Shown here: one piece after another, positions 1-64,000 of the stretch
Position numbering within the stretch: position 1 is the stretch's first letter
Layout of the letters: every line of letters begins with the position of its first letter
Origin: Planctomycetaceae bacterium
GTDB lineage: Bacteria; Planctomycetota; Phycisphaerae; Phycisphaerales; SM1A02
Direction of reading: 5' to 3'
Assembly (NCBI GenBank): GCA_021297795.1
Contig: JAJTGL010000002.1
Span: 1-64,000, forward strand
DNA: 64,000 nucleotides
Translations under genes and position numbers: made by a program
Notes under the pieces: generated by a model
What the model was told of the DNA's origin: nothing
The model's database searches: none
Seen by the model: only the letters and a program-made list of their open reading frames with translations

Positions 1-954
1 GTCGGAGTGCTCGCCTGCAGGCGTCCCTGCGGATGGGCTCGGTGCGGCGGGCATCGGCGCGACCGGTTCGAGCTTCTCCGGCGGTCGAATCGCGTCGGCG
101 CCAAGCGTGTCGATGGCGACCCGCGAGTACTGGAGCTCGGTCTCCATCCCGCCCGCGCTGACCTTCGCCGTGCGGAACGCGATGAGCCGCGACCGCGGGG
201 CGCTGTCGCCGACGTCGACCGGACGCCAGTCGGAGAGCCGGATCGATTGGCCCGTCGGCGTCGGCGCATTCGCACGCGCGTCCTTCGGCGGCGCCGGAAT
301 GTCAAACCCGTGCACGAGACCGGTCGCGGCGTCGATCAGGAGCGTCCAGCGAGCGTCCGGCGTCGGCGTCCCGCGCGGACGCATCGACAGCCGCCAGACG
401 ATGCGGTTGTCGACCGTCTCGCGCGACTCGGTGCGGAAGTCCTCGAAGCGCTCGGCGATCGAGTGGACAAGCGTCTGGAGGTCGCCGCCGCCGGCGAGTT
501 CCTCGGCCATGCGCGGATCGACCGCGCGCGCCTTGCCTGGTTCACCCATCCACGCCATGCCGGCAGCGACGCCAAGCTCCATCGTGCCGCGTCCGCCTGG
601 CATGGTCTGGACGAGCAGGCGCGCGTCCGGCGCGACGAAGCGGAACTCGATCGTCGCGTCGCCCATCGCGCTCTTCGCGGTCGCGAGCGTGTGGAAGCTC
701 TTCAGCGACCTCCACTCGGCGCCGCCCATGCGCTCGTTCGCGGCGCGCACGAGCGCGTCGGCTGCTGGGAGCGCGTCCTGCACCGATGCCATGGACGCCA
801 CTGGTGCGGGCATGGATGCGGGCACAGATGCGGGGCCCCGCGCGGAGCCGTTCGCCGAACAGCAGGCCGCGATCAGGGCGGCGAGCGCCGTGCGTCCGGG
901 TCGGTTCGAGTGCAGGTTGCGGGAAGCAAGAGGGTGGAGCGTGCTGGTCGTCAT
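1..954 (-). CDS. Secreted/periplasmic hypothetical protein, partial (runs off window start)
   Basis: Minus-strand frame open from ATG at 954 to window edge; N-terminus MTTSTLHPLASRNLHSNRPGRTALAALIAACCSA resembles a signal peptide; resembles the neighbouring 1098-2072 protein in general type. Confidence 0.6.
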   Translation of the reverse strand, partial: MTTSTLHPLASRNLHSNRPGRTALAALIAACCSANGSARGPASVPASMPAPVASMASVQDALPAADALVRAANERMGGAEWRSLKSFHTLATAKSAMGDATIEFRFVAPDARLLVQTMPGGRGTMELGVAAGMAWMGEPGKARAVDPRMAEELAGGGDLQTLVHSIAERFEDFRTESRETVDNRIVWRLSMRPRGTPTPDARWTLLIDAATGLVHGFDIPAPPKDARANAPTPTGQSIRLSDWRPVDVGDSAPRSRLIAFRTAKVSAGGMETELQYSRVAIDTLGADAIRPPEKLEPVAPMPAAPSPSAGTPAGEHSD

Positions 955-1097
955 AGCGCAGTCCAAGTGGTGCAGGGGGTTGCCGAACGACGCGCGGCGT
1001 CGGGAAGTGCTTCCCGACGCCGCGCGCAAATCACTGTTTCCACTGCTTCCGACACGAATTCTCGCCGCGGGCGAGGCTCTCGCGCTGCGCTCCGGTG

Positions 1098-2072
1098 TCA
1101 GGCCTTCGGAGCAGCGGGAGTCGCCGGCGCAGCGGGCGCTGCGGGAGCGGCGGGAGCAGCCGGCTTCGCATCCTTGTCTTCGTCCTCGTCCGCGTCCGCA
1201 TCCTCGTCCGCCGGCTCGGGCTCAAGCAGCGCCTTGATGTCGGCGGGCAGTTCGGCGTCCTTCGGATCGACCTGGTCGAACACCACGGTCTCGATCGTCG
1301 ACACCATCTTCTGGCCCATCTGCTTCACTTCGGTGCGGCTGCCGACCTTGAGGCCGTTGAAGTCGCGGTACTCGAGGATCTCGCTCGTGACCGGGATCTT
1401 GCCGAACTGGGTCTCCACCGTCATCGAGCTGCCGCGGGCGAGGCCGGTTGCCTTCTCGAACCACAGGGTGGCTGACTCGTCGCCGCGCTTGGCGCTGACC
1501 TTCCAGCAGTCGACGCCGGCGAACTGGCCCTCGCCGACGGTCTCGAGCGACGTCCACAGCTTCTCGAGCTCGAACTCCTTGAGGAACGACGCCTCGCGCG
1601 CGATCATCTCGCGCTCGCCACCCTCGACAAGCCGCGGGCCCGACGACGGATCCACCGCCCACGCGGTGGTGCCGTCGAAGCCCTGGCGCACCGAGCCGAA
1701 GCCAGGCAGTTCCATCGACGTGACCATGAGATTCGGAGCCAGGGCCTTCGTCGTCATCTTGCCCTTCATGTTGGCGGCGGGGATCTCCATCGTGCCCGTC
1801 ATCTCGATGGACTTCACCTTGGACCACGCATCCTTGCCACCGACCGCCTCGCCGGCCTTCGCGACGAGGTCGGTCGCCTTCGGGAGGTCGACCTTGGGCT
1901 TCGCGGCTTCATCGGTGGTGGTCGGAGCGGCGGCCGGCGCGGCGGCAGGCGCCTTCGCGGGCGCATCCTGCATCGCGTGCACGAGCGGCGCGATGAGCGC
2001 GAGGCTCGCAGCGACGCCGAGCAAGGTGGTGGTGCGGAGAAGGGGGGAGCGGTTCGTGCGGATGGACTGCAT
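1098..2072 (-). CDS. Secreted hypothetical protein with Ala/Pro-rich repeat tail (outer-membrane lipoprotein-sorting-like)
   Basis: Signal peptide-like N-terminus MQSIRTNRSPLLRTTTLLGVAASLALIAPLVHA; conserved-looking core (KSIEMTGTMEIPAANMKGKMTTKALAPNLMVTSMELPG); C-terminal APAAPAAPAAPAAPATPAAPKA. Confidence 0.75.
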   Translation of the reverse strand: MQSIRTNRSPLLRTTTLLGVAASLALIAPLVHAMQDAPAKAPAAAPAAAPTTTDEAAKPKVDLPKATDLVAKAGEAVGGKDAWSKVKSIEMTGTMEIPAANMKGKMTTKALAPNLMVTSMELPGFGSVRQGFDGTTAWAVDPSSGPRLVEGGEREMIAREASFLKEFELEKLWTSLETVGEGQFAGVDCWKVSAKRGDESATLWFEKATGLARGSSMTVETQFGKIPVTSEILEYRDFNGLKVGSRTEVKQMGQKMVSTIETVVFDQVDPKDAELPADIKALLEPEPADEDADADEDEDKDAKPAAPAAPAAPAAPATPAAPKA

Positions 2073-2162
2073 GGGTTCGGTTCTCTGGTTGCCGCGTCAT
2101 CGCGCAGCGTGTTGAGGACAGGGAAGAAGTCGGTGACGGCGCGGTGGTTCGCGCGTGTCGGA

Positions 2163-3833
2163 TCAGGGGTTCGCCGGCGGAGGCACGGAGGTTGGTACGT
2201 TCACGGCCTCGACGGGCGCGGCGCCCGCCTTCGCGGCGCGCGCGGCGAGCGTCCGGTCGCCGATCCAGCGGGTCGCGGCGTCGAGCGCCGCATCGCTGCC
2301 GGCGAGCAGCGCCTCGCGCGAGGGGAGCGCGACCTCGTCGGGGATCACGCCGCGGCCCTCGAGCCGCGTGCCCTTGCCGGTCACGAAGTCGGCGACGGCG
2401 TGCATGAGCACGTCGCCGTTCGGCAGCTCGATCGCGTGGGCAGGCAGCGCCATGCCCGCGCTCGTCTCGCCGAAGACGCGGGCGCGGCCGATGTCCTGGA
2501 GGCCGCCCGCGAACACCTCGCTCGTACTCGCGGAGCGCGCGTCGACGAGGATCGCGAGCGGACGCGCGTACGGCCGCACGCGCTTGCCTGCGGTCGACAC
2601 CTTGCGCGGCATCGCGTTGAACTGGAGCGTGTTGTCGCGACCGATCATCGACCCGAGGCTCGCCGGCTCGGAGAGGAAGTGACCGGCGACGCCAGTCGAC
2701 ATCACGCCGACACCGCCCGGATTGCCACGGAGATCGATCACGATGCCGTCGCACGAGCGGAACTCGTCGACCGCCTTGTCGATCGCGGGCGAAGCGCCCG
2801 TGAACCAGATGTTGAAGGAGATGACGCCGATGCGGATCGGCTTGCCGTCGGTCGGAAGTTCGACGACCCGCGATTCGACCTCGACCGGCATCGGGGGCAG
2901 GTTGCCGAACTCCTGCGCTCCGTAGGGCGCGGGAACGAACGCAACCTCGATCGTGCGCTCGCCGTCGGGCGTGCCGAACGTCACTGGAATCGTCGCGCCG
3001 GCGGGGGCGCTGAGCGCCGAGGCTGCGATCGCGAGTTCGGTGCGAAGTTGTCGTGCGTGCGGCGACGAGGGCGACTGCTGCTCCTCACGCGCGAGCGCCT
3101 CGCGAAGCGGCTGCAGCTGATCCGCGACGCGCATCGATCCGACGGCGACGACGGTCCAGCCTGGCTGGATACCCGTGGTTGCGCCAGGAAGGCCCTCATG
3201 GACGCGGAGGACCGTTGGTTCGCCATCGACCATCGTGATGTCGATGCCGCAGACGCCCGGGCCTGAGCCGCCGGCCGGCGCGCTCGTCACCTTAACGCCG
3301 TCGGCGCCGGTGGTCGCGATGTCGCTGGCGGTGGCCGCCGATGCCTCGGGCGCGCGCACCTGCTCGCGCGGCGAGTCGATCGTCGGCGATTGCTCGGCGA
3401 GATCGCCCGGGATGATCGTGAAGTGGCTCTGACCGAGCCGCCCGAGCATCTCGAGGAGGATCGCGCGCAGTTCGTCCTGCGTCTCGACCGAGACGGCCTT
3501 CCCCCGGAGTTCCTCTCGCACGGCGACCCAGTCGACGCCGTTCAGCGTCTTGTCGAAATGACTGTCGCGGACCGTGGTCCAGACGGTGTCGAAGGTCTCG
3601 ACGGGTCGGATCGCGCGTGCGGACGGGGTCTTGGACGCGTTGGACTCGGCCGTCGCATCGGCGCCAGACGGCGTGGCGGTCGACCGCGACGTCGTGGCGG
3701 CGGTCGTGGTGGACGTCGTGCTGGACGTCGTACTGGACGTCGTGGCGCACGCGGCGAGCGTCGCACACGCGGCGAGGAGACCAGCGATGCGGAGTACGAG
3801 CGGGCCGGTCGAACGGTCGGCGTGGAAAATCAT
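2163..3833 (-). CDS. S41 family peptidase (C-terminal processing protease-like), probable lipoprotein
   Basis: GIVIDLRGNPGG...LVDARSASTSEVFAGGLQDIGRARVFGETSAG motif of tail-specific proteases; lipobox-like LAACATTSSTTSS; likely start MIFHADRS rather than the longer ORF. Confidence 0.85.
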   Translation of the reverse strand: MIFHADRSTGPLVLRIAGLLAACATLAACATTSSTTSSTTSTTTAATTSRSTATPSGADATAESNASKTPSARAIRPVETFDTVWTTVRDSHFDKTLNGVDWVAVREELRGKAVSVETQDELRAILLEMLGRLGQSHFTIIPGDLAEQSPTIDSPREQVRAPEASAATASDIATTGADGVKVTSAPAGGSGPGVCGIDITMVDGEPTVLRVHEGLPGATTGIQPGWTVVAVGSMRVADQLQPLREALAREEQQSPSSPHARQLRTELAIAASALSAPAGATIPVTFGTPDGERTIEVAFVPAPYGAQEFGNLPPMPVEVESRVVELPTDGKPIRIGVISFNIWFTGASPAIDKAVDEFRSCDGIVIDLRGNPGGVGVMSTGVAGHFLSEPASLGSMIGRDNTLQFNAMPRKVSTAGKRVRPYARPLAILVDARSASTSEVFAGGLQDIGRARVFGETSAGMALPAHAIELPNGDVLMHAVADFVTGKGTRLEGRGVIPDEVALPSREALLAGSDAALDAATRWIGDRTLAARAAKAGAAPVEAVNVPTSVPPPANP

Positions 3834-4047
3834 GGGATTCAAGAGCTGAGGGTGCTGACGGGTCGGGATCGGGCCGTCCCGGCCGCCGGTGCGCGCATCC
3901 AATCCGGTGGGCCACCGACCGGAGTCGGATGGTAAACGAGGGGGCGTTCGACGCGCATGGAGCCCCGCGCATTCCGTCGCCGTGAGGAATCCTCTTTCGA
4001 ATGCTGTCGGTGTTGCCTGAAAGCCACCATCGCCGCTCGACCCGTCT

Positions 4048-4081
4048 CCTTCATCCGTTCATCCGGATGAATGGTTGAAGG
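4048..4081. promoter_or_regulatory. 34-bp near-perfect palindrome upstream of metH (candidate operator)
   Basis: CCTTCATCCGTTCATCCGGATGAATGGTTGAAGG, perfectly centred at 4064.5 with two mismatched pairs; contains TTCATCC-g-TTCATCC-GGATGAA-t-GGTTGAA; ends 30 bp before metH ATG. Confidence 0.6.
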
Positions 4082-4111
4082 CTTGGGTCCGGCCCCGTAT
4101 CCTCCCCCCCG

Positions 4112-7100
4112 ATGCATCGCTCGCTCCTGAAGGCACTTGAGTCCGGAACCCTCGTCTTCGACGGGGGCATGGGTACCCAGATCCACGCGTGCGCGGATTG
4201 CCGCCCGAGCGACTACCTCGGTCGCGACAACTGCACCGACATCCTGGTGAAGTCGCGGCCCGACATCATCCAGCGGATCCACGAGAACTACTTTGCGGCC
4301 GGCGCGGACGTCGTCGAGACCGACAGCTTCGGCGCGAACATCCTCGTCGGCCGCGAGTTCGACGAGGAGCTCGCGTCGTGGACCTTCGAACTCAACAAGC
4401 GCGCGGCTGAGGTTGCACGCGCGGCGGCCGCGAAGTTCGAGACGGCCGATCGGCCGCGCTTCGCGATCGGTTCAATGGGACCGGGCACGAAGCTCGTCTC
4501 GCTCGGGCAGACGACCTGGGAGGAGATGCACGCGAGCTACTTCGAGCAAGCACGCGGCCTGATCGCGGGCGGCATCGATGGCTTCATGATCGAGACGTCG
4601 CAGGATCTCCTCCAGCAGAAGATCGCGATCAACGCGTGCATCGACGCGCTGCGCGAGGCGGGCCTCACGCCCGACGACCGCGCGATCTTCTCGAGCGTGA
4701 CGATCGAGACGACGGGCACGATGCTGCTCGGCTCCGACATCGCGGCGGTCGTGAATGCGCTCAAGCCGTTCCCGATCGCGTCGCTCGGCCTCAACTGCGC
4801 GACGGGCCCCGTCGAGATGGCCGAGCACGTGGCGTACATCTCGAGGAACTGGGACCGCGCGATCAGCGTGCTGCCGAACGCGGGTCTCCCGATCCTCGTC
4901 GACGGGCGCACCGAGTATCCGCTTGGTGCGCGGCCATTCCGCGACGCGATGCAGCGTTTCCTCGAGGAATACAGGGTGAATTCGGTCGGCGGCTGCTGCG
5001 GCACCACGCCCGACCACATCCGCGAGCTGCGTGCGCTCGTCGACGAGCTCGGCCTCGCGCGCAGGAAGCCCGCGCGCGCGATCGCGCCGCAGGCGCCCGG
5101 CTGCTCGAGCCTCTACGGATTCGTCGAGTTCGCGCAGGAGAACTCGTTCCTCATCGTCGCAGAGCGGACGAACGCCAACGGCTCGCGCAAGTTCAAGCGC
5201 CTGCTCGATGAAAGCGACTTCGACGGCCTCGTCTCGATGGCGCGCGAGGAGATCAAGGACGGCGGGCAGGTGCTCGACGTGTGCGTCGACTTCGTCGGCC
5301 GCAACGGCCCGAAGGACATGGCCGAGGTCGCGTCGCGCTACGTGCGTCAGGTGAACGCGCCGATCATGTTCGACTCGACCGATCCCGCGGTGATCGAGGA
5401 GGGCCTCAAGCGCCACGGCGGCAAGGCGGTCGTCAACTCGATCAACCTCGAGGATGGCGAGGAGCGCCTGAACAGGATCTGCCCGCTGCTGAAGAAGTAC
5501 GGCGCCGCGTGCGTTGCGCTCACGATCGACGAGGACCAGCAGGCGGGCATGGCGAAGACCGCAGCGCGCAAGCTCGAGATCGCCGCGCGCATCCACGATC
5601 TCTACACGCGGAAGTGGGGGCTGCCCGAGGAGGACATCCTCTTCGACCCGCTCACCTTCACGATCGCGACCGGCAACGACGACGACCGTCGCCTGGGCCT
5701 CGAGACGCTCGACGGCATCGCCGCGATCTCGAGGCGCTTCCCGAAGTGCGGCATCATCCTCGGCCTCTCGAACATCTCGTTCGGCCTGAAGCCCTCGGCG
5801 CGCGCGGTGCTCAACAGCGTGTTCCTCCAGCACGCCCGCGAGCGCGGCCTCACGGCGGCGATCGTGCACGCGTCGAAGATCATGCCGCGCAATCGCATCG
5901 CGCCCGAGCACTGGGAGGCCGCGGAGTGGCTCATCTTCGACAAGCGCGGCGCCGAGCGACCTGCGGGCAAGCCGGAGAACTTCGATCCGCTGCTCCATTT
6001 CATTTCACTCTTCCCGGACGGTATGGAGGAGACGGTCGCGAAGAAGTCGCTCGCCGATCTTCCGATCGAGGAGCGGCTCGCGCGGCACATCATCGACGGC
6101 GAGGACCGCGATCTCGACAAGAGCCTCGCCGAGGCGATGACGAAGTATCCGCCGCTCGCGATCATCAACGACCACCTCCTCGGCGGCATGAAGACGGTGG
6201 GCGAGCTCTTTGGCTCGGGCCAGATGCAGCTTCCGTTCGTGCTCCAGTCGGCGGCGGTGATGAAGAAGGCCGTCGCGATCCTCGAGCCGCACATGCCGAA
6301 GGCGGACGCCGACGCCGGCAAGAAGGCGAAGATCGTGCTCGCGACCGTCGCGGGCGACGTGCACGACATCGGCAAGAACCTCGTCGACATCATCCTCTCG
6401 AACAACGGCTTCGAGATCCACAACATCGGCATCAAGCAGCCGCTGCAGGCGATCCTCGACGCATGGCGCCGGACCGGCGCCGATGCGATCGGCATGAGCG
6501 GACTGCTCGTGAAGTCGGTCGCGATCATGGAGGAGAACCTTCACGAGATGAACCGACTCGGCGTGAACGTACCCGTCATCCTCGGCGGCGCCGCGCTCAC
6601 GCGGCACTACTGCGAAAGTCACCTGCGCTCGATCTACAAGGGTCCGCTCTACTACGGGCGCGATGCGTTCGAAGGGCTTGCGGTCTGCGACGCGCTCGCC
6701 TCGAAGTCGCTTGCGACGATCGACGCCGAGATCGACGCGCGCCTCGCGAAGCGCGAGGAGGTCGACTCGAAGGTCGCCCGCGCGCGCGCTGCCGAGCCGC
6801 GTGTCGAGGTCGCGGCGCGCAGCGCGGTGTCGACGACGGTTCCCGTGCCGAAGGCGCCGTTCCTCGGCGACCGGCTCGTCGAGGACATCCCGCTCGAGCA
6901 GGTCTATCCCTACATCAACCTCGTCGCGCTCTTCCGCGGGCAGTGGGGCTTCAAGAAGGGCGACATGAGCGAGGCGGAGTACGAGCGCTTCATCGAGGAG
7001 AAGGCGCGTCCGGTGTTCGACCGGCTCTGCCGTCAGTGCAAGGAGGAGAAGATCCTCCGTCCGCAGGTCGTCTACGGCTACTACCCGGTCGCGAGCGAGG

Positions 7101-7663
7101 GCGATGACCTCGTCGTCTTCGATCCGAAGGATCAGGACCGCGAGATCGAGCGCTTCCGATTCCCGCGGCAACTTGGCCGCGAGAGGCTCTGCATCAGCGA
7201 TTTCTTCCGGCCGCGCGCGTCGGGCGAGAAGGACGTGCTCGGCCTCCAGTGCGTGACCGTCGGCACCGAGGCGAGCCACCGCGCGAAGCAGCTCTTCGAG
7301 CGGAACGACTACACCGAGTACCTCTACCTGCACGGCTTCGGCGTCGAGTGCGCCGAGGCGCTCGCCGAGATGTGGCACAAGCGCATGCGCGCGGAGCTCG
7401 GCTTCGGTCACGAGGACAGCCCCGAGATCCGCAAGCTCTTCACGCAGAACTACCGCGGTTCGCGCTTCAGCTTCGGCTATCCGGCGTGCCCGGACATGAG
7501 CGACCAGGAGAAGCTCTTCCGCCTGATCCGTCCCGAGCGCATCGGCTGCGTCCTCACCGAGAACTGGCAGATCGTGCCCGAGCAGTCGACGAGCGCGATC
7601 GTCGTCCATCATCCCGAGGCGAAGTACTTCGCGGTCGAGAGCGCGGCGCGCGTGCAGGGTTGA
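4112..7663 (+). CDS. metH: Cobalamin-dependent methionine synthase
   Basis: 1183 aa; homocysteine-binding (DGGMGTQ, GGCCGTTPDHI), pterin-binding, cobalamin-binding (DVHDIGKN) and activation domains (YGYYP, GYPACPDMSDQ) all recognisable. Confidence 0.97.
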   Translation: MHRSLLKALESGTLVFDGGMGTQIHACADCRPSDYLGRDNCTDILVKSRPDIIQRIHENYFAAGADVVETDSFGANILVGREFDEELASWTFELNKRAAEVARAAAAKFETADRPRFAIGSMGPGTKLVSLGQTTWEEMHASYFEQARGLIAGGIDGFMIETSQDLLQQKIAINACIDALREAGLTPDDRAIFSSVTIETTGTMLLGSDIAAVVNALKPFPIASLGLNCATGPVEMAEHVAYISRNWDRAISVLPNAGLPILVDGRTEYPLGARPFRDAMQRFLEEYRVNSVGGCCGTTPDHIRELRALVDELGLARRKPARAIAPQAPGCSSLYGFVEFAQENSFLIVAERTNANGSRKFKRLLDESDFDGLVSMAREEIKDGGQVLDVCVDFVGRNGPKDMAEVASRYVRQVNAPIMFDSTDPAVIEEGLKRHGGKAVVNSINLEDGEERLNRICPLLKKYGAACVALTIDEDQQAGMAKTAARKLEIAARIHDLYTRKWGLPEEDILFDPLTFTIATGNDDDRRLGLETLDGIAAISRRFPKCGIILGLSNISFGLKPSARAVLNSVFLQHARERGLTAAIVHASKIMPRNRIAPEHWEAAEWLIFDKRGAERPAGKPENFDPLLHFISLFPDGMEETVAKKSLADLPIEERLARHIIDGEDRDLDKSLAEAMTKYPPLAIINDHLLGGMKTVGELFGSGQMQLPFVLQSAAVMKKAVAILEPHMPKADADAGKKAKIVLATVAGDVHDIGKNLVDIILSNNGFEIHNIGIKQPLQAILDAWRRTGADAIGMSGLLVKSVAIMEENLHEMNRLGVNVPVILGGAALTRHYCESHLRSIYKGPLYYGRDAFEGLAVCDALASKSLATIDAEIDARLAKREEVDSKVARARAAEPRVEVAARSAVSTTVPVPKAPFLGDRLVEDIPLEQVYPYINLVALFRGQWGFKKGDMSEAEYERFIEEKARPVFDRLCRQCKEEKILRPQVVYGYYPVASEGDDLVVFDPKDQDREIERFRFPRQLGRERLCISDFFRPRASGEKDVLGLQCVTVGTEASHRAKQLFERNDYTEYLYLHGFGVECAEALAEMWHKRMRAELGFGHEDSPEIRKLFTQNYRGSRFSFGYPACPDMSDQEKLFRLIRPERIGCVLTENWQIVPEQSTSAIVVHHPEAKYFAVESAARVQG

Positions 7664-7806
7664 GCGAGACACCGCCTCATTCGCACGGATGAGGACCGGC
7701 GCGTGTGCGGTTGCGGAATTGCGTCGGTTTCCTCGCGCCGGGAGCGGTTCCCTCATCGCGCGTCCATCGCGCATGACGTGCCGTTGCGGATACCATCGAC
7801 CCCTTC

Positions 7807-8784
7807 ATGGTCGAACTCGCCGACACCGGGTCCTCCGCGCCAGGCGCGACGCGCACCGCGCTCGCGTACGGCGCCGTCTACCTGATCTGGGGCTCGACCT
7901 ACCTCGCGATCAAGCTCGTTTCACAGCACGGCGCCTTCGTGATGGCGGGCACGCGCTTCCTCACCGCGGGATCGCTCCTGCTCGGGTTCGCATGGCTGAA
8001 GGGCGACTGCCGGCGCAGCGACTTCTCCGCGCGGTCGTGGATGAGCGCCGCGATCGTCGGCTTCTGCCTCATGCTCCTCGGAAACGGCGGCGTCGCGATC
8101 GCGACCAAGTCGGTCGACTCCGGGCTCGTCGCGCTGATGACCGCGATCACGCCGCTCTGGCTCGTCGGCCTCGATTCGATGATGCACCGCACGCACCAGC
8201 GTCCGGGCCCGCTTGTCTGGCTGGGCATCGCGATGGGAATCGCGGGCGTCGTCGTCCTCAAGTTCGGCGACTTCGGCGGCGCGGCCGCGGTGTCGACCAT
8301 CGGTGTCCTCGTGATGCTCGTCGCGACGCTCGGTTGGGCGATGGGCAGCGTCTGGTCGAAGCGGCCCGGCGGCGCGCACTCGCCGGTCGTCGCGACGGCG
8401 ATGCAGATGCTCGCGGGCGGCGCGGTCCTTGTCGCGGCGAGTTTCCCGAAGGAGTGGATCGCGGGCGACGAATGGTCGCTCGTCCAGTCGAACCCCGCGG
8501 ATCTCGCCACGTGGCTCTGGTGGGCGTACCTCGTCGTGTTCGGCTCGCTGTGCGGCTTCACGGCGTACATCTGGCTCCTGCGCAATCAGCCTGCGGCACG
8601 CGTCGCGACCTACGCCTACGTGAACCCGCTCGTCGCGATCGCGCTCGGCTGGCTGCTCCTGTCGGAGCCGATCGGTCTGCGCACGTTCGTGGCGGCGGGG
8701 CTCATGCTCGGTGGCGTCGCGGTGATCCAGCTCGCGAAGGGGCGGAAGCTGATCTTCACCCGCGCACCGATCGCGGCGGAGTGA
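7807..8784 (+). CDS. EamA/DMT-family transporter (YedA-like)
   Basis: YGAVYLIWGSTYLAIKLV N-terminus and multi-TM DMT pattern. Confidence 0.9.
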   Translation: MVELADTGSSAPGATRTALAYGAVYLIWGSTYLAIKLVSQHGAFVMAGTRFLTAGSLLLGFAWLKGDCRRSDFSARSWMSAAIVGFCLMLLGNGGVAIATKSVDSGLVALMTAITPLWLVGLDSMMHRTHQRPGPLVWLGIAMGIAGVVVLKFGDFGGAAAVSTIGVLVMLVATLGWAMGSVWSKRPGGAHSPVVATAMQMLAGGAVLVAASFPKEWIAGDEWSLVQSNPADLATWLWWAYLVVFGSLCGFTAYIWLLRNQPAARVATYAYVNPLVAIALGWLLLSEPIGLRTFVAAGLMLGGVAVIQLAKGRKLIFTRAPIAAE

Positions 8785-8807
8785 GGGGCGCGCGGCGGGA
8801 GGCATCG

Positions 8808-8905
8808 GTGGCCGAACTTGGCCACAGGCGGTGAGATTCGACGCGGATGCGTCGAGACTGGCCACTGATTCATGGCTTGAAACGACTCGTTTGAGACACG
8901 AGTTG
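8808..8905. promoter_or_regulatory. Run of three stem-loops in the 360-bp gap between the transporter and Gfo/Idh oxidoreductase genes
   Basis: GTGGCC-gaactt-GGCCAC (8808-8825); TCGACGC-ggat-GCGTCGA (8838-8855); CGACTCGT-ttgagac-ACGAGTTG (8883-8905). Confidence 0.4.
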
Positions 8906-9144
8906 TGCGGTTCACGTAGCAGAGACCTTCGAAGCGAAGACCGTCTTGCCCAGCGCCTCCGTCCGGCAGAAGAGGCGAGGAGATCGCCGTCCCCCACGTC
9001 ACAGCATCACCGTGATCGCCCGGTCCGCGCGGCACGGCGAGCGGACCTGGACACCGGCGGAGGACCGGCGGCAGTGCCCGCGTCTCTCCGGAAAGTCCGA
9101 GTTCGTACGTTGTGCCGCCGCGCGCGCCGCGGTAGCGTGCACAC

Positions 9145-10437
9145 ATGCTCACCCGTCGAGACATGCTTCGGACCACCGCGGCGACCGCCGTCGGTGGTGT
9201 GGCCGCATCCGCGCTCCTTGGAAACGCGGCCTTCGGCGCGTCGTCTCTGTTCGGCGCGCTGCCCGAACCGCGTCGTCGCGGCGCGTTCGGCGGAAGGCTC
9301 GGCAAGCTCCAGCTCCTGCAGGTCGGCGTCGGCGGCTCGATCGCGCCGGCCGACCGCGACCAGCTGAAGGGGCACCCCGATGTCGTCTTCACCGGCCTCT
9401 GCGACGTCGACTCGGAGGCGCTCGCATCGGTCGCGAAGGACCACCCCGAGGCCTTCACGTGTCGCGACTTCCGCGAGGCATTCGACAAGCACGGCGACAA
9501 GTTCGACGCCGTCGTCGTCTGCACGCCCGACCACAACCACGCGCTCATCGATCTCTGGGCGATGCGCGCCAACAAGCACGTCTACGGCCAGAAGCCACTC
9601 GTGCAGCAACTCTCCGAAGTGGTCGCGATTGAGCAAGCGATTGCAGCGCGGCCGAAGCTCATCACGCAGACCGGCAATCAGCGCATGGGCCCCGAGTCGC
9701 GCCAGTATGCCGTCGACATCATGAAGAGCGGGTTGCTTGGGAAAGCGATCGAAGCGCACGTGTGGATCGGCGGCCCAGGCGCCGGAACCGACGGGTACTT
9801 CTGGTACGGCGGACTCAAGGATCCGATCACGCCGCCCGCGAACATCGATTGGCCGCTCTGGCTTGGCGCCGCCGTCGACGCGCCATGCCGCCCCGGCCTG
9901 ATCGGGCTCCAGTGGCGCTCGTCGTGGGACTACGGCACGGGACAGCTCGGCGACTGGTGCACGCACCTCCTCGACGTCCTCTACTTCGCGTACGACCTGC
10001 CGTCGCCGCGTTCGGTGCTCTCGAACACGCTCGATCCGAGCGACTTCTACCACGCGCGCGGCGTGCGCTCGACGCTCGTCTACGACGTGTCGAAGCAGCC
10101 GAACCGCGAGCGCTTCGCGAGCGACCGCTTCACGGTCCACTACGCCGACCAGGCGCAGGCGCCGTCGCGCGCGGAGCTCGGGCTTCCGCCCGGAAAGTTC
10201 GGCGGAGCGAACCGGAAGACCGACGGCTTCGTCCAGTCGCCGTTCGGCTACTCGGCGCGCATGGCCGAGGCAGGGCTGCTTTGCTCGCGTGCGGCGCGCT
10301 TCCCGCAGCAAGAACTCGGTTGGGACAAGTCGCGACTCGTCTTCACGAAGCCCGACGGCTCAACGCACGAGGACGCGACGAAGACCTGCGTGACGCGCGA
10401 GTACCGCAAGGGCTTCGAACTGCCGGCTGTCGGCTGA
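9145..10437 (+). CDS. Gfo/Idh/MocA family oxidoreductase with Tat-type signal
   Basis: LTRRDMLRTTAATAVGGVAAS twin-arginine signal; VVVCTPDHNHALIDLWAMRANKHVYGQKPL. Confidence 0.93.
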   Translation: MLTRRDMLRTTAATAVGGVAASALLGNAAFGASSLFGALPEPRRRGAFGGRLGKLQLLQVGVGGSIAPADRDQLKGHPDVVFTGLCDVDSEALASVAKDHPEAFTCRDFREAFDKHGDKFDAVVVCTPDHNHALIDLWAMRANKHVYGQKPLVQQLSEVVAIEQAIAARPKLITQTGNQRMGPESRQYAVDIMKSGLLGKAIEAHVWIGGPGAGTDGYFWYGGLKDPITPPANIDWPLWLGAAVDAPCRPGLIGLQWRSSWDYGTGQLGDWCTHLLDVLYFAYDLPSPRSVLSNTLDPSDFYHARGVRSTLVYDVSKQPNRERFASDRFTVHYADQAQAPSRAELGLPPGKFGGANRKTDGFVQSPFGYSARMAEAGLLCSRAARFPQQELGWDKSRLVFTKPDGSTHEDATKTCVTREYRKGFELPAVG

Positions 10438-10491
10438 CCACGGCTCGACCCCGCGGCTTCCTTTCACGCGTCACTCGGCTACCCTGACGGA

Positions 10492-11562
10492 ATGCTCGGC
10501 GAACGACTCGACAACCGCATGCGCCACGTCGCCAAGTGGGCGCGCAAGCAGGGGATCGCCTGCTTCCGGCTGTACGAGAAGGACATTCCCGAGTTTCCGA
10601 TGATCGTCGACTGGTACGGCGACGAGGGTTGGGGAGAGGCCGGGGGTGGCTCGACCGGTAGCCTTTCGACCGGCGACGCCGTCGCGTGGTTCTTCCACCG
10701 CACGAAGGACGACACGCTCGAGAAGGAGCGCGACTACCGCGTCGATGCCGAGGCGGAGATCCTCGCCGGGCTCAACATCCCGCGCGAGCGGCTCCACATC
10801 AAGTACCGCGGTCGTCAGCGTGCGGAGGAGGGTGGGCGCGACCAGTACGAGCGCTTCGACTCGCGCGGCGCGATCAAGGTCGTGCGCGAGCACGGCCTGC
10901 GCTTCGAGGTGAATCTCTCCGACTACCTCGACGTCGGGCTCTTCCTCGACCATCGGCCGACGCGTCTCTCGGTGCAGCAGCGCGCCGCGGGGAAGCGCGT
11001 CCTCAACCTCTTCAGCTACACCGGGGCGTTCAGCGTGCACGCGCGCGCGGGCGGCGCGGTGCGCACGAAGACGGTCGACATGTCGCGCACCTATCTCGAC
11101 TGGTACGTGCGCAACCTCGCGCTCAACGGCTACGCGCCCGATGAACGCCACGAGGTCGTGCACGCCGACTGCCTCCAGTGGCTCGAGGCCGGGCCCGTCG
11201 GAGGCGAGGCCTACGACATCGTCGTCTGCGACCCGCCGACCTTCTCGAACTCGAAGCGCATGAAGGCCGACTCCTTCGCGATCGACCGCGACTATCCCGA
11301 CCTCCTGCGCTGGATCGCGAGATTCGTGGCGCCCGGCGGCGAGGTCTTCTTCTCGACCAACTCCCGCAGCTTCGAGTTCGACATGGCGTCGGTGCCCGCG
11401 GGGTTCGGTGCGCACGAGATCAGTCACCGCTCGGTGCCCGAGGATTTCCGCAATCGGAAGATCCACCGGTGCTGGCGCCTCGCCGAGGGGTGGAAGCCGA
11501 GGCAGCGCGAGCGTCCGCAGCCGTCCGACGGAACCGTGGAAGGCGATACCCTGCCGTCGTGA
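10492..11562 (+). CDS. Class I SAM-dependent rRNA methyltransferase (RlmK/RlmL C-terminal-like)
   Basis: NLFSYTGAFSVHARAGG, VCDPPTFSNSKRM motifs. Confidence 0.85.
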   Translation: MLGERLDNRMRHVAKWARKQGIACFRLYEKDIPEFPMIVDWYGDEGWGEAGGGSTGSLSTGDAVAWFFHRTKDDTLEKERDYRVDAEAEILAGLNIPRERLHIKYRGRQRAEEGGRDQYERFDSRGAIKVVREHGLRFEVNLSDYLDVGLFLDHRPTRLSVQQRAAGKRVLNLFSYTGAFSVHARAGGAVRTKTVDMSRTYLDWYVRNLALNGYAPDERHEVVHADCLQWLEAGPVGGEAYDIVVCDPPTFSNSKRMKADSFAIDRDYPDLLRWIARFVAPGGEVFFSTNSRSFEFDMASVPAGFGAHEISHRSVPEDFRNRKIHRCWRLAEGWKPRQRERPQPSDGTVEGDTLPS

Positions 11563-13247
11563 CCGTGCCACACACCGTCAGTCGACCTTTCACCGTCCTC
11601 GTCGTCGACGATCAGCCCATCATCGTCGAGGGCGTGCGGCGGCTGCTCTCCGTCTTGCCGGACGCGCGGCTCGAGTCGTGCATGAAGGCATCGGAGGCAC
11701 TCGCCCGGGCGAAGAGCCTGCGGCCCGCGGTCATCCTTCAGGACATCCACATGCCCGACGGCGATGGACTCGAGCTGGTCGAGCGCTACCGCTGGGAGAA
11801 GGACCTCGCCGAGACCTCGGTGGTCGTCCTGTCGGCGGAGGAGAACGCGTCGACGAAGGCCGATGCCTTCGCGCGCGGCGCCGACGACTATCTCGTGAAG
11901 CTCCCGCCGCCGCAGGAGTTCGTTGCGCGCGTCCAGCATCACGCCGATGCCGCGCGTGCGCAGCGCGAGCGGAACGAGACCTTCCGCGCGCTCGAGCGCG
12001 CGGAGCGCGATCTTGCGCGACGAAACGCGCTGCTCGACGAGGCCAACGCGAAGCTGGCGCGCGACAACCGCGAGCTCGTCGTCGACGCCGACACGCAGCG
12101 CGAGCGGCTCGACCGCATCGCTCGACTGTCTGCGGAACTGGCGCGCGTTCAGGATCTCGACATCCTCCTCGGGCGGATCCTGCGCGAGGCTGTTTCGCTC
12201 GCCGAGTGCCGTGCGGGTGCCGTGCTGCTCGCCGATCGCGATGAGCAGGGCGCCGACATCCTGCGCGTGGCGGAGGTCGTGGGTGCCAACGCGCGCGGTC
12301 GCGCGCACGCGCCTGCGATTCCCCTCGATCCAGGCACCGTGGCGGGCGAGGCCGCGATCTCGGGCGACACGATGCGTCTTGGTGCCGAAGCCTGCGCACT
12401 CGCGGGGAAAAGCGCGCCACCGATCGGAATCGAGGCCGTGCTCGGCGACCGCGCGGCGAGCGCGCTCGTCGTCCCGATCGTGCGTGGACGCGATCGTGCG
12501 CTCGGTTGCCTGATCCTCGTCGACGGGCGATCGGGAGAGGCCGTGGGAAGCGTCGGCTTCGACGACTCGGACGAACGTCTCGTCGCGCACTTCGCGTCGC
12601 TCGCGGCGGTCGCGATCGAACGCGCGCAGCTCGTCCGCTCGATGATCCTGCGCATGATCGCGATGGCCGAGCTGCGCGACCCGACCGAGACCGCAGGGCA
12701 CGTCGGGCGCGTGGCCGATCTCTCGATCATGCTGTACGACCACTGGCTCGCCGCGCGCGGGCAAGGCGAGGATGCGTCGAGCACGCGCGCGCGCGACGCC
12801 CTGCGCATCGGCGCGCTGCTCCACGACGTCGGCAAGGTCGGGATCTCCGACGCGATCCTCAAGAAGCCGGGCAAGCTCGACGACGCCGAGTTCACCGAGA
12901 TGAAGCGGCACACCCAGATCGGCGCCGATCTCTTCGCGGGCCTGCGCACCGACTTCGACGAGAGCGCGGCCGAGGTCGCGCTCTGTCACCACGAGAAGTG
13001 GAACGGATCGGGCTACCCGCGCGGCCTCGCCGGCGAGGCGATCCCGCTCTTCGCGCGCATCGTGGCCGTCGCGGACGTGTTCGACGCGCTCAGTTCGAAG
13101 CGCGCCTACAAGGACGCGTGGCCGCGCGAGAAGATCTCGTCGCTGTTCCGGGACGAGTCGGGCAAGCACTTCGACCCGGAGATCGCGGCGCTGCTTGTCG
13201 CTCACCAGGCCGAGGCCGAGGCGATCCGCGCGCGTCGACCCGAGTAG
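11559..13247 (+). CDS. Response regulator with REC, GAF and HD-GYP domains (putative c-di-GMP phosphodiesterase)
   Basis: REC (VLVVDDQP, ILQDIHMPDGDG); HDVGKVGI and CHHEKWNGSGYPRGL; GTG start overlaps upstream stop (GTGA). Confidence 0.9.
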   Translation: MTVPHTVSRPFTVLVVDDQPIIVEGVRRLLSVLPDARLESCMKASEALARAKSLRPAVILQDIHMPDGDGLELVERYRWEKDLAETSVVVLSAEENASTKADAFARGADDYLVKLPPPQEFVARVQHHADAARAQRERNETFRALERAERDLARRNALLDEANAKLARDNRELVVDADTQRERLDRIARLSAELARVQDLDILLGRILREAVSLAECRAGAVLLADRDEQGADILRVAEVVGANARGRAHAPAIPLDPGTVAGEAAISGDTMRLGAEACALAGKSAPPIGIEAVLGDRAASALVVPIVRGRDRALGCLILVDGRSGEAVGSVGFDDSDERLVAHFASLAAVAIERAQLVRSMILRMIAMAELRDPTETAGHVGRVADLSIMLYDHWLAARGQGEDASSTRARDALRIGALLHDVGKVGISDAILKKPGKLDDAEFTEMKRHTQIGADLFAGLRTDFDESAAEVALCHHEKWNGSGYPRGLAGEAIPLFARIVAVADVFDALSSKRAYKDAWPREKISSLFRDESGKHFDPEIAALLVAHQAEAEAIRARRPE

Positions 13248-13295
13248 ATGGCGGGTGGCGCGGCGCATCGCACGGCGGCCGCTATTCTGCGCGCC

Positions 13296-13523
13296 ATGAA
13301 GAACACCCTCGCGCTCGTCGCCACCGCCGCCGCGCTTCTCCTCGCCGGATGCCAGTCGAGCCCGTTCAAGGGCCCGTCGCAGGTGCCGCAGGATCCCGAG
13401 CAGGAGGTCATCGACGGAAACGGCCCCGCCGATGGCGGGGCCGTTCCGATGGAGATCGAGGATGGGAATCTTGAGGATGGCGAGGACGTCGATCAGGATC
13501 CGAACGTCGGCGCACCCATGTGA
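13296..13523 (+). CDS. Small putative lipoprotein
   Basis: MKNTLALVATAAALLLAGCQSS signal with lipobox; acidic C-terminus. Confidence 0.7.
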   Translation: MKNTLALVATAAALLLAGCQSSPFKGPSQVPQDPEQEVIDGNGPADGGAVPMEIEDGNLEDGEDVDQDPNVGAPM

Positions 13524-13536
13524 GTGACGGGCGACC

Positions 13537-14313
13537 TCAGTCGCGGCGACGCCGCGTGAGACCCCCGAGACCCCCGAGACTACCGAGACCCCCGAGACTA
13601 CCGAGACCCCCGAGACTACCGAGGCCCGCGAGCGCGAGGAGCGCCGCCGCACCCGGCGCTGGCACGAGGTTCGACTCGACCCACGCGACCGCCGCTTCGT
13701 GATCCGCCTCGGTCATGCCGAGGTTGAAGACCGCGTAGAGGGTCTCGCTGTCCGCAAGGCCGGCCGACGAGAAGGTGAACGACGCGAGGTAGATGCCGTT
13801 CGCGGGATCCACGTTGCCCGCGGAATGCAGCGTGTACTCGGGGTGCAGGTCGAGGCCCTCGGAGACGAGGAACGAGAACGAGCCGCCCGTCGTCGAGAAC
13901 GCGTCCTGTCCGCCGTACGAGGCGAGGAGGTAGGCGCTCGTCGAGGTAAACCCGCTGCCATTCCACACGCCGAGACCCGCGAGCAGGTTCATCGTGAGCG
14001 TGGTGCCGACGAGGTTCGAGCCGATGCCGGGCTCGTCGGTCGAGAAGGGGAACGTCGGATCGATGCCGAACTCGGCCTCGAACACGCGGAGCTCCGGGAA
14101 GAGGATCTCGCCCGTCTCGTGATCCCAGCCGCCGGTGAACAGCGCGCCGTTGGCGGATTGGACGTAGATGTCGGGGTGGGGCTCCTTCTCGTCGGCGAGC
14201 GCGGGCGTCGCCAAGACGAGCGTGCAGAGGAGCGAGCCCGCAGCCGTGCCGTAGAGCACGGAGCCGAGCGAACGGGGCGAGTTGGACGAACGAGGACGCG
14301 AGAAGAACTGCAT
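13537..14313 (-). CDS. All3515-like secreted protein with PEP-CTERM-like sorting tail
   Basis: Signal peptide; HPDIYVQ...GTTLTMNLLAGLGVWNGSGF...ESNLVPAPGAAALLALAGLG...RRRRD; sequence similarity in layout to adjacent 14490-15287 product. Confidence 0.75.
   Translation of the reverse strand: MQFFSRPRSSNSPRSLGSVLYGTAAGSLLCTLVLATPALADEKEPHPDIYVQSANGALFTGGWDHETGEILFPELRVFEAEFGIDPTFPFSTDEPGIGSNLVGTTLTMNLLAGLGVWNGSGFTSTSAYLLASYGGQDAFSTTGGSFSFLVSEGLDLHPEYTLHSAGNVDPANGIYLASFTFSSAGLADSETLYAVFNLGMTEADHEAAVAWVESNLVPAPGAAALLALAGLGSLGGLGSLGGLGSLGGLGGLTRRRRD
13561..13623. repeat. Seven tandem 9-bp units (ACYMCCGAG) inside the sorting-tail coding sequence
   Basis: acccccgag acccccgag actaccgag acccccgag actaccgag acccccgag actaccgag; encodes GSLGGLGSLGGL... 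Confidence 0.95.
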
Positions 14314-14489
14314 GGAAATCTCTCTTGCGATCCGGCCGGACGAATGGCCGGTGGTGTGTTGAAACTCGGGAAATGATCGTGATGCGATGGATGAAGTCGT
14401 GTATGCAGCGAGAAGCGTGAGTGGTGTTGGCGCTTGAGACGTGCGAGCGGTGGTCGGTGGGACCGGCTTGCAGGGCTCAGTTGCGCCGT

Positions 14490-15287
14490 TCAGTCACATG
14501 CGCCCCATGCTGCGAGGACGGCGGAAAGATCTGCCGCGCCGGTCTCGCCATCGCCGTCGAGATCGGCGCCGCCCGTGCCCCACGCACCGAGGATGGCTGC
14601 GAGGTCGGACGCGCCGACCTCACCGTCTCCATCGAAATCCGCAGGGCAGTTGCTTCCTGAACCGAGCAGGTTTGCCGCGACCCACGCGACCGCCTCGTCG
14701 AGTTCACCCGACGGACGACCGTCGTTGAACACGATGAAGAACGGATCGCTCGGGAGCGTCACGCCGTCGTTCGAGTAGAGCTCGAACTCCGCCACGTAGA
14801 TGCCGCTCGCAGGCAAGGTCCCGCCGTCGGGCTTCAACGTGAAGTTGAAGTGCCGGTGGTAGCCGCCGTTGGACAAGACCGCGAGGTCGAACCCGCTCGT
14901 CGGCTCGAGGCCGATGAGCGTCGCGAGCGTGAGGAACTTCACCTCGAGGCGCTCGTTGGTCACCGGCTCGACACCCGCGCCGTTGTAGCGGCGCAGGCCT
15001 GCGAGCGCGTTGAAGCCGAGTCGCGAACCCGCCGTGAAGGTCCCGGGAAGCGCGTCGAACCCGGGATTCGACGTGAAACGCGCGACGCCGGTGTCGCCGA
15101 AGGTGGCCGGATACACGCGCGTGTCGATCGAGCCCTTCGCTGCGATCGAGGCGGTGTGGATCGTTCCGTCGACGACGCGGACCGAGACATCGCCCACGTG
15201 CTGCGCCATCGCGAACGACGTGGTGACGAGCAGTGCGGCGACGGCCGTGGTTCGTTGGAGCGTTGCTTGAAGAAGCGAGATCTGCAT
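14490..15287 (-). CDS. All3515-like secreted protein with C-terminal GC-type dockerin-like domain
   Basis: MQISLLQATLQRTTAVAALLVTTSFAMA signal; ...NCPADFDGDGEVGASDLAAILGAWGTGGADLDGDGETGAADLSAVLAAWGACD. Confidence 0.8.
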   Translation of the reverse strand: MQISLLQATLQRTTAVAALLVTTSFAMAQHVGDVSVRVVDGTIHTASIAAKGSIDTRVYPATFGDTGVARFTSNPGFDALPGTFTAGSRLGFNALAGLRRYNGAGVEPVTNERLEVKFLTLATLIGLEPTSGFDLAVLSNGGYHRHFNFTLKPDGGTLPASGIYVAEFELYSNDGVTLPSDPFFIVFNDGRPSGELDEAVAWVAANLLGSGSNCPADFDGDGEVGASDLAAILGAWGTGGADLDGDGETGAADLSAVLAAWGACD

Positions 15288-15376
15288 CGGGACTCCCCGC
15301 CGGAGGCGGAGAAGGAGTGCGTGGGGAAGAGGAGGGCGCCACCGCGGGCCTTGCGACCGGCGGCGTGCTGTCGGGT

Positions 15377-16201
15377 TCAGTTGGCGGTGAGGTTGCGCTC
15401 GAAGAGCCCGCTGACCGCAGGATCGAGCCGGTTGCGCTCCGCGTCGATGTAGACCGAACCGAACGGCAGCGTCTCGACGTGACCATCGAGGAACGACCAG
15501 TTCGTGCGGGCTTCCGGCGACGGACGACCCCCGGAGACCGCCGCGACCGCGACTTCGGATGCCGCGATCGTCGCCGACTGGGGCGCGCTGCCCCAGCCCT
15601 CGACATGCGGGTGATCCGCGGCCGCGAACGCGCCGGTCTCGGCCATCAGGACAAGCTGCACCGTCGCCGCGTGATGGGCGACCTTCGAGAGCCGATCGGT
15701 CGCAAGCGACGGATCGATCGCGGCCCATGGCGAGAACTCGCGCGCGAGATGGTTGTTCAGGCCATAGCTCGTGCGGCGAAGCGCGCCGTTGGTGCCGGGT
15801 ACCGGAAGTCCCTCGCCGCCTTGCTCGACGGCCCAGTGCGGGCTGGTGTCGAGCGGCGAGCGGATGAGGGAGGTGTCGCAGTAGTTCTTCCGCGAGAGAA
15901 CTTCGACGAAGCTCTCCGTGCTGCCCTGATCGTGCGCCCCATGGGGGAGACGGGCGTCGATCAGCCAGCCGGCGTGATCCTGGGCGTAGGCGAGGGACGC
16001 AAGCTGGAGCGAACGGAGGTTCGCAACGCAGTTGGCGGTCCGCCCGCTCTGGTTGAGGAGGGCGAGGGCTGGGAACGCAAGCGCGATGACGATCGCGAGG
16101 ATCGCCACGACGACGAGCAGTTCGACGAGCGTGAAGGCCCGTCGGCGGGTGAACGTGTGCTGCAAGGTGCAGGCTCCGATGCGCCCTCGTCGTGGTCGCA
16201 A
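15377..16201 (-). CDS. Type II secretion pseudopilin-like protein (prepilin N-methylation signal, H-X9-DG-like C-terminus)
   Basis: RRRAFTLVELLVVVAILAIVIALAFPAL; SFLDGHVETLPFG; exact start uncertain. Confidence 0.85.
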   Translation of the reverse strand: MRPRRGRIGACTLQHTFTRRRAFTLVELLVVVAILAIVIALAFPALALLNQSGRTANCVANLRSLQLASLAYAQDHAGWLIDARLPHGAHDQGSTESFVEVLSRKNYCDTSLIRSPLDTSPHWAVEQGGEGLPVPGTNGALRRTSYGLNNHLAREFSPWAAIDPSLATDRLSKVAHHAATVQLVLMAETGAFAAADHPHVEGWGSAPQSATIAASEVAVAAVSGGRPSPEARTNWSFLDGHVETLPFGSVYIDAERNRLDPAVSGLFERNLTAN

Positions 16202-16330
16202 GTTTGGTCACGAGTCGACGAGGGCCGTCCTGAGGTCGGGGAAGGACGCGGGGCTGGAGGGTGTCGATCGCGATCGATCGACGCCCACCACGCGGCGGGT
16301 CGCTCCGCCGTACCACGCGTCACGCAACCG

Positions 16331-16768
16331 TCAGGCGAAGAACGGAGGGGGTCGAGCCGCGACCGCCTCGGGAGCGTGCGGGGCCGGCAGTTGGGCGGCC
16401 TCGCGCGTGTGCACGATGGCCAGCACCTCGACCGAGGTGCTGAAGAACCCGACCAGCGTCGGCGCAAGCAGGTTGACCGCGAGCTCGGCGCACACCGCGC
16501 AGTCGTGGGTGGGCGCGACGGGGTTGTGCGTGGCGTCGGAGCCGTCGCACGTTGCGTCGGTGTCGGAGGCGTTGGTGGCAGAAGCCTTCGAGACAACGTG
16601 CGCGTGCGCGTGCGTCGTGTGGCAGCCCGCGTCCGCCGTCGTGCAGACGGAGTGGCCGCCGTGCGCGAGCATGAGGTGCACGAATCGCGACACGCCGCCA
16701 CCCGACGAGACCGACGCCGCGAGGGCGAGGATCGTCGCGAGGAGGGTGATGTGCCGGCGGATCTGCAT
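16331..16768 (-). CDS. His/Cys-rich secreted protein, DUF2946-like
   Basis: Signal peptide; HLMLAHGGHSVCTTADAGCHTTHAHAHV ... HDCAVCAELAVNLL. Confidence 0.65.
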   Translation of the reverse strand: MQIRRHITLLATILALAASVSSGGGVSRFVHLMLAHGGHSVCTTADAGCHTTHAHAHVVSKASATNASDTDATCDGSDATHNPVAPTHDCAVCAELAVNLLAPTLVGFFSTSVEVLAIVHTREAAQLPAPHAPEAVAARPPPFFA

Positions 16769-16876
16769 GGGTCGTGCTGCGGGGGGCGGAGCGTACGTTG
16801 CTCGACCCGCGGGTTCAAGACTGAGGGTTCAACATCGTCGAGCGGATCTCACACGCGATGGGCTCATTCGACCCAG

Positions 16877-18055
16877 TCAGGCGCGGTCCGGGCAGGGTGG
16901 CAGGCGGTCCACCGTCGCCTCGGGTCCGATACGGTCGTTCGCGGGCATCGGGTTCACGGTTGCGGCCAGTCCGCGCTCCGCCGACACGAAAGTCTCGTTT
17001 CCCGGCCGTGACTCCCGGTCGAGAAGCCGCATCAGACGCAGTTCGCCATCGGCGCGGCAGACCACGCGCTCGGTCTTGCCGCGACTGCCCAAGGGGTCGG
17101 TGACGATGCGGATTGCCGTTGGTGGGATCGGCGCACCGGTGGAGGGCGTGACGTCCGCGGATCCAGGCGCCGTCGCGAGGAAGGCAAACAGCGCGCGGCC
17201 ATCGCGCCGGCCCACGATTCGGTCGATCGCAGCCACGCGCGGCGTGGGCTCGATGCGGCGCGCCTCGTGGCACCAGTCGTCGGGTTTCGCGCGCATGGGG
17301 CAGGGCTTCTGGTGGAGGCACGGCGCCACCACGTGTGCGACGCCCGACGCAACCAGCGCGTCGCGCAGCGCCATCAGCGCGCGCGTGGTCGACTTCAGCG
17401 CGGGCTCGATCACGACGAGCGGTGCGTGCGCCGCCCAGCGCGCGACCATATCGACGGTGTCCGGTCGATGCACCGGATCGGCGCGATCCTGCGGAAGCAG
17501 TTCGTTGAGCGCGGTCTGGCAGAGGATCGCGTCGGCAGCGGGCAGTCTGAAGCCTCGGAAATCACGCGCTTCGACCGTCACGTGGACTTCGATGCCCGCG
17601 GCGGCCGCCGCGGCGCGCGCGGCTTGTTCGAAGGCGCGAGCCGCGGGCTCGCCGAGTTCGACCGCGATCAGTTCGACGCGTGGTGTCGTCGTCGCTCCGC
17701 GCGCGGCACGGCGTGCCGCGAGCCACGCGAGGAACCCGCAACTTGTCGCGCCCACGCCGGCGCCGAGGTCGACCACGCGCACATGCTCGAGCGTCGCGAG
17801 CCGCGCGAACAACGGGCTTCGCGCCGCGGCCTCCTCGAGCGCAAGCACCACCTTGGGCGCATCGCTCGCGAGGAAGTAGCCGCACTTCGCGTCGAGATGC
17901 TCGCGCGAGGCCTGCTCGCGGGCGAGGGCCTGGCGGTCGACGGTGTAGAGGTCGGAGAGTCGCGCGACGGCGGCGGCGAGCGCGGCATCGTCGGTGGCGG
18001 GCTGGGACGCGAGCCGATGCATGTCCTCGACGGCGAGGATGACGCGCTGTGCCAC
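16877..18055 (-). CDS. Small ribosomal subunit Rsm22-family methyltransferase-like protein
   Basis: VVDLGAGVGATSCGFLAW SAM-binding; CLHQKPCPM Cys motif; LCQTALNEL; provided ORF start at 18127 overlaps the tRNA so an internal GTG/ATG start is more likely. Confidence 0.75.
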   Translation of the reverse strand: MAQRVILAVEDMHRLASQPATDDAALAAAVARLSDLYTVDRQALAREQASREHLDAKCGYFLASDAPKVVLALEEAAARSPLFARLATLEHVRVVDLGAGVGATSCGFLAWLAARRAARGATTTPRVELIAVELGEPAARAFEQAARAAAAAAGIEVHVTVEARDFRGFRLPAADAILCQTALNELLPQDRADPVHRPDTVDMVARWAAHAPLVVIEPALKSTTRALMALRDALVASGVAHVVAPCLHQKPCPMRAKPDDWCHEARRIEPTPRVAAIDRIVGRRDGRALFAFLATAPGSADVTPSTGAPIPPTAIRIVTDPLGSRGKTERVVCRADGELRLMRLLDRESRPGNETFVSAERGLAATVNPMPANDRIGPEATVDRLPPCPDRA

Positions 18056-18068
18056 CGAGGGGATCAAA

Positions 18069-18142
<74 letters not shown>

Positions 18143-18232
18143 AGCGACGTACAGGGTAGCGAGGACAGGCCCGGGCGGGAAGTGCTACCTTTCCCCCCTC
18201 AGAAGCCGCCTCCCAGCGGCAAGGAGACACCG

Positions 18233-19015
18233 ATGGGCATCATGTCCGGCAAGCGTGGACTCGTCACCGGAGTCCTTCACGAGACGAGCATCGCGACCGC
18301 GATCACGCAGAGCCTGCTCCGCGAGGGCGCCGAGTGCATCTTCACCCACATGCCGGGCGAGAAGATGGAACGCCGCACGCGCAAGCTCGTCGAGGGGATG
18401 GGCATCGCCGCGCCGTGGCTCCAGCCGATGGACGTCGCGCAGGACGCCGACATCGCCGCGTGCTTCGAGCGCGTCGGCAAGGACTTCGGACAGATCGACT
18501 TCGTGGTCCACTCGATCGCGTTCGCCGACAAGGACTGGCTGAAGCTCGGACGCTTCGCCGCCACGCCGCGCTCGGTCTTCCTGAACGCGATGGACATCTC
18601 GGCGTTCAGCTACCAGGCGATGGCGAACGCCGCGCTTCCCGTCCTCAAGGATGGCGGCGCGATGATCGGCCTCAGCTACTACGGCGCCGAGAAGGCCGTG
18701 CCGGGCTACAACGTGATGGGTGTCGCGAAGGCGGCCCTCGAGGCGACCAACCGCTACCTCGCCATGGAGCTCGGCCGCGCGAAGAACGTGCGCTGCAACC
18801 TCGTGTCGGCCGGACCGATCAAGACGCTCTCGGCGTCGGCGGTCGGCGGCTTCGACTCGATCCTCGACCGGATCCCGCAGGTCGCGCCGTTGCCGCGCAA
18901 CATCGTGGCGCCCGAGGTGGGCGATGCGGCGGCGTTCCTCCTGTCGGATCTCTCGCGAGGCACGACCGGACAGGTGCTGTACGTCGACAGCGGCTACTCG
19001 ATCATGGGTCTGTGA
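18233..19015 (+). CDS. fabI: Enoyl-[acyl-carrier-protein] reductase FabI
   Basis: MGIMSGKRGLVTGVLHETSIATAI; YYGAEKAVPGYNVMGVAKAALEA. Confidence 0.95.
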   Translation: MGIMSGKRGLVTGVLHETSIATAITQSLLREGAECIFTHMPGEKMERRTRKLVEGMGIAAPWLQPMDVAQDADIAACFERVGKDFGQIDFVVHSIAFADKDWLKLGRFAATPRSVFLNAMDISAFSYQAMANAALPVLKDGGAMIGLSYYGAEKAVPGYNVMGVAKAALEATNRYLAMELGRAKNVRCNLVSAGPIKTLSASAVGGFDSILDRIPQVAPLPRNIVAPEVGDAAAFLLSDLSRGTTGQVLYVDSGYSIMGL

Positions 19016-19067
19016 GGCACGGGAGGTCGGCGATCCAGCGCGTGATGGCGCGTCGGATCACGCGACG

Positions 19068-20099
19068 TCACGCGGGCGCAAGCCGCGGATCGAAGATCCA
19101 CGGGCGCTGCGACAGGCGGTCGTCCTTCGGCACGAGTCGATCGCGGATCGCCGCGCGCAGTTCGGCGATGCCCTCGCCGGTGACGGCGCTCACGGCAAGA
19201 TCCGCGCCGGCGCAGGCCGCGGCGCGCGCATCCGCAGGCACGCGGTCGATCTGGGCCAGCACGCGCAGGTCGGGGACGCGACCGATGTCGCTCCACGGAA
19301 TGCCCGGTGCGGCAAGGGCCACGACGAAATCGGCGTCGGCGACCAGTCCGCGCGCGAGTTCGATGGCCGAGGCCTCGACCTCGTCGCCCGTCGCGCGCAT
19401 GCCGGGGAGATCGAACCACTCGACGACGAGCCCCGCGAGATCGATGCGCGCGCTAACCGCGTCGCGCGTGGTGCCCGCCTCCGGGCTCACAATCGAGGCC
19501 TCGCGGCCGAGGAGCGCGTTCGAAAGCGTGCTCTTCCCGCTGTTGGGAAGCCCGACGATCGCGACGCGCGCCGGATCGACGAGGCGCATCAGTCGCGCGG
19601 AGCGCGCGTGGTCGTCGGCCGTGACCGGTGCGGATCCGTGCGCGGCCCAGCGCTCGCGCTGGGCGAGGAGGAGTTGCACCGCAAGCGGGCTCGCCGCGCG
19701 TGCCATCGTGGCCAGCGCGAGCGCCTCCACGCGATCCTCCGCCTCGGGGAAGATCTCCATCGGGTCGAGTTCGGCGCGCGCGGCGAGCGGGTCGTCGATC
19801 CAATGCGCGCCGTGCGCCGAGAGCCACTCCGCCAGACGCTCGACGATGCGCGTGCCGCCGTGCGGCATCAGCTGCGCGCGCTCGGGCGCGAGGCGCGCGA
19901 CCAGTCCTTCATCGATCGATTCGAACTTCCGCAGTCGCAGGCCGCCGACCTCGACGTCGCGGCCGCAGAGCGCGGTGAGGCACGACGAGACATCGCCGAC
20001 GATCTCGATCATCGCGACCGCGCCGGCGCCATGCGGCGTCGCGCGGTAGCAGGCCACCTCGAGCGGTGCGGTGGAGTTGTCCGGAGCGGCTCCGGTCAT
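19068..20099 (-). CDS. Shortened MnmE/TrmE-like GTPase
   Basis: N-domain ATPHGAGAVAMIEI...; P-loop GLPNSGKS, TTRDAV, DLPGM; lacks C-terminal Cys motif of MnmE and a clear NKxD. Confidence 0.75.
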   Translation of the reverse strand: MTGAAPDNSTAPLEVACYRATPHGAGAVAMIEIVGDVSSCLTALCGRDVEVGGLRLRKFESIDEGLVARLAPERAQLMPHGGTRIVERLAEWLSAHGAHWIDDPLAARAELDPMEIFPEAEDRVEALALATMARAASPLAVQLLLAQRERWAAHGSAPVTADDHARSARLMRLVDPARVAIVGLPNSGKSTLSNALLGREASIVSPEAGTTRDAVSARIDLAGLVVEWFDLPGMRATGDEVEASAIELARGLVADADFVVALAAPGIPWSDIGRVPDLRVLAQIDRVPADARAAACAGADLAVSAVTGEGIAELRAAIRDRLVPKDDRLSQRPWIFDPRLAPA

Positions 20100-20167
20100 G
20101 TCGGATGAGATCGACGGATTCGCCTCGAAACGCGAGGAAATCGCTCAAGTCCGGCTCGGTTCGCGGG

Positions 20168-21175
20168 TCAGAGTCCCGCGTCTTCCCCATCGTCGTCGGC
20201 AGAGGCTGCGCGTCCTCGCGCGTGGTCATGGTCGCAGCCGCAGCCGTCGTGATGCTCGTGCCCGTGCTCGTGCGCATGACCGCGGAGAGGGGTCGCGTCA
20301 TCGGCATCGAGTTCGCTCTGTGCGGGCAGGAGCGAGAATCCCGCGCGTGCACCGCCGCCAGCGCCATGCTGGTTCTCCGGCGCATCGGGTTCCAGCGCGT
20401 GGCGCGCGGCGATCGCAACGCCTCGGAGAACGAGATCCGGCACGATCTGCGTGACGAGTTCGTCGTCCGAGAAGAGACTCGCCGCGTCGCCGCCGGTCGC
20501 GATCACGACGGGGAATGCGCCGTAGGCCTCGGCGTACTTCTCGACCAGTCTCCAGACGAGTCCGCGCGCGCCGTGGTAGACGCCGCGGAGCATCGCCTCG
20601 CGCGTGTCGGCTCCCCACGCGGTGCCCGACGGTGGTTCGAACGCACCGTCGAAGCCGATCGCCGGAAGCGCGGCGGTCTGCTCGTGCAGCGCGCGAAGCT
20701 GCATGCGCAGCCCGGGCGCGATCGCACCGCCGTGGAAGACGCCCTCGCCGTCGACGAAGTCGACCGTGATGCAGGTACCCGCATCGATCACGACGCAGGC
20801 CTGCCGCAGCTTGTCCCACGCCGCGGCCGCGTTGAGCAGCCGGTCGATGCCGGGCTTCGCGCCTGGCGCGAGGCAGGTGCCGATCGGCACGGGCATGTCG
20901 GTCGGAATCTCGTAGACGTCGCACGCGAGCTGGTCGCGCAGCGCGCCGACGAGCGTGGTCGAGATCTTCGGGTTGACGCTCGCGACCACGACCGACGCAT
21001 CGGCTTCGGCGCCGATCGATTCGTACATCGCCGCGGCCTTCTCCACGGCCGATGCGACGTCGTCCTTCGGGAGGAAGACCACGTCCTCGGGATCTGCGTC
21101 GCGGAAGATCGCGAGCTTGATCCGCGTGTTGCCGACCTGGATCGCGAGCGTGGGGGGTTGATGCGGCTTCTGCAT
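20168..21175 (-). CDS. coaX: Type III pantothenate kinase with His/Cys-rich C-terminal extension
   Basis: AIQVGNTRIKLAIF, DAGTCITVDFVD, GGAIAPGLRMQ, ATGGDA; tail RGHAHEHGHEHHDGCGCDHDHARGRA. Confidence 0.9.
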   Translation of the reverse strand: MQKPHQPPTLAIQVGNTRIKLAIFRDADPEDVVFLPKDDVASAVEKAAAMYESIGAEADASVVVASVNPKISTTLVGALRDQLACDVYEIPTDMPVPIGTCLAPGAKPGIDRLLNAAAAWDKLRQACVVIDAGTCITVDFVDGEGVFHGGAIAPGLRMQLRALHEQTAALPAIGFDGAFEPPSGTAWGADTREAMLRGVYHGARGLVWRLVEKYAEAYGAFPVVIATGGDAASLFSDDELVTQIVPDLVLRGVAIAARHALEPDAPENQHGAGGGARAGFSLLPAQSELDADDATPLRGHAHEHGHEHHDGCGCDHDHARGRAASADDDGEDAGL

Positions 21176-21216
21176 GGAGGTTCCGTGATGGTTTGTTCGG
21201 CGATGTCCGGTGATGT

Positions 21217-22110
21217 TCAGCGGCGCGCGGCGAGTTCCGCGGGGCTTCCGCTTGCGCCGCGGGCAATCCCGTCGCCGATCGCAAGGCGCATCGCGTCGAA
21301 GAGCTTGCGTGTGACGGGGCCGGCGATGCCGTCGCCCACGGGGCGACCGTCGAGCCGGACTACCGCGCTCGCGAGGCGGCGACTCGACGTGATCATCAGT
21401 TCGTCCGCCTGCGCGAGTTCCTCGAGCCGCACGCGGCGCACTTCGGTCGGGATGCCGCACGCGGCGGCCGCCGCGAGGAGATCGGCCCGGGCGGTGCCGT
21501 GGAGAATCGGGGGTTCTTCCGCGATCGGGGTCGTCACCATCGCGCCGTTCCGGACGAGCGCGACGTTCGAGTACGCGCCCTCGCCGACGAAGCCGTCGCG
21601 ATGGAGGATCGCCTCGTTCGCGCCATGCGCGTCGGCCTCGAGGAGGTGCAGGATGTTGCCCATCAGCGAGATGGTCTTGATCTCGCACAGTTTCCAGCGG
21701 AGATCCTCGGCCGTGACGGCGGCGATCTCGCCGGGCGCGACGAGCGAAGAGAGGGGCTCGCCGGGCGTGGCGATCACGACCACGGTCGGTGTGAGGCGCT
21801 CGGTCGGCACGTGTGCGCGCGTGCGGCCCGCGCCGCGCGTCACCTGCGCGTAGACGACCGCGTCGCGGAGATCGTTCGCGGCGATCGTCTCGCGGCAGAG
21901 CGCCGGCAGCGTGGTGGCGTCGAAGCCGTCGATCCTTGCGAGCGCGAGGCTGCGCGCCAGCCGGCGCGCGTGGGCGTCCTCGCCCACGCCGTAGCCATCG
22001 AAGTAGCGGATCAGCTCGTAGACGCCGTCGCCGAAGAGAAACCCGCGGTCCAACACGCTGATGTGCGCGTCGCGTTCATCGACGAGGCAGCCGTTGAGGT
22101 GGATCTTCAC
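21217..22110 (-). CDS. Class IV aminotransferase (D-amino acid / branched-chain aminotransferase-like)
   Basis: KIHLNGCLVDERDAHISVLDRGFLFGDGVYELIRYF; GTG start inferred. Confidence 0.88.
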   Translation of the reverse strand: MKIHLNGCLVDERDAHISVLDRGFLFGDGVYELIRYFDGYGVGEDAHARRLARSLALARIDGFDATTLPALCRETIAANDLRDAVVYAQVTRGAGRTRAHVPTERLTPTVVVIATPGEPLSSLVAPGEIAAVTAEDLRWKLCEIKTISLMGNILHLLEADAHGANEAILHRDGFVGEGAYSNVALVRNGAMVTTPIAEEPPILHGTARADLLAAAAACGIPTEVRRVRLEELAQADELMITSSRRLASAVVRLDGRPVGDGIAGPVTRKLFDAMRLAIGDGIARGASGSPAELAARR

Positions 22111-22213
22111 GGGCGTGGCGCGAGTGGCTGGAGGGGGGCGTTGCGGCGGCCTCGGCCGCCCGCAGCGCATCGCGCGCCGCGCAGGCGCGCAGTCTACCAA
22201 CCTTTCGGCTCGC

Positions 22214-25390
<3,177 letters not shown>

Positions 25391-25490
25391 ACCCGGGCGG
25401 ATGATCCGGTCGAGACGAGCCGCCGGTCAGGCGCCGGATGCCCGGTGGTCGCGCGGGTTCCGGCGACTCGGACTCGGTTAGCATGGCCGC

Positions 25491-27599
25491 ATGCTGACCG
25501 CCGTCGCGACGCTCCTTGGCCTGACGCTCGGGTTTCTCCCTCCGCCTCCCGCCGACCTCGAGCAGGGCTACACGTTCCGCATCTACGAGATCGGGCGCGA
25601 GCTCGACCGCGTGGCCCGTGTGGCCGAGGATGCGACGCCCAACATCGACCGCCTCGAGGATCGCATCGACTTCAAGGACATCGAGTCGCTGGTGCCGCAG
25701 GGCATCCGTCGCGATCAGATCGCCATCGAGGCGATCGGCTACCTCGAGATCACCGAGCCGGGCAACTACACCTTCGAGTTGCGCTGCGACGACGGCGGCG
25801 TACTTGAGATCGACGGTACACGCGTGATCGTGCACGACGGACTGCATCCGCCTGACCCGAAGGAAGGGCAGATCGAACTCGACAAGGGGCTGCATCCCTT
25901 CCGGATCGATCTGTTCCAGAACGGCGGGGGCGCCGCGCTCATCCTCAACTGGAGGAAGCCGGGCAGCGGTCGCTCCGAGGTCGTTCCCGCCGAGGCCTTC
26001 CGCACCGAGAAGGGCGTCACGCGCGTGGTCGCGCCGGGATCGAAGGTCTACAAGGACGGCCGTGAGAACCAGCGCCCGGGCGACGGACTGCCGATCGAGG
26101 CCGTCTATCCGCGCTTCTCCGTCGAGCCGCTGCGACCGAAGGACTTCCGTCCGAAGGCGGGCGGCATGGCGTTCCTTCCGGATGGTCGGCTCGTCGTCAG
26201 CGACTTCGAGCCGGTCAACAACGGCGTCCTGCGCACCGAGACGAACGGCACGCTCTTCATCCTTTCCGGCGTGATCAACGGCACGCCCGAGACCATCAAG
26301 GTCGAGAAGCTGCCCGGCGGCTACCACGATCCCTGCGGCGTCGTCTGCGTCGACGGCGACATCTACGTCTCGCATCGCCCCGGCATCGACCGGCTGCGCG
26401 ACCTCGACAAGGACGGCGTCTTCGAGACCCACGAGGAGTGGGCACGCCCGTGGGTCGGCGACAACTACCACCACTTCTCCTTCGGGCTCAAGGAGAAGGA
26501 CCGCTGGATCTACGGCTCGCTCTCGACCTCGATCTACTTCGGCAACACCATCCAGACCGATGGCGTCGAGGGCGAACTCGTCGGTCTGAACGGCCCGAAC
26601 CCGCCGAACCGCGGCACGCTCTACCGGATCAACGTCGACACGAAGGAGATCGAGTTCCTCGCGGGCGGGTTCCGGACGCCGAACGGCGTCGAGGTCACGC
26701 CGTCCGGCGATGTCTTCGTCACCGACAACCAGGGCGCGTGGATGCCGGCGAGCAAGCTGAACCATGTGAAGCGGGGCCGTTTCTACGGCCACTACAACGG
26801 GCGGCAGAAGTCGCGCGTCTACCCCGAGGGTGGACATGCGAGCCTCTTCAGCGAGAACCCACCGTCGTCGCCGGCGGTCTGGCTTCCACAGAACGAGATC
26901 GCGAACTCGCCGACGACGCCACTCGTGATCCGCGACGGGCGGTTCGAGGGGCAGCTCTGGCTCGGCGAACTGACGCTCGGTGGCATCAACCGCGTCTCGC
27001 TCGAGGAGGTCGCCGGCGAACTGCAGGGTTGCGCCTACCGCGCCGGCAACGGCCTCGAGGGCGGCGTGCAGCGACTCGTCGACGGGCCCGACGGCAACCT
27101 CTATGCATGCTCGATCGGCTCCGGTGGCAACTGGAACTGGCGCGACACGCGCTTCGGCCTCCAGCGTCTGCGCGCGACCGGTGCGGAGGTGTTCGAGATC
27201 GCGCTCGTCCGCGCCACTCCGGATGGCCTCGAGGTCGTGTTCACCGAGCCGGTGCGTGGCGGCGGCGCGGGAGCGGACTCGTGGCTGCGCGACCCGGGCA
27301 ACTTCACGCTCCGTCAGTGGCGCTACGAGGCGACGGCGAACTACGGCGGACCGAAGATCGACGAGGAGGAGGTCGCGATCGTCGAGGCGGTTCCATCGAA
27401 GCGCGGCGACGCCGTGCTCCTGCGCGCTCCCGGCATCAAGGCGGGGCGCGTCGTCCACCTGCGCACGAAGCCGGACGCGGAGTCGGGCCGCGAGATCTGG
27501 TCGACCGAGGCCTGGTACACGATGAACGCGAAGCCGACCGCGGATGCCCCCGCGAAGGCCGCCGACCTGCTGACGCCATCCTCCGCACCGCCGCGATAG
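25491..27599 (+). CDS. Secreted PA14 plus beta-propeller protein (glucose/sorbosone dehydrogenase-like)
   Basis: PA14-like YLEITEPGNYTFELRCDDGGVLEIDGTRVI...HPFRIDLFQNGGGAALILNW; propeller-like GGMAFLPDGRLVVSD, FRTPNGVEVTPSGDVFVTDNQGAWMPASKLNHV. Confidence 0.8.
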   Translation: MLTAVATLLGLTLGFLPPPPADLEQGYTFRIYEIGRELDRVARVAEDATPNIDRLEDRIDFKDIESLVPQGIRRDQIAIEAIGYLEITEPGNYTFELRCDDGGVLEIDGTRVIVHDGLHPPDPKEGQIELDKGLHPFRIDLFQNGGGAALILNWRKPGSGRSEVVPAEAFRTEKGVTRVVAPGSKVYKDGRENQRPGDGLPIEAVYPRFSVEPLRPKDFRPKAGGMAFLPDGRLVVSDFEPVNNGVLRTETNGTLFILSGVINGTPETIKVEKLPGGYHDPCGVVCVDGDIYVSHRPGIDRLRDLDKDGVFETHEEWARPWVGDNYHHFSFGLKEKDRWIYGSLSTSIYFGNTIQTDGVEGELVGLNGPNPPNRGTLYRINVDTKEIEFLAGGFRTPNGVEVTPSGDVFVTDNQGAWMPASKLNHVKRGRFYGHYNGRQKSRVYPEGGHASLFSENPPSSPAVWLPQNEIANSPTTPLVIRDGRFEGQLWLGELTLGGINRVSLEEVAGELQGCAYRAGNGLEGGVQRLVDGPDGNLYACSIGSGGNWNWRDTRFGLQRLRATGAEVFEIALVRATPDGLEVVFTEPVRGGGAGADSWLRDPGNFTLRQWRYEATANYGGPKIDEEEVAIVEAVPSKRGDAVLLRAPGIKAGRVVHLRTKPDAESGREIWSTEAWYTMNAKPTADAPAKAADLLTPSSAPPR

Positions 27600-27684
27600 G
27601 CGCGTCTCTGGCCGCCCGATGACGCCTGATGACACCTGATGACGTCCGACGACATAGAGCATGCCTGCTCGCCGAGGAACCTCC

Positions 27685-27840
27685 ATGGACGCACTGATCT
27701 TCCTGCTCATCCTCGCCACGCTCGTCGCCATGTGGCGCGGCAAGCGTCGCCTCGCGGGCATGCTCTTCGCCGTCGCGCTCGTCGCGGTCGTCCTCCTCTT
27801 CCGGCATCACGCGACCGACACGCTGCCGATCAGCCTCTGA
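27685..27840 (+). CDS. 51-aa membrane protein, DUF5993-like (not in supplied ORF list)
   Basis: MDALIFLLILATLVAMWRGKRRLAGMLFAVALVAVVLLFRHHATDTLPISL*; immediately upstream of dsbB. Confidence 0.8.
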   Translation: MDALIFLLILATLVAMWRGKRRLAGMLFAVALVAVVLLFRHHATDTLPISL

Positions 27841-27855
27841 CGCGAGGGGACGACC

Positions 27856-28458
27856 ATGACGCTCTTCCGGCTCTGCATCGCCATCACCTGCATCCTCGCG
27901 ACCTGCGCGGTGCTTGTCGGCGCGCTGTGGGCGCAGTACGGGCTCGGCGAGTTTCCGTGCCCGCTCTGCATCATCCAGCGGATGGGCATGATGCTCGCGG
28001 CGCTCGGGCCGGCGTGGCTTCTCTGCCGCGCGGCGCGAGGTCCCGTCGACGCGCATGACTTCGCGCAGTGCTACGCGTGCAGCATCCTCGCGGCACTCGT
28101 CGGCGGTACGGTGTCGGGGCGGCAGGTGCTCATCCACATCGCACCGGGGGACCCGGGCTACGGCGCGCCGATTCTGGGGCTCCATCTCTACACCTGGGCG
28201 TTCATCGTCTTTGTGGTAGTCGTGGCGGTGAGCGCGGTGCAGATGCTCGTCCTGCCGAAGCGCGCCGAGTCGCATCGTGTTGGTGTCGGTGCGAGGCTTT
28301 CGGTCGCTCTCCTCGGCGCGATCATCGCGGTGAATGCGGTCGCCGTCTTCGTCGAGAGCGGCTTCCACTGGTTTCTCCCTGACAATCCGACGTCGAACCG
28401 CCTGATCGACGAACTGCGCGGCGCGCCGCCGACAACCGATGAAGCGAGCAACCCTTGA
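27856..28458 (+). CDS. dsbB: Disulfide bond formation protein B-like
   Basis: GEFPCPLCIIQRMGMML; four-TM pattern; second periplasmic Cys pair region QCYACS. Confidence 0.85.
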   Translation: MTLFRLCIAITCILATCAVLVGALWAQYGLGEFPCPLCIIQRMGMMLAALGPAWLLCRAARGPVDAHDFAQCYACSILAALVGGTVSGRQVLIHIAPGDPGYGAPILGLHLYTWAFIVFVVVVAVSAVQMLVLPKRAESHRVGVGARLSVALLGAIIAVNAVAVFVESGFHWFLPDNPTSNRLIDELRGAPPTTDEASNP

Positions 28459-28469
28459 ACAGTGCAAAC

Positions 28470-28961
28470 ATGATCAATACGAAGAAGGCTCCTCGCCGCG
28501 AACTCGCATTCCATTGCACCGGGTGCTTGAAGGAGGACCTCGCGAAGATCGAGGCGGCGCATCGTGCGGGAACGCTCGGAACGACGGGCAACTGGACGCC
28601 GGGTGAGAACCTCGATCACATCGCAGTGATGTGGGAGTTCGCGCTCGACGGCTTTCCGCCGGAGGCGAAGGTCGCGTTTCCGATCCGGCTCATCGCGCGG
28701 CTCATGAAGGGCTCCATGACGAGCGGCAAGACCCTGCCGGCCGGCTTCAAGATTCCGCAGAACGCCGCATACATGCTGCCGCGTCCGAAGTGCTCCTTCG
28801 AGGATGGACTCGGACGTCTCCGAAAGGTGCTCGATCGACTCGACCGTGGGGAGCAGATGACGCAGAAGAGCCCCGCGTTCGGAAGCATGACGCACGACGA
28901 GTGGATGCGGCTCCACCTCGGCCACGCGCAACTGCACCTCGGGTTCCTGCAGGTCGGTTGA
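28470..28961 (+). CDS. DUF1569 (DinB-like) family protein
   Basis: TTGNWTPGENLDHIAVMWEFALDGFP; MTHDEWMRLHLGHAQLHLGFL. Confidence 0.8.
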   Translation: MINTKKAPRRELAFHCTGCLKEDLAKIEAAHRAGTLGTTGNWTPGENLDHIAVMWEFALDGFPPEAKVAFPIRLIARLMKGSMTSGKTLPAGFKIPQNAAYMLPRPKCSFEDGLGRLRKVLDRLDRGEQMTQKSPAFGSMTHDEWMRLHLGHAQLHLGFLQVG

Positions 28962-28985
28962 CGGCGCGGAGAAGCGCTCCCCCGA

Positions 28986-29735
28986 TCACTTCGCCGACTT
29001 CGGCGACTTCGTGTGGTTCGGCGACTTCGTGGCGTTCGGCGACTTCGTGGCGTTCGGCGACTTCGTGGCGTTGAGCGACTTCGTGGGCTTCGGCTTCGAA
29101 GACCCGCTCGACTTGCGCCGGCCGCGCCTCGACTGCAGCGACTTCGTGCGCTGGTCGGGAATGATCGCGAGCATCATGCGCACGATCTCGCCGCCGTTCG
29201 GCTTGGCGTAGCGCGCCGCGAAGTCGCGCAGCTGGTTCTTGAGGGCGATGAGCTCCTCCATCCCCGCGCGATCGAGATGCATGATCTTTCCGAAGAGGTA
29301 GTGGACGTCGAGTCCCTCGAGCAGCGTCGAGCCGCCCTCCATCGCTCGGATCGATGCCTGATGCTCCCGTGCATGCAGGCGAAAGTACGCATCGCTCGCG
29401 CGAATCCACTCGCGCGCACGGTTGAACTCGTGCACGTCGTACGGAGGCACCTCCATCATCGGACCGCGGTCGTAGATCGCGACCGGTCTCCGTGCGCTCG
29501 GGCGGTGTCCCGCGACCACGAGAAACCCCGCGTCGACCATCGCCTGAAGGTGCGGATAGATGCTGGCGCGCGTGCGCCCCGTCGCCTCCGCGAAATCCTG
29601 CGCCGTCGCCGGACAGATCGAACCTGCAACCAGCTCAAGTTCGAAGCGGAGCGGCGAACTCATCGCACGCCACTGCGCGTTGCCCCAGGCGGCCAATGGC
29701 ATATCGGAAGGGGTGGTTTGATCGGCTTTCCTCAT
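28986..29735 (-). CDS. Winged-helix transcriptional regulator (ArsR/PadR-like) with KSPNAT-repeat basic tail
   Basis: FAEATGRTRASIYPHLQAMVDAGFL HTH; C-terminus KSLNATKSPNATKSPNATKSPNATKSPNHTKSPKSAK. Confidence 0.75.
   Translation of the reverse strand: MRKADQTTPSDMPLAAWGNAQWRAMSSPLRFELELVAGSICPATAQDFAEATGRTRASIYPHLQAMVDAGFLVVAGHRPSARRPVAIYDRGPMMEVPPYDVHEFNRAREWIRASDAYFRLHAREHQASIRAMEGGSTLLEGLDVHYLFGKIMHLDRAGMEELIALKNQLRDFAARYAKPNGGEIVRMMLAIIPDQRTKSLQSRRGRRKSSGSSKPKPTKSLNATKSPNATKSPNATKSPNHTKSPKSAK
29002..29091. repeat. Five 18-bp tandem units encoding KSPNAT
   Basis: GGCGACTTCGTGGCGTTC units at 18-bp period. Confidence 0.95.
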
Positions 29736-29930
29736 GGCCCGTGGTCGAATCTAACGCACTCCCGCCGCGATGGGTGGCCTCGCGGACAATCTCGGGATTC
29801 TTCGCAAGGCGTCTTGGTTTCGGAATAAGCAAACGTGCGGGAAGGTCGCGTGGCGCATCTCCGCGCAGCACCTTTCCGAGCGCGTCGCGAACGCGATCGC
29901 CGGCACTGCCGCGCGCACGCGCGGGCGTGT

Positions 29931-31253
29931 TCAGAGGGATGGAGGAATCTCCGAGAGATCCCAACGCAGGAGGAGCGCCGACGGCATCGGCGGATACTCG
30001 AGCATCACGCGAAACAGCCGGAACTCACGAGCCTCGCGGCCGAGCGCAGTCATCGCATCACGGACGAGATCGCCGTATTTCGCGACTCGCGGGAGCTGCA
30101 GCGCGGACTCGAAGTCGTCGATGGCGACCGGATCGCATTGCATCGGAAGCTTGACGGCCTCGCGGAGTTCCTCCTCGAGCGGCAGCGGACCGGAGAGCGT
30201 GGCGTGCATCGACGCGCGGATCGAATCGAGTCCGTGGATCGAGCGGTGCACGAAGAGATCGCAGACGAGCGATTCGCAGGGGATGCTCACCGACGTGACG
30301 AGTTCGTTGACGAGGTCCGGTGGACGGCGCACGAGGTTGAACGCCTTCGGCGCGAGGGTTCCGAAGAAGAGATCGGCATCGCCGATCCGGCCGACCGGAC
30401 CGCCACCGAGTTCCACGGAGAGGCGTCCGTCCTTCGACGTCGAGGTCACCTCGCCGTGCGGCACCGACGTGTACTTGGCGAGCAGGAAGTTGTCCTCATC
30501 GCCCTCGGCGCCGGCGATCAGCGGCCTGCGGACGGAGTCGAGCGATCCGTTGCGCACGGCGCGGAACACCGGCAGCTTCGGCATCGGCCGCAGGCGGCGC
30601 AGTCCCGAGAGCCCCGCGATCAACGCGAGGTCGCCGAGCGTCGGATCTTCGGCCGTCGGCACCACGAAGTGCGCGACCACGCGGGCCGCCGCCTGCACGC
30701 CGAAGACGCCCGACGCGCCGCGAAACGCCATGCGCCGCGGCTGCTCGAGGTTGCCATCCGCCCGGAGCCCGTCGAGCGCGAACTCGAGCTCGGCCCGCGT
30801 GCCGAAGTGGCGCTCGACGACGTCGTCGAACTCCTTCGCGGCGTCGCGCAGCGCGTCGATGTGCCCGGCGGGGGCCTTCATCCGCTCGAATCCGCGCGCG
30901 AAGATGTCGATGCCCTCGGGACCCGGGACCATCGGGATCGCGTCCATGCAGTCCTCCGCGAGGAGGATGCGCGCGAACTTCCAGGTGAGGTTCTTGTTCA
31001 GCTTCAGCCGACGCGCCACGTCCTGCGGCTTGAGCGGATCGATGTCGACGTCCGCGGCAAGCGTCCGCACCGCCTTGCAGAGCGAGCGCAGCGCAGCCTG
31101 GCACTCGGCGCGGAACGGCGCGATGCCGTCGCCGGATCCAAGCGCCTGCGCGCGCGGCGTCGGACGCGCGACCGGCGCGGTGGCGCGCGTGGAGGCGCGT
31201 GCGTGGAGCCGCTTGCGCGACCCATCGGAGGATCGGGTTCCCATGCGCTTCAT
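29931..31253 (-). CDS. Conserved hypothetical protein with possible N-terminal HTH
   Basis: 440 aa ORF; PQDVARRLKLNKNLTWKFARILLAEDCM resembles an HTH; long uninterrupted coding frame divergent from 31528 gene. Confidence 0.65.
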   Translation of the reverse strand: MKRMGTRSSDGSRKRLHARASTRATAPVARPTPRAQALGSGDGIAPFRAECQAALRSLCKAVRTLAADVDIDPLKPQDVARRLKLNKNLTWKFARILLAEDCMDAIPMVPGPEGIDIFARGFERMKAPAGHIDALRDAAKEFDDVVERHFGTRAELEFALDGLRADGNLEQPRRMAFRGASGVFGVQAAARVVAHFVVPTAEDPTLGDLALIAGLSGLRRLRPMPKLPVFRAVRNGSLDSVRRPLIAGAEGDEDNFLLAKYTSVPHGEVTSTSKDGRLSVELGGGPVGRIGDADLFFGTLAPKAFNLVRRPPDLVNELVTSVSIPCESLVCDLFVHRSIHGLDSIRASMHATLSGPLPLEEELREAVKLPMQCDPVAIDDFESALQLPRVAKYGDLVRDAMTALGREAREFRLFRVMLEYPPMPSALLLRWDLSEIPPSL

Positions 31254-31308
31254 TCTTGCCGAAAGCCTTCGTGCCCGTGGAAACAGCCCGCGGGCCTCTC
31301 GCCGAGCA

Positions 31309-31359
31309 TACTGCGTACTTTTTCCCTAGGGAAGTTTGCAGGGAAGAAAATCCGCAGTA
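31309..31359. promoter_or_regulatory. Nested inverted repeats in divergent intergenic region
   Basis: TACTGCG...CGCAGTA flanking TTCCCTAGGGAA (31322-31333) and a further GGGAA half-site. Confidence 0.45.
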
Positions 31360-31423
31360 CGTTCTCGCCGTCGGGCGATCCGTCATGGGTCGCCATCGAT
31401 GCTCTCTGCCCAAGGGTGTCGGT

Positions 31424-31451
31424 CGCGGGGATGCATGCATGCATCCCCGCG
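31424..31451. promoter_or_regulatory. Perfect 28-bp palindrome CGCGGGGATGCATGCATGCATCCCCGCG
   Basis: Self-complementary over all 28 positions; 76 bp upstream of ATG 31528. Confidence 0.6.
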
Positions 31452-31527
31452 CCGGGCTCGTCGCGCAGAGCGATGCGGCGTACGAGTTCGTCCCGATCGC
31501 AACAAAGACCGAAACGAGAAAGATCAC

Positions 31528-33357
31528 ATGCTCACCACCCGCCAGTTCACCGTCGGCGCATTCCTTTCCGCAAGCATCACGGCCGCAGCGCTCGCCGGAG
31601 GGCCGGCCTGGGAGATCATGGCGGTCGCCGACGGCGTCTCGCCCGCCAGCCTGCCGGGAATCAAGGGTGCGGTCTGGGTTCCCAACCAGTGGAACAACCC
31701 GACGATCGACTCGAACGGCAACGTGAGCTTCCGCGGCCAGCTCGCAGGCCCCGGCATCACCGCCACCGGCGCGACCGCCAACCACCTCGTGCAGGTCCGT
31801 GGCGTGCCCGGCGCATGGACGATCGTCGCGCGCAACAACTCGGGCGTTCCGGGCGATACGCCCGTCGGTGCGATCATCTCGCGCACCGCGAGCCCGAACA
31901 ACTCGATCGTCAGCGCGAACAACATGACCTCGGGCGGCGGCGTGATCGCCTCGGGCTACATGACCGGCCCCGGCATCACGGCCGGCACCAACGACACGGC
32001 GACGTGGTTCGTCCCGGCATCCGGCGCACCCGTCCTCCTCGTCCAGGGCCGCGACGCGTGCCCGGGCACGGCCGGCGCGCTCCTGCCCGCGAACATGACC
32101 ATCTCCTCCGGCCTGCGCGTCAACGATGCGGGCGAGTTCATCTCCACCCAGACGCTGACCGGCGGCGACACGGTGACCGCCAACAACACCGCGCTCGTCC
32201 TCTTCCGCAGCGGACCGGACCAGCTGATCATGCGCAAGGGCGATCCCGCCCCCGGCCTCGCCGGGCTGACGGTGACCCCGGGCAGCTTCAGCCAGTATCT
32301 CAACGGCTCGAACATGTCCTTCCAGGGCACGCTCGTAGGCGCGGGCATCTCGACCGCGAACGACACGGCGTACTACACGAACGTCGGCGCCGCGAGCGGC
32401 GTGCGCATGTGGGCGCGCGAGGGCGAACCGATCCCGGGCTTCAAGGGGCTGACCTTCGCGAACACGTCCTCGTTCTCCTTCGGCCAGCGTCCGCTCTCCG
32501 CGGACGGCACGATCACGTTCGTCGCCACGCTCGGCGGCAGCGCGACCCCGCTCAACAACACCGCGGTGATGACGGAGAACAACGGCACCTTCACGATCCT
32601 GATGCGGAAGGGCGACGCGATTCCCGGCATCACCGACTCGACCGACCCGAACTTCGCGGGCAAGATCTTCTCGACGCCGAGCACCACGAACATGGTGCGT
32701 ACCTCGAGCGGCATGTTCGCCTTCGAAGGCATCTTCATCAATCCGGACGGGACCTCGATCTCGTCACCCGCGCCGTCGACGTACATCGGCGTGCGCAAGG
32801 CCGACGGCACGCTGATCACCGTGTGCAAGCAGCTGGATCCGGTTCCGGGCCTCGAAGGATTCACCTTCGACGGACTTGCCGGAAGCACGTCGCTCTGCGC
32901 GGCCGCGAACGGAGTCATCGTGTTCACCGCCAGCGTGACCAACCTCGCGGCTGGATCGTTCGGCCCCGCCCTCATGGCGTGGGACGAGGCCAACGGCCTG
33001 CGCGTCCTCGCGAAGTTCGGCGACACCACCTTCACGGGCACTCCGTGCAACCAGATCACGCTGATCGGTTCGACCGGCAACAACGGCAACGGCAGCGGCG
33101 CCGGCTTCACCGACAACGGCTGGCTCGTGGTCCGCGTCGCCGATTCGACCTCCGGCCTCTACGCGATCGCCCGCATTCGCCTCGAGCCGCCGGCGAGCAA
33201 CTGCCCGGCGGACTTCAACAACGACGGCGCGGTCGACGCCGGCGACCTCGCGCAGGTGCTCTCGGCGTGGGGCACCTCCGGCGCCGATCTCGATGGCGAC
33301 GGCGATACCGGCGCCTCCGACCTGGCGGTCGTGCTCTCTTCGTGGGGCGACTGCTGA
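31528..33357 (+). CDS. Secreted repeat protein with GC-type dockerin-like C-terminus
   Basis: Signal MLTTRQFTVGAFLSASITAAALAGG; recurring VPGxxG/KxGDxxPG repeats; NCPADFNNDGAVDAGDLAQVLSAWGTSGADLDGDGDTGASDLAVVLSSWGDC. Confidence 0.85.
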   Translation: MLTTRQFTVGAFLSASITAAALAGGPAWEIMAVADGVSPASLPGIKGAVWVPNQWNNPTIDSNGNVSFRGQLAGPGITATGATANHLVQVRGVPGAWTIVARNNSGVPGDTPVGAIISRTASPNNSIVSANNMTSGGGVIASGYMTGPGITAGTNDTATWFVPASGAPVLLVQGRDACPGTAGALLPANMTISSGLRVNDAGEFISTQTLTGGDTVTANNTALVLFRSGPDQLIMRKGDPAPGLAGLTVTPGSFSQYLNGSNMSFQGTLVGAGISTANDTAYYTNVGAASGVRMWAREGEPIPGFKGLTFANTSSFSFGQRPLSADGTITFVATLGGSATPLNNTAVMTENNGTFTILMRKGDAIPGITDSTDPNFAGKIFSTPSTTNMVRTSSGMFAFEGIFINPDGTSISSPAPSTYIGVRKADGTLITVCKQLDPVPGLEGFTFDGLAGSTSLCAAANGVIVFTASVTNLAAGSFGPALMAWDEANGLRVLAKFGDTTFTGTPCNQITLIGSTGNNGNGSGAGFTDNGWLVVRVADSTSGLYAIARIRLEPPASNCPADFNNDGAVDAGDLAQVLSAWGTSGADLDGDGDTGASDLAVVLSSWGDC

Positions 33358-33405
33358 ACCGAAGGACGCGCGGCCCCGACACCACCACATCGCGCCGCGC
33401 CCGCT

Positions 33406-33440
33406 GCGGAGACACGTCGGAAGACGTGTCTCCGCCTTTT
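33406..33440 (+). terminator. Intrinsic terminator
   Basis: GCGGAGACACGTC-GGAA-GACGTGTCTCCGC then CTTTT; 13-bp perfect stem 48 bp after stop at 33357. Confidence 0.85.
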
Positions 33441-33490
33441 CGAAATCTCCGACAGATTCCGATAGCACAAGACTTCCGGAGCCCATCGTC

Positions 33491-34738
33491 GTGTCACGAA
33501 CGCCGCTTTCGTCCTCACTTCTCGTCTCGGCCGCGCTCGCAACCTCTCTCCCCAGCGCGGTGCATGCGGGCGAGGTCTACTTCCTCGGCCCTGTGCCGTA
33601 CTCGTACGTCGTCGACGTCAGCGACGACGGCGCGATCGCCGTCGGCTACGACCAGGGCAGGGTCTGGTTCTGGACCAAGGACAGCTGGGTCGTCTTCGTC
33701 GAAGGCGCGCTGCCGCCGGGGAACGGCGTCGGTGGTCACCCGAGCATCACGGCCGACGGCCGCCAGATGACGTGCAGCACGCTGCAGGGGAAGCCGCAGA
33801 AGTCGGAGGCGACGATCTTCGACATCGAGAACCTCACCTTCCTCGAGTCGATGGGATCGCTCGGGTTCAACTGCGACATCGAACGCTCGGGCCCGTGGGG
33901 CATGTCGCGCGACGGCCGCTACGTGTGCGGGCTGAACTGGGACACCGGCTGTGACGCCCGCGGCTTCGTGCACGATCGTCAGACGGGTGCGGAGCGTCGG
34001 ATGCTGTCGAGCTACTTCTACAAGCCGACGCGCGCCAACGACGTCAGCGATGACGGCAGCGTCATCGCGGGCTGGGCCGACGACTACGTCGGTTGGCGCC
34101 AGGGTTCGGTCTGGCGGCGCGATGCGCAGGGGAACTACGTGCAGACGCTGCTCTACCGGGGCGTTCCGACCGCGAAGGTCAGCGAGGCGTCGGTCGTGAG
34201 CGGGAACGGCCAGTGGGTCTTCGGCCGTGGACGCGACAGTTTCGACGGCGGCGCGCCCTATCGGTGGAGCGTCGCGACTGGATACCGGGCGATGATTCCG
34301 GCGCCACCCGGAGTGGGTGGGGTTCCCGACTGCAACGCCGACGGCACGATGGCGCTCGCGCTCTTCGGCGGCAGCACGTACGTCTGGTTCATCGACCGCG
34401 GCTACATCCCGCTTTCGCAGTGGGCCGCGGAGAACGACTTCGATCTTCCGTCGAACTGGACGTACTACTCGCTCACGATGTCGGACGACGGGCTCACCAT
34501 CGGTGGATCCGCGCTCCGCGACGACGGTGTTCCGTCGCCGTTCGTGCTCGATCTGCGGCCGTCGGCACCGTCGTGTCCGGCCGACTTCGACGACGATGGC
34601 TCGGTCGGTGCTGCGGATCTCGCGCTGCTGCTCGCGGCGTGGGACTCGACGGACCGCAACATCGATCTCGACGGCGACGGCATCATCGGTGCCGCCGACC
34701 TCTCGCTGCTGCTCGCGGCGTGGGGCGCGTGCCCGTGA
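33491..34738 (+). CDS. Secreted HAF-repeat-like protein with GC-type dockerin-like C-terminus
   Basis: VSRTPLSSSLLVSAALATSLPSAVHA signal; repeated VSDDGSxIAGW motifs; CPADFDDDGSVGAADLALLLAAW...LLAAWGACP; GTG start inferred. Confidence 0.8.
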   Translation: MSRTPLSSSLLVSAALATSLPSAVHAGEVYFLGPVPYSYVVDVSDDGAIAVGYDQGRVWFWTKDSWVVFVEGALPPGNGVGGHPSITADGRQMTCSTLQGKPQKSEATIFDIENLTFLESMGSLGFNCDIERSGPWGMSRDGRYVCGLNWDTGCDARGFVHDRQTGAERRMLSSYFYKPTRANDVSDDGSVIAGWADDYVGWRQGSVWRRDAQGNYVQTLLYRGVPTAKVSEASVVSGNGQWVFGRGRDSFDGGAPYRWSVATGYRAMIPAPPGVGGVPDCNADGTMALALFGGSTYVWFIDRGYIPLSQWAAENDFDLPSNWTYYSLTMSDDGLTIGGSALRDDGVPSPFVLDLRPSAPSCPADFDDDGSVGAADLALLLAAWDSTDRNIDLDGDGIIGAADLSLLLAAWGACP

Positions 34739-35967
34739 TCGCGCGCGCCGAATGCCTGCTGTCCGCAGGCGTGCTCATCCTCGCCGCCTCGCACGCGGGG
34801 GCGGGTGGTGGCTCGGGAAGTCTCGCGCTCATCCAGGGCTCGTACGCGACCGGCGTCAGCGATGACGGTTCCGTCGTCGTCCTCAACGACGCGGTCCAGT
34901 ACTGGTACTGGACGCAGAAGACCGGCCACGTGCCGATCGGAGGCATCGCCCCCGGATATCAGGGCGCGGGCGGCTCGGGTGACATCTCCGCCGACGGCAC
35001 GCGCATCGCCTACACGACCATCAATCCGAAGACAGGCAAGACGGAAGGCGCGATCTACGAGATCGATACGGGTGTGACGTCGCGGATCGGCAGTTTCGGA
35101 TTCTCCTGCGACATCGGAGCGACCAGCGCGTGGGGCATGTCCGGCGACGGGACGCGCGTGGTCGGCCTCGGTCAGCAGGCGACGTGCTCGGCGATCGGCT
35201 ACGTCTGGAGCAGCGCGACCGGGCTCGTGAGTCTTCCCGCCGCGTTCTTCTACCAGCCGAATCGCGCCAATGGCTGCAGCTTCGACGGGAGCACCGTCGT
35301 CGGCTGGCAGTCGAACTACGTCGGCGAGTGGCTTGGCTGCATCTGGCGCAACGGCGTGCAGACCATCATCACGGGTCCCGGCAACATCCGCGTGGGCGAG
35401 GCGAACGCGTGCTCGGCCGACGGACAATGGGTGGTGGGCCTCGGTCGCTACTCGGAGGATCCCGCGTGGCGGTGGCGACAGTCGACCGGCTACGCGCCGC
35501 TCCCGCTCTCGCCGATCACCGGCTATCGCGCGTACGCCGTCGACGTGAGCGACGATGGATCGCGGGTCGCCATGTTCTTCCGAGGTGGACCTCCGGCGAC
35601 GAGTGGCGAAGGCTACATCTGGATCGACGGGACGCTGCACGAGCTCGAGGAGTACGCGCGATCGCAGGGTGTCGACGTTCCTTCCGACGTGCATCTCTCG
35701 CTGCCGCTCGCGATGTCGGGCGATGGCTACACGATCGTCGGCAGCGGCCGCACGTCGTTCGGAGACCGGATCTTCGTGCTCGATCTTCCACGGCCGGCGT
35801 CCTCGTGCCCGACCGACATCGATGGCGACGGCGCGACAGGCGCGCCGGATCTCTCGCTTCTCCTCGCGGCGTGGGGCACGTCGGGTGCGGGCGACATCGA
35901 CGGCGACGGTGTCATCGGTGCGGCCGACCTCTCGCTGCTGCTCGCAGCGTGGGGAGCGTGCCCGTAG
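34735..35967 (+). CDS. Paralogous HAF-repeat-like protein with GC-type dockerin-like C-terminus
   Basis: GTG start overlaps previous stop; VSDDGS motifs; CPTDIDGDGATGAPDLSLLLAAWGTSGAGDIDGDGVIGAADLSLLLAAWGACP. Confidence 0.8.
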   Translation: MIARAECLLSAGVLILAASHAGAGGGSGSLALIQGSYATGVSDDGSVVVLNDAVQYWYWTQKTGHVPIGGIAPGYQGAGGSGDISADGTRIAYTTINPKTGKTEGAIYEIDTGVTSRIGSFGFSCDIGATSAWGMSGDGTRVVGLGQQATCSAIGYVWSSATGLVSLPAAFFYQPNRANGCSFDGSTVVGWQSNYVGEWLGCIWRNGVQTIITGPGNIRVGEANACSADGQWVVGLGRYSEDPAWRWRQSTGYAPLPLSPITGYRAYAVDVSDDGSRVAMFFRGGPPATSGEGYIWIDGTLHELEEYARSQGVDVPSDVHLSLPLAMSGDGYTIVGSGRTSFGDRIFVLDLPRPASSCPTDIDGDGATGAPDLSLLLAAWGTSGAGDIDGDGVIGAADLSLLLAAWGACP

Positions 35968-36022
35968 CGCACGGCTCCGATGGACGCCAGGCGCAGCCTG
36001 ACCTGAACAAAGACCAGATCGA

Positions 36023-36060
36023 ACGACGCCTCGTCCCGCGGCAGCGAGACGAGGCGTCGT
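36023..36060. terminator. Strong hairpin between convergent genes (terminator-like)
   Basis: ACGACGCCTCGTC ... GACGAGGCGTCGT, 13-bp perfect stem, 12-nt loop, weak U-tract. Confidence 0.6.
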
Positions 36061-36101
36061 GACTGTTCCGACGTGATGTTGGAGCTCGCGCTGGCGCGCG
36101 A

Positions 36102-37744
36102 TCAGCGCCCGCGCGGGCGTCCGGTCCACTGGCCGCGTCGACTGCCCGGCTGCGACGGCCGTGCCGGCGCACGATCCTCGGACATCCGTCGCTCGTTCGA
36201 ACCACCCTCCGGCCGCGCGTCACGCGCGAGCGGGTGTGCGTTCGATTTCGCATGGGGATGTGCCCCGGTCTTGCCACCCGGCTTTCCACCGGGCTTTCCA
36301 CCGGGCTTTCCACCGGGCTTTCCACCGAACTTGCCGCCGGGCTTGCCACCGAACTTGCCGCCTTGCTTTCCACCGGGCTTTCCACCCGGCTTCTCCTGCG
36401 AGCGGTCGTGCGTCGCGTCGTGCGATCTGCCTTCGGCCTTCCCACGCGGATCGCGCGGTTGGGCTCCGCGGGAATCGGCATTCGCCTCGCCTCGCGGAGA
36501 CTCGCGCGGCTCACGCCGCATCTCGGGGCGCGGTTCATCGCGGGACTCGCGACGCGACTCCGGACGCGCATCCGAGCGGCCCTCCGGTGCCTTGCCAGCG
36601 CTCGACTTCGCGGCGACCTCGTCGGACTTCGGAACCTCGTCCGGCACGCGCTGACGCGGGATCTCGAACTTGATGAGCTTCTCGACCTGCTTCAGCAACT
36701 GTCGCTCCTCGACGTCGCAGCCTCGGGCTCCATCGGCAGGTCGTAGTTGATGACGTGCGTCACGTCGTCGATGTCGAGGCCGCGCGCGGCGACGTCGGTC
36801 GCGACGAGGACGGGCGATCGCCCGCTGCGGAAGGCGTCGAGGGCGCGCACTCGCTGGTTCTGCGCCTTGTTGCCGTGGATCGCCTCCGAGCCGATGCCAG
36901 CGGCCTTCAGCTTGCGCGTCAGGCGATCGGCGCCGTGCTTCGTCTTCGTGAAGATGACCACGCGCTCCATCTCGAGCGTGTGGAAGAGATGGATCATCAG
37001 CTGGGTCTTCTGCGCCTTGAGGACGAAGAAGAGCTTCTGATCGATGCGATCGACCGCCGACGAGACGGGCGTGACCGTCACCGTCACGGGGTCGCGCAGG
37101 AGATTGTCCGCAAGGTGGCGGATCTCCTTCGGCATCGTCGCCGAGTAGAGCATCGTCTGGCGCTGGCGCGGCAGAAGCGCCGAGATCCGACGGATCGGCT
37201 CGATGAAGCCCATGTCGAGCATGCGATCCGCCTCATCGAGCACGAAGAACGAGATCTCGTCGAGACTGACGAGCCGCTGCTGCAGAAGGTCGATGAGGCG
37301 GCCGGGCGTCGCGACGAGGATGTCGATCCCTTGCTGGATCGCGCGGACCTGCGGGCCCTGGCCGACGCCACCGAAGATGACCGCGAAGCGGACGGGCGTA
37401 TGGCGGCCGTAGCTGGCGAAGCTCTCGGCGATCTGGGCCGCGAGCTCACGCGTCGGCGCGAGGACGAGCGCCTTCGGCTTGCGGCCGACGGGGAGCTTCA
37501 TGCCCGGCCGGAGCTCGGTGACCAGCCGTTGGATGATCGGAAGCGCGAACGCGGCCGTCTTTCCGGTTCCGGTCTGCGCGATGCCGAGGACGTCGCGCTT
37601 CGCGAGGGCGGGGGGGATCGACTGCGCCTGGATCGGCGTCGGGCGCTCGTAGCCGTCGGCACGCAGCGCCTCGAGGATCGGTGGGATGAGCGCGAGGTCG
37701 GTGAAGGCGGTCGAGTCGGTGCTCGAGCCCGTCGTCGTATTCAT
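36102..37744 (-). pseudogene. DEAD-box RNA helicase (RhlE-like) disrupted by deletion/frameshift removing motif VI
   Basis: 5' ORF has AQTGTGKT, PTRELA, DEAD, SAT, VATDVAARGLD and ends ...NYDLPMEPEA/ATSRSDSC*; other frame resumes CDVEERQLLKQVEKLIKFEIPRQRV; HRIGRTGR region absent. Confidence 0.85.
36271..36391. repeat. 12-bp minisatellite encoding KPGG/KFGG repeats in helicase tail
   Basis: CCACCGGGCTTT-type units; encodes EKPGGKPGGKQGGKFGGKPGGK... Confidence 0.9.
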
Positions 37745-38095
37745 CGTGCTTGCGGCGGGCGGATTGGATGGCTTGCCGGGGGGCGTGCTGCCTGGGCGGG
37801 AGGTCGAAACGGTCACGAAATACCTTTCACCCGCGGCGTGGGCCGCGGTCTTGTCGTTCAGGCGCAATCGCGTGAGTTCGGCGGTGCCGTCTGACGGGAT
37901 CAAGCCAACTGGCGCATGCCGAGCGAGTGTTCCGCGATGCGGCGTCCTCGGTCGTGTGGCATGCTGCCGGCTGAAAACCCAGTCTGCTGTCGGACGTCCT
38001 GTCCGACCTGAGGTCACCGGCGCGAGGCGGCACTATAGCAGTTCGAGCGCAGACGGTCAGATCAGCGATATCTTCCGCGCGGAGATGTCGTCCAC

Positions 38096-38641
38096 ATGAA
38101 GCCAACCGAGAAGTTCGCTCCTTATCGGAAGAGTGCCTTCCTCGCGACGGTCGCGGAGGCCGATCGCACGCTTGCGAATCGCCTCTGCGCGCTGCTCGAG
38201 GCGGCGTTCGATGTGAAGGACATCGCGATCTACTCGGGCTTTCCCATCGTCGTGCGCGACATGGAGTGGATCGCTGGCTTCGCAATGCGAAAGAGCGGGC
38301 CGGTCGCGTATTGCTGCTCGCCCGCGACGCTCGCCGCGATGGGTTCCGAGCTCAAGCCCTACATGTCGGGCAAGTCCTGCATCGCGGTCAAGCCGCGCAA
38401 GGGCGAGTCGATCGACGAGGTGCTCGCACTTGTGGGCCGCGCGTTTCAACAGGCGTCGAAGTCGGGCGGCATGATCTCGAAGACGGATCTTCGCAAGCGT
38501 GATCGTGCGCGCGCCGAGGCTGCGACGCGGACCACGGTCGAGAAGAAGAAGCCGTCGAAGCAGGTCGCGTCGAAGAAGACCGCCTTGAAGAAGACCGCCT
38601 TGAAGAAGTCCGCCTCGAAGGTGCGTGGTCGGAAGAACTGA
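38096..38641 (+). CDS. DUF1801-domain protein with Lys/Ala-rich tail
   Basis: FDVKDIAIYSGFPIVVRDMEWIAGFAMRKSGPVAYC; tail KKTALKKTALKKSASKVRGRKN. Confidence 0.75.
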   Translation: MKPTEKFAPYRKSAFLATVAEADRTLANRLCALLEAAFDVKDIAIYSGFPIVVRDMEWIAGFAMRKSGPVAYCCSPATLAAMGSELKPYMSGKSCIAVKPRKGESIDEVLALVGRAFQQASKSGGMISKTDLRKRDRARAEAATRTTVEKKKPSKQVASKKTALKKTALKKSASKVRGRKN

Positions 38642-38708
38642 TCGCGCGGCCCGAAGCCAGCCGCAACCGCCCCTGGAAGTCGGTCGCGGCTGGCTCGGGA
38701 ATCACGCG

Positions 38709-39341
38709 TCACGACGGCTTCGCGCGGGCGCACGTGCCATCCGCACATGCGATCCCGCGATTCCACGGCATCCCCCCGAGGAGCGTGGCGAAGCCGCACT
38801 TTCCGGTCCATCCTGCGTGCATCATTCCGACGGAGAGAAGGCCGGGGAGCACGAGAAACGCCGGGTGAACGAACGCACCGAGCATGGTCGCCGCGAGAAT
38901 GACGGCGCCGATGATCAGCTGGGTCTGCTGCAGCACGCCCATCGCGGGGCGTGTCGCATCGATGGTGGTCGGGTAGCCGGCCGCGCGCCATGCCTCGAGA
39001 CCGCCGCGCATGTTGGTGGCCGCGAGGCCCGCGGCTGCGCAGCGTGCGGTCGCGTCCGCGCCGCGGCGACCGGACTTGCAGTGGATCAGGACGTGTCGTG
39101 CGCCCATGGAGCGGATCCGCGCAGGGTCGAGCGTTCCGAGCGGCATGAGCACCGAGCCGGGGATGCGCTCACGTGCGTGCTCGTCCGGCTCGCGGCAATC
39201 GACGAGGACGGTGCCCGGCTGGCCGAGCAGCGTGCGGCAGGTCGCCACGTCCAGATCGTCCGGGTGGGCCGTCCGCGCAGTCCGGCTGGCGGCGGGGGTG
39301 GAGGCTGGAGCTGTGGCGGGAAGGGCGGTCATGGCGTGCAC
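38709..39341 (-). CDS. Rhodanese domain plus DUF2892 membrane protein
   Basis: VLVDCREPDEHARERIPGSVLMPLG; HCKSGRRG; two TM C-terminal region. Confidence 0.88.
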   Translation of the reverse strand: MHAMTALPATAPASTPAASRTARTAHPDDLDVATCRTLLGQPGTVLVDCREPDEHARERIPGSVLMPLGTLDPARIRSMGARHVLIHCKSGRRGADATARCAAAGLAATNMRGGLEAWRAAGYPTTIDATRPAMGVLQQTQLIIGAVILAATMLGAFVHPAFLVLPGLLSVGMMHAGWTGKCGFATLLGGMPWNRGIACADGTCARAKPS

Positions 39342-39399
39342 CGCGCGTCGGTGGCGGTGCGCCCTGTGAGCCCGTCGGGGTGTCGTGAGATTCGCGGTT

Positions 39400-40281
39400 T
39401 CAGCGAACGGTCAGAAAATCGTCGTGGGAGTTCGCGGAAGTCTTGTCCGGAATCGGGGGTGCGCGTTCTCCGACGATCCGAGGCACCTGTCGCCAGACGA
39501 TGAAGCACGCCATCGCCACGAGGAACGCGGCGAAGGTCCGACGAAGCACCTGCTGCGGCAAGCGGCCTGCGAGGGCGCCACCTGCGAGCGATCCGGCGAC
39601 GCCGAGCAGCGCGAACAGTCCCACGACGGACCAGTCGATGGCGGCATCGCCGGAGAAGAGTGACCGCGCGAAGCCCGTGGACGAGTTGACGGCGATGATC
39701 GCGAGGCTCGTTCCGACGGCGATCTGCATCGGAAGCCGCCGAAGTAGGACGAGGACCGGCACGATCAGAAAGCCGCCGCCGACACCGACGAAGCCCGTCA
39801 TGAACCCGAGTCCGACGCCTTGCGCGGCGAGCAGCGCAGTCGCTCGGGCGCCCGTCGTCGCGGCATGGCCGTCGCCCGTGTCGGGGACGCTCGCGGTCCG
39901 CGGTTTCCGGAACATGAGAAAGGCCGCGGTCAGCATGAGTCCCGCAAGGACGAGCAGCTGCACCGCGCCCGGAATCCAACGCGCGGTGTGCACGCCGATG
40001 GTCGTTCCAAGGATCCCTGGAATCGCGAGCAGCAGGGCGCTGCGGAGATCGATCTTGCGCGCAGCCACGGCCCTCGCCGCGCCGACGAGCGCGATCGCGC
40101 CGACGATCGCGAACGACTCTGCGATCGCCTGCTTCTCGTCGTGGTGGACGAGATAGACGAGGATCGGCACCGTGAGGATCGCGCCACCCGAGCCGAGCAA
40201 CCCGAGCGACAGGCCGACCGCGGTCGCCCCGAGCCACGCCCAGATCACGCGCGACCGCCGATCGCCACGCGGCGTGCGCAT
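39400..40281 (-). CDS. Sulfite exporter TauE/SafE family protein
   Basis: GLLGSGGAILTVPILVYLVHHDEKQAIAESFAIVGAIAL; GFVGVGGGFLIVPVLVLL. Confidence 0.92.
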   Translation of the reverse strand: MRTPRGDRRSRVIWAWLGATAVGLSLGLLGSGGAILTVPILVYLVHHDEKQAIAESFAIVGAIALVGAARAVAARKIDLRSALLLAIPGILGTTIGVHTARWIPGAVQLLVLAGLMLTAAFLMFRKPRTASVPDTGDGHAATTGARATALLAAQGVGLGFMTGFVGVGGGFLIVPVLVLLRRLPMQIAVGTSLAIIAVNSSTGFARSLFSGDAAIDWSVVGLFALLGVAGSLAGGALAGRLPQQVLRRTFAAFLVAMACFIVWRQVPRIVGERAPPIPDKTSANSHDDFLTVR

Positions 40282-40392
40282 CGGGATGTAGCGCAGCGCA
40301 GGCGCGGTCGACCGACGACGAGTGGCGTTGGGCGGATGTGGTCGTGCATCATCGGAGCCGGACGCGGATCGCGCGCGGCGGGAGACGATACA

Positions 40393-41862
40393 TCACGTGC
40401 TGCAGACCTGGGTGCAGGACGCGCCCTTCTTCGCGGCCGTCTCGGCGCCATGCGACCTCCACGCGGCGAATCCCCCCGCGAGGTTCGTCACCCGATGCCC
40501 GTGCTTGGCGAGAAGCGCCGCCGCGCGCGCGGAGCGGCCGCCGAGCTGGCAATGGACGAGGATGGGCCGATCGCGCGGGATCTCCGCGAGTTTGCCGAGG
40601 AGCCGGGTGTGCGCGATGTTGCTCGCGCCGGCGATGTTCCCTTGCGCGAACTCGACGCGGCGGCGCACGTCGAGCACGAACGGCGCATCGCCCGCGATCA
40701 TCGCCTGCGCGCCCGCGACATCGACCTCGTCGATCCGCGCGAACTTCGCACCGGCCGCGGCCACCTCGTGCAGCTTCGTCGCATCGATCCAGCCGGCGAT
40801 GTTGTCGAGTCCGATGCGAATGAGATCCCGCACGACCTCCTCGACCCGAGAGGGCTCGACGACGAGATAGATGCGCTCGTTTTCCGCGATCATCGAGCCG
40901 GCATCGGTGGTGAAGGAGTTTCCAAGCGGGAGAAACAGCGCGCCATCCATGTGGCTCTCGCGGAACGCGGCCCACGGGCGCGTATCGACGATCGCGGAGG
41001 CGTGCCCGTCCAGCCGCGCGAACTCGGCGGGGGTCCGCTCCGGTGGCTTCGGGAGGCCGCCGAGGACGCGTGGCCCCAGCTTGTTGTCGCGCTTCATGCG
41101 GGCGAAATAGAACGGGGGCTCGGGTTGCCCGTCGAGGATGAAATCGACGAAGGCGCGCTCGCTGGTCGCCGCGCGCAGCGCCGCGTTGAAGCGTCGCTCG
41201 TAGCCGACGGTCGACTGCGGGATCGCGCCGAGCGCCTTGCCGCAGGCGCTGCCCGCGCCGTGCCCCGGCCAGATCTGCAGGTAGTCGGCCCAGTCGCGTG
41301 TGCGAAGCACGGTCTGGTAGAGGCGATGCGCCGAGGGGTCGGCAACGCCCTCGATGCCCGCGGCGCTCTCGAGAAGGTCCGGCCGTCCGAGGTCGCCGAC
41401 GAAGAGGAAGTCGCCGGTGGCGATCCCCATCGGCGCATCGGCACCGCCGCCGACGTCGGTCACCTCGTACGCGAGATGCTCGGGCGTGTGGCCCGGCGTG
41501 TGGATCGCGCGCAGGCGGATGTTGCCCACCAGGAACGTGTCGCCATCCTTGAGGAGCACCGCGTCGTAGCGGCCTCCACCCGATTTCCCGTCGAGCCACT
41601 GGTACTTCCAGTCGGTGTCGCCTTCGTCGGAGAGGTAGAGCCGAGCGCCCTTCTCGGCGAACTCGCGTGCGCCCGTCAGATAGTCGGCGTGGATGTGCGT
41701 ATCGGCGACCGCCACGATGCGCAGGCCGTTTGCCCTCGCGATGGCCTCGTAGCGGTCGATGTCGCGCTCCGGGTCGATGACGATCGCTTCGCCCGTCTTC
41801 TGGCAACCGATCAGGTACGCGGCCTCGGCGAGCTTCTCGTCGTAGATCTGGCGGAAGAACAT
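40393..41862 (-). CDS. MBL-fold metallohydrolase with two rhodanese domains (persulfide dioxygenase/CstB-like)
   Basis: VADTHIHADYLTGA; THTPGHTPEHLAYE region; C-terminal HCQLGGRS rhodanese loop; first rhodanese lacks active Cys. Confidence 0.88.
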   Translation of the reverse strand: MFFRQIYDEKLAEAAYLIGCQKTGEAIVIDPERDIDRYEAIARANGLRIVAVADTHIHADYLTGAREFAEKGARLYLSDEGDTDWKYQWLDGKSGGGRYDAVLLKDGDTFLVGNIRLRAIHTPGHTPEHLAYEVTDVGGGADAPMGIATGDFLFVGDLGRPDLLESAAGIEGVADPSAHRLYQTVLRTRDWADYLQIWPGHGAGSACGKALGAIPQSTVGYERRFNAALRAATSERAFVDFILDGQPEPPFYFARMKRDNKLGPRVLGGLPKPPERTPAEFARLDGHASAIVDTRPWAAFRESHMDGALFLPLGNSFTTDAGSMIAENERIYLVVEPSRVEEVVRDLIRIGLDNIAGWIDATKLHEVAAAGAKFARIDEVDVAGAQAMIAGDAPFVLDVRRRVEFAQGNIAGASNIAHTRLLGKLAEIPRDRPILVHCQLGGRSARAAALLAKHGHRVTNLAGGFAAWRSHGAETAAKKGASCTQVCST

Positions 41863-41955
41863 GGTGGACTCCTGCCCGGCGGATCGCCGGGTTCCTGCGA
41901 GTCATCGTCCCGGCGCGGAGGTTCGCCGCGTGCGGGAAAATGCCGGATTTCGCGT

Positions 41956-42993
41956 CTACGCGAGTGCCGACGCCGCGTCGCGCAGTTGCTCCTGCAACGC
42001 GTAGGTGAAGCCGCGCTGCACGGCGAAGGCGCCTGTCCGGCCCGCGTAGTCCATCGCAAGCATGCCGACCTGGTACCCCGACGGGTCGCCGTTTTTGGCG
42101 ATGACTCGGCGGATCGCGTGCTCGCAGGCCTCCTGCGGGGTGGCACCCGCACGCATGGCTTCGACCGCGAGGTGTGCGCCAAGTGTGCGAAGGACGGTTT
42201 CGCCGAGCCCTGTGCAGATCGCGCCGCCGATCGGAGCGTCCACGAAGATCCCCGCGCCGACGATCGGCGAGTCGCCCACGCGGCCATGCATCTTGTAGGC
42301 GAGGCCACTCGTGGTCGAACCCGCTGCCATGCGGCCTTCTCGATCGAGGGCAAGCATCGAAATCGTGTCGTGGTTCTCGATGTTGATCTTGGGTTCGTAG
42401 CGCTTCTCGGTGAGCCACGCGCGCCACTCGCGCTCGGCGGCGGGGGAGAGGCATGCGCCGCCGGGCGCATCGCACCGCTGGCACTCGTCGCGCAGCTCGA
42501 CCTTGCACTCGCGCGCAAACTGCTCGGCGCCTGCGCCCACGAGGAGGACGTGCGGCGTGCGTTCCATCACGAGCCGGGCGAGCGAGATCGGATGGATGAC
42601 GCCGCGCACGAACGCGACGGCTCCGGCGCGCCCTTCGCCCGTCATGATCGAGGCGTCGAGCGTGACGAAGCCATCGCGATCGGGTCGCGAGCCGAGTCCG
42701 ACGGTCATGTCGGGACAATCGAGTTCGACCACGCGGCAGCCCGCCTCGACGGCGTCGAGCGCGGAGCCCCCGTCCGCGAGCCGGGCGAGACCAGCGAGGT
42801 TTGCTGGCAAACCGTGGTTCCACGTCGCGAGGACGACAGGCCTTGCGGGGGGATGCGGGGGAGCGGCCGTCTCCGACGACGAAGACTTGAGCGAATCGTC
42901 TCGATCGCCCCTCGGAGCGCACGCAGCGGCGAAAACGGCGAGCGAGGCGGCCAACATCGACCGACGATCGGGCTTTGGTGATTCGAAGGTCAT
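41956..42993 (-). CDS. N4-(beta-N-acetylglucosaminyl)-L-asparaginase / isoaspartyl peptidase-type Ntn hydrolase
   Basis: NHDTISMLALDREGRMAAGSTTSGLAYKMHGRVGDSPIVGAGIFVD; signal-like N-terminus. Confidence 0.88.
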   Translation of the reverse strand: MTFESPKPDRRSMLAASLAVFAAACAPRGDRDDSLKSSSSETAAPPHPPARPVVLATWNHGLPANLAGLARLADGGSALDAVEAGCRVVELDCPDMTVGLGSRPDRDGFVTLDASIMTGEGRAGAVAFVRGVIHPISLARLVMERTPHVLLVGAGAEQFARECKVELRDECQRCDAPGGACLSPAAEREWRAWLTEKRYEPKINIENHDTISMLALDREGRMAAGSTTSGLAYKMHGRVGDSPIVGAGIFVDAPIGGAICTGLGETVLRTLGAHLAVEAMRAGATPQEACEHAIRRVIAKNGDPSGYQVGMLAMDYAGRTGAFAVQRGFTYALQEQLRDAASALA

Positions 42994-43214
42994 AATTTAT
43001 AGGACTTTATCAGGTGTCGCGAGGTTGAGGGCGAGCCCAATACCGTCGCACGGAGGCCACTTCGGCCCCTCCAGACCAAACCGGATGCAGGACACTTCTG
43101 CGATTTTTGCGGATTCAAACAAACTCATTCCTTGACCGGGGTGCTTCCCGTGACACCTTCCGACGGTCCCTTGATAGGGGAGCTTTACGACGCTGGGTAC
43201 TGTCTCACCCGGCG

Positions 43215-43260
43215 ACCGTCTGAAGGGCCAACCGTCCAGACGGTGGACACAGTCCGTCCA
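43215..43260 (+). promoter_or_regulatory. Structured 5' leader of PEP-CTERM gene
   Basis: ACCGTCTG(43215-43222)/CAGACGGT(43237-43244) and TGGAC/GTCCA (43244-43260) hairpins. Confidence 0.35.
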
Positions 43261-43299
43261 CGTGAGTCTTCCCGTCCATGTCAAGAAAGGCAGAGAGAG

Positions 43300-43890
43300 A
43301 TGCTTTCGAATCGTCTTGCGAAGCACTTCGGTGCGGCCGCTGCTGCGGCTGTCGTCGTGGGCTCGGCCAACGCGGCTGTCGTCGCGTGGGAGAACTGCAA
43401 CCTCGTCATCCCCGCCACCATCGACGGTCTCTACATCAACGTTGAGACCCAGGCCACCGGCTCGGCCGGCTCGGTCGTCGCTGGCTGGGACATCAACCCC
43501 TACTCGGCCTCCTCGCTCACTTGGTACAACGCGACCGGTACGGGCATGATGCGCTACCCGGGCGTCACCACCGGCTCCGCGGGCAACCTCGCGGTCGGTA
43601 CGGTCATCGGAGCCACCGGCTCCTACGGCTCGGGCGCCGTCGTCGTCGGCGCGGCCGCCGGCAACTGGCAGCTCAACGCGACCAACATCTTCGGCTTCCG
43701 CTTCGTCGGCGCCGACGGCCTGACGCACTACGGCTACGGCACGATGGCCGTCGGTTCGGCGATCACGACCCGCACGATCACCAACCTCTACTACGAGAAC
43801 GTGGCCGCGACGGGCATCACCGTCCTTCCGGCTCCGGGCGCGCTCGCGCTCCTCGGCCTCGCCGGCCTCGCTGGCCGTCGTCGTCGCTGA
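43300..43890 (+). CDS. Small secreted PEP-CTERM-like protein
   Basis: Signal MLSNRLAKHFGAAAAAAVVVGSANA; C-terminus VLPAPGALALLGLAGLAGRRRR. Confidence 0.85.
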   Translation: MLSNRLAKHFGAAAAAAVVVGSANAAVVAWENCNLVIPATIDGLYINVETQATGSAGSVVAGWDINPYSASSLTWYNATGTGMMRYPGVTTGSAGNLAVGTVIGATGSYGSGAVVVGAAAGNWQLNATNIFGFRFVGADGLTHYGYGTMAVGSAITTRTITNLYYENVAATGITVLPAPGALALLGLAGLAGRRRR

Positions 43891-43942
43891 GTTGACAGTC
43901 ATTCACTCCCCAAGCTTTGCTTGAGATGAGTCGAAAAGCATC

Positions 43943-43981
43943 GCGTGGGCGCTTTGACGGAAGCGCCCACGCTGCTTTTTT
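43943..43981 (+). terminator. Intrinsic terminator
   Basis: GCGTGGGCGCTT-tgacgg-AAGCGCCCACGC TGC TTTTTT. Confidence 0.93.
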
Positions 43982-44032
43982 GCTCCGTTTCCCCCGCGCG
44001 CGGGGCCGAAGGCCTTCCCGTAGCATGGCGCC

Positions 44033-46108
44033 ATGCCCGCACGGACCGCGAAGCGCCTGCTCATCGTCGGCTGGGATGCCGCCGACTGGATCCTGATCAA
44101 CCGCCTGTTTGCCGCTGGCAAGATGCCGGTGCTGAGGCAACTCGTCGAGACGGGCTCGCGCGCCGACCTTGGCACGCTGGAGCCGAAGCTCTCGCCCCTC
44201 CTCTGGACTTCGATCGCAACGGGGAAGACGGCCGACAAGCACGGCATCCTGAACTTTGTCGAGCCGAAGCCCGATGGCAGCGGCCTGCGTGTGTCAACGA
44301 GCACGTCGCGAAAGACGAAGGCGCTGTGGAACATTCTGTCGCAGAGTGGCCTCACGACGCACGTCGTAGGCTGGTACGCCTCGCATCCCGCAGAACCGAT
44401 TAGGGGCGGCGTGGTGACCAATCTTCTTCAGGAGGGTGAGCCAGGCGCCGAGTCGCAGCCGTGGCCTCTGGTGCCCGGCACGGTGCATCCGGCGGCCCGC
44501 GAGTCGGCGATCGCGGAGGCGAGGCAGCGGGCGCAGGGCTTCCCGCGCGAGACGCTGAAGGCGCTGCTCCCGAAGGTCGACGAGGTGGGTGCAGACGACG
44601 AACGCGTGCGCATGCTCGTCAAGCTGATGTCGTACGCGACGAGCATCGAGCGTGCGGCGCTGGCGCAGTGGAAGGACGGCGGCGCATGGGACGCGGCGAT
44701 GGTGTTCTTCGACGCGATCGACACCGTCGGCCACCACTTCATGCAGTTCGTGGCGCCGAAGATGGCGCACGTCTCCGACCGGGAGCAGCGGCTCTTCGGC
44801 GGCGTCATGGACGCGGTGTACGAATGGCATGACGCCGCGCTTGGACGGCTTCTGGCGGCGGCGGGCCCCGAAACCACGGTGATCCTCCTTTCCGACCACG
44901 GCTTCCACAGCGACCATCTCCGTCCGAACCTGAGCGAACTGCCGCCGGAGCGCCGGATGGAGCTTGAATCCAGCTGGCACCGCCCGCAGGGCGTGCTCGT
45001 GATGTCGGGGCCCGGTGTCAAGAAGGGCGCGACGCTCGCGTCGCCCACGATCCTCGATGTGGCGCCGACGGCGCTTGCGCTCCTCGGAGTTGGCGCGGGC
45101 GAGGATTTCGATGGCCGCGCGCTCGTCGAGGCGATCTCGGGCGAGGCGCCCGCGCGCATTCCGTCGTGGGACCTCGTCGATGGCGAGGCGGGCTTGCATC
45201 CGGCCGATATGCGGCAGGACGTCTTCGAGGCATCCGACGCGATCAAGCAACTCGTCGACCTCGGCTACATGGCGGCGCTACCGGCCGACGTGCAGGGGCA
45301 GTTGGATCTCGTGCGCCGCGAGAGCCTGTTCAACCTCGCCGTCGCGCTGATGTCGCGACGCCGCGGACACGAGGCGATCCCGCATTTCGAGAGGCTCGCC
45401 GACGAGCGGCCGGGAGAATCGCGGTACGCGCTGCTTCTGGCGAACTGTCTGCTCGGCGCAGGCCGCGCGGGCGAGGCGGCCGCGCGGATGGCGGCGTATC
45501 TCGCGCATGAACCGAAGAATCTCGAGGCGCAACTGCTGCGCGCTGCGGCGCTCGCCGTCGCGGGCGACGATGCGGGCGCACGCGCGCAACTCGACCCGGT
45601 CGAGCGCGCGGCGCGCTCGCGGCCCGAACTTGCGCTCTCGCTTGGCGGCGTGCTCGGCGCGTGCGGCCGTTACGCGGATGCGCGGGCCTACTTCGAGCAG
45701 GCGAAGGCGCGGAACCAGCGCGATCCGGCCGCGCACGTCGGTCTTGCGCGCATGCAGCTGGCGCTCGGCGGTTTCGAGCAGGCCGCGGAGCATGCGCTCG
45801 ACGCGCTCGAGATCACGCAGTCGTTGCCCGAGGCACACCTCGTGCTCGGTGCGGCGCTCGCCTGGTACGGCGACGAGGAGAACGCGAAGAAGAGCATCGG
45901 GTTTGCCGTGATGCACGACCCCGGGATGGTCGATGCGCACCGTTGGCTTGCGGTGCTGCATGCGAAGGCGGGCTACGTTGCGTATGAAGGCGACGCGCGC
46001 GCGGAGGTCGAGCGTTTGCTCGCGACCGTGCCTGCGGGTGCGCGGCCGAAGGATGCGCCGTTCGGGCCCGCGGCGTTTGCCGCGAAGCACGGACTCGAGC
46101 CTGTCTGA
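44033..46108 (+). CDS. Alkaline phosphatase superfamily (type I phosphodiesterase-like) protein with TPR C-terminus
   Basis: LLIVGWDAADWILINRLFAAGKMP; LLSDHGFHSDHLRP; C-terminal TPR pattern. Confidence 0.88.
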   Translation: MPARTAKRLLIVGWDAADWILINRLFAAGKMPVLRQLVETGSRADLGTLEPKLSPLLWTSIATGKTADKHGILNFVEPKPDGSGLRVSTSTSRKTKALWNILSQSGLTTHVVGWYASHPAEPIRGGVVTNLLQEGEPGAESQPWPLVPGTVHPAARESAIAEARQRAQGFPRETLKALLPKVDEVGADDERVRMLVKLMSYATSIERAALAQWKDGGAWDAAMVFFDAIDTVGHHFMQFVAPKMAHVSDREQRLFGGVMDAVYEWHDAALGRLLAAAGPETTVILLSDHGFHSDHLRPNLSELPPERRMELESSWHRPQGVLVMSGPGVKKGATLASPTILDVAPTALALLGVGAGEDFDGRALVEAISGEAPARIPSWDLVDGEAGLHPADMRQDVFEASDAIKQLVDLGYMAALPADVQGQLDLVRRESLFNLAVALMSRRRGHEAIPHFERLADERPGESRYALLLANCLLGAGRAGEAAARMAAYLAHEPKNLEAQLLRAAALAVAGDDAGARAQLDPVERAARSRPELALSLGGVLGACGRYADARAYFEQAKARNQRDPAAHVGLARMQLALGGFEQAAEHALDALEITQSLPEAHLVLGAALAWYGDEENAKKSIGFAVMHDPGMVDAHRWLAVLHAKAGYVAYEGDARAEVERLLATVPAGARPKDAPFGPAAFAAKHGLEPV

Positions 46109-46145
46109 GGTGTGGCGAAGAACGCCGACGCCCGGCGCGCCGAGG

Positions 46146-46727
46146 CTACGTGCGATTCCGATGGAGCGATGGATCGACCGCGGCGGTCATCGCGTCGAGG
46201 TCAAGGCCGGGGGCGGCCGGCTGCGCGAGGAATCCGGCGATGCGCGCGGCTTGCGCGCGCGCGTCGGCGATCAGGTCGGCATGCCGCACCGCAAGTACGG
46301 TGAAGTTCGGTCGCGCCGCGAGCCATGCATGCACCTGCGCGAGCTGCTGCGTGTAGATCGCGGCGAGCCGATCGGGCGGAAGCCCGCCGCCCGACTTCCC
46401 GCTGCGCGCAAGCATGGTGGTCTGGCTCTTCACGACTTCACGAACGTCGCGGTCGAGAAAGACCACGCGGTAGGGGCGATCGTCCGGCAGTTCGGGGACA
46501 AGCATGTGGATCACCTTCACGACCTTGCCACGCGCCTCGTCGAGCCACGCCTTGTCGGTGCGCAGCGCCTTCACGCGCTCGAACTCGAAGTAGCCGCGCG
46601 GATTGTCGGCGTCGGCGGTGCGAAGGCCGTCGGTGAGCGGCGCGATGCCGCCGGCGACGATCATCTGCATCGCCATGCTGGTACCCGAGCGGGGGAGGCC
46701 TGAGACCACGGTCGTGAAGTCGCGCAT
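46146..46727 (-). CDS. Sulfotransferase-like protein
   Basis: TVVSGLPRSGTSMAMQMI P-loop-like PAPS motif; YRVVFLDRDVREVV. Confidence 0.82.
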   Translation of the reverse strand: MRDFTTVVSGLPRSGTSMAMQMIVAGGIAPLTDGLRTADADNPRGYFEFERVKALRTDKAWLDEARGKVVKVIHMLVPELPDDRPYRVVFLDRDVREVVKSQTTMLARSGKSGGGLPPDRLAAIYTQQLAQVHAWLAARPNFTVLAVRHADLIADARAQAARIAGFLAQPAAPGLDLDAMTAAVDPSLHRNRT

Positions 46728-46817
46728 CGCGGGTGAATGTACCCGGTCGGGCTCGGGCGTCGGTCCGGCGTACCAGCCCGCATGCACCGAGGCGCGCGTT
46801 CGCGCTACCTTGGCGTG

Positions 46818-47585
46818 ATGCGAAACGCACCCGATGCTCCCATCGCGCCCCGCACGCTCGAGATTCCGATCGATTCGATCGAAGGTGCCCGGCTCGCCGC
46901 GCCGTTCGCGACACGACTCGAGGTCTGCCGCGATCTCTCGACCGAGGGCTGGACGCCGGAGATGGAACTCGTGCGCCAGTGTCGCGACGCGGTCGAGGGT
47001 ACGCAGGCGACGATCGTCGCCATGATCCGGCCCGAGTTCCCGGGGTGTCGGCGCGAACTCGATGTCGCCGCCTTCGCGACCACGCCGAAGCTGCTCGACC
47101 TCTGTCTCCGTGAGATCGAGGCCGCTGCGGCGGCCGGTGCCCATTCGGTCGGTGTCTCGCTCCTCACGCCGGACGGCTTCGTCGACATGGAGGCGAATGC
47201 ACGCCTCATCGCGCACGCGCGTGGTTTCGGTCTCGTCGTCGCGTTCCTACGGACCTACGACCTTCTCGTCGATCGCGCGCGCGGCATGCGCGACCTCTCG
47301 GCCCTCGGGTTCACACGTTTCATCACCGCGGGCGTGCTCGGTTGGGACGCATCGGTCGCCACGCTCGACGAGCGCATCCGCGTGGTCGCGCGCGACGTCG
47401 AGAACGCCCGCGTCGAAGGCGCGCGGCTCGGGCAGCCGCCGATCGAGGTGATCCCCGGAGGTGGCGTGCGGGGCTCGAACGCGCGCCGATGGCTCGCGCT
47501 CTCGCCGCATCTCCATGCGTCTTGCCGCCGGGACGGACTGATCGCGCGCGCCGAACTCGAGCACCTGCGCGACGAGATGCGCTAA
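46818..47585 (+). CDS. CutC-family-like TIM-barrel protein
   Basis: RLEVCRDLSTEGWTP; VAMIRPEFPG; IEVIPGGGVRGSNA. Confidence 0.75.
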   Translation: MRNAPDAPIAPRTLEIPIDSIEGARLAAPFATRLEVCRDLSTEGWTPEMELVRQCRDAVEGTQATIVAMIRPEFPGCRRELDVAAFATTPKLLDLCLREIEAAAAAGAHSVGVSLLTPDGFVDMEANARLIAHARGFGLVVAFLRTYDLLVDRARGMRDLSALGFTRFITAGVLGWDASVATLDERIRVVARDVENARVEGARLGQPPIEVIPGGGVRGSNARRWLALSPHLHASCRRDGLIARAELEHLRDEMR

Positions 47586-47594
47586 GTTGCGCGC

Positions 47595-49397
47595 ATGCTG
47601 AGCGCCCTCCTTTTCGCGTCGTTCGCCGCCTCGACGGCGGCTTCATTCCCGATGACCGCACCGCCGACCGAAAGCGAGCAGATCGCGCTCTGGGCAAGCG
47701 ATCGCGACTCCCGCATGGAGTGGTGGCGTGATGCGCGCTTCGGCATGTTCGTCCACTGGGGGCTCTACTCGCCCGCAGGCGGGTTCTGGGATGGCAAGCG
47801 CTACGAGCAGCACTACGCCGAGTGGATCCAGCACTGGGCCGCGGTGCCGTGCGCCGAGTACGCGCGGCAGATGAAGCCGCTCTTCCAGCCCGAGGTTGGA
47901 TTCGCCGATGCGTGGGCGGAACTCGCGAGGGACGCCGGCATGCGCTACGCGGTCATGACCTCGAAGCACCATGACGGCTTCACGCTCTTCAACTCGAGGG
48001 AGCCGTACTCGCTCGACAACAACGTCGCCGGCGGCACCAACATCTCGCCGAAGGGCCGCGATGTGGCGCGCGAGTTCGCCGATGCGATGCGCGCGAAGGG
48101 CTTGAAGGCGGGCTTCTACTACTCGCTTCTCGACTGGCAGCATCCCGATGCGTACGAGATGGCGCTGCCGGGTTACCCGAAGGACGGTCACGCGCGCGAC
48201 CACGAGCGCTACAAGGCCTACATGCGCGGGCACGTCAACGAACTGCTCGCGAACTACGGTCCGCTCTCGACGATCTGGTTCGACTACTCCGATCCGACGC
48301 ACCAGGGCGCCGCATGGGGCGCCGCGCAGCTCCTGAGCGACATGCGCGCGAAGCAGCCCGGGATCCTCGTCAACAACCGCTTGTTCTTCGGCCTCGAGAA
48401 CAAGAACGGCGACTACGGCACCCCCGAGAAGTACGTTCCGCCGACCGGTCTTCCCGGGATGGACTGGGAGGTCAACCATACGCTCAACGAGAGCTACGGC
48501 TTCAGCGCGCACGACACCAACTGGAAGGACAGCGGCGCGGTCGTGCGGCTGCTCTGCGACATCGTGTCGAAGGGCGGCAACCTGCTGCTCAACATCGGCC
48601 CCGATGCCAAGGGCCGCGTGCCCGAGGCCGCGCAGAAGACGCTGCGCGGCGTGGGCGCGTGGATGAAGGTCAACTCGGAGGCGATCTACGGAACGACGGC
48701 GAGCCCGTTCACGCGGCTTTCGTGGGGGCGTGCGACGCAGAAGCCGGGCATCCTCTATCTGATGGTCTTCGACTGGCCGGCGGATGGCGTGCTGAGGTTG
48801 CCGATCCGCAACGGCATCACGTCGGTCGACGTGCTCGGTTCGAGCGCGAACTGCAGTTTCGTGGATGGGAAGTCCGGTGGTGGAGCGGCGCTGACGCTGC
48901 CGCTTCCCGTCGATCCCGCGTGCACGGTCGTGCGCGTTCGGTATGCGGGCGCACTCGAGCCGTTGCCATTCGCCGTGTATCCGTCGGCCGATGGTGCTCT
49001 CGCGCTTCTTCCGCACGATGCGACGCTGGAGGGGAAGTCGCTCAAGGTCGAGCAGGTCGGCGTCATCGGCGACGTCCAGTACAACCTCGGCTACTGGCTC
49101 GACCCCGCGGAGTACGCCTCGTGGCCCGTGTCGGTGAAGTCCGCGGGGAAGTACCGCGTGATCGCGCAGCTCGGATGCAAGAACGAGTCCGCCGGGTCGA
49201 TGGCGTCGATCGCGTGCGGCGACTCGCGCATCGACTTCAAGGTCGAGGGCACGGGTGGATGGCAGGACTACCGGGCGTTCACGCTGGGCACGATCGACGT
49301 TCCCGCGGGAGCGTCGTCCATCGTGCTCCGTGCGGCGTCGAAGACGGGCGAGGCCGTGATGAACGTGCGTTCGATCCGGCTCGAGCCCGTGAAGTAG
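47595..49397 (+). CDS. Alpha-L-fucosidase-like glycoside hydrolase (GH29)
   Basis: WWRDARFGMFVHWGLYS; YAVMTSKHHDGFTLF; IWFDYSDPTHQG. Confidence 0.9.
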   Translation: MLSALLFASFAASTAASFPMTAPPTESEQIALWASDRDSRMEWWRDARFGMFVHWGLYSPAGGFWDGKRYEQHYAEWIQHWAAVPCAEYARQMKPLFQPEVGFADAWAELARDAGMRYAVMTSKHHDGFTLFNSREPYSLDNNVAGGTNISPKGRDVAREFADAMRAKGLKAGFYYSLLDWQHPDAYEMALPGYPKDGHARDHERYKAYMRGHVNELLANYGPLSTIWFDYSDPTHQGAAWGAAQLLSDMRAKQPGILVNNRLFFGLENKNGDYGTPEKYVPPTGLPGMDWEVNHTLNESYGFSAHDTNWKDSGAVVRLLCDIVSKGGNLLLNIGPDAKGRVPEAAQKTLRGVGAWMKVNSEAIYGTTASPFTRLSWGRATQKPGILYLMVFDWPADGVLRLPIRNGITSVDVLGSSANCSFVDGKSGGGAALTLPLPVDPACTVVRVRYAGALEPLPFAVYPSADGALALLPHDATLEGKSLKVEQVGVIGDVQYNLGYWLDPAEYASWPVSVKSAGKYRVIAQLGCKNESAGSMASIACGDSRIDFKVEGTGGWQDYRAFTLGTIDVPAGASSIVLRAASKTGEAVMNVRSIRLEPVK

Positions 49398-49424
49398 GGG
49401 GCCGATCCGCGGCTGGTGTGCTGT

Positions 49425-50003
49425 TCAGCGCACGCGATCGAGCCGAGCGAGGACGAGCGTGGTTGCAGGCGGTGTCGCTGCGAGCGTGAGCCGGGAGGCG
49501 ATCGCGAGCGATCCGGCCTCCAGTTCGGCCGGTGTGCCGTCGACCTCGATCCGCAGGGGTTCGGGAGCCTCGTGGAGATAGGCGAGCACGACTTCGGCGC
49601 AGAGCGACAGCGCTGGAGACTCGCCGCGAATCACGCGCATCGCGCCCGTCCATGCGGTGCGTGCGAAGAACAGGTTGACATCGCGCACGCCCGAACCGAT
49701 CGGGGCGCCGTCGAGCGCGTCCTCGCCGCGAAACGCGTGGGCCTCTCCCTCACGCGGAACGACGATCACGCGTGTCGAGCCAGCTTCGAAGAGTTCCATG
49801 CCCGCACCCTCGAGGACGGCGAGGCGCCGGTCCACGCCATCGAAGCGGGAGAACGCCGAGCGTGAGGGTACGTCGGCGATCGACATCCTCCACGACCAGG
49901 GGCCGCCCGGCTCGTCGGCATCCGTCGCGAGCTCGAGGGTCGTGCCGAGGCCGTTCTTCCACGGGACGCGGCGGTAGGGAGGTTTGTGGAGGCGCGCAGG
50001 CAT
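49425..50003 (-). CDS. HutD/Ves-like cupin
   Basis: YRRVPWKNGLGTTLELA; WSWRMSIADV; FSRFDGVDRRLAVLEGAGMEL. Confidence 0.85.
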   Translation of the reverse strand: MPARLHKPPYRRVPWKNGLGTTLELATDADEPGGPWSWRMSIADVPSRSAFSRFDGVDRRLAVLEGAGMELFEAGSTRVIVVPREGEAHAFRGEDALDGAPIGSGVRDVNLFFARTAWTGAMRVIRGESPALSLCAEVVLAYLHEAPEPLRIEVDGTPAELEAGSLAIASRLTLAATPPATTLVLARLDRVR

Positions 50004-50027
50004 CTCGACGGTGTTATACAGCCCGTG

Positions 50028-50369
50028 ATGCAGCCGCCGAAGCAGCCACGCCCCCTCTCGACCCTCGCGAACGTCGGCAAGGCGACCCTCGGCGACTTCG
50101 CGCTGCTCGGCATCCGCACGCGCGCGCAGCTTGCGCGGCGGAATGCCTATCGCCTCTATGAGCGACTCTGCGCGCTCACGGCGCAGCGACACGACCCCTG
50201 CGTGATCGACGTGTTCCTTGCGGCCATGCACGAGTGCCGCGGAAATCCTCCGCGCGACTGGTGGCACTTCACCGCAAGCGCAGGTGCTTCACGCTCCGGC
50301 CGGAATCGCGCAGATCGCGAAGCGCGTCGATCCCGATCTCGAGGTGCTGCGCGACGAAGCGCTCGGTGA
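50028..50369 (+). CDS. Pathogenicity-locus Cdd1-like helix-hairpin-helix protein
   Basis: LSTLANVGKATLGDFALLGIRTRAQLARRNAYRLYERLC; CVIDVFLAAMHECRGNPPRDWWHFT; Arg-rich tail overlaps opposite gene. Confidence 0.75.
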   Translation: MQPPKQPRPLSTLANVGKATLGDFALLGIRTRAQLARRNAYRLYERLCALTAQRHDPCVIDVFLAAMHECRGNPPRDWWHFTASAGASRSGRNRADREARRSRSRGAARRSAR

Positions 50370-51039
50370 CCGTGCGGTCGCTCTCCGCGCTCTTGACGCC
50401 CTCGGGCGTCATCGGGTTGTCGGAGACAAGCAGGAGCGCGCCCTTCGAGATGCCGTTCGCGAAGCCGACGAGGAAGATCGTCGCCGTCTCCATGTCGATG
50501 CCGATCGCGCGGATGCGCAGGAGATACTCGCGCACGCTCTCGTCGTGCTCCCACACGCGGCGATTGGTCGTGAAGACCGTGCCGGTGAAGTAGTCGCGGT
50601 TGTGCTTGATGATCGCCTCGCTCACCGCGCGCTGGAGACGGAAGGAGGGGAGCGCGGGCACCTCGGGCGGCATGTACTCGTTGCTGGTGCCCTCGCCGCG
50701 GATGGCTGCGATCGGCAGCACGAAGTCGCCGAGTTTCGTCTTCTTGAGCCCGCCGCACTTCCCAAGGAACAGCACGGCCTTCGGCTCGATCGCCGAGAGG
50801 AGATCCATCGTCGTCGCGGCCATCGCGCTGCCCATGCCGAAGGAGAGGATGGTGACGTTGTCCGCGGTCGCCGACAGCATCGGCTTGTCGCGTCCGACGA
50901 CGGGCACGCCGAAGCGCTCCGCGAAGAGCTCGACGTAGTTCGAGAAGTTGACGAGCAGGATGTACTCGCCGAAGTCCTCGAGCCTGCGGCCGGTGTAGCG
51001 GGGGAGCCAGTCGCGGACGATCTCGTCCTTCGTCTTCAT
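50269..51039 (-). CDS. AMP nucleosidase
   Basis: SFGMGSAMAATTMDLLSAIEPKAVLFLGKCGGLK; GIDMETATIFLVGFAN. Confidence 0.88.
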   Translation of the reverse strand: MKTKDEIVRDWLPRYTGRRLEDFGEYILLVNFSNYVELFAERFGVPVVGRDKPMLSATADNVTILSFGMGSAMAATTMDLLSAIEPKAVLFLGKCGGLKKTKLGDFVLPIAAIRGEGTSNEYMPPEVPALPSFRLQRAVSEAIIKHNRDYFTGTVFTTNRRVWEHDESVREYLLRIRAIGIDMETATIFLVGFANGISKGALLLVSDNPMTPEGVKSAESDRTVTERFVAQHLEIGIDALRDLRDSGRSVKHLRLR

Positions 51040-51218
51040 GACGGGAGCGTACCGCGGTCGGCGTCGAAGGTCTGAGTCGCGCGTTTGGCCGCGAGATGCA
51101 AAGCGACGCGCCGCACCCGATGGGTGCGGCGCGTCGGGTCTTGCCGATGCGATCGGGATGCGACGCCAGCCTGGTCGCGGGATCGGTCGCGAGGGCCGAA
51201 CGTGCGTTGCGCGTTGGC

Positions 51219-51644
51219 TCAGGCGCTCGGAGCCGGCGGCTTCGGCGAGCCGGGGTTGCCCGGCTTCGGGCCACCGCCGCCGCCACCGCCGCCACCACCA
51301 CCGCCGCTACCCGGCTGACGCGGGGGACGGCCGCCACCCTGGCCGAACTCGTCCTTGGTGACCTTGCCGTCGCCGTCGCGGTCGCGGCGCTTCAGGCGCT
51401 CCCACTGCTCCTTGGTGACCTCGTCCTCGGTGATCGAGCCATCCTTGTTCTTGTCGAGATCCTCGAACTTCGGACGCTGCGCGCCGCCACCACCGCCACC
51501 ACCGCCGCCACCGCCGCCACCACCACCGCCACCACCACCTGGGGCCGGAGCCGGAGGCTCAGCGAGCGTGGTCGAGGCGAGCGCGAGCGCCGCGAAGGTG
51601 CTGGCGAGAAGGGCGAGTCCGTGCGACTTCTTGAACCGTTCCAT
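51219..51644 (-). CDS. Secreted EF-hand protein with polyglycine tracts
   Basis: Signal peptide; DLDKNKDGSITEDE and DRDGDGKVTKDE EF-hand loops; 19-Gly run. Confidence 0.8.
   Translation of the reverse strand: MERFKKSHGLALLASTFAALALASTTLAEPPAPAPGGGGGGGGGGGGGGGGGGGAQRPKFEDLDKNKDGSITEDEVTKEQWERLKRRDRDGDGKVTKDEFGQGGGRPPRQPGSGGGGGGGGGGGGPKPGNPGSPKPPAPSA
51484..51540. repeat. GCC/ACC trinucleotide-type repeat encoding polyglycine
   Basis: 19 consecutive glycine codons on minus strand, second shorter tract at about 51271-51309. Confidence 0.95.
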
Positions 51645-51916
51645 AAAACGTGGTCCTTTCGGCTGTCAGAGACCTGATGTGGTGCGCCAGGGAGAGACCG
51701 GGATGCGGTTCCGGCGCGTTGTGATCCGGGGTTTGCCCGAGCAGCGATGTCGGGGACATCGACGGCCTGCCAACCCATCCGACGGGCGTCGGACAGTGAG
51801 GAAACGCGCGATGGCCGCATGGCTTGCAGCCAATCGTTGAAAAATCCTCGCGCATGGCTCGGGAAACCGCTGCTCGACCAAAAACCCTCCGAACCGGGTG
51901 CGGGAGATGCCGATAG

Positions 51917-52822
51917 ATGGGGGACTCTGCGATGCCTGCCGATGTCACCATTCTCATCCTCACGAAGAACGAGGAGGACAACCTCCCGAAGGCGCTCGCG
52001 AGCGTGCGTGCGTTTGCGAAACGCGTGGTGGTGGTCGATTCGGGCAGCACCGATCGGACGCTCGAGATCGCCCGTGCCGCGGGGGCGGAAGTCTTCGAGC
52101 ATCCATGGCGCAACTACGCCGAGCAGCTGAACTGGGGTCTCGAGTCGACATCGATCGACACCGCATGGACCTTCCGACTCGATGCCGACGAAGAGGTGCT
52201 GCCCGAGCTCGCGTCGTGGATCACGACGAACCTCGCCGGCGTCGCCTCCGACGTCGAAGGCATCGAGGTCGGCCGGCGCATGTACTTCCTCGGGCGATGG
52301 ATCCGTCACGGCGGCATGTATCCGCGGCATCACGTGCGGATCTTCCGCTCGGGAAAGGTGCGCTGCGAGCTCGCATTGATGGACGAGCATATGGTCGTTC
52401 CCGGTCGCGTCATCCGCGCGCTCGGCGACATCAAGGACGACAACACCAAGCCGCTGCGCTGGTGGATCGCGAAGCACAACTGGTACTCCGATCGGGAGGC
52501 ATTCGACCTTCTCGAGCGCGAGGCCGCGGCCAAGCTTCCTGGTCTCGTCGAGCCGCGGCTGTTCGGCACGCACGCCGAGCGCATCCGCTGGTTCAAGACC
52601 AAGGTCTACGCGCGCATTCCCTCCGCGTGGCGATCACGCCTCTACTTCCTCTGGCGCTATTACCTGCAGCTCGGCTTCCTCGACGGCGAGGAGGGCCGGA
52701 TCTACCACTTCCTCCACGCGCACTGGTACCGGTTCCTCTGCGATGCGAAGGTGGCGGAGGCGCGGAAGTTCCCGAAGGTCCGCGAGGAGCTCGTGCGCGA
52801 GGTGTACAAGAGCCTCGGATGA
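51917..52822 (+). CDS. Glycosyltransferase family 2 (WaaE/KdtX-like)
   Basis: TILILTKNEEDNLPKALASV; VVVDSGSTDRTLEIA; FRLDADEEV. Confidence 0.9.
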   Translation: MGDSAMPADVTILILTKNEEDNLPKALASVRAFAKRVVVVDSGSTDRTLEIARAAGAEVFEHPWRNYAEQLNWGLESTSIDTAWTFRLDADEEVLPELASWITTNLAGVASDVEGIEVGRRMYFLGRWIRHGGMYPRHHVRIFRSGKVRCELALMDEHMVVPGRVIRALGDIKDDNTKPLRWWIAKHNWYSDREAFDLLEREAAAKLPGLVEPRLFGTHAERIRWFKTKVYARIPSAWRSRLYFLWRYYLQLGFLDGEEGRIYHFLHAHWYRFLCDAKVAEARKFPKVREELVREVYKSLG

Positions 52823-52831
52823 AGCCGCGTG

Positions 52832-54589
52832 TCACGCGCGCGCGCAGCGGTCCCGCCAGGCGCCGCGGATCGCGCGGGCGAACCGCTCGCGATAGCCGGC
52901 CGCATCGGTGAGGGGCGACGCGTGGAGGCGTTGGCGCAGGCCATGCCGCATGGCGTCGAGCGCCGCACGGTCTTGCGCAAGCCGCGCGCAGATCGAGGCA
53001 AACGCATCGTCGTCTGCGGCGACGAGTTCCTCGAGCCCGACTGCGGCAAGAAGGCTTGCGCCCACCCGTGCGGCATGCCGGTCGCCGGTTCGCGTGACAA
53101 CGGGTACGCCCATCCAGAGCGCCTCGCAGGTCGTCGTGGTGCCGTGGTAGGGGAATGTGTCGAGCGCGACGTGGATGCGGCCGTAGAGCGCGAGGTGTTC
53201 GGCCACCGTTGCGGTCGAGGGAATGAGCTCGACGCGTTCGGACGCGATACCCGCCCGCGCGAGGCGGTCGATCAGTGCGGCGCGCGCGGTGCCGTCGGCG
53301 AGCGCCTTCGTCTTGAGGAGAAGCCGCGCGTCGGGCACTGCGGCAAGCGCACGCGCCCACAGTGCGCAGCATGCGTCGCCGACCTTCGCGATCGCATTGA
53401 ACGAGCCGAAGGTGAACGGGGCAGCCGACGACGGCGCGGTGGGCTCGGGCGCGTCGGTCGGTGGCGCATAGCAGAGGAAGCAGGGGTCGAGGCGCAGGAG
53501 GCGTTCGGTGGCATGCGCCTCGGCGCCGGATGGATCGGTGTGCGAATCGACCAGTCGGAAATCGACGGTCGCGAGGCCGGTCGTGTTCGGATAGCCGATC
53601 GCGGTGATGACCACGGGGGCCGGCTTGCGCGCGAGCGCCGAGAGGCGGTTGCCGCCGAAGTGACCGCCGAGTTCGACGAGGATGTCGATCCTCGCGTCGC
53701 GGATCATCCGGTCGAGCGCGGCGTCGTCGGCGAGACCGACCTCGTGCCATTCGGCCGCCCGCGCGCGCAGCTCGCGCGTCATCGGGTCATCGGGCGTTGC
53801 GATCAGCGAGAAGACGACCGACTCGTAGCCGGCCTCGTCGGCCGTCGCGGCAAATCCGGCAAGCAGTGGCTTCGCGAAGTAGGCGACCGAATGCGTGCGG
53901 AAGTCGGAACTGAGAAATCCGACGCGAAGTCGCCGCGCGGGCGCGCGATCGAATGCAGGCGGCGAGAACGGTTCGGCGAGCGCGCGTCCGCATGCGCGGT
54001 GGAGCGCCGCGATCTCGTCCGCGCTGCGCGCGGTGTAGTTCGTCAGAAGCAGGACCTGCGACCAGAGCAGCGCGTGCCTCGGATGCGCCGCGAGCGTGCG
54101 CTCGCCGATCGCCAACGCCTCGTCGATGCGTCCGGCCTGCTCCAGCGCCGTCATCAGCGTCATCGTGAGTTCGGGCCATGCGGGTTGTCGCGAGAGCCCG
54201 GCCTCGGCCGCCGCGATCGAGCCGGGGATGTCCCGGAGGCGCAGCCGTGCGGAGGCAAGCCCGAGATAGGCGCGCACGTAGGAGGGATCGAGTTCGATCG
54301 CCTTTGCAAGCTGCTCGGCCGCCTCGCGATCACGACCCATCTGGAGGAGCACGTTCGCCAAATTGTTTCGATAGCCCGGTGCACGGGGTTCGGCTGCAAC
54401 CGCACGCGAGAGGTGATGACGCGCCTGCTCGTGTTCGCCTGATTGTGCGAGAAGAAGTCCGAGCACCTGCGCGACGTTCATGTCCTTCGGCTTCCGCTGC
54501 GCGAGACTGCGCACCGCGGCGAGCGCCTGCGGCAGGCGGCCGCTGCGTGCATCCTCGAGGGCGCGTTGAATGGCGAGTTCGGTCGACAT
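52832..54589 (-). CDS. TPR plus O-GlcNAc transferase-like (GT41/SPINDLY-type) protein
   Basis: N-terminal TPRs; RLRVGFLSSDFRTHSVAYF; GYPNTTGLATVDFRLVD; FNAIAKVGDACCALWARAL; YHGTTTTCEALWMGVPVVT. Confidence 0.88.
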   Translation of the reverse strand: MSTELAIQRALEDARSGRLPQALAAVRSLAQRKPKDMNVAQVLGLLLAQSGEHEQARHHLSRAVAAEPRAPGYRNNLANVLLQMGRDREAAEQLAKAIELDPSYVRAYLGLASARLRLRDIPGSIAAAEAGLSRQPAWPELTMTLMTALEQAGRIDEALAIGERTLAAHPRHALLWSQVLLLTNYTARSADEIAALHRACGRALAEPFSPPAFDRAPARRLRVGFLSSDFRTHSVAYFAKPLLAGFAATADEAGYESVVFSLIATPDDPMTRELRARAAEWHEVGLADDAALDRMIRDARIDILVELGGHFGGNRLSALARKPAPVVITAIGYPNTTGLATVDFRLVDSHTDPSGAEAHATERLLRLDPCFLCYAPPTDAPEPTAPSSAAPFTFGSFNAIAKVGDACCALWARALAAVPDARLLLKTKALADGTARAALIDRLARAGIASERVELIPSTATVAEHLALYGRIHVALDTFPYHGTTTTCEALWMGVPVVTRTGDRHAARVGASLLAAVGLEELVAADDDAFASICARLAQDRAALDAMRHGLRQRLHASPLTDAAGYRERFARAIRGAWRDRCARA

Positions 54590-54679
54590 GGCGTGGCGTG
54601 TCGACGCAGGATATCGACGCGATGCACCCGTTGGTTCAATCCCGCACGGGATCGATCGCGCAGGATCTGGTCCGGAGCC

Positions 54680-56368
54680 TCAGTTCTCGCGCGTCTTCCG
54701 CTCGCGGACGCGGGTCAGCGTGATCGAATCGGCGCGCCACATCGCGGTGCCGGCGCGCGCACGGAGTTCGAGCACCAGCTCGACGTCGGCCGTCGCCTCC
54801 GTCACATCGAACTCGAAGGACACCGTGCGCTCGCCGCCACCCGTGGCGCCGTCGGCGCGCGTCGTACCCGAGGTGCGGATCCCCGCGCCGGCGCCGGGTG
54901 CGTCGGGTTCCTCGAGCGCGGTCACGCCATCGGTGCGGAGCATGGCCTCGAACCGGTAGCGGCCCTTCTCGAGGAGGACGCCGCGGCGGAACCCCGCGAC
55001 ACAGCGGCCGCTCGGACCTGCGGTGACGCGGTACCAGCGTGCGCCGTTCTCATCGACCTCCTCGACGTTCGCGTCCTCCACCTCGCTCATCCCGTGGAAG
55101 CCACGGATCGCGACCGCGGCGTTCGTCTTGAAGACGAGCGGTTTCGGTTCGGGTGCTGTCTTCTGTTCGGCGAGGCTCTGCGCGCGGGCCGAGAGGCGCT
55201 CGACGAACGCGTTCGCAGCCTCGGCCTGTGCGGCCGCGGCCTCGGGCGAGACCGCGCGCAGCGCATCCTGCACGCGCTTCTGCACCGGCTCGAGTCGACG
55301 GACGAGCTTGCGTGCGTCGAATTCGGGCAGGAGTCGCACGATCGCGCGGCGGTAGTCGCTGCGCCACTCGGGGTTCTTCATCACGCTCGACGCGACGAGG
55401 GCGCGCGGCATGTCGAGCACCGACATGCCCGGATCCTGAAAGCACTGGTCCATGCCGTGCGGGATGAAGCGAGCGCCCTTGCTGGGCTCGAAGTAGAGGC
55501 GGTAGTTGTTGCTGTTGAACGCGTAGCCGTCCCAGTGGGCGAGCATCGCCTCGAGCGCGAGGAAACGGACGAACTCGGGCACATCGACGAGTTCCTCGAT
55601 CTTCTTCCAGCGCGCCTTCATGTCGGGATCGCGGCAGGCCTCCGAAAGCGCGCGGAGGTCGGCGCGCGTCTCCTCGCCCTTGCCTTCGTCGCGCTCGAGG
55701 TCCGCATCGATGTCCTGGCAGAAGCCGCCGTCGTAGAGGTTTCCCTCGGTGTTTCGGAAGTGTTCCTTCAGGAACGCCTCGTCGAACGACTCCTTGAAGA
55801 CGTAGAGGCCCATGTCGCGCATGATCGCGCCCTCGGTGCCGGGCGCACCGATCGCGATCCGCACGCGCGCGTGCGACACGCGCGTCGCCGGCACGTTCGC
55901 CTCGCGCAGGATCGAGCTCGCCGTCCACTCCGAGAGGAACGTCGGATCCTGCGCCGCGTTGTTGAGATGGAACTTGCGCATGCCGTGGAAGCGTGCGGTG
56001 CCGTCGAACTTCCCGAGGTTGATGGTGAAGCCCGGCCGTTCGTCGAACCCCTGGTAGCTGCCTGCGGCGCCCTTCAGCTTGATGCCCGCGCTTTCGGCGA
56101 GCGGCTTGCCGTCGACGACGAGCGCGACCTTCGCGTAGGTGCGCGGGTCGTTGCGCAGGCTGTCGGCCGATGCCTGTTCAAGGACGATGTCGATCGCCGG
56201 GATCTCGCCCTTGCGGAAGAAGCCGTCGGTCTCGTCGGCGGCGGCGGGGGGCGACGCCAGCAGGCTTGCGAGCAGGGCCACGAGCGCGAGCAGCCGGGCG
56301 ACGAGGGGCGCTCGCCGCGGGCCGTCGGGTCGAGACAGTTCGTTTCCGCGCATGCACGCAGTATGCAC
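54680..56368 (-). CDS. CotH-kinase family protein
   Basis: KLKGAAGSYQGFDERPGFTINLGKF; KFHLNNAAQDPTFLSEW; EAMLAHWDGYAFNSNNYRLYFEPSKGARFIPHGMDQCF. Confidence 0.9.
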   Translation of the reverse strand: MHTACMRGNELSRPDGPRRAPLVARLLALVALLASLLASPPAAADETDGFFRKGEIPAIDIVLEQASADSLRNDPRTYAKVALVVDGKPLAESAGIKLKGAAGSYQGFDERPGFTINLGKFDGTARFHGMRKFHLNNAAQDPTFLSEWTASSILREANVPATRVSHARVRIAIGAPGTEGAIMRDMGLYVFKESFDEAFLKEHFRNTEGNLYDGGFCQDIDADLERDEGKGEETRADLRALSEACRDPDMKARWKKIEELVDVPEFVRFLALEAMLAHWDGYAFNSNNYRLYFEPSKGARFIPHGMDQCFQDPGMSVLDMPRALVASSVMKNPEWRSDYRRAIVRLLPEFDARKLVRRLEPVQKRVQDALRAVSPEAAAAQAEAANAFVERLSARAQSLAEQKTAPEPKPLVFKTNAAVAIRGFHGMSEVEDANVEEVDENGARWYRVTAGPSGRCVAGFRRGVLLEKGRYRFEAMLRTDGVTALEEPDAPGAGAGIRTSGTTRADGATGGGERTVSFEFDVTEATADVELVLELRARAGTAMWRADSITLTRVRERKTREN

Positions 56369-56423
56369 CCGGCCCGTGCGGGCTGCGACGGGCGAATCCG
56401 GGATCCGCTAGAATCTCCGCCCT

Positions 56424-56858
56424 ATGTCCAAGGCCATCATCAAGACCGTCAAGGGCGACATGCACGTCGAGTTCTACGACGCCGACGCCCCGAACACCGT
56501 GAAGAACTTCCGCGACCTCGCGAAGGAGGGCTACTACAACGGGCTCACCTTCCACCGCGTGATCCCCAACTTCGTCATCCAGGGCGGCTGCCCGAACGGG
56601 ACGGGCACCGGTGGCCCGGGCTACAAGATCAAGTGCGAGCTGACGGGTGGCAACCAGAAGCACGACCGCGGCGTCCTCTCGATGGCGCACGCCGGCCGCG
56701 ACACCGGTGGCTCGCAGTTCTTCATCTGCCACAGCCGCGACAACACCGCGCATCTCGATCGCAATCACACCTGCTTCGGCAAGGTCGTGAAGGGCCTCGA
56801 GGTGATCGACGCGATCGAGGCCGGCGACAAGATCAACGAGATCGTGCTCGAGGACTGA
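56424..56858 (+). CDS. Cyclophilin-type peptidyl-prolyl cis-trans isomerase
   Basis: [33 protein letters not shown]. Confidence 0.96.
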
Positions 56859-56976
56859 TCCCGCGCTTTCAAGCGAATCCCGACCCCGCCCCGGTCCGCC
56901 GGGGCGGCGTCGTTCCAGAACGACCGTGTGCGACGGCGATCGGCCATGCAGATCGTCGTCGGAGACCGGACCCGCC

Positions 56977-57825
56977 ATGCCCGAACTCGGCCGCATCGCA
57001 ACCTTCACCATCGTCCGCGAGACGCAGTCGGGTGTGTATCTCGACGCGGGGGAGCTCGGCGAGGTGCTGCTTCCCGGGCGGCTGATTCCGCCGGGTGCGC
57101 GCGTCGGTGACCGGATCGATGCCTTCATCCACACCGATTCGCTCGACCGCCTTGTCGCGACCACGGTCCGGCCGCGCGCGCAGGTCGGCGAGTTCGCCTA
57201 TCTCCGCGTGAAGGATCTCCACGAGCGGGCGGGTGCATTCCTCGACTGGGGGCTCTCGAAGGATCTGCTCCTTCCGTACAACGAGCAGGGCGACCGCGTG
57301 CACCCGGGCGACCACGTGCTCGTGAAGGTGCTGCTCGATGTCGAGACGCGGCGCATCTACGCCAGCGCACTGGTCAACCGGCACCTGTCGCGGTCGCGAC
57401 CGACGTATGCGCCCGGCGATACGGTCGCGCTGATCGTGGCCGACGAGTCGCCGCTTGGCTACAACGCGATCGTCGATCACCGGTTCCGTGGCCTGCTCTA
57501 CCACACCAATCTCGCGGGGCCGCTTGCGCCGGGTGCCACGATGCGGGGATTCGTGAAGTCGGTGCGCGAGGACGGCAAGATCGACCTCAGCCTCGACGAG
57601 GCGGGCTATGCGCGCGTTGCGCCGCTTGCCGAGCGGATCCTCGCCGAACTCGACCGCGTGGGCGGCCGGCTCAACTTCGACGATTCGAGCGATCCAGAGG
57701 CGATCCGCGAACGCTTCGGCGCGAGCAAGAAGGCATTCAAGCAGGCGATCGGCGCCCTGTATCGCGAGCGACGCATCCGGTTCACCGAGCCCGGGATCGA
57801 GCTCGTGCGGGGAGGCGAAGGATGA
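56977..57825 (+). CDS. CvfB-like S1 RNA-binding protein
   Basis: RETQSGVYLDAGELGEVLLPGR; GAFLDWGLSKDLLLPYNEQ; GFVKSVREDGKIDLSL. Confidence 0.88.
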   Translation: MPELGRIATFTIVRETQSGVYLDAGELGEVLLPGRLIPPGARVGDRIDAFIHTDSLDRLVATTVRPRAQVGEFAYLRVKDLHERAGAFLDWGLSKDLLLPYNEQGDRVHPGDHVLVKVLLDVETRRIYASALVNRHLSRSRPTYAPGDTVALIVADESPLGYNAIVDHRFRGLLYHTNLAGPLAPGATMRGFVKSVREDGKIDLSLDEAGYARVAPLAERILAELDRVGGRLNFDDSSDPEAIRERFGASKKAFKQAIGALYRERRIRFTEPGIELVRGGEG

Positions 57826-58199
57826 GTGGCGACGCGACGGGCGAGCGCGGGGCCGGTGCGCACGGGCCGAGCGGTCCGCGGCGGCTGACGGCGCTCGAGC
57901 GCGCGCAGGAGCGGCTTGCGCAGGGCGAGATCGACCTGGCGCAGAACGCGCGGGAGCGCGTGTGGCTCGGACGCCTGCTTCTCGCGCTGCCGATCGTCGG
58001 TGGCATCGCGTGGATCGTGCTCGCGCTGGTCGCTGGCCGCGGCACCGCGGGGGTCCTGACCTTCGCGGGTGCGGTCGGGCTCGCGCTCGTCACCTACGGC
58101 ACGGGCATGTACATGACCGCGGTGAGGCGTCGCGAGTTCGGTGATGCGATCCGCGACGCGCGCGCCGAGATCGCGCAGCTGGAGCGCTTGAAGGTCTGA
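57822..58199 (+). CDS. Small membrane protein (two TM, coiled-coil tail)
   Basis: ATGA overlap with upstream gene; WLGRLLLALPIVGGIAWIVLALVA and second TM. Confidence 0.7.
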   Translation: MSGDATGERGAGAHGPSGPRRLTALERAQERLAQGEIDLAQNARERVWLGRLLLALPIVGGIAWIVLALVAGRGTAGVLTFAGAVGLALVTYGTGMYMTAVRRREFGDAIRDARAEIAQLERLKV

Positions 58200-58319
58200 G
58201 CACCGTCGAGCGTGGCCGCTCGCGGAACGGGTATCTTCCGCCTCCGAGTCCCGGCCGCGCGCGACGTGATGCGCGTGGACCGGTGCGCGTCCGCATGCAG
58301 CATTGCAGGAAGTTTCACC

Positions 58320-58730
58320 ATGGTCGAGATCACCGCACGCTATGAAGGGGACCTCCGCTGCTCGGCGGTGCATGGTCCGTCGAAGTCCACGATCCTGACC
58401 GACGCGCCCGTCGACAATCACGGCAGGGGAGAGGCCTTCTCGCCGACCGATCTCGTCGCGGCCGCGCTTCCGGCCTGCATGATGACCATCATGGGGATCT
58501 ACGCCGGTCGTCACGGCGTCGACCTCAAGGGAATGACCGCCCGCACCGAGAAGGTGATGACGTCGGAGGGGCCGCGGCGCATCAAGAGCCTGCGGACGAC
58601 GATCATGGTGCCGCTCGGCCCCGACAGCGCGCATCGCACCGCGCTCGAGAACGCCGCGCACACCTGCCCGGTCCACAAGAGCCTGCACCCCGACATCGAC
58701 GCGCCGATCGAGTTCGTCTGGGCGGGTTGA
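58320..58730 (+). CDS. OsmC family protein
   Basis: GRGEAFSPTDLVAAALPACMMTIMGI; CPVHKSLHPDI. Confidence 0.88.
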   Translation: MVEITARYEGDLRCSAVHGPSKSTILTDAPVDNHGRGEAFSPTDLVAAALPACMMTIMGIYAGRHGVDLKGMTARTEKVMTSEGPRRIKSLRTTIMVPLGPDSAHRTALENAAHTCPVHKSLHPDIDAPIEFVWAG

Positions 58731-58954
58731 TGCTGCGACTGCGTGCGCCGGTGCGCGGGAGGGGGCTCGGACTCTCGGACCTGTCGGCATGAACCCGACG
58801 ATCCGCCCGCCCGGTGGCGGCGTGGTGCGACCTCGGCCGGGATTGCCGGGTCCGTTCTTGCGACACGGGCTTTCCGCCGCACAATCGGAGGGTCCGGGTT
58901 TCCGGGTGTCGCCGTTCGACCAGATGACCACGTGATCCGCATCGGATGCGATCG

Positions 58955-60814
58955 ATGAAGAGACGTAGGCGCCGAATTCTCCTCGCCGCTGCCACGGTGG
59001 CCTTCGCTGCGTGGGGTGCCTCGAACGCCCTCGCGCAGTCGGTGACGCCATTCACGAGCGAACACTCGGCCCGCGGCGTGATCTACAACATGACCTTCGC
59101 GCCGCCGCTCGCGAATCCCCAGGACGGTTACGGCATGGCCTGCGCCGATCTCGACGGCGACGGTGATCCCGATCTCGTGCTTCTTGGGCGTGCGGACGGC
59201 CTGGTCGGCATCTACGAGAACAACGGCGCCGGCGTCTTCACGAACCGTAGTGCGACCAGCGGCATCCCGGCCACCGCGGCGGGCTGCGGAGTCGTCGCCT
59301 TCGACGATGATCGCGATGGCGATCTCGACCTCTTCATCGTGCAGAAGAACGGTCCGTGCCGGCTGCTGCGCCACGGTGCGCCGTTCCAGTTCACCGACAT
59401 CGCCACCGCCGCCGGCGTCGATGCGTCGCTTCCGGGCGCGGGTGCGAGCGCCGTCGACTTCGACGGCGACGGCTGGCTCGATCTCCACGTCTGCACGTAC
59501 TCGACGGTCTTCCCGAACCGACTCTACCGGAACCTCGGCAATGGCACCTTCGTCGACGTCGCTGGCGCGCTCGGGCTCGCGTCGACCGGACTTTCGTATC
59601 AGTCGGTCTGGAGCGACTACGACCGCGATACGTGGCCCGATCTCTGCGTGAGCAACGACCGCGGCTTCGGCAACCTGCCGAACCAGCTGCATCGAAACCA
59701 GGGCAATGGCACCTTCCTCGACGTCTCTTCGTCGAGCGGCCTCAACGTCGCGCTCTGTTCGATGGGCATCGCCTGCGCCGATCTCACCGGCGATGGGCGG
59801 AGCGACTACTACTTCACGAACGTGCCCGATCCGACGCCACCGTTGAACGGCGTGAATCCGCTCATGATCGGCAGCGTCAAGGGCACCTTCACGCAGGCGG
59901 ATGCGCTGTGGGGCGTCTCGAACCTGAAGTTCAGCTGGGCAGCGATCTTCTGGGATTTCGACAACGACACCGACCTCGACCTCTACGTCAACAACGAGAC
60001 GCTGCCAAACGCGCTCTTCCGCAACCCCGGTGCGCCGCCGATGACGGACGTCGCGGCGGCGGCGGGTGTCGTGGGCTCGGCGAATCTCTCCTATGCGTCG
60101 ATGGTTGGCGACCTCGACCGCGATGGCGACCTCGACCTCATCCTCAACAACTACGGCGGTCCCGTTCGGCTCTTGATGAACCAGGAAGGCCAGCAGCGAA
60201 AGTGGCTGCGCCTGCGGATCGCGGGCGAGGGGCGCGTGCGCGATGCGATCGGCGCCTCGGCCACGCTGCGCGCGGCGCTTCCAAAGGGAAAGACCGGCGC
60301 CCCGCAGTGGCGCGAGGTCCTGTGCGGTGGCAACGGCTATCTCGCGCAGAACGAGACCATGCTCCATTTCGGCCTCGGCGCGGCCAGCACGGCGGCGACG
60401 ATCGACGTGCGTTGGCCTGCGGCCGGTCCCGCGCGCACGCTGCGCAATCTCTCATCGAACCTCGTGTGGACCGCGTATCCGCCGTCGCGGCTTGGTGACG
60501 TCGATGGCGGGGGCATCATTGATCTTGCCGACTGGACGCAGTTCGCCGCGTGGGGGCCGGGCACGCTGGTCCCGGGCCGCGAAATGCTCGACTTCGACGG
60601 CGACGGCGATTTAGACGGCGCCGATGCCGACGGGTTCTGGGCCATCGCGTCGGTCGAGCGTGGAGACCTCGACGGCAACGGTTCGGTCGAAGCCGCGGAC
60701 CTCTCGGTCATGCTCGCGTCCTGGGCGCAGGCTGGGTCGGTTGCGGACCTCGACCTCGACGGTTCGGTCGGCGCTTCGGACCTCGCGCTGCTGCTCGCGG
60801 CGTGGGGTTCGTGA
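58955..60814 (+). CDS. FG-GAP/VCBS repeat protein with ASPIC/UnbV-like and dockerin-like C-terminus
   Basis: ACADLDGDGDPDLVLLGR, DFDGDGWLDLHVC repeats; ASPIC-like region; LDLDGSVGASDLALLLAAWGS. Confidence 0.88.
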   Translation: MKRRRRRILLAAATVAFAAWGASNALAQSVTPFTSEHSARGVIYNMTFAPPLANPQDGYGMACADLDGDGDPDLVLLGRADGLVGIYENNGAGVFTNRSATSGIPATAAGCGVVAFDDDRDGDLDLFIVQKNGPCRLLRHGAPFQFTDIATAAGVDASLPGAGASAVDFDGDGWLDLHVCTYSTVFPNRLYRNLGNGTFVDVAGALGLASTGLSYQSVWSDYDRDTWPDLCVSNDRGFGNLPNQLHRNQGNGTFLDVSSSSGLNVALCSMGIACADLTGDGRSDYYFTNVPDPTPPLNGVNPLMIGSVKGTFTQADALWGVSNLKFSWAAIFWDFDNDTDLDLYVNNETLPNALFRNPGAPPMTDVAAAAGVVGSANLSYASMVGDLDRDGDLDLILNNYGGPVRLLMNQEGQQRKWLRLRIAGEGRVRDAIGASATLRAALPKGKTGAPQWREVLCGGNGYLAQNETMLHFGLGAASTAATIDVRWPAAGPARTLRNLSSNLVWTAYPPSRLGDVDGGGIIDLADWTQFAAWGPGTLVPGREMLDFDGDGDLDGADADGFWAIASVERGDLDGNGSVEAADLSVMLASWAQAGSVADLDLDGSVGASDLALLLAAWGS

Positions 60815-60840
60815 GTCGATGACCGTCGTCGGTTGAGCTC

Positions 60841-60960
60841 AGTGCGGGACGCAGGGTCTCACCGCGGGACGCAGGGCCTCACTGCGGGACGCAGGGTCTC
60901 ACTGCGGGACGCAGGGTCTCACTGCGGGACGCAGGGTCTCACTGCGGGACGCAGGGTCCC
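60841..60960. repeat. Six 20-bp tandem units, consensus ACTGCGGGACGCAGGGTCTC, each with a mini-hairpin CTGCG-GGA-CGCAG
   Basis: Exact 20-bp periodicity over 120 bp; last unit encodes the C-terminus PCVPQ* of the minus-strand gene. Confidence 0.97.
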
Positions 60961-62750
60961 CAATCAGCCAGCATCAACGTGAGATCCGCCGCGTCGACGA
61001 TGCCGTTCGCGTTCAGGTCCGACGCACCCGACTGTCCCCAGTCGGCGAGAAGTACCGCGAGATCGCCGGCGTTGACCGCGCCATCGCCATCGAGGTCGGC
61101 CGCTCGACCGACTCGGAATGAGACAACTTCGGTCCGCCAGCCACCCGCGGTCTGGAGCTCGCCGATACCCCAGAACGTCTTGCCGTCGACCGGATCGACG
61201 ACGAGGGCGAAGTAGTCGCCCCAGCGCACGCTTCCGCCGCTTGGGCTCGTGGGGCTGCTCGCAACGATCGTGGCCGCTCCGAGTGTTCCTGGTGGGTCGC
61301 AGGGGAGTCGACCCGCAACCTCGAGCCGGGGGTTCATGGCGACGGAGGATCGACCGTAGACGAGACCAACCGATCCGCCGTCGTTGACGGCGACGGCGGG
61401 AAAGAACGTGTGTTCGCCACTCACGACACTGATCCGACCGGTCTGCACGAGCGAGGGCGCGCCGCCCGCATCGTTCATCTCGTACCAGGCCGCGGTGGCG
61501 CTTGGATTCAGGGCGCTTGCGGTGTGGTGGGCGGCGAACACGCGATTGTCTCGGACGAACGCATTGAAGATGCGGAGATCGACGATCGCGAGGCCGCCAG
61601 CCGGAGTCGGGGCGTTGTTGTCGCCGACCAGCAGGGGAACGGGGCAGGTCGACTTCGAGAGAACAGGTGCCGAAAGGGGGTTGTTGACGCGCACGATGCC
61701 AAGCGTCGTATCGGAGGCGACGTACACGAGTCGCGCGGCGTCGGCGGCATCCCGCGCGGTCGCGACCTGCATCGACGCGCTTGGATCGGCGACGTCGCGC
61801 CAGACGGCGGTGCCGCCGGCCATGGCGCCGTTCTTCTCGATGACGCGCACGAGCGTCCCGCCGAAACCACCGCAGGCAGCGGCCGACGACGAGAGCTTGA
61901 AGAGATTGCCGGTCACGTACCACGCCTGGCCGTCGTAGCCGAGGCCCGGGTAGTCGACCCAGTAGCGGCAGCCGCCGCCGAGATCGACGATCGAGGGGGT
62001 TCGGTACTTGAACCACACGCCGTTCGGATCGGCGTCGTCCGAGACGGCGAAGGTGATCCACGATTCCTGCGTGGCGCTGTAGTACTCGAGCGCGAGCACC
62101 ACGAAGCGCTGCGCGAACTCGTCGTAGAAGCACTTCGGGTCGAACGTGAAGTTGCCCGCGCCGAGGTCCTCGAAGAAGCCGGGGTTTCCGGTCGAGTCGA
62201 GGAAGTTCTCGAACTGCGCGGTGCCATCCTTGAGGTACCACGCCACCTTCATGTTGACGGTGGCGACCACGTGGTTCGGGCCAACCGCGAGGCATGGATC
62301 CGGGGGAGTCCAGGCGGTGGCGCCGATGGCGGGGAATGCGGGGTCGGCCTCCGTGCGGGCGACCGGGCGCTGCACGGCGAAGTCGAGGTCGTTCGGCACG
62401 CCCTTCGCAAGTGGCGGCTTCTTGTGGGCGGGCAGCAGGCTGCCGGGCCGGCGCTGCGGTGTGTCGAAGGTACGGCGATCGATCGGCTCCGCGACGGTGC
62501 GCGAGTCGAAGATCGATGCCGAGGTCGAACCGATCACCGCAGGACCGCCGACGGTCATCTCGATCGGCGGAGGAATCGTGGCGGGATCGCGGCCGGACGG
62601 AGGCGTCATCCCGTCTGCCGTTGGCGCGGCGGGAACGGCGGTCGAGCTCGTCGAGACCCCGCGTTCGCCGCTGGATGTCGCGCAGCCCGCGGGAAGCCCG
62701 AGGCAGGACAGGGCGAGGAGGAGAGCGGACGCCACGCGGGAGTGCTGCAT
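60939..62750 (-). CDS. Putative lipoprotein, secreted, with GC-type dockerin-like C-terminus
   Basis: MQHSRVASALLLALSCLGLPAGCATSS lipobox; AADLDGDGAVNAGDLAVLLADWGQSGASDLNANGIVDAADLTLMLADWGPCVPQ. Confidence 0.85.
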   Translation of the reverse strand: MQHSRVASALLLALSCLGLPAGCATSSGERGVSTSSTAVPAAPTADGMTPPSGRDPATIPPPIEMTVGGPAVIGSTSASIFDSRTVAEPIDRRTFDTPQRRPGSLLPAHKKPPLAKGVPNDLDFAVQRPVARTEADPAFPAIGATAWTPPDPCLAVGPNHVVATVNMKVAWYLKDGTAQFENFLDSTGNPGFFEDLGAGNFTFDPKCFYDEFAQRFVVLALEYYSATQESWITFAVSDDADPNGVWFKYRTPSIVDLGGGCRYWVDYPGLGYDGQAWYVTGNLFKLSSSAAACGGFGGTLVRVIEKNGAMAGGTAVWRDVADPSASMQVATARDAADAARLVYVASDTTLGIVRVNNPLSAPVLSKSTCPVPLLVGDNNAPTPAGGLAIVDLRIFNAFVRDNRVFAAHHTASALNPSATAAWYEMNDAGGAPSLVQTGRISVVSGEHTFFPAVAVNDGGSVGLVYGRSSVAMNPRLEVAGRLPCDPPGTLGAATIVASSPTSPSGGSVRWGDYFALVVDPVDGKTFWGIGELQTAGGWRTEVVSFRVGRAADLDGDGAVNAGDLAVLLADWGQSGASDLNANGIVDAADLTLMLADWGPCVPQ

Positions 62751-62869
62751 GGGCTCACTGTACCGCAGCCCCCGTCGGGCACCAACGAGAACCACGCGCT
62801 CCGTGCACGGGAGCCGGTGCGTTCGCCCCGCGTGACCGGCTCGTCGGGACATTTCCGGGCGTCAAGCGC

Positions 62870-64000
62870 TCACCGCACCCGCGTGAAGAACTTCCGCTGC
62901 CCTGCCGGTCCGAGGACCAGCTTTCCCTCGAAGAGCGCGCAAGCAACGGGCGTGGTGCCACCATCGGAGGAACGCAGGTTGAGCGTCGCGCGTTCGCCCT
63001 CGCGAGTGACGGTCCAGGTGCCGCGTTGCACGACGTCGGCCGGCGAATCGAAGGTCGCTCCCGGGCCGCCGCCAGCGCTGCGGCTCGAGATCGTGTAGCG
63101 CCCATCTGCGGCGAGATCGAGGATGCGCTCGGTGACCATCGTCGCCGAGCCGCCCGCGTCGAAGCCGCCGCCCGCCGAAAGCACTTCCTCCGTGCTCCAC
63201 GTTCCGATGAAGGCGGCATCGGCGGCACCGACGACCTCCTTCACCGGGATGAAGCGCACGGTCGCGAAGATGTCGCGGGCGATCTTCTCGTTGCGCGCGA
63301 TGTCCTTCTCCATGGCGAGGATGCCGACGCCGACCAGCCGCCCCTTCTCGGCGCGCGCGATCACGCGGACCTGCATGCGGCCACCGTCGGCGGTCGGTAC
63401 CGAGGAGCGGACGACAACGCCGCCGCCGGGCAGCTTCTCGACATCACCCTCGCGCGCGATCTCGTCGGTCGCGAGCAGCGCCCGGGCGGCCTTCAGCGCG
63501 GTTTCACCGTTCGCAAGCGGGCTCGGGTCGTCCCAGGCAACGGAGGTGAGCGCGTAGAACTCGGGAAGTTGACCCTCCACCAGGGGCACCGCCGGCAGGA
63601 CGGTCGTGGTCGGACCTTGCTGCTCCACACGCCACTTCGCGTCGTGGCGGAACCCGTAGCCGCCGATCTCGTTCAGCGTTTCCCTGGTGCCGTCGGCAGC
63701 GACCTCGCCGGTCGTCTTGGCCGGTGTCTTGCCGTCCGTCTTGCCGTTCGCGTCTCCGTCCTGCATGTCGGTACGTCCCGCAGGCTTCGCTGCTGCGTCC
63801 GTCGGACTCGCCGCGCCGATCGCGCGCACGCTTGCGGCGAGGGCCGTCGCGGCGGCGGTGCGGCTTGCGATCGACTTGTCCGTGCAGAGCGCAAGCACGG
63901 TGACCATCTTGCCGCCCACCACCCGGCATGCGACGCAGACCGGGCGTGTCTGGCCGGCCTCGTCGGTCGCCTCGTAGTTCGCGGTCAGGATGCCGTCGGC
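62870..64000 (-). CDS. Hypothetical protein, partial (extends beyond window end)
   Basis: Frame stays open through 64000; ...GFRHDAKWRVEQQGPTTTVLPAVPLVEGQLPEFYALTS...TERILDLAADGRYTISSRSAGG. Confidence 0.65.
   Translation of the reverse strand, partial: ADGILTANYEATDEAGQTRPVCVACRVVGGKMVTVLALCTDKSIASRTAAATALAASVRAIGAASPTDAAAKPAGRTDMQDGDANGKTDGKTPAKTTGEVAADGTRETLNEIGGYGFRHDAKWRVEQQGPTTTVLPAVPLVEGQLPEFYALTSVAWDDPSPLANGETALKAARALLATDEIAREGDVEKLPGGGVVVRSSVPTADGGRMQVRVIARAEKGRLVGVGILAMEKDIARNEKIARDIFATVRFIPVKEVVGAADAAFIGTWSTEEVLSAGGGFDAGGSATMVTERILDLAADGRYTISSRSAGGGPGATFDSPADVVQRGTWTVTREGERATLNLRSSDGGTTPVACALFEGKLVLGPAGQRKFFTRVR

Follow-up and report, generated by a model that had tools for sequence, protein, structure and literature searches.

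A predicted SahR-type operator overlapping the putative metH promoter in a planctomycete

The stretch of DNA analysed here (64,000 nucleotides of a planctomycete contig, hereafter the window) carries a long palindrome directly upstream of metH. The questions raised by this locus are whether the palindrome is more than a chance symmetry, and which regulator, if any, would bind it. The following features define the locus:

4048..4081, no strand assigned: whole palindrome CCTTCATCCGTTCATCCGGATGAATGGTTGAAGG, read from the window sequence, with four half-sites and outer CC/GG
4112..7663, plus strand: metH, cobalamin-dependent methionine synthase of 1183 aa (TIGR02082, 1221.7 bits)
2163..3902, minus strand: S41-family peptidase gene, the divergent left neighbour of metH, presumably no part of the regulatory system

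Opposed positions of 4048-4081 were complementary in 15 of the 17 pairs, the two mismatched pairs being T/T and G/T, and 30 bases separated the palindrome from the metH ATG at 4112. Both results agree with the sequence-only reading, which had described a symmetric stretch with only two mismatched pairs ending 30 bp before the start codon. The half-sites follow each other in the order TTCATCCG-TTCATCC-GGATGAA-TGGTTGAA. Symmetry of this degree is uncommon, yet the window has further cases: three GC-rich 34-mers, at 992-1025, 31421-31454 and 36025-36058, had 15 or 16 complementary pairs out of 17, and none of them showed a relation to the metH site. The recurrence of the sequence of the metH palindrome goes far beyond chance. 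Exact copies were searched for in the genome of the window and in its relatives with the following segment:

4058..4071, no strand assigned: shared 14-bp core TTCATCCGGATGAA, the overlap of sites A and B described below

The genome to which the window belongs (3.2 Mb in 147 contigs, 83% complete) included two copies of TTCATCCGGATGAA, against 0.002 expected from base composition, and two of the 22-mer TTCATCCGTTCATCCGGATGAA, against 3e-8 expected in the same way. The 22 bp at 4050-4071 were identical at the second copy, which is located upstream of ahcY on contig C50, and exact core copies were found only at metH and ahcY. Weaker matches with one to three mismatches were also found, and the neighbourhoods were read for those with one mismatch only; two of these were near unrelated genes and one inside an ORF, and they were therefore taken as chance matches.

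In 61 related genomes the core was present in 43 exact copies, all directly upstream of metH (23), ahcY (15) or the gene of an ArsR-methyltransferase fusion protein (sahR; five), while the reversed control pattern had no copies in the same genomes. When upstream regions were scored with the 30-bp motif at a threshold of 20/30 or more, the motif was found upstream of metH in 56 of 58 genomes, drawn from the genus, the family and the order, whereas none of the 20 metF and metK upstream regions (19 and one, respectively) reached this score. Because neither the 13 metF genes of the genus nor metK of the window's genome had a site, control appears to be restricted there to the metH and ahcY steps. 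A search of 84,980 named genomes with ATCCRTTCATCCGGATGAA produced 112 stretches, mostly in records named Phycisphaerae, Phycisphaerales or Planctomycetota. Of these, 41 were at metH, 24 at ahcY and 14 at sahR; the remainder included eight before metF (seven by TIGR00676 and one read by eye), one before a partial metE and one before metK.

The earlier expectation that the motif would recur near methionine genes held for nearly all metH orthologues of the order and also for ahcY and sahR. The part concerning metF, metK and metE held for other planctomycetes, but not for metF of the genus or metK of the window's genome. The check for a motif missing from metH orthologues and from methionine genes gave the opposite result and spoke for the sequence-only interpretation. 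The palindrome is genuine, is conserved, and belongs specifically to methionine-cycle genes.

Five near-perfect palindrome copies of 24-30 bp (L138:68, L154:2107, L168:2865, L204:4130 and L235:2997) had no recognised methionine gene nearby. At least four of them come from a single MAG, Planctomycetales bacterium HKST-UBA45, in which the fusion protein is encoded as well; the five either belong to a wider regulon or are copies of a repeated hairpin. One further site (L219:1179) stood before a succinate-semialdehyde-dehydrogenase-like gene, a possible additional target, in a genome that has sahR and ahcY at a distance of a few kb.

The four half-sites in tandem and inverted arrangement, proposed from the sequence alone for two cooperating dimers, are present, and their register can be refined by comparison with SahR. 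The published site of SahR is a palindrome of 20 bp, and SahR and SamR have the common consensus ATC-10 nt-GAT. Two such sites can be placed on the palindrome:

4051..4070, no strand assigned: SahR-type site A, TCATC-CGTTCATCCG-GATGA, a perfect ATC(4053-4055)-N10-GAT(4066-4068) by the published consensus
4059..4078, no strand assigned: SahR-type site B, 8 bp downstream of A, ATC(4061-4063)-N10-GTT(4074-4076)

Site B is degenerate in its gene-proximal arm, and ATC-N10-GAT is perfect also at the ahcY site of the same genome. Among 20 planctomycetes outside the order, ATC-N10-GAT was present within 110 bp upstream of sahR in 18, the rate in shuffled sequences being 1.5%. A scan of spacings 2-20 in the same 20 regions gave a clear peak at N10 (18 regions), followed by N2 (8) and N18 (6); the two lesser values are echoes of N10 and show an 8-bp module. 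The 14-bp inner palindrome (ATC-N2-GAT) was disfavoured as a dimer site, as the scan outside the order prefers the N10 register. The half-sites are read best as two overlapping predicted SahR-type 20-bp palindromes of the form ATC-N10-GAT, with an offset of 8 bp; that these would bind two dimers cooperatively is more speculative.

The palindrome also overlaps a predicted promoter, located with the TTGA/TAnnnT pattern found in relatives:

4075..4080, plus strand: predicted -35 box TTGAAG, inside the fourth half-site
4098..4103, plus strand: predicted -10 box TATCCT, after a 17-bp spacer

The fourth half-site at metH reads GGTTGAA. In most of the relatives with TTGA in this half-site at metH, TAnnnT was found 17 bp downstream, and the 17-bp spacing was present in 31 of the 51 aligned metH sites. 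Genomes with symmetric ATGA or ATAT at the fourth half-site were without that -10 position, and several of them had TATACT/TATAAT-like letters at the half-site edge. The departure of this half-site from symmetry is explicable by its doubling as a -35 box, and one arm of site B thus appears to be adapted to that role. At ahcY, the predicted promoter consists of a TTGCC box and, after 17 bp, TATTCT, which overlaps the outer (first) half-site; the degenerate letters of that half-site (TTCTCCC) can be attributed to this overlap. Since the operator overlaps the predicted promoter at both genes, either geometry would fit a repressor acting by occlusion of RNA polymerase. That half-sites are interlocked with -35 and -10 boxes also suggests that promoters of this group are sigma-70-like.

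Only 8 nt separate the predicted -10 box from the ATG of metH in the window. At metH loci of the same genus about 6-9 nt lie between the end of the predicted -10 box and the ATG, and no Shine-Dalgarno sequence was seen there. Judging from these distances, the metH mRNA is probably leaderless, or nearly so, in the window and throughout the genus.

The sequence-only reading had suggested a regulator of the SahR/ArsR type. The genome of the window included four ArsR-family matches, of which the best was indeed encoded near ahcY:

Contig C50:18374-19315, same strand as ahcY: P0002, an ArsR-HTH/SAM-methyltransferase fusion protein of 313 aa with GTG start

The gene of P0002 lies ~1.2 kb upstream of ahcY (P0001; TIGR00936, 606.6 bits), separated from it by the operator and by a short ORF in divergent orientation. 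Residues 16-60 of the protein match the ArsR HTH (PF01022, E 9.8e-14; NF033788 also above its cut-off) and residues 157-249 a class I SAM-dependent methyltransferase domain (PF08241, E 4e-21) with the conserved DLGCGTG motif. The full-length fusion protein was present in most of the 61 relatives. In 40 of the 51 genomes having both genes, sahR and ahcY were on one contig and strand, 0.06-5.3 kb apart, and where the fusion gene leads the operon, sites stand before the fusion gene itself.

Fusion architecture, ahcY linkage, target set and ATC-10 nt-GAT geometry all match SahR and so place the candidate among the relatives of a known kind. SahR is described in PMC4239095 (citing Novichkov et al. 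2014) as an SAH-responsive ArsR-family regulator of alpha-, delta- and some gamma-Proteobacteria. The earlier proposal of an uncharacterised planctomycete methionine regulator is accordingly supported as regards the regulator, but the kind is not new. A literature search brought up no publication about a methionine regulator in planctomycetes, and its matches for SahR in Planctomycetes look like author-name noise. Taken together, the genomic comparisons make it highly probable that the region 4048-4081 is a metH operator-promoter bound by P0002 as a SahR-type repressor with an ArsR domain and a SAM-methyltransferase-like domain.

By this mechanism P0002 would bind TTCATC-N10-GATGAA as a dimer and block RNA polymerase, a block suggested by the -35 box within a half-site at metH and the -10 box at another half-site at ahcY. 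When SAH rises, it would bind P0002 and the repressor would leave the DNA, as judged from proteobacterial SahR. Release would, by the same analogy, switch on ahcY, for the removal of SAH, together with metH, for the conversion of homocysteine to methionine. SAH would then be cleared and homocysteine remethylated, and methionine recycling would in this way be tied to the level of S-adenosylhomocysteine.

The ligand leaves some room for another reading, in which the regulator senses SAM or methionine with a corepressor logic like that of SamR. The methyltransferase-like domain with its DLGCGTG motif could take SAM as well as SAH, and metH is linked also to SamR. However, ahcY is a main target here while the SamR regulon excludes SAM-cycle genes other than metK, and metK of the window's genome has no site, so that sensing of SAM or methionine seems unlikely.

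That the operator belongs to the methionine genes, but is bound by another ArsR-family or an unrelated protein, would be compatible with the three further ArsR-family matches in the genome. It could also be read from four relatives, 80-88% complete, that carried the motif without a detected full-length fusion protein: the incomplete G006 and G010 of the same genus, with the motif at metH, and G018 and G023 (both 88% complete), with the motif at ahcY. Against this, the fusion gene is linked to ahcY throughout the order, has sites before itself when leading its operon, and co-occurs with the motif across the phylum and in other phyla. In a phylum sample of 294 genomes, 119 had the fusion protein and 31 had the motif; the motif was found in 30 of the 119 genomes with the protein and in one of the 175 without it (Fisher 3e-12). 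Both were lost together in G033 (98% complete), which lacked the full-length fusion protein and, at metH as well as ahcY, the motif. Outside the phylum, the operator was found before sahR or ahcY in MAGs with the following names:

L183: Gemmatimonadetes
L207: Acidobacteria
L145: Myxococcales
L181: Deltaproteobacteria

The fusion protein was present, at 46% identity, where genomes of Acidobacteria, Gemmatimonadetes, Myxococcales and 'Deltaproteobacteria' had the motif in front of ahcY or sahR. In genomes of Altiarchaeota, Lachnospiraceae, Gottesmanbacteria, Campylobacterales, Butyrivibrio and Desulfobacterales the motif was inside an ORF and the fusion protein absent. With this pattern of shared presence and loss, a repressor other than the fusion protein is very improbable. 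The equal operator letters across phyla, with the fusion protein alongside, suggest horizontal spread of the regulator together with its sites.

A self-complementary stretch before a methionine gene recalls the SAM and SAH riboswitches, and for this reason the metH leader was considered as the place of an RNA element acting in cis or of a hairpin of the terminator type. The Rfam search of the leader found no riboswitch, its sole match being a sub-threshold snoRNA, and the terminator search detected no terminator-like site at the palindrome, which also has no loop; the riboswitch and terminator readings were rejected on these results, in line with the earlier statements that the site is no terminator and that no riboswitch could be recognised. 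In addition, the palindrome at ahcY is placed differently relative to the promoter. At metH, the predicted -10 box downstream means that the palindrome would not be transcribed, and a transcript predicted to start at the ATG or close to it, 8 nt from that box, leaves no room for leader RNA. An RNA element can hardly be upheld. Just as implausible is a site for a MetR (LysR)-type activator, with its ATGAA/TTCAT half-sites and control of met genes in Proteobacteria (consensus ATGAA-N5-TTCAT), and it was rejected because the half-sites here have the reverse orientation (TTCAT...ATGAA); the site moreover extends over the core promoter, as would be fitting for a repressor.

If P0002 is such a SahR-type repressor, the planctomycete order would gain a complete SAM-cycle regulon with regulator, operator, targets and promoter geometry, and SahR-type control would extend well beyond Proteobacteria. 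The specificity of the operator, with all exact cores in the 61 genomes at three gene types, makes it usable for annotating methionine-cycle genes. A bolder and rather doubtful proposal is that of a distinct SahR subfamily in the planctomycete order and in scattered Acidobacteria, Gemmatimonadetes, Myxococcales and 'Deltaproteobacteria'. Its members would have modular 8-bp half-sites (spacings 2, 10 and 18) bound by two cooperative dimers, with a half-site overwritten by the -35 or -10 box and competition with polymerase. If this were true, repressor and polymerase competing for the same bases would give a steep response to SAH.

Among known systems, SAM/SAH riboswitches and MetR control the same methionine genes in other bacteria. 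The locus differs from the former in that no Rfam riboswitch family was matched in the metH leader, and from the latter in the opposite orientation of the half-sites. SamR of Xanthomonadales is SahR-like and linked to metH, with a 24-bp palindrome including ATC-10 nt-GAT, and SAM-cycle genes such as ahcY are not among its targets. The planctomycete system shares with it the ATC-10 nt-GAT geometry and the metH link, but has ahcY as a principal target, in the window's genome as well as in the order.

The likeness to SahR is more extensive. P0002 has the ArsR HTH and a C-terminal SAM-dependent methyltransferase-like domain as annotated for DVU0606 of Desulfovibrio vulgaris (ArsR family/UbiE methyltransferase), which has the same architecture and which we take to be the SahR of that species. 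The site is a palindrome of ~20 bp with ATC-10 nt-GAT, perfect here at metH and ahcY, and the regulator gene is linked to SAM-cycle genes, as seen in the pairing of sahR with ahcY. The targets in the order are metH, ahcY and sahR, with metF, metE and metK in other genomes; the core targets of the published SahR regulon are sahR, ahcY, metH, metF and metK, metE being rarer.

Fusion homologues in other bacteria were found beside metF in Sinorhizobium meliloti, beside metF and metH in Novosphingobium, and beside ahcY and metH in Leptospira interrogans. The homologues of Leptospira, Rhizobiales and Sphingomonadales resemble P0002 as fusion proteins beside methionine-cycle genes with a palindrome upstream, and the planctomycete operator shares its 8-bp modular build with the Leptospira site GATATCAAGATATCTTGATATC. 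Those of Leptospira, Rhizobium and Novosphingobium differ in having only ~30-36% protein identity to P0002 and other half-site letters. On chromosome II of Leptospira interrogans, a perfect 24-bp palindrome, GGATATCAAGATATCTTGATATCC (L128:5918-5941), stands directly before the sahR-ahcY-metH cluster and is likely to be a SahR operator in spirochaetes.

The differences from SahR concern distribution and operator. The planctomycete system is found in an order of Planctomycetota and some other phyla, not in Proteobacteria only, and its half-site is TTCATCCG instead of the ATATCAA-like or ACATAAA-like half-sites of SahR. The operator is usually doubled (30 bp, two 20-bp palindromes with an 8-bp offset) and interlocked with a -35 or -10 box. 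Within this genus, metH and ahcY were the only genes at which the regulon was seen, whereas the published core includes metF and metK. On these comparisons, the system is best regarded as a predicted regulon of the SahR type, in a phylum new for it and with an extended operator of its own that recurs across the planctomycete order.
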